Part shown: positions 1-29,630 of the stretch, one piece after another | How positions within the stretch are numbered: the first letter of the stretch is position 1 | How the letters are laid out: each line of letters starts with the position of its first letter | Source of the DNA: a virus | Virus record (IMG/VR): IMGVR_UViG_3300044940_000199 | Span: 1-29,630 of that record | Length of the DNA: 29,630 bases | Reading direction: 5' to 3' (one strand) | Program-made: the position numbers and the translations under genes | Notes under the pieces: generated by a model | What the model was told of the DNA's origin: nothing | Seen by the model: the letters and a program-made list of their open reading frames with translations, nothing else | Databases searched by the model: none

Positions 1-2
1 CG

Positions 3-692
3 CAGGATGATGGCACTGCGCGCGTCGAGCTGCGCGGCTTGGCGCAGGCGCTGCAGCAGCAGATCGTGCGCAGCTATGCGCCTGGTTGCGATGCTGACCT
101 CGGCGACACGCGATGCGGCATCCCGACCTCTCCGCCGCTGCGCGCCAACAGCACAGCCTATGCGGTTGGCGCATTCGTGAGGGTTGAAACGGACACCTCT
201 GCGACTGGTCCTTACCGCGAGGAACGCCGCATCTACGAATGCACAACAGCAGGCACCACCGCCGCGTCACAGCCGACGTTCTCCACCACGATCAACAGCA
301 CCACGACAGACGGCACAGTGACATGGACCGCGCGCGCGGCGTGGGCGCAGCCTGCTACCGTTTCCTCAGTCGTCACGCAGGCGAGCGTTGTGCTCCAGGC
401 GGACGGCATCCAGGCCTATGCCGATGGCTGGTTTGATGGCGGGCTGGCGATCTGGGTCACAGGCGCCAACGCAGGCGCGGTGCGCGAGGTCAACGGCTGG
501 GTGCAGGCCACGCGCACTCTGACGCTATTCTTGTCGCTGCCAGCGCCCATCGCCGTCGGCGACGTTCTGCGCGTGCTGCCAGGCTGCGACAAGCGGTTCA
601 TCACGTGCCGCGACAAGTTCAGCAACTGGGTTCGGTTCCGTGGGTTCCCTGACGTGCCTGGTGCGCAGGCGGCATTGGAGCGGCCAGTATGA
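3..692 (+). CDS. Tail hub protein, DUF2163/BR0599 family (5' end outside window)
   Basis: The reading frame is open from base 3, so this is the C-terminal part of a longer gene; family members are usually near 280-300 residues. The segment RGLAQALQQQ followed by a cysteine pair (PGCDADLGDTRCG) and a second pair near the C-terminus (LPGCDKRFITCRDKF) matches the C-terminal region of DUF2163 proteins. In gene transfer agents and lambda-like tails this protein is the hub connecting tail tube to tail tip, and the lambda gpL relative holds an iron-sulfur cluster; the four cysteines here fit that, by inference. Its stop overlaps the start of the peptidase gene (ATGA), so the two are translationally coupled. 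An ATG at 39 lies inside the conserved region and is not the real start. Confidence 0.85.
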   Translation, partial: QDDGTARVELRGLAQALQQQIVRSYAPGCDADLGDTRCGIPTSPPLRANSTAYAVGAFVRVETDTSATGPYREERRIYECTTAGTTAASQPTFSTTINSTTTDGTVTWTARAAWAQPATVSSVVTQASVVLQADGIQAYADGWFDGGLAIWVTGANAGAVREVNGWVQATRTLTLFLSLPAPIAVGDVLRVLPGCDKRFITCRDKFSNWVRFRGFPDVPGAQAALERPV

Positions 693-1093
693 GCGCGGTC
701 GTGGAAGCGGCGCGGTCCTATCTCGGCGTTCCATGGCGACACCTTGGGCGCAGCCGCATGGGCGTGGATTGCATCGGGCTGGTCATCTTAGCGCACCGTG
801 ACGTGGGCATCATGCTGGACGATCCGGCACCGTATGCGCGGGAGCCATCCGCCGCGCGCATCATTGCTGGTGTGGACGCTGTAGGCGAACGCCGCGTGGC
901 GGCGCCACAACCGGGTGACGTGGTGGTGTTCAAAGTGGATGGGGTCAACGCAGGCCATGTCGGCATTGCTGCGTCGCGTGATGGTGTGCCGACAGTTATT
1001 CACGCTTATGCTCCGCGCCGCCGTGTAGTAGAAGAACCTCTGACGCATGACCTCGCAGACGCGCTGATCGGCGCGTGGCGCATCGGAGGTTGA
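689..1093 (+). CDS. NlpC/P60-family tail-associated cell-wall peptidase
   Basis: This 134-residue protein has the NlpC/P60 pattern: catalytic Cys in MGVDCIGLV (about residue 28) and His in AGHVGIA (about residue 91), with a second His in the following strand (VIHAYAP). Family members of this size in alphaproteobacterial phages and gene transfer agents sit at the tail tip and cut peptidoglycan cross-links as DNA enters. It lies between the hub and the large tail-tip gene, the standard position. Start ATG overlaps the previous stop by four bases. Confidence 0.9.
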   Translation: MSAVVEAARSYLGVPWRHLGRSRMGVDCIGLVILAHRDVGIMLDDPAPYAREPSAARIIAGVDAVGERRVAAPQPGDVVVFKVDGVNAGHVGIAASRDGVPTVIHAYAPRRRVVEEPLTHDLADALIGAWRIGG

Positions 1094-1096
1094 CGG

Positions 1097-4000
1097 ATGG
1101 CAGTCCTGGCGCTTGCTGCTGGTGGTGCACTGGTAGGCTCCGCGCTTGGCGGCGGCGTTCTGACCTCGATCGGGTGGACTGCGGGCGCGCTGCTCGGCCA
1201 GGCACTGTTCCCGTCTCGCCCTGCTGGTGGACCGCAGCTCGGCGATCTCACGGTCCAATCCAGCGCTTACGGCACGCCGATCCCGCTCATCTACGGCACC
1301 GCGCGGTTGGCCGGGAACATCATCTGGTCCCCAGGCATCAAGGCGCGCAAGCAGCGCCAGAGGCTCGGCAAGGGTGGTGGGCGCAGCAGCACCACCTATC
1401 GCTACTCGGCATCCTTCGCTGTGGCGTTCGGCGAGGGGCCTGGCAAGATCGTCAAGCTGTGGTTTGACGACAAGGTTGGATATGATGCGACTGGCGGAAG
1501 CCTGCAAATTCGTATTCCAGGCCTGAGATTCCGCGCGTATGAGGGCAACGAGACGCAGCAGCCTGATCCTCTGATCGCTGCCTCTGCACCGCAGGGCAAG
1601 ACGCCAGCATATCGCGGCATGATCTACGTCGTGTTTGAGGACCTGGACCTCGAACCATTCGGCAACCGGCTGCCCAACGTGACTGCGCTGATCTCCACCA
1701 GCGTCACCAGCGTGAATGTGGATGAGCCTGCGAACCTGCTCTCAGGTTCGTATTACGGCGGTTTGGGTTGCGGCGATATCGCGACACGGCGCATGTATTT
1801 TGTCACCGCCAGCGATATTATCGTTGAGCTTGATTATGTAAACCGGACCGCGCGCGCTGTTCCGAATACGGAAGTGCTAAAGGGAGAAGTTCTGTGCTGT
1901 TTCCCAGGCGGTCCGCTTGTTGGCATGAGGAAGGAACCCCTTAACTACAAACCAGTGCGCGCAATTGATCCTATTAGCGGCGCATTGCTGTGGGAATGGG
2001 GGTTTTTCTCTTCCTTTGGCAACTTGGACGGCATAGGAGGAAACGCTTCTCGCGCAGCCGCAATTGAAGTGCGCGGGCCTAGACGTCGACGTTTTTTTAT
2101 AGCGGAATCGAGAATTGGTTTGGGAGAGGATGATACACCGCTTATTCTTGATGCGAATAATGGCACGACTATTTCCCAAAGCCGTGGCAGCAACGTCACG
2201 AAGTTGTATCTTCCGCGCAGCGGAGCGCGCGGCTTCTTCGTGCAAGGCGAGCAGCGGGTCGGCGAGACTGATGCTTGGCATATCAGCGTCGCATCTTCTG
2301 CGCAGGAGATCGACGTCTGGCGGTTGCGGATCACAGACGGCGCTGCCTATTCCCCGCCGCCAGCTGGTGTGACGACAGGGATCGTGCCGACCCTGGCAGG
2401 CACTATCACCGCTTCTATGCTCGGCTTTGTCTCCGCTGGCGCGCCCACAATTCTCACCGCAGCATGGGACGCGAGCGACGATAGCCTGATCGTGTTTGTA
2501 TCGTGGCCTGGGACGCAACTAAGCACTCAGCGCTTTGCGTTCAAATGGTCGCCGTCTTCTGGCGTGGTGTGGCGCACGCCCGGCCATACGAATGTTATTC
2601 CGCATGGCGTGAGCAACGCATCAGGTCACCTGCTCGTGCGCGGGCGCATTGCCTGGATCGGAAGCACCGGAGATGGCGTCGTCATCAACACAAGGACTGG
2701 CGCCATCGAGCAGCAAGGTTCGTTGACGTCGCATCCCAGCATTCCGGCTCCGATCTGCCTCTTCGACGGTGACTACGATCTTGCAGTGTCGTTCACGCGC
2801 CGCTTGCTGCTCGGTCGCGCCACGACTGGAACGGTGTCGCTGTCCGGCATTGTGCAGGACATCGCCAAGCGCGCCGGTCTCGCTGCTTCCGACCTATCGC
2901 TTGGTGCGCTGACAGATCAGGTGCGCGGCTACGTCGTCAGCCGCGCAGGTTCAGCGCGCGATGCGCTTGAGCCGCTTGCCGCTGCATTCCTGTTCGACCT
3001 CGTCGAGACTGACGGGCAAATGCGCGCCGTCAAGCGCGGTGGCGCGGTGTCCGCGACGATCAACTACGATGATCTTCTGCGCCCGCAACCGAGCGCAGGC
3101 GTGCTGACCGAGGACCGTGCGCAGGATCGGGAGCTGCCACGCCGTCTGACGCTCCGCTATCTCGATGTGGACCGCGACTACGAGGTCGGTGCGCAGACCT
3201 GGCAGCGGCCCGCTGCTCCGATCTCCGTCAGCGGCTCCGAGAGCACCGCAACTGTGGACGTGGCGGTGCCTATGACGGCAAGCGAAGCGCGCAGCCTGGC
3301 GCGCCGTTTGCTCATGAGCGCCTGGCGTGAGCGCAACCGTGTTACCTTTGGCGGCACTCCGCGCCACCTCCGCTTTGACCCTGCCGACGTGCTAAACGTC
3401 ACGCGCGCAGATGGCACGACGATGCGCCTGCGTCTCACGCGAGCTGATCTCGGTGCCGACTACACCATGCGCTTCGAGGCTGTGGAGGAGGACCCAGCCG
3501 ACTACGCGCTGACCGCTCCAGGCGTGACCGGCGACTACTTCGCCAACGGCATGCCAATGCCCTATGTGACGCGGGGGTGGGCGCCAAACTTGCCGCTGCT
3601 CTCTGACACTGATGACATCAACGGAACCGCGCTGCGTGAATACCTGCTGGCGGGTGGATATGGCGACAACTGGCGCGGCGCGGAGGTGGCGCTGTCCGAT
3701 GATCTGACGTCGTGGACTGACCTTGATGCGATCGTGGATGGCGTGCGGTGGGGCGCGGCAGCGAACGCTCTCGGCGCGCCTGCATCAGTGTGGACATGGG
3801 ACGACGTGAACACGCTGACAGTGTGGATGATGAGCGGCGAGCCCGAGTCTGCCACCGACTTGGAGGTGTTGAACGGAACCAACCTTGCCGTTCTGCTGAC
3901 GCCGAGCACCGGCACGCTTGAGCTGATCCAATGGCGCAACGCAGTGCAGAACACTAACGGATCGTGGACGCTCTCGCGCCTTTTGCGCGGCAGGCGTGGA

Positions 4001-4519
4001 ACCGAGGACGGTTCGACCAACCGCGCGGCAGGCGATGTGTTCATCATCCTTGACGACGAGGCTGCGCGGCTGCGCCTGCAGTCGCCTGTGTCGCTGCTCA
4101 GCGCGACGCGTTATTATCGCTTGCGTGGGCAGTTCGATGTGCCAGCGACAGCGACTGTGATCACCAAAGTCTCGCGCGGCCGAGCGGAGCGGCCTTATGC
4201 GCCGGTGCATATCACCGGCACTCGCGACCAGAGCAACAACCTCACAGTCACATGGGTGCGGCGCACGCGTGTGGGCGGGGAGCTGCGCGACCTGACTGGT
4301 GACGTGCCGTTGGGCGAGGCAAGCGAGACCTACGAGGTAGAGTTCCTCAACGGCAACACAGTCGTGCGCACTGTGACCGGCCTCACGTCGCCGACAGTCA
4401 CCTACAGCGCAGCCCAGCAGACGACAGATGGCATCACGCCAGGCAATCCAGTCGGCGTGCGTGTCTATCAGATGAGCGCGCTGGTCGGACGCGGCATTCC
4501 AGGGAGTAGGACAGTATGA
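1097..4519 (+). CDS. Large tail-tip / host-recognition protein (TipJ, GTA megatron-like)
   Basis: This 1140-residue protein starts after a clear GGAGG seven bases upstream. The N-terminal Gly/Ala-rich hydrophobic stretch, then GTPIPLIYGTARLAGNIIW, is typical of the large tail-tip proteins that follow NlpC/P60 genes. Residues about 575-800 resemble the phage tail TipJ region (VQDIAKRAGL ... FLFDLVETDGQMRAV), and a conserved LLRGRRGTED motif lies near residue 970. The last ~100 residues look like a fibronectin-III-like strand domain. Between about residues 215 and 565 there is a repetitive beta-strand region resembling a propeller that typical relatives lack; its first part (about 1780-2170) is visibly more AT-rich than the flanks. 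Inferred role: tail-tip assembly, cell-surface contact and DNA channel. The stop overlaps the next start (ATGA). Confidence 0.88.
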   Translation: MAVLALAAGGALVGSALGGGVLTSIGWTAGALLGQALFPSRPAGGPQLGDLTVQSSAYGTPIPLIYGTARLAGNIIWSPGIKARKQRQRLGKGGGRSSTTYRYSASFAVAFGEGPGKIVKLWFDDKVGYDATGGSLQIRIPGLRFRAYEGNETQQPDPLIAASAPQGKTPAYRGMIYVVFEDLDLEPFGNRLPNVTALISTSVTSVNVDEPANLLSGSYYGGLGCGDIATRRMYFVTASDIIVELDYVNRTARAVPNTEVLKGEVLCCFPGGPLVGMRKEPLNYKPVRAIDPISGALLWEWGFFSSFGNLDGIGGNASRAAAIEVRGPRRRRFFIAESRIGLGEDDTPLILDANNGTTISQSRGSNVTKLYLPRSGARGFFVQGEQRVGETDAWHISVASSAQEIDVWRLRITDGAAYSPPPAGVTTGIVPTLAGTITASMLGFVSAGAPTILTAAWDASDDSLIVFVSWPGTQLSTQRFAFKWSPSSGVVWRTPGHTNVIPHGVSNASGHLLVRGRIAWIGSTGDGVVINTRTGAIEQQGSLTSHPSIPAPICLFDGDYDLAVSFTRRLLLGRATTGTVSLSGIVQDIAKRAGLAASDLSLGALTDQVRGYVVSRAGSARDALEPLAAAFLFDLVETDGQMRAVKRGGAVSATINYDDLLRPQPSAGVLTEDRAQDRELPRRLTLRYLDVDRDYEVGAQTWQRPAAPISVSGSESTATVDVAVPMTASEARSLARRLLMSAWRERNRVTFGGTPRHLRFDPADVLNVTRADGTTMRLRLTRADLGADYTMRFEAVEEDPADYALTAPGVTGDYFANGMPMPYVTRGWAPNLPLLSDTDDINGTALREYLLAGGYGDNWRGAEVALSDDLTSWTDLDAIVDGVRWGAAANALGAPASVWTWDDVNTLTVWMMSGEPESATDLEVLNGTNLAVLLTPSTGTLELIQWRNAVQNTNGSWTLSRLLRGRRGTEDGSTNRAAGDVFIILDDEAARLRLQSPVSLLSATRYYRLRGQFDVPATATVITKVSRGRAERPYAPVHITGTRDQSNNLTVTWVRRTRVGGELRDLTGDVPLGEASETYEVEFLNGNTVVRTVTGLTSPTVTYSAAQQTTDGITPGNPVGVRVYQMSALVGRGIPGSRTV

Positions 4520-5223
4520 CGACGCCCAACTTAGTCATTCCGCATGTCGCCGCATCACAGAACCAGAAGGAAGTCACGATCAACAGCGCGTTTGACGCGC
4601 TTGACAACGCGACAAACCGCGAGGTGGTCATCACTTATGCCGACGCAGACGTGACGCTGACAGCAGACCAAGCGCGCAGAAACGCGGTGATCCGCTGCAC
4701 AGGTAGCGTTACAGCGAACAGGCGGCTGATCCTCCCGTCAGGGAGACGTTTGCTTTGTGTGGACAACCGTGTTGCCGGCAACCGTTCAATTGAGGTAGGT
4801 TACGCAGCAGGCGAACGTGTGTGGGTTCCGCCCGCGGCATCCGTTTGGGTGCAGGGAGACACAACGAATGTCCTGGCGATCGGTGTTGGCGCAGAGATTG
4901 GGTTTTTTGTCGCCGGGCAGCCTGGCGCAGACGAGCTGGTGGGCATCTTCGTGGCGACGCGGCGGCTTGTGGTGCCAGCAGGTGCGCCTGGTGCGCGAGG
5001 CTACGCCGAAACCGTGCCCACAGCGGCTGCGCAGTTCCCCATCCACCGCAACGGCGTGTTGGTCGGGAATGCAGCCTTTGGCGCAGGCTCCAACACCGCC
5101 ACGTTCACTGTCGCTAACGACGCAGTGTTCCAGCCTGGCGATAGGCTGATGCTGCGCGCGCCGCTGGTTCAGGATACCACGCTGGCGGACATCGCCATCA
5201 CTCTTCGCGCGAGGATCATCTGA
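4516..5223 (+). CDS. DUF2793-like tail fibre/tip protein
   Basis: The N-terminal segment PHVAASQNQKEVTINSAFDA (residues about 7-26) matches the start of DUF2793 proteins, which are common next to tail-tip genes of alphaproteobacterial phages and prophages. The C-terminal ~100 residues (FPIHRNGVLVGNAAFGAG, then DRLMLRAP and LADIAITLRA) form a strand-rich module seen at the ends of many such fibre proteins. At 235 residues it is compact. It is translationally coupled to the gene before (ATGA) and one base from the gene after. Function as a receptor-contact accessory is inferred from position. Confidence 0.75.
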   Translation: MTTPNLVIPHVAASQNQKEVTINSAFDALDNATNREVVITYADADVTLTADQARRNAVIRCTGSVTANRRLILPSGRRLLCVDNRVAGNRSIEVGYAAGERVWVPPAASVWVQGDTTNVLAIGVGAEIGFFVAGQPGADELVGIFVATRRLVVPAGAPGARGYAETVPTAAAQFPIHRNGVLVGNAAFGAGSNTATFTVANDAVFQPGDRLMLRAPLVQDTTLADIAITLRARII

Positions 5224-5224
5224 C

Positions 5225-6268
5225 ATGGCCTACATTCTGATCGAGGGCTTTGACTACTACAACGCGCACAGCGACATCGCGGCATCGCCGCAGTGGCCTG
5301 TGTTGCCTGCCCAGAACACAATCACATTCGTTTCCGGCTTCTATAGCCATGGCCGTGCTGTTTCAATCCCCAACGGTTCCACGGCTTCCGGAATGACGGC
5401 TGAGCTGTCCTCTACGGCTGCTGAAGTGTTTCTTGCTTTTGACGTGCTTTTCGAGGCTCTCCCAACAACAACTACTTCAAGGTTTGTTGCATGTATGGAG
5501 GGCACAACAACACACGCAAACCTCGCAATTACGAATAGTGGCGCTATCCGCATGCGTCGTGACACGACGCAGCTTGGGTCGGACAGCACTTTCACTTTCG
5601 CATTGAACGTGCGCTATCGTGTCGAGATGCGCACCGTTATTGCGGACACCGGTGGTCTGATTGATGTGCGTGTGGACGGCACTTCCGTTGCCTCTGTGTC
5701 GAATGTGGACACTCGCAACGGCGGTAGTGGTGTTGCAAACCGCATTGAGATTTGGAGTATGATTCAATCCTCAAATATCGGGCGCACCATCTACGACAAC
5801 CTCACTGTCAACAACACCACTGGCGCCGCTCCGACCTCATGGCCAGGCGCGCGACGCATCGAAACGATCTTTCCGAACGGCGACGACTCTGTGCAGTGGA
5901 CACCATCGCAGGGGTCGCTCAACTACGATTTGATCAAAGACGCGACGCCGGACCTGCTGACCTGGGTGCAAAGCAACACTGTCGGCCAGGTGGATCGCTA
6001 CGACCTGCAAGACCTCAGCGGCACCCCGACAGCAATTGACGCAGTGCAACTCGTCACACGCGCAGGGCGCTCGGATACCGGCGCGCGCACGATGCGCGGA
6101 TTCATCCGCTCCGGCACCACCACGGCCAACGGAGCGACGTTCACTCCTGTTGCCACGCCGAGCGGGCAATATGCGCGCGACACCTGGCACACGGACCCTG
6201 ACACGAACACTGCCTGGACTGCAGCAGGCGTGAACGCTTTGAAGGCGGGTGTCGAGGTTGTGTCGTGA
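5225..6268 (+). CDS. Tail fibre-like protein with predicted beta-sandwich domain
   Basis: This 347-residue protein begins one base after the DUF2793 stop. Residues about 30-200 (AEVFLAFDVLFEA, YRVEMRTVI, GLIDVRVDGTSVAS, IYDNLTV) have the alternating-strand look of concanavalin-like phage tail domains; the remaining ~150 residues (PTSWPGARRIETIFPNGDD onward) are a conserved phage tail C-terminal region. The central part (about 5380-5780) is less GC-rich than the flanks, as often seen in exchanged receptor-binding domains. I cannot assign a ligand. The stop overlaps a GTG start (GTGA). Confidence 0.7.
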   Translation: MAYILIEGFDYYNAHSDIAASPQWPVLPAQNTITFVSGFYSHGRAVSIPNGSTASGMTAELSSTAAEVFLAFDVLFEALPTTTTSRFVACMEGTTTHANLAITNSGAIRMRRDTTQLGSDSTFTFALNVRYRVEMRTVIADTGGLIDVRVDGTSVASVSNVDTRNGGSGVANRIEIWSMIQSSNIGRTIYDNLTVNNTTGAAPTSWPGARRIETIFPNGDDSVQWTPSQGSLNYDLIKDATPDLLTWVQSNTVGQVDRYDLQDLSGTPTAIDAVQLVTRAGRSDTGARTMRGFIRSGTTTANGATFTPVATPSGQYARDTWHTDPDTNTAWTAAGVNALKAGVEVVS

Positions 6269-6564
6269 CGCAGGCGCGCGTCTTCCAGCAGGGCGTGCAG
6301 GTGGTCCATGACCAGTTGCCGTCCAACACCGGAACTGCACGGGTGTCGCAGGTGGCGGTGCAGGTGGTGCGTGACCGCGCGGACTGGGTGGGCGACTACG
6401 CGCGCATCTACCAGCAGGCCGCGCAGGTGGTGCATGGTGACATTCCTGCCGACACCGGAACTGCGCGAGTGACGCTTCTCGCGGTGCAGGTGGTGCGCTC
6501 CGTTGGCCAGGGCGGAGGTGGTGGCGGCGGAGCGCGGCGCTCCGTCGTGGTGGTGGCGACGTGA
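6265..6564 (+). CDS. Small repeat protein of the tail-fibre region
   Basis: This 99-residue protein starts with GTG overlapping the previous stop. It contains two long imperfect repeats in which ARV(F/Y)QQ, VQVVHD and NTGTARV recur (residues about 4-45 and 46-82), then a poly-Gly stretch and a hydrophobic tail. Similar ARVTQ/VEVL repeat proteins often follow tail-fibre genes in phages. Function unknown; a fibre appendage or particle component is an inference from position. Confidence 0.65.
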   Translation: MTQARVFQQGVQVVHDQLPSNTGTARVSQVAVQVVRDRADWVGDYARIYQQAAQVVHGDIPADTGTARVTLLAVQVVRSVGQGGGGGGGARRSVVVVAT

Positions 6565-6577
6565 GTGGGAGGTTGCG

Positions 6578-6895
6578 ATGACCAAGATGAGCGATGGAAT
6601 TGTGGCAGTCGCCAACAGCCCACTGCGCGCCGTCCTTACGTCCGTAATCGGCAGCGTGACGCTGGCGCTGCTGATATGGGTCGCCTCGCTGCTTTCTTAC
6701 CTGGCGCACACGATGCCGGTCGTCGAACGCCGCATCGCAGCCATCGAAGCGCGCGATGACACTGCGAGAGAGCAGGCGATCGCGACACGGGAGGCTCTGG
6801 CAGTTCTGCGCACGCAGATGACCGGAATGCAAGAAGAGATGCGGCTTTTGCGAGCCACGCTGCTGCAGCAACAGCAGCGCGAACCCGCAAGGTGA
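6578..6895 (+). CDS. Single-TM coiled-coil membrane protein, candidate holin
   Basis: The start is chosen at 6578 because a GGGAGG lies seven bases upstream; a longer frame exists but starts inside the previous gene. The 105-residue product has one strong membrane segment (about residues 18-44, with IGSVTLALLIWVASLLSYL) and then a charged helical region with heptad spacing to the C-terminus. It sits directly before the endolysin, as holins do, but one membrane pass with a long coiled coil is not a classical holin layout; it may instead be an accessory lysis protein. Confidence 0.65.
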   Translation: MTKMSDGIVAVANSPLRAVLTSVIGSVTLALLIWVASLLSYLAHTMPVVERRIAAIEARDDTAREQAIATREALAVLRTQMTGMQEEMRLLRATLLQQQQREPAR

Positions 6896-6920
6896 CGGCA
6901 ACACAAGACGAGGCGAAAAC

Positions 6921-7664
6921 ATGAACCAGAATCGTCGCTTCTCCGAATGCGTGGCCATCGTGCTGCGCCACGAGGGGGGCTTTGTGAATCACCCGCGCGA
7001 CCCGGGCGGCGCCACCAACATGGGCATCACGCTGCACACCCTCCGCGAATGGCGCGGTGACGACAGCCTGACGGCTGAAAATGTGCGCAAATTGACAGAG
7101 GCCGAGGCGCGCGAAATCTACCTCGCGCGCTACTGGAACCCGATTCGCGCCGACGATCTGCCGCCTGGCATTGACCTGGCTGTGTTCGACTGGGCAGTGT
7201 TGGGTGGTGTGCCGCGCGCTGCGCGCGACCTGCAGACGGTGCTCGGCGTGAAAGTGGATGGTGCTATCGGGCGCCAGACTATCGCAGCTGCGCGCGAGGC
7301 GGATGCTGAGAGTGTGATTCGCGCGATTTGCCAGCGCCGTTTGGCTTATCTTAGGACAAGGTTCCACTGGAGCACATTCGGTGTTGGCTGGACAAACCGT
7401 GCGCGCGCAATTGAACAGGCTGCCCTTGCGCGCGCACGTCAGCCGGCACTTACTGTGCACGAAGCACAGCAGACAACCACAGTGCAGACTGCGACAAGAG
7501 TTGCAACTGCTGTAGCGCCATCTGCTGCTGCACTACCTTCACTGATCAGCGCTTTTGCAGAGTTGGATCGGTGGGTCAGCATCAGCTTGATTGCTGCTGG
7601 CTTGGTGCTGCTGGTGGTGACGGCTTGGCTGGTCAGCACATGGTTCCGGATGCGTCAACCATGA
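6921..7664 (+). CDS. Endolysin, glycoside hydrolase 108 with C-terminal membrane anchor
   Basis: This 247-residue protein has a GH108 N-terminal domain: the catalytic Glu lies in VLRHEGGFVNHPRDPGG (about residue 18), followed by the family signature ATNMGIT. A peptidoglycan-binding-3-like part follows (FDWAVLGGVPRAARDLQ, then VDGAIGRQTI). It is expected to cleave the glycan strands of peptidoglycan. There is no N-terminal signal; instead a membrane segment lies near the C-terminus (about residues 216-240, ISLIAAGLVLLVVTAWLV), which suggests a membrane-tethered endolysin. GAGG is seven bases before the ATG. It belongs to the lysis cassette with the upstream membrane protein and downstream spanins. 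Confidence 0.9.
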   Translation: MNQNRRFSECVAIVLRHEGGFVNHPRDPGGATNMGITLHTLREWRGDDSLTAENVRKLTEAEAREIYLARYWNPIRADDLPPGIDLAVFDWAVLGGVPRAARDLQTVLGVKVDGAIGRQTIAAAREADAESVIRAICQRRLAYLRTRFHWSTFGVGWTNRARAIEQAALARARQPALTVHEAQQTTTVQTATRVATAVAPSAAALPSLISAFAELDRWVSISLIAAGLVLLVVTAWLVSTWFRMRQP

Positions 7665-7677
7665 CGTGGAGGTGTTG

Positions 7678-7899
7678 ATGCTCGAACTAATCTTTGGCAG
7701 TGCATGGCCAATCATCGCAGCCATAGGTGCGCTGGTTGGGGGCTGGCTTGTGCATCGCAGAGGAATCGCACAAGGTCGGCGTGATGCGGCGCTGGAGGCT
7801 GCTCAATCACAGCAAAAGGCAAGGGAGAGGGCTGATGAGGCTGTTCGCATTGCTCAGCGCACTGGCGCTTCTCAACGGCTGCGGGACGGCAACTTCTAA
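7678..7899 (+). CDS. i-spanin-like inner-membrane protein (Rz-like)
   Basis: The start is set at ATG 7678 because GGAGG ends six bases before it; a GTG at 7666 lies upstream of that site. The 73-residue product has an N-terminal membrane helix (about residues 3-22) and then a charged helical stretch (QGRRDAALEAAQSQQKARER). This is the layout of a short i-spanin, which spans the periplasm by pairing with an outer-membrane lipoprotein. The o-spanin gene starts inside it in another frame, which strongly supports the call. It is short for an Rz protein. Confidence 0.75.
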   Translation: MLELIFGSAWPIIAAIGALVGGWLVHRRGIAQGRRDAALEAAQSQQKARERADEAVRIAQRTGASQRLRDGNF

Positions 7900-8050
7900 C
7901 TTGCCATGTCCGCGCGTCACACAGTGGCCTGTTGAACTTCAGCGCCGAGCGGCTGATGAGTTGGATCGCTTGCCGCCTGATTCTGCGCTGCGCCGCATCA
8001 TAGAAGACACAGCGCAAGATCGCGCATTCAACGCCGCAGTATGCCGCTGA
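7835..8050 (+). CDS. o-spanin lipoprotein (Rz1-like), overlapping the i-spanin
   Basis: Starting at ATG 7835, after GGGAGAGGGCTG, the 71-residue product opens with a lipoprotein signal: MRLFALLSALALLNGC, with the lipobox Cys at residue 16. The mature part is small and helical. It overlaps the i-spanin by 65 bases in a different frame, the overlapping arrangement known for Rz/Rz1 pairs. Role: outer-membrane disruption in the last step of lysis. Its 3' end also overlaps the convergent minus-strand gene ending at 8028. Confidence 0.8.
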   Translation: MRLFALLSALALLNGCGTATSNLPCPRVTQWPVELQRRAADELDRLPPDSALRRIIEDTAQDRAFNAAVCR

Positions 8051-8186
8051 GGTGTTTGATCTGCGGCTCTACGTAGATGGTATATGCTCTGTAAGCAGTG
8101 AATGCGATCCCACCCACAAAGAAAAGCACCAGCAAGGTGCTTATGATCACATCATAGGCAAAGGAAGTCTTGTTGTGCTTCATCAT
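8028..8186 (-). CDS. Small single-TM membrane protein
   Basis: The start ATG at 8186 overlaps the stop of the upstream gene (ATGA). The 52-residue product has a short polar N-terminus and one membrane helix (about residues 12-33, IISTLLVLFFVGGIAFTAY). It is the last gene of the minus-strand block, and its last 23 bases overlap the end of the convergent o-spanin gene. Function unknown; a small early membrane protein such as a superinfection or lysis modulator is possible, but nothing shows it. Confidence 0.6.
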   Translation of the reverse strand: MMKHNKTSFAYDVIISTLLVLFFVGGIAFTAYRAYTIYVEPQIKHLSGILRR

Positions 8187-8584
8187 AGTGCTTGGTCCCT
8201 TCTCTTCTTGATCGCTGCGTTGATCGCGGCCTGAATGTCCATTGCTTCGATAGCAGCACAATAAGGCTGGCTGCAGAGGTTCCAACGCATCGCGGAGTTT
8301 GGTGGAACCTCAGTAATCTTCTGAGCAGCAGGGCAACTGCACATCAAGTTTTCAACAGCAATGTCCCTTGCTGCCTCCATGCCAGCAATCTCAGCCTGAA
8401 AGCATCTGGCCTTCACCTCGTGAAGTATGTCTTGAACGTGACGGATGATCACCACATTCATTGGGTCGTTTGGAATTGATTCACACACATCGTCAAGCTT
8501 GCGGATGGCAGATTTGATCTCATCATCAAGCATCGATGTCTGGGATGAACTGAGCACATCTTGTGCAATCTGTTTCGGGTTCAT
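8183..8584 (-). CDS. Unknown protein with paired cysteines
   Basis: ATG 8584 shares one base with the upstream stop (TGATG) and has GGAAG five to six bases before it. The 133-residue product is predicted mostly helical, with MCSCP and, about 24 residues later, LCSQPYC, so four cysteines could bind a metal. I do not recognise a family. It is the second-last gene of the block behind the SNF2 helicase and is coupled to its neighbours on both sides. Confidence 0.6.
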   Translation of the reverse strand: MNPKQIAQDVLSSSQTSMLDDEIKSAIRKLDDVCESIPNDPMNVVIIRHVQDILHEVKARCFQAEIAGMEAARDIAVENLMCSCPAAQKITEVPPNSAMRWNLCSQPYCAAIEAMDIQAAINAAIKKRRDQAL

Positions 8585-8868
8585 CACTTCCAATCCTTCG
8601 GCGAGCGATAGTTGCGCGGAGGTGTCCAGCAGTATTCGCCTTCGTTGCCTCTGCCAGCTTTAGAAGCACGCGTGAAGCCATGTCCCATCCTTGACATCAA
8701 TACGCGCAGCGCATGGATAAAGTTGCGCCGCTCAGAATATTGAACGCCAGTGATGCGACGGAACGATTCCTCAATCGCGCGAACAGGAATGTGTTCCCTG
8801 CTACCGCACGATTTGGCAGCATCTGCAACTGCCATCTGAAGTGCGCGAACACGCTGCTCATTCGTCAT
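8584..8868 (-). CDS. Unknown small protein after the helicase
   Basis: This 94-residue protein starts inside the end of the helicase gene (11-base overlap), a sign of translational coupling. The sequence is basic, with Arg-rich helices (residues 25-60: RAIEESFRRIT, RRNFIHALRVLMSRMGHGF) and an aromatic C-terminus (YCWTPPRNY). It has the look of a small nucleic-acid-associated protein, but I recognise no family. Confidence 0.6.
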   Translation of the reverse strand: MTNEQRVRALQMAVADAAKSCGSREHIPVRAIEESFRRITGVQYSERRNFIHALRVLMSRMGHGFTRASKAGRGNEGEYCWTPPRNYRSPKDWK

Positions 8869-10516
8869 CGATGATACCCTTTATTGATGCAAGTGTGAGG
8901 TCTGAGATGCTGCGCTTGTTGCGCAGGTTGGAGATGATCTTGCGATCAATGCCACCTTTGGCGATCAGGTCATAATACATGGCCGCATCGCCCATGCCGA
9001 TGCGGTGGATGCGATCCTCTGACTGCCAGCGATCCTCTGCGTCGAAGCTGTTGCTGTAGTAGATGGCTACGCGGCATCTACCTTGGAGATTGAGCCCAAG
9101 GCCGCCAACTGATGGGTTGCCAACGAAGAAGCGCACTCCACTCGACGCATCAAGGAAGCGGTCGCGCGCCACAGCCCTTTCCTCTGAAGACACACCGCCA
9201 TGATATTCCACAGCATCCTGGAGTTTGCTCATCACAATCCGGATGTCTTCGCGGAAACGGCACCAGATGACAATCTTCTCTTCGCTCTCCAGCGATGAGA
9301 GCAAATCCATCAACGCGTCAATCCTGCCACCAGGCATATGGGTGATGGTGCCATCAACGTTGGTGATGTAACCATTGCTGATCTGCTGCAAGCGAACGAG
9401 CGCAGTTGCAGCTGTGGCAGCAGTGGCAAACACCCCATTGGCGAAATCGGTGCGCAGCGTCTCCTTCATCGAACGGAATGCCATGCGCTGCTCTGGAGTC
9501 ATCTCGAACACATGCTCAAGATACTGCTTCTCAGGCAGGTCCAGGCAATCCTTCTTGAACTTCACAAAAGTGTATGGCGCGACACGCTCCTGGAAATCAC
9601 GCAAGCCTTGCGCAGTGAAGCCGATAACTGACTTGTTCTGGAATCCACCCATCGCACAATAGCGGCGCTCAAACACAGTGCGATATCGCGTGCCGAGGAT
9701 GGACTCATCCAGGAACATGTATTGGCCGAACAAATCCACAGGGCTTTTCGGCTTGGGCGTTCCGCTCATGATCATGCGGTATCGCACTTTGCTGCCGAGC
9801 AGACGTGCTGCTTTGCTGCGGGAAGCGGATGGGTTCTTGATGGTAGTGGATTCATCTACCACCATCAGAACCTTACCGTTGTGTGCGCGAACAAAGTCTT
9901 CCGCAGCCTTCATCCCATTCGGAAAGTTGAGCGCATCGATGTATGTGGCGAAGATGGCAAGGCTGTCTGCGCGCGGCTCAAATGTGTCACCTACAATCTT
10001 GTTCTTCCACCGCGTGATATGGCAGTTGATGCCGAGGTGGTGAATAGCGTCGTGCTCGCACCACTGATCGTGCAGACCTTTCAGTGCGACAACGAGAAGG
10101 CCGCTGATTGCGCCTGCGCAGAACAGCTCACCAGCACGGTCGAGCGCGATCTTTGTTTTGCCAGTCCCTGGCTCCATGAACAGCGCAAAGTTCAGCTTGT
10201 CGCGCATCCGTTGAAGAGCTTCGAGCTGGTGAGCAAAAGGCTCTGTGGCTGACTTATATGCGCCAGGTCGAACGGAAGCTAATGCATCCACTGCATCCTT
10301 CTGGAAAGCAAGCGCGCTTTCAGCGAGGCTGCTAAACTGAGGAAACAGCCTGATGAAACTCTTCAAGTTGGATGGCGTAGCCTCAAAGCATAGCCTGTTG
10401 GCGTGATCAAAGTAGCGTTTGCCTTCGATGGATGAAAGCAGGTCAACGCAGCGCTGATCGCCAAAGCGGAGCGATGCCTTTACCCAGCCATTAGAAAGGA
10501 TTGCAGCTTCTTGCAT
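8858..10516 (-). CDS. SNF2-type DNA helicase/translocase
   Basis: This 552-residue protein has superfamily-2 motifs in order: Walker A MEPGTGKTKIAL (about residue 116), motif II as DES in VVDESTTIKNP (about 219), motif III MSGTPKPKSP (about 250), and the C-terminal lobe with GGLGLNLQ and motif VI RWQSEDRIHRIGM (about 500). This is the SNF2 pattern of ATP-driven dsDNA translocases found in many siphoviruses. The N-terminal ~90 residues (WVKASLRF ... KRYFDHANRLCFEA) resemble the small HARP-like region of SMARCAL1-type annealing helicases. Likely role: fork remodelling or recombination during phage replication. It is the first gene after the 342-base repeat-rich gap, so it probably has its own promoter. 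Confidence 0.88.
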   Translation of the reverse strand: MQEAAILSNGWVKASLRFGDQRCVDLLSSIEGKRYFDHANRLCFEATPSNLKSFIRLFPQFSSLAESALAFQKDAVDALASVRPGAYKSATEPFAHQLEALQRMRDKLNFALFMEPGTGKTKIALDRAGELFCAGAISGLLVVALKGLHDQWCEHDAIHHLGINCHITRWKNKIVGDTFEPRADSLAIFATYIDALNFPNGMKAAEDFVRAHNGKVLMVVDESTTIKNPSASRSKAARLLGSKVRYRMIMSGTPKPKSPVDLFGQYMFLDESILGTRYRTVFERRYCAMGGFQNKSVIGFTAQGLRDFQERVAPYTFVKFKKDCLDLPEKQYLEHVFEMTPEQRMAFRSMKETLRTDFANGVFATAATAATALVRLQQISNGYITNVDGTITHMPGGRIDALMDLLSSLESEEKIVIWCRFREDIRIVMSKLQDAVEYHGGVSSEERAVARDRFLDASSGVRFFVGNPSVGGLGLNLQGRCRVAIYYSNSFDAEDRWQSEDRIHRIGMGDAAMYYDLIAKGGIDRKIISNLRNKRSISDLTLASIKGIIDDE

Positions 10517-10522
10517 GCCTCT

Positions 10523-10537
10523 CTTTTCGCGGAAAAG
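10523..10537. promoter_or_regulatory. Palindrome next to helicase start
   Basis: CTTTTC-GCG-GAAAAG forms a six-base inverted repeat that ends seven bases before the helicase start codon on the minus strand. It could be an operator or an mRNA hairpin covering the ribosome-binding region. Role not proven. Confidence 0.4.
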
Positions 10538-10542
10538 TCCGC

Positions 10543-10567
10543 GGAAGAAAAGTGGGTTTGCTGACGC
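10543..10567 (-). promoter_or_regulatory. Operon-leader motif, copy 1
   Basis: A 25-base segment matching 24041-24065 at 23 of 25 positions. On the plus strand the shared core ends in GGTTTGCTGACGC. Each copy lies shortly upstream of the first gene of a minus-strand transcription unit (26 bases from the helicase ATG here). I infer a promoter or operator; no textbook -35/-10 pair is obvious. Confidence 0.5.
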
Positions 10568-10631
10568 GCACTAATAGCAAGCCAGCGCAGAATGAGGAGC
10601 AATGCAGTGGCGCAGTGGCGCATCGACGCAA

Positions 10632-10719
10632 GGGTGCAGGGGTGCAGGGGTGCAGGGGTGCAGGGGTGCAGGGGTGCAGGGGTGCAGTGGCGCATGGACG
10701 CAAGGGTGCAGGGGTGCAG
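10632..10719. repeat. Tandem array of GGGTGCAG
   Basis: Seven perfect 8-bp units (10632-10687), a 16-base interruption, then two more units (10704-10719). The interruption together with its flank, about 28 bases containing CAGTGGCGCAT and GACGCAAGGGTGCAG, repeats the sequence just before the array, so a larger unit has also been duplicated. It is immediately followed by the inverted element at 10723. Confidence 0.95.
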
Positions 10720-10722
10720 GCG

Positions 10723-10845
10723 GGATCCAGATCCATTTTTTGCCCCAGTTTCGCTCCTTTTCTAGGAAATATACTTATTACGTTTCCGTTCTTATCTCTT
10801 TTCCCGCGCGTAGGTAAAAATAGGGAAGAAAATGGATCTGGATCC
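10723..10845. repeat. AT-rich element with 17-bp terminal inverted repeats, copy 1
   Basis: The element is bounded by GGATCCAGATCCATTTT (10723-10739) and its exact inverse complement (10829-10845), with about 89 AT-rich bases between. Bases 10749-10847 are identical, in inverse orientation, to 29532-29630 at the window's right edge. It contains no gene. The shape (short terminal repeats, no coding, two copies, base composition unlike its surroundings) resembles a miniature mobile element, but a replication or termination site is equally possible. Confidence 0.9.
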
Positions 10846-10858
10846 TAGGTGAGAAACG

Positions 10859-11566
10859 CTATTTTATGGCAGCCAACCCAAGGTATTCCCTCATGATCCT
10901 GGCGATAATGTCTCTGCAAGGCCGGACTTCAAGGATCGAGATGGAAGGGTCTGAAAGCTGTATGCCATCATGCAGACATGCAATCTTGAAGCCTGGCATC
11001 ACCGCAACGCGACCGTATGCTGCCCTCCAGCGCTGATCACCGACATGCCCCTGATCGTCATGGCTTGCGTGGTCTTGCTCATCATTCAGCGCGTCAGCAC
11101 AAACTTCCTGCGCTGCTGCGCGGAACCCTTGCGAATCCTGAGAAGTCGGAGCAGGGCCGCTAGGATGGGTTTCTAGGGCGGTCTCAAGGTTGCCCGCACC
11201 CACCCTACAGCTCCTCCCCGGAGACCCATCCCCTTGCCCACCCCTGCCCATCCTCGGCCGCCTTACCGCCGACCCTAGAGGCTTGGGGACCGATACCACC
11301 ACAGCGCTTACTCGGCCGCGCTGCCACGCTGCCAGGTGCCACCCAACCTGGACAGCGCGCACTCGTGCTTTCAGCCGGCCTGTGAATGTCAGGCTGCCAA
11401 CCTTCAACTCAGTCGGCACAGCTACGTCACGCAGCATGTTCATGTCCAGAGGTATCCAAGTCAGGCAGTCAGGGAAGCCCTGGGTGCTGCCGCGTGTGAT
11501 CTCTACCCAGTCCACAGCGCCAAGGTTCATCTTGCGCCATGCGCCACGCAGGACACCTTCACTCAT
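10859..11566 (-). CDS. Unknown protein with atypical GC-rich centre
   Basis: ATG 11566 overlaps the upstream stop (ATGA) and has AGGAGG about eight bases ahead, so the start is well supported. The 235-residue product has normal-looking ends (MNLGAVDWVEITRGS; YLGLAAIK), but the centre (about residues 105-165) is Gly/Pro/Arg/Ser-rich and does not look folded. That part of the DNA (about 11160-11300) carries a 19-base sequence also found in the control region at 24294-24312. An insertion in an older gene, or a frameshifted gene, is possible. No family recognised. Confidence 0.5.
   Translation of the reverse strand: MSEGVLRGAWRKMNLGAVDWVEITRGSTQGFPDCLTWIPLDMNMLRDVAVPTELKVGSLTFTGRLKARVRAVQVGWHLAAWQRGRVSAVVVSVPKPLGSAVRRPRMGRGGQGDGSPGRSCRVGAGNLETALETHPSGPAPTSQDSQGFRAAAQEVCADALNDEQDHASHDDQGHVGDQRWRAAYGRVAVMPGFKIACLHDGIQLSDPSISILEVRPCRDIIARIMREYLGLAAIK
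11165..11183. repeat. 19-bp repeat shared with control region
   Basis: ATGGGTTTCTAGGGCGGTC here is the exact inverse complement of 24294-24312 in the divergent control region. The CTAGGGCGG part recurs at 29199-29207 at the head of the CCTAGG array. It lies inside an annotated gene, which is unexpected for a pure regulatory site. Confidence 0.85.
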
Positions 11567-11748
11567 TCCTTCTCCTCCTGCGCCTTGATCTTATCAGCGA
11601 ACTTCATGGCTTCGCGTTTTGTGTCAAAGCGGCCGATGATCACCTTACCGCGCCACACCTGCCATTCGTTCCATACCACATAGCCTTCATCGTGCGCCAA
11701 TGCAACACGTTCACGCAGCCTGACCCTGATGTTCCCTTTCTTGCTCAT
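11563..11748 (-). CDS. Small basic protein of unknown function
   Basis: The start is set at ATG 11748, eleven bases after the previous stop; the longer frame upstream lies inside the neighbouring gene. The 61-residue product (MSKKGNIRVRLRERV ... WRGKVIIGRFDTKREAMKFA) is strongly charged, with a short strand-helix look similar to small AP2/integrase-type DNA-binding folds, but I cannot assign a family. Coupled to the next gene by ATGA overlap. Confidence 0.55.
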   Translation of the reverse strand: MSKKGNIRVRLRERVALAHDEGYVVWNEWQVWRGKVIIGRFDTKREAMKFADKIKAQEEKE

Positions 11749-11759
11749 GGCTTGCTCTT

Positions 11760-12236
11760 TCACAGCTTCTCCCTGGCGATGCGGTCCAGGATCGCGCGCT
11801 GCTTGTCCGTGACTCGCTTCCAGTCGCGCGCGATTAGGTCCTGCAGGAACCCTTTCTCCCATTGCGTGAGCCCCTCGCAGTTGTCCAGCAGGTAGGCTGC
11901 TTCCTGCTTTGGCGTGCTGTTTGGCGGCGGCTTGCGGACCTTCGCAGTTGGCCAATCACCCACCTCCTCCTGCTCTGCTTCATCACGTTCCTTCAGCATG
12001 CGCCGCAGCGATGCGTTCTCGGCAGTCAGCGCAGCAACTTGTGATGTCAGACCAGCAAGCTGTGCACGCAATTGAAACGCCTCGCTAGCAGCATCGGCGC
12101 TGCCGAGTTGGAGATCCTCTGGGCGGCGTCCTTTTTTGGCCAGCAACTTCACTACCATCCGCGCTGCGTTGAGCGCTTCGCCATCATGATCGCTTGCCAG
12201 CCGCGCAAGAATGCTCTGCAACGTTGTGTCGCTCAT
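11760..12236 (-). CDS. Conserved phage protein with coiled coil
   Basis: ATG 12236 lies one base after the primase-helicase stop, with GGAG about eight bases upstream. The 158-residue product begins with a helical region (LARLASDHDGEALNAARMVV) that recurs in many phage proteins and resembles the start of DUF2786-like proteins. A coiled coil follows (about residues 55-88: LRAQLAGLTSQVAALTAENA). The C-terminal part is helical (LTQWEKGFLQDLIARDWKRV). Function unknown; its place just behind the primase-helicase suggests a replication accessory. Confidence 0.6.
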   Translation of the reverse strand: MSDTTLQSILARLASDHDGEALNAARMVVKLLAKKGRRPEDLQLGSADAASEAFQLRAQLAGLTSQVAALTAENASLRRMLKERDEAEQEEVGDWPTAKVRKPPPNSTPKQEAAYLLDNCEGLTQWEKGFLQDLIARDWKRVTDKQRAILDRIAREKL

Positions 12237-12237
12237 C

Positions 12238-14433
12238 TTACATCTCCGACTCACTGAATCCAGAAGGGTTGATCAGTGCGCGACGGATCATCTCGTTTTC
12301 CTCCTGCTCGCTTGTTGCTCGCTCCAAAGCCGCCGCGAGCGCGTCGTTGATGATAGCGTATTGCATGCGCTGGCCAATCTTGATGCGGCGCTTGAACACA
12401 TGAACGCCCATATCTGTCATCGCCTTGCGCAACTCGTAGTCGCTGTCGAATACCCTTCCCTGGACTGCGTTGCGAACTGCGCTGACCACTGCCTTCATGG
12501 CGTAGGCAGCAGGCTTGCTTTCCGCAGCCAACACTGATGCAAGCTCGGCTGCTTCGCGCTGCCCTTCACTGCGGCTGCCTTCAATCAACTCGCGCTTGCG
12601 CGAAGTCATCGGTGCGCGCTCGCCCGGCAGCACATAGTGGTCGAACTTCTCTGCCCAGTGCTTGATGATAGACAGGCCACCACCGGCAAGCCACGACCTA
12701 AGAGCAGCAAACTGCTCGCGCGGCCATCGCACCTCAGTGACCTCAGGATACAGCCAACGCCGATCGTCTTCTTCCATTCGCAGAGCGCGCATCGAGTTGG
12801 ATGAAGCAACGATGTGGGCGAAGTTTTCAAGTGTGTAGCGGCGCTGAAACTTCTGGTTCACCTGCACCTCAGCGTCAGTGATCAGGCTCTTCAGCTTGTT
12901 GTATGCCTTCCAGCTGTGGCCGCTGTAGATTTCATTCACGATGATGAGGCGACGGTTGGCTACCCAGTCATTGAATTCGCTGTTCACGATATCGCTCTCG
13001 CTCGGCCATGATACGTTGTTGTAGCCCACCAGTGGCGCGAGCACATTGCTTGCGAGTGTCGTTTTGCCAACTCCCTGCGTCTCACTGACCAGCAACAACC
13101 CATACTCCATCCGGATGTCAGGCCGCGCAATCAGCGTCGCACACCATCGCGCAATCTCATGACGCTCATCTGCGTTGGGGAACATGTAATCCAGGAACCT
13201 CAGCCATGGCGATGGGTCGCCTGCGATTGAACGGATCGTGGTCGGCACATGCAGGTTGATTGATGTGCTGCCTCTGTCGCTGATCACGAAGTGCTCTATG
13301 TCAGGCCTGTAGCACAGCTTCGTGGTCCTGCCGCGATAGGCCTTCACGATCAGCTTGCTGGTTTCGCTACTGTCACTGAATGGTGCCAGCATCTTGTTGA
13401 GGATGGCTTCTGTGCGCAGTATCTCTGGCATTTCTGCGCACACAAACAGATCTGCCTCTTCAACGTAGCGAAACAGGTCCTTAGCATGCTCGCGCAGCAC
13501 AGGCACTGAGCGCGATTTGCTTACTTGCACGAGGTCTGTCATCCATGTGGCAGGCTGCAGCGTGGACCGGAATGATGGCCCTATGTACACTCTCCTGCCC
13601 TCAACCTCAGCAAACATGGACTCAGGGAACTCATCCGCTAGGTCGAACGACACTGGCCACTCATCAGTGAACTGCACATGGAAGGAGAGCATGTCAATCT
13701 CCTTCGCTATGCGCGGCACAGCAGCGCGGCCATAGATATCGTTGTCCGCGACGATGAAGGCTCGCTTTATGCCGAGGCGCTTCAGAACCTTCCAGTCAGT
13801 GCGCCGAGGGTTCATCGCGCCACCAATCCACCCGACATGCGCGCATCCTTTCAGCGCATCATACCAAGGATGCTCCTGTGCATTCTCGCTGCGCAGCATC
13901 TCCACGACAGCGCGTGCCGCCTTGGCACCTTCGTGGATGAATACTGTCGCCTCGCCTTTGATGAGGTTCAAGCCCCACAGAGGCAAATCACCCTCAGGCT
14001 CTGCAATTCGCCACTGGTCATCGTCCCAGAACGTGAACGGCACATAGACTTTTTCGCCATCTGCGCTCTCACGGCGCAGCTGCGACATGACATACTCGCC
14101 TTTCTCATTGATGAAGTGGAACACGTTCCTTGGGTCTGCTTCTTTCAATTCAGGCGGCAGCGTAAGCTCGCTCATCGGCTTCACAACGTGATTTGGCCAG
14201 TCCCAGTTGCTGATCTCCTGCTTTATCGCATCCTGCTCTGCCTCAGTCGGCAGATAGGCTGCGACATCGGTAAACACCTCACCATCCTTGCGGAAGCGAA
14301 TCACCGCTACATCGCGCCAGTAGCGGCCAATGACTTCCTTCACAACCGCAGTGCGGATCGAACGCGGTTCAGCACCGATGCGATCGAGGTATGCCTTGAT
14401 GGCATGGACGTCGTTGAGGCTTTTTATCTTCAC
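12238..14433 (-). CDS. Replicative primase-helicase (TOPRIM + SF3, DUF5906-like)
   Basis: This 731-residue protein combines a TOPRIM region in its first half (FIHEGAKAARAV near residue 167; AFIVADNDIYG near 225) with an SF3-type helicase in the second: Walker A LVSETQGVGKTTLA (about 453), Walker B RLIIVNEIYSG (about 496), sensor IVASSNSMRALRMEEDDRRW (about 545). The helicase part fits the DUF5906 family of phage primase-helicases. It would unwind DNA and make primers for the DnaE polymerase encoded just upstream; the start ATG overlaps the dnaE stop (ATGA). No zinc finger is visible at the N-terminus. Confidence 0.85.
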   Translation of the reverse strand: MKIKSLNDVHAIKAYLDRIGAEPRSIRTAVVKEVIGRYWRDVAVIRFRKDGEVFTDVAAYLPTEAEQDAIKQEISNWDWPNHVVKPMSELTLPPELKEADPRNVFHFINEKGEYVMSQLRRESADGEKVYVPFTFWDDDQWRIAEPEGDLPLWGLNLIKGEATVFIHEGAKAARAVVEMLRSENAQEHPWYDALKGCAHVGWIGGAMNPRRTDWKVLKRLGIKRAFIVADNDIYGRAAVPRIAKEIDMLSFHVQFTDEWPVSFDLADEFPESMFAEVEGRRVYIGPSFRSTLQPATWMTDLVQVSKSRSVPVLREHAKDLFRYVEEADLFVCAEMPEILRTEAILNKMLAPFSDSSETSKLIVKAYRGRTTKLCYRPDIEHFVISDRGSTSINLHVPTTIRSIAGDPSPWLRFLDYMFPNADERHEIARWCATLIARPDIRMEYGLLLVSETQGVGKTTLASNVLAPLVGYNNVSWPSESDIVNSEFNDWVANRRLIIVNEIYSGHSWKAYNKLKSLITDAEVQVNQKFQRRYTLENFAHIVASSNSMRALRMEEDDRRWLYPEVTEVRWPREQFAALRSWLAGGGLSIIKHWAEKFDHYVLPGERAPMTSRKRELIEGSRSEGQREAAELASVLAAESKPAAYAMKAVVSAVRNAVQGRVFDSDYELRKAMTDMGVHVFKRRIKIGQRMQYAIINDALAAALERATSEQEENEMIRRALINPSGFSESEM

Positions 14434-17372
14434 TTGCGCTCTCCGATGTATCTGACATTGCTGATCTGCAGCAGCCTGAAGCCTGATCCTCCGAGCAGCC
14501 TTCCCTTGATAGCGTATAGGTGCTTGCCAGGACCTCCCCTATCAATGATTGGCTTGGCAAGGGCATCATATTTCCACCTGTCAACCCTGCCAAAAATCGT
14601 GTCTGTGTCGTCAGTTAGATGCAGGTTGAGATAAAGGCTGGGCTCGCCTTCAAAAGCATACCCACGACGCTGGACATTGACGACTTCATTCCCATCGCGA
14701 GGGTTGATCTTTGTGAGGATGCAGAACACTAGGTATTCCTTGCCTTCATCCTCTGAATTGATCTGGGCGATTGGCGTTGGACGTGTCAGAATATTGCGCG
14801 CTGCTGGATCTGGCATCACCCGCATGAATGCGTCACGGATAGGCCACAGGCTGTCAATATCTGTGACTGGGTTGGTTAGCAGGTTGATGACGCGCGTAGG
14901 GACTGAGATCTCTGTGCGCGTGATCTTATCAACCACCTTCTTTTGACCTGATTGAGCGATGCTAAGTAGGTTCTTCCACCCACCAGCAAGCTTGCGCGCC
15001 TCCAGGAACTTCTCAGCATTCACAAGGCCGATGCCCTTCACTGCTGTGAGTGGACCAGCCAGCACCTTCTTGCCATTGCGGACAGTAACGCCCCACCTCA
15101 TGCCGCTGGTCTCAGGATCGACCGCGACATAATCAATGCCTTCCGCAGTTATCTCGCGCAGCGTCTTGACCTGACGATCAGGATCGCTCTCGTGTGATAG
15201 CGTAGCAGCCGCAAACTCCTCAGGGTAGTGTGCCTTCAACCAGCAGCACCAGTAGGACACAATGCCGTATGCCACTGAGTGCGAACGGTTGAATGCCCAT
15301 GACCCATAAGCACAGAGCTCGTCCCAGATCTTGTCTAGCACTCCAGAAGGGATGCCCTTTGCGCGCGCGCCAGCTTTCCACCTATCGCCATACTGGTCAA
15401 AGAACTCCTTGCCCATGGACTTGCTCATCGCCTTGCGCAGCGCAGTGACGTCCTCCCATGACAAGCCGCCGATATTGCGGCCTATCTCCATCACCTGCTC
15501 CTGGTAGATCACTACTCCCCTCGTGCCAGAGAGGTATGGCTCAAACAGCGGGTGCGGATATGTGACAGGCTCCTTACCATTACGCCTGTCAACCCATCGC
15601 TGGGCTCCGCCGCTATTGAGTGGGCCAGGCCGCGCCAAGGCTGTGATGGTGATAATGTCTTCGAGTTCGGTGATCCTGACCTGCTTGGCTAGCGATTGAA
15701 GAGCCATCCCATTGAACTGGAATACCCCAGACCATTTTTGTTCATTCAGAACGTCGAAGGCTCGTTGGTCGTCTAGAGGGACTGTCTCCAGATGATCGCG
15801 CGGAAGGCCTGCCATCGCGAGCGTGTCCTCAAACACGCTAAGCTGCGTAAGGCCAAGCGCGTCAATCTTCAGCATGCCGAGGTCCTCAGCGTCCTTTTTA
15901 TCGCACATGGTGGCGCCTGTGCGATCGTCCACAGCGACGTAACGCTCGACCGGCTCGCTGGTGAGAATGATGCCTGCTGCATGCTGGCTGTAGTGCCTTG
16001 GGTGCCCTTCAAGGCGCTGGCAGATCGCCATCTCTGGGTGCTTTTCGATCAGCTCTCTTCCTGCAGATGTGTCCTTGAACGTGTCTTCAACTGCCTGCAA
16101 TGCCCGCGCGTCGCCGCTGCTGCGCTTGATGATGGACTCAAGCACAGCCTCTAGCCTCCACTTTGGCACATTCAGCGCTGCCCCTGCCTCGCTAATCGCA
16201 CTGCGTGGCTTATAGACTGCCACTGTGCCGAGACGTGCAACGTGATCCTTGCCATACTTATCGCGCATGTAGCCGAATATAAGATCTCGCTGCTGGTCGC
16301 TGAAGTCGAGGTCTATGTCCGGCAGATCGGCACGTGTGATGTCAATGAATCGCTCGAAGATCAGCCCATACTTGATGGGGTCTATCGTCGTGATGCGCAG
16401 AAGGTAACACACAAGGGATCCGCACGACGAACCACGTGCAGGCCCACAAATCATGTTCTGTCGAGCAAACGCCATCATGTCGGCGATGATGTAGAAATAG
16501 TCCTCGAACTGCTTTGTCGCGATCAGTTCGAGCTCACGGTCCAAGCGCGCCTGATAGATTGGATTGCTGAGGTCAACCCCCAGCGCGGCAGCACCCTCCT
16601 CACACATATGCCGCAGGCTCTTTGGCCTTTCAGGCTTGTAGATTTCCGCTACTGGCAGCTGTGCATTTAGCAGCGCGAGCGATGGCTCCACTGCAGCCTC
16701 TGCCTCCTCAATCCACTGCGGCAGAGCGAAGCGGTTCTTCACTGCAGTGCGCCATTCCTCCAGCGACAGCAGCCACTGCGGATAGGTCTGCCTGACGGCA
16801 TTGCGCCCGATCGCTACCTCATATGCAGCACGGTCCTCCCTGCGAGGGTAGTTGTTGTCAGATGACGCGATCAGCTTGAAGCCTGCTGCCTTGGCTTCTG
16901 CGATGTAGGCACGCGCAGAGCTCGGCGCAAGCGCCACGAACGTGTCGTCATGCGGCGCAAACTGTGTGAAGTCTGCCAGGTTATCAACGACCCGCAGCAC
17001 ACCCTTCACTTCCGTCGCTTGCCGGTAGGTGAGCATTGGCTCGTAGTATGCCTGCTTGGTGGCGAGGCGCACTAGACGGTTGATGACTTCAACACTGTCC
17101 TTGGCAAAGAAGGTCCAGTATGAGAGCCTCGGCCTGCCTTTTGGCCTCTCATCTGGCGGCAGATCTGCAGGGTAGTCGCTGACCGCCAGCTCGACACCGA
17201 ACACAGGTCGCAGGCCAGCCTTCTTCGCTTCCTTCGACCAGCGCACCCAGCCAAAAGTAGATGCGCGGTCAGAGATTGGCGCAGCTGTCGCGCCGATTTC
17301 CTTCAGCCGAGACGCCACCTCGTGAAGGTGGCCGAACGAATGGCGGAACGAGTATCCTGTCCTGACGCGCAT
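14430..17372 (-). CDS. dnaE: DNA polymerase III alpha subunit (DnaE-type)
   Basis: This 980-residue family-C polymerase has the palm signature PDIDLDFSDQQRD (about residue 350), preceded by GPARGSSCGSLVCYLL, then ALARPGPLNSGG (about 575) and SWAFNRSHSVAYGIVSYWCC (about 690). A helix-hairpin-helix (PLTAVKGIGLVNAEKFLE) and an OB-like C-terminal region follow. It is shorter than typical cellular DnaE (about 1160). The N-terminal PHP domain (RVRTGYSFRHSFGHLHE) lacks the usual HxH metal ligands, so it is probably not a nuclease; proofreading may come from the DEDDh exonuclease encoded directly upstream, whose stop overlaps this start by one base. Confidence 0.95.
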   Translation of the reverse strand: MRVRTGYSFRHSFGHLHEVASRLKEIGATAAPISDRASTFGWVRWSKEAKKAGLRPVFGVELAVSDYPADLPPDERPKGRPRLSYWTFFAKDSVEVINRLVRLATKQAYYEPMLTYRQATEVKGVLRVVDNLADFTQFAPHDDTFVALAPSSARAYIAEAKAAGFKLIASSDNNYPRREDRAAYEVAIGRNAVRQTYPQWLLSLEEWRTAVKNRFALPQWIEEAEAAVEPSLALLNAQLPVAEIYKPERPKSLRHMCEEGAAALGVDLSNPIYQARLDRELELIATKQFEDYFYIIADMMAFARQNMICGPARGSSCGSLVCYLLRITTIDPIKYGLIFERFIDITRADLPDIDLDFSDQQRDLIFGYMRDKYGKDHVARLGTVAVYKPRSAISEAGAALNVPKWRLEAVLESIIKRSSGDARALQAVEDTFKDTSAGRELIEKHPEMAICQRLEGHPRHYSQHAAGIILTSEPVERYVAVDDRTGATMCDKKDAEDLGMLKIDALGLTQLSVFEDTLAMAGLPRDHLETVPLDDQRAFDVLNEQKWSGVFQFNGMALQSLAKQVRITELEDIITITALARPGPLNSGGAQRWVDRRNGKEPVTYPHPLFEPYLSGTRGVVIYQEQVMEIGRNIGGLSWEDVTALRKAMSKSMGKEFFDQYGDRWKAGARAKGIPSGVLDKIWDELCAYGSWAFNRSHSVAYGIVSYWCCWLKAHYPEEFAAATLSHESDPDRQVKTLREITAEGIDYVAVDPETSGMRWGVTVRNGKKVLAGPLTAVKGIGLVNAEKFLEARKLAGGWKNLLSIAQSGQKKVVDKITRTEISVPTRVINLLTNPVTDIDSLWPIRDAFMRVMPDPAARNILTRPTPIAQINSEDEGKEYLVFCILTKINPRDGNEVVNVQRRGYAFEGEPSLYLNLHLTDDTDTIFGRVDRWKYDALAKPIIDRGGPGKHLYAIKGRLLGGSGFRLLQISNVRYIGERK

Positions 17373-17908
17373 CAGATGATGTGTCCTGCCTTGCGCAGCG
17401 CGACAAAGACACGCGCTAATGCACGCGTATCTGCCATCGCGCGATGAGCATCAGAGAATGTCTCCTTGAACAGCATGTGGTAAAGGTCTCCGAGACGCAG
17501 GCGATGACCCTTCCAGTGCTGCGTCTCTTCAGCGGTGCAAAGCAACATGGGCCAGCGCGGCAGAGGAATATGGCAGCGCGCGAACTCCATCTCAATGACA
17601 TCCTTGTCGAATGTCAGATTGTGAGCAACGGCCAGTGATGCCTTTTCGATCATCGCAGTGATCTGCGGCGCAACGTCTCTGAAGTGCGGTTTGCCACGAA
17701 GGTCATCATCAGTGAGCCGTGTTATCTCTGTGATGATCTCTGGCAGCGGCTGCTGCGGATCAATCAGCGTCTCAAACTCCTCTACATGCTCACCGTCATC
17801 ACCAATCAGGATACCAGCGAACTCAATGAGGCGCGGCTGGACTGACAGTGATGCCGCTGAGCAGCGCGGCAAACCAGTCGTCTCTGTGTCGAACACGAGC
17901 GTGAGCAT
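17372..17908 (-). CDS. DEDDh 3'-5' exonuclease (DnaQ/epsilon-like)
   Basis: This 178-residue protein shows the three exonuclease motifs: FDTETTGLPR at residue 6 (ExoI), AVAHNLTFDKDVIE near 95 (ExoII) and HRAMADTRALARV near 155 (ExoIII, His and Asp of DEDDh). It removes mispaired 3' ends. Being directly upstream of and coupled to dnaE, it probably acts as the proofreading subunit of the phage polymerase. It matches the length of the epsilon catalytic domain without the C-terminal clamp/alpha-binding tail. Confidence 0.92.
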   Translation of the reverse strand: MLTLVFDTETTGLPRCSAASLSVQPRLIEFAGILIGDDGEHVEEFETLIDPQQPLPEIITEITRLTDDDLRGKPHFRDVAPQITAMIEKASLAVAHNLTFDKDVIEMEFARCHIPLPRWPMLLCTAEETQHWKGHRLRLGDLYHMLFKETFSDAHRAMADTRALARVFVALRKAGHII

Positions 17909-17911
17909 TGC

Positions 17912-18208
17912 TCAGCGTTCCGCGATCTCACCATCAAGCTCGCGCAGCATCATTGCATACACTGCCATATCATCCAAGCTGTCGCGGTGCCCGTTCTTCC
18001 ACTGGTTGGCGTAGCGCGACAACTTGCCTGCCACCTGCACGAAAATGCCGATGCGGTTCCAGTCGTCCGGTGTTTCAATACGGACTCCATTAGGGAACAG
18101 CTGCGCCATGAAGTAGCCGAAGCGCTTGTAGTTGTCCCCATAGAGAGCATTGCGCTGCTCATAGAGGTCCGCGCATTCACGCAGCATCTCGGGAACGCTC
18201 TTGCCCAT
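17912..18208 (-). CDS. DUF6378-like conserved phage protein
   Basis: I chose ATG 18208 (one-base overlap with the carbamoyltransferase stop, TGATG; GAGG nine bases upstream); a GTG one codon earlier is possible. The 98-residue product (ADLYEQRNALYGDNYKRFG ... GHRDSLDDMAVYAMM) has the YGDN and KD/RDS..D.A.Y pattern of the DUF6378 family, all-helical phage proteins with a distant look of MazG-type nucleotide pyrophosphohydrolases. A role in the nucleotide pool is an inference from this and from its neighbours. Confidence 0.65.
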   Translation of the reverse strand: MGKSVPEMLRECADLYEQRNALYGDNYKRFGYFMAQLFPNGVRIETPDDWNRIGIFVQVAGKLSRYANQWKNGHRDSLDDMAVYAMMLRELDGEIAER

Positions 18209-19809
18209 CACATGACCCTCATGTAGATCTTGCCGTTACAGAACACATAGCGGAAGCCGACATCCTCACACCACTGCATTGCGGAGTCAAGGTCAGGAAA
18301 GAAGCCACGGCCATTGTAGTTTGCCGAGGTGTTGGCAACGATCGGCAAACCTGCCATCTCATCCATCACCCGTAACATCTCCGCGATCAAAGGGTGCTGC
18401 CTACGGTTCACCGTTTGCAGCCGCGCGGTGCCGTCCTCGTGGACGATCGCAGGCGCAAATTGCACAGCGGCTGGCAGCGCGCGGTGGTCAAATAGCATAT
18501 ACGGATCGGCCGTGCCAGGATTGAAGAAATCTGTAGCGCGCGTCTCCAGACAGATCGGCGCAACTGGGCGCCACGACTCGCGCCTCTTGGCTGTGTTCAG
18601 CTTGTCCTTCATCGCAGCGCTGGACGGGTTGGCGATGATGGAACGATTGCCGAGCGCACGAGGCCCAAGTTCGGCTTTGCCGTCAAGGAACACAATCGGC
18701 TCGTCAGGTTCACTGAGCAGCAGCAGCGCCAGTGAGAACGCATCAGCCTTACCCATGCACTGCCAGCCCTGCCGCGCGCTGCCATTCTCGATCGGGGTGT
18801 GGCCGCAATACACGTCCCATTTCAAGGCTTTCACCCCATTCCTCGCAGCATGGCAGGCTGCTGTGCCGATCGCAGACCCTGAATCATTTGGGCATGGCGG
18901 CACCCAGAAAGATGGGTATGCCTCACGCATCAGGCTGTTCCACTTGATGTTCAACGCTGCGCCGCCAGTGAAGATCAGATTGTTCACTCGCTTCACACCA
19001 GCATTGTGCAGCCCGACGAGGAGCTCGTGGGCTATCAGGTCATGCACGAGGCTGAGCAGCTGGAGGTCGGTGTATCCCTTCCCATCACGGAAGCGTGCAC
19101 ACAGCGCTTCCATAAGGTCGTGCTCGTTCTTCCCATTCTGCTCGATACGAAGCGAAGGATGCTTGGCGCAGCTACGGAAAATCTGTGAAGCCTCCATGAC
19201 CGCATAATGGCTGGATGAACCAGCGCGAAGCCACGACATGATCTTACCAGGCCAGTCCCTCTGGCCGAACTGATCCTCAGCCGGGTTGCGCTTCCATCCC
19301 TTCGGCATCAGCGGCCCAGCGTAGTAGCACATGATGCCATACATCATCGCGTAGTATGGGAACAGAATCGAAAGCCGCTTTGGCGTTGGGTTGCCATACT
19401 CCATGAAGTAGAGCGTCGGCCCACAGCCACCATCCCAAACCAGCACATAGGCATTCTCCTTAGCGGCTGCGAATGGGCTCATCAGATACGAACCCACCAC
19501 GTGGCCGTGAAGGTGCATGTAACTGGTCACCGGTGGCGGAACATCAAGCGCAGGCACATCGAACTCGTGGTAGGTCGCAACAGGAAAGTTGCGATGCTTG
19601 CGCAACACGCCATTCTTCCAGCCATCGATGACGATCACATCGTCCGCTGCCGGTTTGAACGGGAGGATGTCTATCGCATCTTGGATGTCAGCCAGTGTGG
19701 TGTGGCGCGGGTTGTTATAGACCTTCTCCGCTTCATGGCAGAACAAGACTGTGTCGCCATCTATCGCAGCGACAGCTGCGTCGTGGGTAATCTTGACGCC
19801 GATGATCAT
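18208..19809 (-). CDS. NodU/CmcH-type carbamoyltransferase
   Basis: The start is set at ATG 19809, with AGGAGG seven bases upstream; a longer frame to 19932 runs into the HAD gene and is rejected. The 533-residue protein has the NodU/CmcH/TobZ layout: N-terminal kinase-like domain (HDAAVAAIDGD, CHEAEKVYNNPRH; TGGAALNIKWNS near 300; PCPNDSGSAIGTA near 325) and a YrdC-like-associated C-terminal part with ELGPRALGNRSI (about 405), KRRESWRPVAPICLE and VHEDGTARLQTV. These enzymes use carbamoyl phosphate and ATP to carbamoylate a hydroxyl group. Phage members have been linked to carbamoylation of 5-hydroxymethylcytosine in DNA. Here it lies with ThyX-like, HAD and HD nucleotidase genes, so a hydroxymethyl-pyrimidine is the most likely acceptor (inference). 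Confidence 0.92.
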   Translation of the reverse strand: MIIGVKITHDAAVAAIDGDTVLFCHEAEKVYNNPRHTTLADIQDAIDILPFKPAADDVIVIDGWKNGVLRKHRNFPVATYHEFDVPALDVPPPVTSYMHLHGHVVGSYLMSPFAAAKENAYVLVWDGGCGPTLYFMEYGNPTPKRLSILFPYYAMMYGIMCYYAGPLMPKGWKRNPAEDQFGQRDWPGKIMSWLRAGSSSHYAVMEASQIFRSCAKHPSLRIEQNGKNEHDLMEALCARFRDGKGYTDLQLLSLVHDLIAHELLVGLHNAGVKRVNNLIFTGGAALNIKWNSLMREAYPSFWVPPCPNDSGSAIGTAACHAARNGVKALKWDVYCGHTPIENGSARQGWQCMGKADAFSLALLLLSEPDEPIVFLDGKAELGPRALGNRSIIANPSSAAMKDKLNTAKRRESWRPVAPICLETRATDFFNPGTADPYMLFDHRALPAAVQFAPAIVHEDGTARLQTVNRRQHPLIAEMLRVMDEMAGLPIVANTSANYNGRGFFPDLDSAMQWCEDVGFRYVFCNGKIYMRVM

Positions 19810-19810
19810 A

Positions 19811-20278
19811 TCAGTATCCTCCTGACTGAACCTGCCAACACAGGACGCCTTGCTTACGCCATTCTTCCACCACCTTGTCGCGGTCCTCAAGCACCAGCGC
19901 AATGTGAAGCGACAAAGCGCCGAACCTGCCATACCGGTTCAGCCAATCCTTGACCATGCGCGGCTTCAGGATAGCATCTGGTGTTTTGTCACCATCAGGG
20001 CGCATGATCACATCATGAAAGTAGCGCAGCACGCCGTGTTTGACGAGCAAGGTTGCGGTTTGACTATAGTAGCGCTCCGGCGTTCCTGTGACGAGCAAGA
20101 GCCTGTAATGCTCTCTCATCACGCTGCAGAAGGTTGCCACCATCTCGTTGAGCGTGTCGTGCTCTTGCGCGATGTGGAAATCATCCCAACTGCGCAAGCG
20201 AGCGAGGTGCTCGCGGTGCTTGATGTTGAGAAGTGTCCCGTCCTTGTCCACGACGATGAAGCGATTGCTGAGCGGCAT
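19811..20278 (-). CDS. HAD-family phosphatase (Pnk 3'-phosphatase-like)
   Basis: ATG 20278 overlaps the thyX-like stop by one base (TGATG). The 155-residue product has HAD motif I VVDKDGTLLN (nucleophile Asp at about residue 11), motif II VTGTPERYY (Thr near 60) and motif IV VLEDRDKVVEEWRKQG (near 130), with Lys in DKTPDAILK as motif III. The EDRDKVVEEWR...G..CWQV segment is like the phosphatase half of T4 polynucleotide kinase. It could act on nucleotide or DNA phosphate ends; in this operon it may process a modified-nucleotide intermediate. It ends one base before the carbamoyltransferase start. Confidence 0.82.
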   Translation of the reverse strand: MPLSNRFIVVDKDGTLLNIKHREHLARLRSWDDFHIAQEHDTLNEMVATFCSVMREHYRLLLVTGTPERYYSQTATLLVKHGVLRYFHDVIMRPDGDKTPDAILKPRMVKDWLNRYGRFGALSLHIALVLEDRDKVVEEWRKQGVLCWQVQSGGY

Positions 20279-21027
20279 CAGCCCCACACTCCCTTCAGCG
20301 CTTCCAGTTCCTTGAGTGCGGCGTTGACCATCGGTTTATCAACTGGGGACGAACTTCCGAGGGCCTGCTTCAGCATGCTGTCCAGCGCAGGTGTCCTCAG
20401 ACGGTCAGGGTTGAGGAATTGCTCAGCCCACGGCCAGATGCGCAGCACAGCACGCTCCATCTCTGCTGCCACTTCGGCATACTCATCCTGCGCGCGCAGG
20501 CCTTTCCGCTTGGCGAGCAGGTCAGCAAGGGTGCGCAGATTGACCTTCATAATGATGTTGGTTAGGACATTGGTCGGCAGCAGGCCGCGCGCGTCCTGGG
20601 CAGGAACGCCCATCTCGCGCAGCACCTTGTAGCCACGATTGATCTCGCTGATCGTCCGCTCCCAGACGTTCGCCCTAGAAGGATCATTGATCGTCTCAGG
20701 GATGCGAACGTTGAAGTCGCTCATGTCGGTCGAGCGCTGCGACTGTTGCGCATACGACGCTGTGCGGGTGCGCACAAGCTGATGGGTGAAAGCGCGCGTC
20801 ACATCCTGGATGCTGAAGGTGACGTCCACAAACTCCCAGCTGCTGCGGATGGTCTTGCTGATGTATTCCAGCTCGATGAGCAGCTGCTCCTCGCTCATCT
20901 TGCGGAACTCTGCGAAGCCCTGTTTGGTCTGCTGAAGCCTGGTGTTCTTGGTGAACGCAAGCAGCCGTGCCGCATACAGCGGATCTGGGCTTTCAGCGCC
21001 GGTGTAGTCAATGATCTCGACGCGCAT
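20278..21027 (-). CDS. thyX: ThyX-like flavin-dependent thymidylate synthase homologue, altered motif
   Basis: The start is ATG 21027, seven to eight bases after GGAGG; a GTG two codons upstream is too close to that site. The 249-residue protein has the ThyX layout: DVTRAFTHQLVRTRTASY (residues about 74-91) is the ThyX motif, and NLRTLADLLAKRKGLRAQDE (about 180) is the conserved C-terminal nucleotide-binding helix with its Arg and AQxE retained. However, canonical RHRx7S reads RTRx7S, the usual Asn two residues after the motif Ser-Tyr is Ala, and the following RYS is RST. ThyX methylates dUMP using folate and FAD. These changes, and the modification-like neighbourhood, make another pyrimidine or a hydroxymethylation plausible; plain thymidylate synthesis remains possible. 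Confidence 0.82.
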   Translation of the reverse strand: MRVEIIDYTGAESPDPLYAARLLAFTKNTRLQQTKQGFAEFRKMSEEQLLIELEYISKTIRSSWEFVDVTFSIQDVTRAFTHQLVRTRTASYAQQSQRSTDMSDFNVRIPETINDPSRANVWERTISEINRGYKVLREMGVPAQDARGLLPTNVLTNIIMKVNLRTLADLLAKRKGLRAQDEYAEVAAEMERAVLRIWPWAEQFLNPDRLRTPALDSMLKQALGSSSPVDKPMVNAALKELEALKGVWG

Positions 21028-21029
21028 CG

Positions 21030-22022
21030 TCACTTCCTCCAGTCGTAAGGGGTTGAGCTGTGCATCCGCGAGATAACGCGGACATCATTGACCACGTCAT
21101 CAAGCAGCAAGCCAGGCCGCCAAGTGGCAAACCTGCCAAGAGAGTAGATGCCGTGGGTCTCAGTTGCCCAGATGATGAACCGCTTGCGCGCAGTCTCATC
21201 GATGGGCGCAATCTTCGCGTAGCGCTGACGATGAACCTGGATGTTGAATACGCTGTTACGCGGCTTGCGCAGTCCGAGATACCACAAGGCCTTATCCAAA
21301 ATCTGCTGGCTGTCCTTGGCTGCGCGCTGCTCTTCCTTCGGCAGATCTTCATCAGGCACTTCAGCGCACGACGCCTCAACGATGAGACGTGAGCCAGTGA
21401 TGCTGACGCGATACGCCCAGAAGTCAGGATCAGGGACATACACCGTCGCATAAACATCAGCATTCAAGATGTCAGCGGTGATGTTGATGCCCTGAACAAA
21501 GCGGAAACGGGACGTGAATGAGATGTCGTCGTTCTTGTCTCGATACCCAAGCATTGCCGCCAGCACAGGCATCGGAATCGTGCTGATCACTGGCGGAGAG
21601 ATGGTGATGCCGCGCGCAAAAAGCTTGCCATCCTTCAGCGAGACTGGCGCGTCATATATAATCGGTGCACCGCTCCGCGCCGCCATCATCTGCACAAGGT
21701 TAGGCGGTGCGATATAACGCTCCACCACAGATGAATCAGCAGTGATGATGCTACGCGAATCAAGTGCGCCAAGCACCTTCATGCTGTATGCCAGGGCATC
21801 AGCAGTTGGGTTTCGCCACGGATGCGACGAGCGGATCACACGCACCTTCTTGAAGGTGATGCCGAGCGCATCTGCAACCGCATTGGTTCGAAAGCGAAGC
21901 AGTGCGCTGTGATTGTTGGGGAGGCTCGGCTCTGCTTCCACAATGGCGTCGCAGCTGTTGCGCAGGATGCCTGATGCCAGAAGGCCTGCCATCCCTGCAC
22001 CGATCACAGTGAACGGCATCAT
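21030..22022 (-). CDS. FAD-dependent oxidoreductase
   Basis: The 330-residue product starts with a Rossmann dinucleotide motif (FTVIGAGMAGLLASGIL, residues 4-20) and the matching acidic end of strand two (AIVEAEP), as in GidA/PHBH-type FAD proteins. SVVERYIAP and the later GIYSLGRFATWRPGLLLDDV fit a second FAD-contact region near the C-terminus. Substrate unknown. It lies between the HD nucleotidase and ThyX-like genes and overlaps the upstream stop by four bases (ATGA), so it is likely part of the same nucleotide or base-modification pathway. AGGAG lies eight bases upstream of the first ATG. Confidence 0.75.
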   Translation of the reverse strand: MMPFTVIGAGMAGLLASGILRNSCDAIVEAEPSLPNNHSALLRFRTNAVADALGITFKKVRVIRSSHPWRNPTADALAYSMKVLGALDSRSIITADSSVVERYIAPPNLVQMMAARSGAPIIYDAPVSLKDGKLFARGITISPPVISTIPMPVLAAMLGYRDKNDDISFTSRFRFVQGINITADILNADVYATVYVPDPDFWAYRVSITGSRLIVEASCAEVPDEDLPKEEQRAAKDSQQILDKALWYLGLRKPRNSVFNIQVHRQRYAKIAPIDETARKRFIIWATETHGIYSLGRFATWRPGLLLDDVVNDVRVISRMHSSTPYDWRK

Positions 22023-22510
22023 AGCGGCAACTCCTGCTGATTGCTGAGCGACAGCTCTTGAGAGATCGCCTTCACCTTCGCGTTGAGGTATTGATGCGCA
22101 CGCACCATCGTATCACTCCGATCTCCCTGAAGGTTGATGAAGTGAAGTGCTTCAAGCGCATCAGCAAGGCGGATCAACTTCCACTCGCGGTCGCTGATCG
22201 TTATCATCGCATCAACGACAACGGGAGGAAGGTTTCGGTTCTCCCAAGCGGCAGCTTCAGTCTCTGCCCAGCGGCGATAGCGGTCATCCTTTGCGTATGA
22301 TGGAGCATCACCAGTCGCGATCTCGTGTGAGTCATGGAAGAGCGCGACAAGCAATGCCTCGCGCGAGATGTTCGGCTCAAGCCCGAGAAGGATCGCTGCA
22401 ACTCCCCAAGAATGATCAGCCACAGTCTGACTGTAGCGGTGGTGAGTGTGCCAGCGCCGCACCTTACCGCTCATGTAGAGCTCGCTGCTTATTGGCTGAT
22501 GCGTTCTCAT
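22019..22510 (-). CDS. HD-domain 5'-deoxynucleotidase (YfbR-like)
   Basis: ATG 22510 overlaps the upstream stop (ATGA) with AGGAGG eight bases ahead; the longer frame is inside the neighbour. The 163-residue protein shows the HD metal site: H in RRWHTHH and DHSWGVAAI, then ALFHDSHEIATGDAPSYAK (about residues 57-75) and a late Asp (IRLADALEA). The HDxxE..TGD pattern is that of YfbR-type dNMP phosphohydrolases. Such enzymes remove canonical dNMPs; in phages with modified bases related hydrolases deplete the unmodified nucleotide, which is the inferred role here. Confidence 0.85.
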   Translation of the reverse strand: MRTHQPISSELYMSGKVRRWHTHHRYSQTVADHSWGVAAILLGLEPNISREALLVALFHDSHEIATGDAPSYAKDDRYRRWAETEAAAWENRNLPPVVVDAMITISDREWKLIRLADALEALHFINLQGDRSDTMVRAHQYLNAKVKAISQELSLSNQQELPL

Positions 22511-23139
22511 TCCATGCCTCCTGCGTGCGCGCTCTTGCGCGCCTTCTTGACGCTGACAACATGACCAACGAACAGGCCCAACTTCTCCGGATCGCACTCA
22601 CGACCCTCGCGCAGCAGCTGCCTCACGAATGCGCATAGCGTCTGCGGGTGAACCTGCTCGTTCATCGTCACATCTGGCGGAGAAACCTTCAGCATAGGGG
22701 TGCCGTCATCATCCAGAACAAACACCCGCCCGGACTTGATGGCTTCCGCCACGACAACGGCCTCATTGGACCCTGACCGTGGATAGCGCAGGGTGATCGT
22801 CCGCGACAGCAGATCAGCACCTCCGATCTCATTGAGGTGCGCAATAGCCTGCGCGCGCTTGCCACTGTCTTCCTTCGGCAGCGTGCCGGCAACAAAATCC
22901 TCCAGCACAACACGCAGGCCATCGTCGGTCGTGAACTCAGACAGAGATAGCGCCATCATAGCATCCGGCAGCGTCTTACGCCGCAGCTGCTCATAAGCGC
23001 GCTTTGCTGCGGCTGCGGCTTCCTCCAGCTGCTCTGCCATGAGGCGAGCATTTTCGAGGTTCGCTGCCAGCTGGCGCAGCTGTGCGATGTCTGAGGAAGG
23101 CGCTTGCGCGCCTTCCTTGAAGTCATCGGCGATGTCCAT
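22507..23139 (-). CDS. Conserved phage replication-block protein, unknown function
   Basis: The start is ATG 23139 (TGATG overlap; GAGG eight bases upstream); the GTG one codon earlier is less well placed. The 210-residue protein begins with a coiled coil (about residues 18-60: LRQLAANLENARLMAEQLEE), then a strand-rich part (LRVVLEDFVAGTLPKED; AHLNEIGGADLLSRTITLRY) and a C-terminal helical part (LCAFVRQLLREGRECDPEKL). I recognise no family. It is the second gene of the minus-strand block. Confidence 0.65.
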   Translation of the reverse strand: MDIADDFKEGAQAPSSDIAQLRQLAANLENARLMAEQLEEAAAAAKRAYEQLRRKTLPDAMMALSLSEFTTDDGLRVVLEDFVAGTLPKEDSGKRAQAIAHLNEIGGADLLSRTITLRYPRSGSNEAVVVAEAIKSGRVFVLDDDGTPMLKVSPPDVTMNEQVHPQTLCAFVRQLLREGRECDPEKLGLFVGHVVSVKKARKSAHAGGME

Positions 23140-23960
23140 CACATCACCTCGTCGTCGCCAGCGCTGACGCTTTCCTGATGTGATGCCTCAGCTGTGAGAT
23201 CTGCCTTCACCTCGCCAGAGATGATGGACGCGCGGAACGCACGCGCTTCGCTCAGCAACAACTTGTAGTTGCTGAGTTCGGGGATTGCAACCCCTCGCTC
23301 TATCCGCCACCCGGACCACGAACCTTCCGCATTGCTCTCAGAAATGACGGAAAGGTTGTAGGTGCGGTAGTAGAGTGGCGGCACGAACGTTTCACCGTTC
23401 TTGTCGGTGAGACGCTCTGTTGTCGCCAGAGTCAGCCACTTGCGCGCCTTCTTCAGCTGAGTGCTGGCGAGGCCAATGAACGAACGCCGCATGCCAGCAC
23501 TCAGGTTCAGAACATAGAACTGCGCCGTCTCCTGAATGCTGTTGCCGTTCGGCAGAACGTTGCGGCGCTTGCCCTGGTCTGATGCGCTGGCGAGGATCGC
23601 ATCGCTGTGATGGATGGCGATCAAGCCTTTGCCGCTGTTCTTAGGTGCCCATTCCAGCCACACACGCTGGAAATAGACAGGCACCACGACCAGCGGTTCG
23701 GGGAACGTCTCGCCAGTGCTGACATCACAGATGTCGCCTGCGTGCGCGTCCGGGATGTAGAGGGCGCTGTTGCGGTCCAGCTGAGGCGACAAGGCCTGGA
23801 GGATCGTCAGGCGCGGGATCGTGATGTCGCGCGCAGTGACATTCTCCAGACCAGCACCAGCGTCCGCAGCAAAGTCATCTGCCACCGACGCTGTCAGTTC
23901 GCTCGAGTTGTTGGGGACGAGAGTGAGAGGCTCAGGACGAGCCTCGTTCTTTTTCGCCAT
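23139..23960 (-). CDS. Possible ssDNA-binding protein, first gene of the block
   Basis: ATG 23960 has GGAG eight bases upstream; a GTG nine bases earlier overlaps that site. The 273-residue protein carries ITIPRLTILQALSPQLDRNS (near residue 47), then PDAHAGDICDVSTGE and LVVVPVYFQRVWLEWAP, a pattern seen in a widespread phage protein family next to replication genes and sometimes annotated as ssDNA-binding. The acidic C-terminus (SAGDDEVM) fits single-stranded DNA binding proteins. The assignment is only suggestive. It is the promoter-proximal gene of the replication operon. Confidence 0.6.
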   Translation of the reverse strand: MAKKNEARPEPLTLVPNNSSELTASVADDFAADAGAGLENVTARDITIPRLTILQALSPQLDRNSALYIPDAHAGDICDVSTGETFPEPLVVVPVYFQRVWLEWAPKNSGKGLIAIHHSDAILASASDQGKRRNVLPNGNSIQETAQFYVLNLSAGMRRSFIGLASTQLKKARKWLTLATTERLTDKNGETFVPPLYYRTYNLSVISESNAEGSWSGWRIERGVAIPELSNYKLLLSEARAFRASIISGEVKADLTAEASHQESVSAGDDEVM

Positions 23961-24040
23961 AATGCTCACTCCAGGACACTTAGCACCACGCCCATCGCAG
24001 TGCGCTTTTGGTCCGTAGCCTTATTCGCTTATCTCGCGTC

Positions 24041-24065
24041 GGAAAAAAAGTAGGTTTGCTGACGC
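24041..24065 (-). promoter_or_regulatory. Operon-leader motif, copy 2
   Basis: It matches 10543-10567 at 23 of 25 positions and lies 81 bases upstream of the first replication-block gene. Related but weaker strings (GCAGAAAGTGGGTTTCTA at 24231, GAAAAACTGTAGGTTTTCC at 24327) occur further into the gap. Probable promoter, operator or initiator site. Confidence 0.5.
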
Positions 24066-24238
24066 TGAAGCCTCGTGTGAAGAACGGCACCACGCTGCAA
24101 CGTAGAAGCCTCTACGCGACGAACGTGCTCATAGTGAACAGCCGTGACACTGGTGCGGCGCTGGTGTAACGGGGCGGCGGACCGGGGCGGCGATTAGGAC
24201 CGGAACGGCCCTAACGACCGCTGGAAATGGGCAGAAAG

Positions 24239-24324
24239 TGGGTTTCTACGGCCTGGCCGTCGCCGGCATATAAGGGTAGCGCGGACCTCGCTGGACCGCC
24301 CTAGAAACCCATTAGAATGGGTTT
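24239..24324. promoter_or_regulatory. Cluster of inverted repeats (TGGGTTTCTA / TAGAAACCCA)
   Basis: TGGGTTTCTA at 24239-24248 is the inverse of TAGAAACCCA at 24302-24311, and AAACCCAT (24305-24312) pairs with ATGGGTTT (24317-24324) across four bases. The shared arm allows alternative pairings. The segment 24294-24312 recurs, inverted, at 11165-11183. It could be an operator, an origin hairpin or a terminator, but no T-tract follows. Confidence 0.55.
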
Positions 24325-24533
24325 TCGAAAAACTGTAGGTTTTCCCTGACTTTGCGCGACCGACCGTTACGGAAGCGGCTCCAAAAAAGTGACGCCGAGG
24401 GCCAAAAAGTTGTTTTCATCGGGTGAAGGGTAGGGTAAAGTGACTTTGCCGCTGGTGAGCAGGGCCCCGCTAAAGCCCCCTCCCACCGGTCTGACTGGTA
24501 GGCCCGGACCCCGACAGGCGCTCGACGCGAGGG

Positions 24534-24613
24534 GTGGACAACCAGGAAGGAACGCTACGGCGTTACCCTTCTTCCGGCTCTGGTTTCCAGCAGACTGTCC
24601 ACCGGAAGGTGGA
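24534..24613 (+). ncRNA. Structured leader RNA candidate
   Basis: GTGGACA (24534-24540) pairs with TGTCCAC (24596-24602). Inside, ACCAG (24541) pairs with CTGGT (24580), GAAGG (24546) with CCTTC (24567), and AACGC-TACG-GCGTT (24551-24564) closes with a UACG loop, giving one long interrupted helix. TCCACC-GGAA-GGTGGA (24598-24613) is a second perfect hairpin that uses the same bases as the outer helix, so the two are mutually exclusive. No known riboswitch family is recognised. It would lie in the 5' leader of the gene at 24683. Confidence 0.5.
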
Positions 24614-24616
24614 GGC

Positions 24617-24682
24617 GATCGGCTCTAGTGCTCAGCCGCTGCGGCGGCTGGCACTTCACCTTAGTCATCCCGGAGGAAAGAA
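24617..24682 (+). promoter_or_regulatory. Repeated leader element, copy A (divergent)
   Basis: It shares GATCGGCTC, GTG and the hairpin CAGCCGC-TGCG-GCGGCTG with the four downstream copies, then departs and ends in CCCGGAGGAAAGAA before ATG 24683. It lacks the downstream CCGATC that closes the outer helix in the others, so it may be the oldest or a degenerate copy. Confidence 0.7.
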
Positions 24683-25072
24683 ATGAACCTGATCCGTGCA
24701 CTCGAGGCGCTCCACTTCGACACGTGCGAGGAATATCTCTACGTGAAGAGGCGCTTCGCGGAGGAAACCTCCAAAGGCGAGATCGCAGAAACCCTCTTCA
24801 AAAAGAGGGTGATGATGCAGGCGATGTGGGACGGTCTGTGGAAGATCAACTTTCCAAAGATCTGTAACCTCAGCGCTAGCGAAATCCTCGCTGTCGTCAG
24901 GAACGTCGAAAACGAGCTCACTGACGAGATCGTTATGGCAGCAGAGGGCATCGCCGAAACTGGCGAGTTGAACAGCACCGACGCGATGATGCGTCAGGTG
25001 GCTGCGCTCCGCATCGCTGGCAAGGCGAAGCTCGTCAAGCAACTGCGGTGCATCATCAAGCACGCGGAGTAA
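24683..25072 (+). CDS. Unknown early protein
   Basis: It has a strong GGAGG six to seven bases before ATG. The 129-residue product is acidic and helical (RRFAEETSKGEIAETLFKK; SASEILAVVRNVENELTDEI) with no membrane segment and no family I recognise. It is the first gene of the rightward unit, behind the structured leader and copy A of the repeated element. Probably an early host-interaction or regulatory protein, judged by position only. Confidence 0.65.
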   Translation: MNLIRALEALHFDTCEEYLYVKRRFAEETSKGEIAETLFKKRVMMQAMWDGLWKINFPKICNLSASEILAVVRNVENELTDEIVMAAEGIAETGELNSTDAMMRQVAALRIAGKAKLVKQLRCIIKHAE

Positions 25073-25149
25073 GGTCGGCTCCGGTGTCCAGCCGCTGCGC
25101 TGCGGCGGCTGGCATCCCGAACCGATCGTGGTTCGTAATGGAGGAAGTC
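25073..25149 (+). promoter_or_regulatory. Repeated leader element, copy B
   Basis: It begins directly after the preceding stop codon. GGTCGG (25073) can pair with CCGATC (25122-25127); between them CCAGCCGC (25088) pairs with GCGGCTGG (25105-25112). GAACC (25119) can instead pair with GGTTC (25130-25134), which uses part of the CCGATC arm. The element ends in ATGGAGGA, supplying the ribosome-binding site for ATG 25150. No T-tract follows any hairpin. Confidence 0.8.
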
Positions 25150-25515
25150 ATGCTGAAGGAAGTCCGCGAAATCGTCACCAAGGCTCTCGACGAGGCGATC
25201 GCTGCAAAGGCGAGCTTCGTGAAGCTGATCTCCGATGGCAATTTCAGCCCGGAGGCACTCGACATTTACCTAAGGAAGAAGGCTGCGAAGGAAGCGGCCT
25301 TGTATTTGGACATCCGCGTCTCGAAAGCCAACAACGAGAGCGAGGCAATCGAAGCTGCCGAGGAAGTCAAGCGGCAGCTGACCGAAGATGCTCTCTACAT
25401 CTGGGCCGAACGCGAAGAAAATCCGACGATCGCCTACTGGGCCAATCCCAGGATGGATGGCAAGTCGGATATCGTCAGGGAGATTGACAAGCTCTTGAGG
25501 CAAGCTGCAGAGTAG
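25150..25515 (+). CDS. Unknown helical early protein
   Basis: The start is ATG 25150, five bases after GGAGG; the ATG at 25138 is part of the repeated leader. The 121-residue product is charged and helical (VREIVTKALDEAIAAKASFV; EAIEAAEEVKRQLTEDALYI). No domain recognised. It lies between leader copies B and C; the stop TAG supplies the first base of copy C. Confidence 0.65.
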   Translation: MLKEVREIVTKALDEAIAAKASFVKLISDGNFSPEALDIYLRKKAAKEAALYLDIRVSKANNESEAIEAAEEVKRQLTEDALYIWAEREENPTIAYWANPRMDGKSDIVREIDKLLRQAAE

Positions 25516-25593
25516 GTCGGCTCCGGTGTCCAGCTGCTGCGCTGCGGCGGCTGGCATCCCGAACCGATCGTGGTTCATCATGGAGGAAAAACG
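25515..25593 (+). promoter_or_regulatory. Repeated leader element, copy C
   Basis: Almost identical to copy B. The hairpin arm reads CCAGCTGC against GCGGCTGG, so a C-G pair has become U-G and pairing is kept. Outer arm GGTCGG (25515) with CCGATC (25564-25569); alternative hairpin GAACC/GGTTC (25561-25576). It ends in CATGGAGGA before ATG 25594. Confidence 0.8.
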
Positions 25594-25812
25594 ATGGCGG
25601 AGTTCACGATCAATCCTGTGCGCACCTACGCAACGAAGCAAGCTGCCAGGAAGGCTGTTGCTCGGCTCGGGCTGAGCAATGTGCCGCACACGATCATCAC
25701 TGCAGAAGTGACAGCAGGGGATGGGGAAATCCTCATTCGCTACTATCCGCTGTTCATTGGGGAGCGTGCCCTGAGTGCAGGTGCACACTTCCACTTCAAC
25801 GTGATCGGCTGA
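25594..25812 (+). CDS. Unknown small early protein
   Basis: This 72-residue protein starts at ATG 25594 behind the leader's GGAGG. It has one basic helix (TYATKQAARKAVARLGLSN) and a strand-rich C-terminal half (HTIITAEV; GEILIRYYPLFIG; HFHFNVIG). No family recognised. The stop codon overlaps leader copy D. Confidence 0.6.
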   Translation: MAEFTINPVRTYATKQAARKAVARLGLSNVPHTIITAEVTAGDGEILIRYYPLFIGERALSAGAHFHFNVIG

Positions 25813-25906
25813 TCGGCTCCGGTGCCCAGCCGCTGCGGCGGCTGGCATCCCGAACCGATCATGGTTCCGCCTGACAATTCCGTCAGGCGATATGGAGGGC
25901 AGACTA
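25811..25906 (+). promoter_or_regulatory. Repeated leader element, copy D, with extra hairpin
   Basis: GATCGG (25811) pairs perfectly with CCGATC (25855-25860); the main hairpin is CCAGCCGC-TGCG-GCGGCTGG; the alternative GAACC/GGTTC is present. An additional hairpin, CGCCTGAC-AATTCC-GTCAGGCG (25868-25889), has been inserted between the conserved part and the ATGGAGGG ribosome-binding site. Confidence 0.8.
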
Positions 25907-26848
25907 ATGGCTCACGAGGTCGAAACGATGGCCTATGCCAACGAGGTTCCGTGGCATGGCCTGGGCAAGAATGTGCCGCCCAACGCAACGGTGGACGAGA
26001 TGCTGGTGGCTGCCGGCCTGGATTGGCAGGTTACCAAGCAGCCGCTCTACCTGCGCCGTGCGGATGGCACCTATCGTGCCACCAAGCGGTTCGCGCTGGT
26101 GCGCGACAGCGATGAGGAGATACTCACCTACACGAGCGAAGGCTGGACACCATTCCAGAACCGTGATGCGCTCAACTTCTTCCGGCGCTTCGCGGAAGCT
26201 GGCAGCATCAGCCTGGAGACGGCTGGCAGCTTGCGCAGAGGGAGGGTGATCTGGGCTTTGGCCAAGATCAACCATTCGTTCGAGGCCAAGCGCGGCGACC
26301 GCGTCAATGGCTATATCCTGCTGGTGTCACCTCACGAGGTCGGCAGCGCAATCAGTGTGCGCACCACCAGCGTGCGCGTTGTCTGCGCGAACACGATGGC
26401 ACTGGCGACGCGCACCGATGAGGGTGTCCACTATCGCCAGAACCACATGAGCGAGTTCGACGAGGCGGCTGCGCGTGCCGCTGTCGAGCGTGCTCATGAG
26501 CACATGAGTGAGGCGGCACGTCAGGCCAAGACGCTCGCCAATCTCAAGCTGGGGATGCACGACACGGTGCGCTTCCTCGGCCAGTTCTTCGGGCATCCGC
26601 AGATGAGCGATGAGGAGATTGCCGACGAGGAACGCTGGTCGCAGTCGCTGCGCGGTGTCATGGAGAGCGTGATCAGCGCGCCTGGTGCCGACCCTGGCAC
26701 CGGTTGGGGTGTCCTGGCCGGTGTTACCCACTGGTGCGACCACGTTGCTGGCCGCAGCGCCGATGCGCGGCTGACGCGCAGCTGGCTTGGCGACTACGCG
26801 CGGCTGAAGGAAGATGTCAGCGATGGCCTGATGATGCTGGCCAGCTGA
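25907..26848 (+). CDS. DUF932 family protein
   Basis: The start is ATG 25907, eight bases after GGAGG. The 313-residue protein shows the DUF932 (phage/plasmid-like TIGR03299) pattern: NEVPWHGLGKNVPPNATVDE at residue 11, LYLRRADGTYRATKRFALVR, then SEGWTPFQNRDALNFF and VRTTSVRVVCANTMALA. These proteins are common in phages and plasmids, are often strongly expressed early, and have no settled biochemical role. It has normal family length. Confidence 0.9.
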   Translation: MAHEVETMAYANEVPWHGLGKNVPPNATVDEMLVAAGLDWQVTKQPLYLRRADGTYRATKRFALVRDSDEEILTYTSEGWTPFQNRDALNFFRRFAEAGSISLETAGSLRRGRVIWALAKINHSFEAKRGDRVNGYILLVSPHEVGSAISVRTTSVRVVCANTMALATRTDEGVHYRQNHMSEFDEAAARAAVERAHEHMSEAARQAKTLANLKLGMHDTVRFLGQFFGHPQMSDEEIADEERWSQSLRGVMESVISAPGADPGTGWGVLAGVTHWCDHVAGRSADARLTRSWLGDYARLKEDVSDGLMMLAS

Positions 26849-26857
26849 CAGCCAACA

Positions 26858-26888
26858 CTGCGAGCGTCGCGCGGTGCGACGCTCGCAG
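26858..26888 (+). terminator. Strong intercistronic hairpin
   Basis: CTGCGAGCGTCGC (26858-26870) pairs perfectly with GCGACGCTCGCAG (26876-26888) across a five-base loop. It lies ten bases after the DUF932 stop and has no T-tract, so it may be a processing or mRNA-stability hairpin rather than a classical terminator. It replaces the repeated leader in this one gap. Confidence 0.6.
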
Positions 26889-26921
26889 CCTTACCCCAAC
26901 CTCAGGGCTGGAGACTTACAG

Positions 26922-27788
26922 ATGAACGACCTGAACGAGATGACTGGCCAGGAGCTGGTCGAGCTGTACAACGGAATCGCCGCGCGCAACGGCTGGAAGA
27001 AGGTGACGAGGTTTTCGTCACGCCAGGAAGGTGTGCGGCGCGTCCAGATCCTCATGGACATGGAGAAGCAGAAGGCAGAAGACAAGAACAGCAACGCGGA
27101 GGATGCGGTGACAAAGAGCGCGCTGCGCATCGCTGCTGCTGCCAAGGCAGAAGAGGAAGCAATCGCTGCCGCGAAGGCTGAGCGTGCTGCCGAGCGTGCT
27201 GCCGAGCGTGCCGCGAAGAAGGCTGCACGCAACACGCCGGAGGCCAAGGCTGCGCGCGCTGCTGAGCGTGCTGCTGCGCGTGAAGCCAAGGCGGCTGCGC
27301 GCGCTGCGCTGAAGGTTGAGCGCGAAGCTGAGCGTGCCGCCAAGAAGGCTGAGCGCGACGCTGCGCGCGACGCTGCGCGTGCTGCCAAGAAGGCTGAGCG
27401 CGACGCTGCGCGCGACGCTGCGCGTGCTGCCAAGAAGGCTGAGCGCGCAGCCCAGAAGGCTTCGCTGCTCAGCCGTGCTGCTGCTGCGTTCGGCGATGTT
27501 GAGTCCGATCTCAGCGACAAGATCGGAAGCCTTCCGGCGGCCAGCACGGTGGCCAGCCGCGTGAAGCGCCAGCCTCGCGATCGGGTGCCGCGCGGCAAGT
27601 ACACCAACAAGAAGATGTTCCCGATCGACAACAAGAACCCATTCCGCAAGGGCAGCGCGTCGTGGGCTGGGTTTGAGGTGGTGATCAACGAACCTGGCAT
27701 CACGCTGCGCGAATACCTGGAGCGTGGCCTGCGTCGGCAGAGCATTTTCTACGCGATCAGGCAGCAGTGGGTGCGGCTGGAGGATTGA
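26922..27788 (+). CDS. Ala/Lys/Arg-rich histone-like protein
   Basis: The start is ATG 26922 with GGAG nine bases upstream. The 288-residue protein has an N-terminal module (TGQELVELYNGIAARNGWKK, then RFSSRQEGVRRVQIL), a long low-complexity helical stretch (about residues 68-185) built of AKKAERDAARDAARA-type repeats, and a C-terminal basic domain (RGKYTNKKMFPIDNKNPFRK; ITLREYLERGLRRQSIFYAI) that could be a DNA-binding helix-turn-helix. The N-terminal module resembles one seen in small phage proteins with DUF3489-like features. A nucleoid- or DNA-binding role is inferred from composition. Confidence 0.7.
   Translation: MNDLNEMTGQELVELYNGIAARNGWKKVTRFSSRQEGVRRVQILMDMEKQKAEDKNSNAEDAVTKSALRIAAAAKAEEEAIAAAKAERAAERAAERAAKKAARNTPEAKAARAAERAAAREAKAAARAALKVEREAERAAKKAERDAARDAARAAKKAERDAARDAARAAKKAERAAQKASLLSRAAAAFGDVESDLSDKIGSLPAASTVASRVKRQPRDRVPRGKYTNKKMFPIDNKNPFRKGSASWAGFEVVINEPGITLREYLERGLRRQSIFYAIRQQWVRLED
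27339..27428 (+). repeat. Two perfect 45-bp coding repeats
   Basis: 27339-27383 and 27384-27428 are identical, followed by an 18-base partial third copy. Each encodes 15 residues, AKKAERDAARDAARA. In-frame expansion within the charged helix of the Ala/Lys/Arg-rich protein. Confidence 0.92.
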
Positions 27789-27870
27789 TCGGCTCCGGTG
27801 TCAGGCTGCTCTCGAAAGAGGGCAGCCTGCATCCCGAACCGATCATGGTTCGTCATGGAGGAGAGGGCAA
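27787..27870 (+). promoter_or_regulatory. Repeated leader element, copy E, rewritten hairpin
   Basis: The flanks match the other copies (GATCGGCTCCGGTG; CATCCCGAACCGATC; CATGGAGGA), but the main hairpin has a different sequence: CAGGCTGC (27802-27809) with GCAGCCTG (27822-27829), extended by CTC/GAG around a GAAA loop. The stem is kept although most of its bases changed, which is direct evidence that the structure matters. GATCGG (27787) pairs with CCGATC (27839-27844) and overlaps the preceding stop. Confidence 0.82.
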
Positions 27871-28914
27871 ATGGCCAACCACGTCATGACTATCTATCGC
27901 GCCAACGACGGCGCTGTGATCTTCAGCGGCGAATACCCTTCCTTCTGCGAAGCGGTGAACGCTGCTGTGGTTCATGGATTTGACCTCAGCGGTGCTGATC
28001 TCAGCTGGGCTGACCTGCGCGGGGCGGTTCTGCGCAATGCTAGCCTGTGCTTTGCTGATCTGCGAAACACCAATTTGCGTGATGCAGATCTGACAGGCAC
28101 CAACCTCAACAGCGCTGATCTGCGCAGTGCTGATCTGCAGAACGCCAACCTTAGCGACGCTGATCTTCGTTGCGCAGACATGCGTTGCGCGATCCTCACA
28201 GGCGCCAATTTGAATAAGGCTGACCTGAGGGACGCGAACATGTCAAAGGCCAAGATGAATGGCGCGTCGCTGGCCTACGCGAACGCAAACTGCGCCAACT
28301 TCGATGGCGCAAATATGCAGCGCGTCATTGCGAATGAAGCGGGCATGTGTGGCGCTTCTCTGCACAGCGCTGACTTGCGTCGCGCTGTGCTCAAAGGTGC
28401 CGATCTGTTCGATGCCGACTTGTCCGGAGCAGATCTGTCCGACGCCAAGATGGAAGGCACAAGGTTGAGTGGCGCTGTGCTGAACAACGCGGTGCTGCGC
28501 AACGCGATCATGGTATGCGCGAACCTGACTGGCACACAGATGCGTGGCACTGACCTGAGCACTGCGTGGCTTTTCGGAGCGAGGATGCCAAACACAGATT
28601 TGCGTGGTGCAGCGCTGCCGGATGTGCCGACCGTCCGTAACATCGATGCGGCGATCCTGAATGCGATCGGCCAAGACAGCGCTGGCCTGGACATGGCCTG
28701 CTGGCACAGCCGCTGTTGGACCACACACTGCCGTGCTGGGTGGGCAGTTGCGCTGGCAGGCAAGAAGGGCAAGGATCTGGAGACCAAGATCGGCACCAAC
28801 GCTGCTGCAGCACTTATCTATGCAGCCAGCACGCCAGGCGGTTGCATCGTTCCAGACTGGTATGCGGAGAAGGAAGAGGCGATCGCCGACATGCGCAAGC
28901 GCGCAGGACTCTAA
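27871..28914 (+). CDS. Pentapeptide-repeat protein with conserved C-terminal domain
   Basis: The start is ATG 27871 behind the leader GGAGGAGAGG. The 347-residue protein has about 40 A(D/N)LxxA-type pentapeptides from about residue 31 to 245 (for example DLSGADLSWADLRGAVLRNA), which form a right-handed beta-helix. The last ~90 residues (MACWHSRCWTTHCRAGWAV; AALIYAASTPGG; PDWYAEKEEAIADM) match a domain often attached to phage pentapeptide proteins. Some family members mimic DNA and bind gyrase; that role is only possible here. Confidence 0.88.
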   Translation: MANHVMTIYRANDGAVIFSGEYPSFCEAVNAAVVHGFDLSGADLSWADLRGAVLRNASLCFADLRNTNLRDADLTGTNLNSADLRSADLQNANLSDADLRCADMRCAILTGANLNKADLRDANMSKAKMNGASLAYANANCANFDGANMQRVIANEAGMCGASLHSADLRRAVLKGADLFDADLSGADLSDAKMEGTRLSGAVLNNAVLRNAIMVCANLTGTQMRGTDLSTAWLFGARMPNTDLRGAALPDVPTVRNIDAAILNAIGQDSAGLDMACWHSRCWTTHCRAGWAVALAGKKGKDLETKIGTNAAAALIYAASTPGGCIVPDWYAEKEEAIADMRKRAGL

Positions 28915-28938
28915 CACAGACATGAAGGGAGAAGAGAA

Positions 28939-29184
28939 ATGAGCAGATGGTTCCGCGTTGTTGGGTATGGCACCAATGGCGGTGCTGCCAAGCGCAGCGC
29001 TGAGGCTGCATGGGAATCCGCCCTGCGTGCAATTCCAGAATGGCTGCATGGCTCACAAACCGCTCGCTTCCATCTCACTCTGGTGGAAGGCACCACACGG
29101 AAAGCAGTTGAATCTGCCGATGTGTCTCGCTCCAACGGGAGACACAGGCGTGGAGAATGGTGGGTGGTGCAGACAAGTCGGTGA
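28939..29184 (+). CDS. Unknown small protein
   Basis: This 81-residue protein starts at ATG 28939 after AAGGGAGAAGAG. It is basic and has an aromatic strand at each end (MSRWFRVVGYGTNGG; RRGEWWVVQTSR). No family recognised. It is the last gene before the CCTAGG array and is not preceded by the repeated leader. Confidence 0.6.
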   Translation: MSRWFRVVGYGTNGGAAKRSAEAAWESALRAIPEWLHGSQTARFHLTLVEGTTRKAVESADVSRSNGRHRRGEWWVVQTSR

Positions 29185-29198
29185 CCCATTCACCAAGG

Positions 29199-29227
29199 CT
29201 AGGGCGGCTGGGGAGTGCCGCCCCTAG
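29199..29227 (+). terminator. GC-rich hairpin at the head of the array
   Basis: CTAGGGCGGC (29199-29208) pairs with GCCGCCCCTAG (29217-29227) with one bulged base and an eight-base loop, 14 bases after the last stop codon. It may end early transcription, though no T-tract follows. Its right arm is the first unit of the tandem array, so the array may have grown from it. Confidence 0.5.
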
Positions 29228-29531
29228 GCCGCCCCTAGGCCGCCCCTAGGCCCGCCCCTAGGCCCGCCCCTAGGCCCGCCCCTAGGCCCGCCCCTAGGCC
29301 GCCCCTAGGCCCGCCCCTAGGCCCGCCCCTAGGCCGCCCCTAGGCCCGCCCCTAGGCCGCCCCTAGGCCCGCCCCTAGGCCCGCCCCTAGGCCCGCCCCT
29401 AGGCCCGCCCCTAGGCCCGCCCCTAGGCCGCCCCTAGGCCCGCCCCTAGGCCCGCCCCTAGGCCCGCCCCTAGGCCCGCCCCTAGGCCGCCCCTAGGCCG
29501 CCCCCTAGGCCGCCCCTAGGCCGCCCCTAGG
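29217..29531. repeat. Tandem array with 27 CCTAGG palindromes
   Basis: The units are CCGCCCCTAGG (11 bp) and CCCGCCCCTAGG (12 bp) in irregular order, one with an extra C. I count 27 CCTAGG sites. Because each unit contains a palindrome, the array is close to symmetric. It runs directly into the inverted element copy 2. Confidence 0.95.
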
Positions 29532-29630
29532 TAGGATCCAGATCCATTTTCTTCCCTATTTTTACCTACGCGCGGGAAAAGAGATAAGAACGGAAACGTA
29601 ATAAGTATATTTCCTAGAAAAGGAGCGAAA
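29532..29630. repeat. Inverted element, copy 2 (cut by window end)
   Basis: All 99 bases are the exact inverse complement of 10749-10847. It begins TAGGATCCAGATCC and would be expected to continue past the window to a second 17-bp end. Like copy 1 it borders a tandem array and has CCTAGG at its junction. Confidence 0.95.

Follow-up and report, generated by a model that had tools for sequence, protein, structure and literature searches.

Many otherwise different phages share an RNA family that is absent from Rfam 15. The family shows strong covariation, and the slots that it occupies between genes are also filled by hammerhead ribozymes or by other hairpins. The element's probable role is to mark sites of cutting or punctuation in a long phage message. 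It was identified in an IMG/VR virus contig, analysed whole and referred to here as the window (29,630 bases), in which four gaps of a plus-strand gene cluster at the right end hold one copy each (B–E; Table 1). Rfam 15 models run against 24000–29200 of the window at E<10 gave no match on elements B–E, and none of the RAGATH families within Rfam 15 matches the element. Judged against Rfam and open-access papers, which give partial coverage, the element appears to be unlisted, and it may have been described earlier elsewhere.

Each of copies B–E begins with an outer arm of six pairs (GGTCGG or GATCGG, with CCGATC as its partner) and continues through CTCCGGTG, a P2 hairpin of 8–12 pairs and CATCCCGAA to the closing arm. 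In each of them CATCCCGAACCGATC lies 3′ of the hairpin, GGTTC follows 2 nt further on, and GGAGG and the start codon come next, which is the order given in the preliminary description of this DNA. The 17-mer GGCATCCCGAACCGATC recurs at 25111, 25553, 25844 and, with one mismatch, 27828, whereas shuffles expect 0.08, and the RNA folds of all four copies beat those of shuffles (z-scores in Table 1). The preceding stop codon has offsets of -3, -2, -1 and -1 in B to E, in agreement with the earlier observation that the elements start at or overlap it. A fifth gap had been described as carrying the same element, but the claim held for B–E only. Copy A matches D at 92% across 37 nt and lacks CGGUG, CATCCCGAA and the closing arm. 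Its covariance-model score is 13.2 bits (E 0.91, P2 stem only) compared to 58–67 bits for B–E, and its fold is ordinary relative to shuffles (z -1.66). Copy A scores as background, and B–E are one conserved RNA element. The extra hairpin on the D side is changed in a close relative, with its pairing kept (CACCTGGC/GCCAGGTG). No intrinsic terminator (GC hairpin with T tract) was found on the plus strand of 24300–29200, which supports the earlier view that simple termination is unlikely.

Table 1. Positions of the element copies, their parts and the neighbouring genes in the window
Feature	Position	Strand	Score or remark
Copy A, degenerate or hybrid	24617..24676	+	5′ half alone resembles D; without conserved core, without closing arm
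Gene after copy A, 129 aa, no family	24683..25072	+	
Element B	25073..25127	+	cmsearch 64.8 bits; fold z -3.44
Element B outer stem	25073-25078/25122-25127	+	
Element B core CTCCGGTG	25079-25086	+	
Element B P2 hairpin	25088-25112	+	
Element B core CATCCCGAA	25113-25121	+	
Gene after element B, 121 aa, no family	25150..25515	+	
Element C, anatomy as B	25515..25569	+	cmsearch 62.2 bits; fold z -2.55
Gene after element C, 72 aa, no family	25594..25812	+	
Element D, immediately 5′ of DUF932 gene	25811..25860	+	cmsearch 67.4 bits; fold z -3.43
Extra perfect hairpin CGCCTGAC/GTCAGGCG	25868..25889	+	between element D and ribosome-binding site
DUF932 gene after element D	25907..26848	+	PF06067, E 7.7e-38
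Element E, P2 longer (12 bp)	27787..27844	+	cmsearch 57.9 bits; fold z -3.97
Pentapeptide-repeat gene after element E	27871..28914	+	PF00805, E 1.9e-49
GGTTC, alternative GAACC partner	B 25130..25134; C 25572-25576; D 25863-25867; E 27847-27851	+	
GGAGG ribosome-binding site	after B 25140..25144; C 25582-25586; D 25894-25898; E 27857-27861	+	

Further copies were searched for with a DNA pattern scan, then with gapped patterns fixing the two core strands alone, and then with covariance models built from those matches. The pattern scan identified a close relative, contig 3300045921_000462, with four copies and 91–94% protein identity to the window, and the gapped patterns revealed copies in unrelated phages. 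The covariance models added further copies in the same records, Gemmobacter caeni prophages, Paracoccus phage vB_PbeS_Pben1, two phages recorded as infecting Microcystis and three more Rhodobacteraceae genomes. About 30 records of phages or prophages match the covariance model, several of them from Paracoccus and Gemmobacter, with 1–5 copies per element-bearing phage; true matches score ~28–70 bits, nearly all with E < 1e-4. The element is present in at least 4 of 395 Rhodobacteraceae genomes, and sets of 385 genomes from the class and 398 genomes from the phylum added none, with only a few candidates scored per genome. Most pattern matches in genomes and several in viral contigs were rejected as coding-sequence or chance matches without a hairpin. 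Weak model matches of 15–30 bits in coding DNA were dismissed, and a 24-bit match (L404) is a low-complexity repeat instead. Mimicry of 5S rRNA was also considered: CATCCCGAAC is a 5S loop sequence, but the core variants CATCCAGAG and CATCCCATG do not fit 5S. Pattern matches in Pontibacter, with 12-base spacers, are taken as ordinary 5S or chance.

Among 42 distinct copies, both-sided change was observed in 11 of the 12 stem pairs. The covariation score was 0.661 compared to 0.179 in shuffles and at most 0.143 with slid partners, and there were 135 compensatory cells compared to 45 in shuffles. Fitting of the alignment to the model biases these counts towards the structure, but the slid controls, taken from the same alignment, collapse. 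The copies had initially been proposed to be a shared RNA-level element, with a lack of covariation in relatives as one of two findings that would speak against it. The covariance model and the covariation in relatives bear the proposal out on this half. Pairing extends through the core, where two lineages have U-A in place of C-G at pair 9-66 and one has A-U in place of U-A at pair 8-67, which makes the element a single, near-continuous imperfect hairpin. In the window and its relatives this hairpin is 48–58 nt long and has 18–24 pairs; the stems are variable and the 'loop' is mostly paired. At its centre C10 and GGUG face AUCC, with C or A at position 65, and this arrangement is constant throughout the alignment. 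Most core letters had been fixed by the search patterns, and the invariance was therefore rechecked in 10 distinct copies beyond the reach of any pattern. C10, GGUG and AUCC were constant in 10/10 of these, while Y7, U8, C9 and positions 65–68 varied. A copy outside the alignment (L551:1865) departs further (TTCATGTG) and is probably degenerate. A REP-like mobile palindrome was rejected since the stems vary with compensation and the centre stays fixed.

Of 50 copies, a set that includes near-identical phages and hence non-independent copies, 45 have the upstream stop codon between -3 and +1 relative to the outer stem. For 28 of the 45 the position is +1 (xTGAxx), and this accounts for the frequent A.C mismatch at pair 4. 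Nearly all copies precede a start codon, usually 11–47 nt downstream, and, judged by position in the DNA, they lie in gaps within co-oriented gene clusters, as T7-type sites do. A selenocysteine signal was rejected, as B follows TAA and C follows TAG, and so was sequestration of the Shine-Dalgarno sequence (SD) by the YUCC strand as a general rule, since in some copies the SD follows the outer stem after only 1–2 nt and one (L463) is without a nearby SD. The genes downstream of the copies are mutually unrelated, and at blastp sensitivity every protein family is confined to 7 or fewer of the 27 phages with the element. A common phage-coded partner protein is thus not seen. Both results bear on whether the element could be a protein-binding operator, at the centre of which a host or phage RNA-binding protein would control downstream translation or decay. 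The base-specific conservation within a bulged helix (CGGUG/AUCC), near the ribosome-binding site, is what protein sites typically show. However, in addition to the unrelated downstream genes and the lack of a common family, the ribosome-binding site lies outside the hairpin, and we consider an operator unlikely.

Type II hammerheads (RF02276) are located directly 5′ of the DUF932 gene, in the slot of element D, in contigs L030–L034, whose DUF932 proteins are 47–50% identical to that of the window. L031 has five hammerheads in one cluster, each between a stop codon and a ribosome-binding site. No RF02276 match was obtained in the window at the gathering threshold or at E<10, and none in the element-bearing phage records, which are mostly metagenomic fragments in which absence proves little. 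In one Rhodobacteraceae genome (G063) both a type II hammerhead and the new element occur, though on different contigs (C58, C61). Many other DUF932 relatives are without such an element in that slot, and a DUF932 relative with a slot hammerhead was found neither in Aminobacter phage Erebus nor in Rhizobium phage RHph_I1_18, both named cultured phages. Clustered prophage hammerheads have been reported to cut polycistronic RNA in vitro, and one set to do so in vivo in E. coli (Perreault et al. 2011, PMC3088659).

Hairpins other than hammerheads also take turns in one slot. Relatives hold the window-type element, a second hairpin type or a third 5′ of a gene for a 226-aa protein (L408:2240). The sister contigs L550 and L551 match at 483/501 positions upstream and 487/500 downstream (96–97%) and carry different ~57-nt elements in one slot, making these near-identical phages natural swaps. 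The second type, UGAURCUYUG - hairpin - GGCAYCAUGCC (L551:2920-2977, L552, L568, L571–L577; no Rfam match), fills the slot where sister phages hold the window-type element. The third, GGUUUUACACUAC - hairpin - UUGAGGGUAAAAUC, lies 5′ of the 226-aa gene in L554–L563, L578 and L579, with no Rfam match among the copies scanned. All non-hammerhead occupants are imperfect hairpins of ~20 pairs. In the window, the gene between A and B (24683-25072, within 24617-25127) is absent from the close relative (L007 4300-4353), where the left flank of A and the right flank of B meet at a single element. The slot swaps and the missing gene indicate that elements are exchanged and that genes come and go between them, so that the elements act as gene gain/loss junctions. 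This upholds the mobile part of the preliminary comparison with cassettes of T4-type phages, as the L550/L551 swap, the shared slots and the A–B gene junction all show exchangeability. Like the T4-type promoter-stem-loop (PeSL) cassettes, the elements are repeated, apparently exchangeable stem-loops between early genes. In contrast to PeSL cassettes, what they conserve is an RNA core within the hairpin and not a promoter. The promoter part of the comparison was not borne out, since a scan for sigma-70-type sites on the plus strand of 24300–29200 found 0 compared to 0.8 expected. The element also resembles the RAGATH candidates (RNAs near genes that neighbour ribozymes) in having been found via a gene neighbourhood shared with hammerheads, but differs in matching none of their families, a comparison limited to those in Rfam 15.

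As a yardstick, the T7 sites R0.3, R0.5, R1, R1.1 and R1.3 were folded from NC_001604 at the positions that we take to be those of its RNase III sites. Like the element, they sit between early genes and fold as ~20-pair imperfect hairpins, with central defects, a common central sequence, and an outer stem and loop that vary. Some lie right at the upstream stop codon, as the element does, and the 5′ arm of R0.5 holds the gene 0.4 stop codon. With its 18–24 pairs the element has the same anatomy, spanning about two helical turns as an imperfect hairpin whose defects lie at the centre. The T7 sites have another centre, however, and the element, unlike them, is found in many unrelated phages; the covariance model R2 had no match in T7 800–6700. 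Host RNase III cuts the early T7 mRNA at the five sites into mono- and dicistronic messages (PMC4858673), and R1.1 has an asymmetric internal loop (PMC6121014). Cleavage is thus known in T7, whereas for the element we infer it. These likenesses suggest that the element may work like the T7 sites without being their homologue.

We tentatively propose that the element is an intercistronic RNA-processing hairpin, cut most likely by host RNase III at the invariant centre. Since the element occupies the same place as hammerheads and is swappable for another hairpin, it probably does the same job, and since the non-hammerhead types share the anatomy of T7 RNase III sites, a cut by a host enzyme at the invariant centre is favoured. 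The element would be transcribed within a long phage message, and the RNA after each upstream stop codon would fold into the imperfect hairpin of about two helical turns. The hairpin would mark a cut of the message into shorter mRNAs, 5′ of the next ribosome-binding site, and the cutter would most likely be the host double-strand RNA endonuclease RNase III, as at the five sites of T7 early mRNA. In the window lineage the freed 5′ end (CGAACC...GGTTC) could then refold as a new end hairpin, with the ribosome-binding site left open. With a hypothetical cut near CATCC/CGAA, the 3′ products of several copies are predicted to fold a GAACC/GGTTC end hairpin, although other folds are favoured for C and E. 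Should the various occupants of these slots be interchangeable cutters, phages would have traded RNA catalysis and host-enzyme-directed cutting for one another at one place. RNase III substrates are not obviously dependent on an invariant CGGUG/AUCC core, which argues against this enzyme and suggests a more specific recognition. In addition, the double-stranded substrates required by RNase III of the alphaproteobacterium S. meliloti are longer than those of its E. coli counterpart (PMC6121014), so that 18–24 pairs, being short, count against an RNase III cut. We also count against a processing hairpin that the hammerhead-bearing relatives are distant and that so many DUF932 relatives lack the element.

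The element shares with type II hammerheads the slot between stop codon and ribosome-binding site, the several copies per early cluster and the DUF932 neighbour, but is without the hammerhead core and the three-way junction. It could belong to a new class of small self-cleaving ribozyme, with the invariant centre as its catalytic core, which Rhodobacteraceae phages would use instead of hammerheads to cut early mRNA between genes. The identical slot, the several copies per operon ahead of unrelated genes, the lack of a visible shared phage protein and the constancy of C10, GGUG and AUCC even in the 10 pattern-independent copies would all fit such a ribozyme. The covarying extension, on the other hand, turns the element into an almost continuous hairpin with one-nucleotide defects only and with no junction or recognised pseudoknot, which is, to our knowledge, unlike the known natural small ribozymes. 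The elements swapped into one slot are also plain imperfect hairpins, and we regard self-cleavage as rather unlikely. Occupation of one slot by strong hairpins of several unrelated sequences would equally suit a passive insulator or stabiliser, which would protect mRNA ends or separate the translation of neighbours without specific cutting. A passive hairpin would need neither an invariant core nor a hammerhead counterpart, however, and this makes it quite improbable.

A two-state switch was put forward in the preliminary description: either CCGATC takes the outer arm as its partner or GAACC takes GGTTC. Read as a riboregulator, it would control translation through this choice. GAACC/GGTTC pairing is present in 8/8 copies of the window lineage (4 each in the window and in contig 3300045921_000462), and no distinct copy outside this lineage has the GGTTC partner, which makes it a lineage-specific add-on. 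The pairing itself was thus upheld in the eight copies, but exclusive pairing is not conserved across the family and the switch is not supported as the core idea. The outer-stem state (P1) and the alternative are within ~1 kcal/mol of each other for B, C and E, and P1 is favoured by 4 in D. A riboregulator of this kind is most improbable, as the retention of GGTTC in all eight copies and the nearly equal energies stand against the missing partner elsewhere and the fact that GGAGG itself is not paired by the switch in either state.

Other features were observed in and around these regions. A perfect hairpin, CTGCGAGCGTCGC/GCGACGCTCGCAG, lies in the gap that follows the DUF932 stop codon (26857-26887) and is without the conserved core. 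The ~440 bases at 24170-24610, 5′ of the plus-strand cluster, are apparently non-coding and rich in short palindromes, and are possibly a control region. At the right end of the contig (29210-29530) there are tandem units of 11–12 bases built on GGCCGCCCCTA/GGCCCGCCCCTA (CCTAGG palindromes), and 18208-19932 holds a phage gene for a Nol-like carbamoyltransferase (phrog_1601). The hammerhead-bearing contig L033 (4788, 5395, 7038, 7072 and 8647) has repeated promoter-like blocks, CATAAAAACACTTTTCTTTTCTGTC...GCATAAGAC, as well as another kind of repeat close to its hammerhead.
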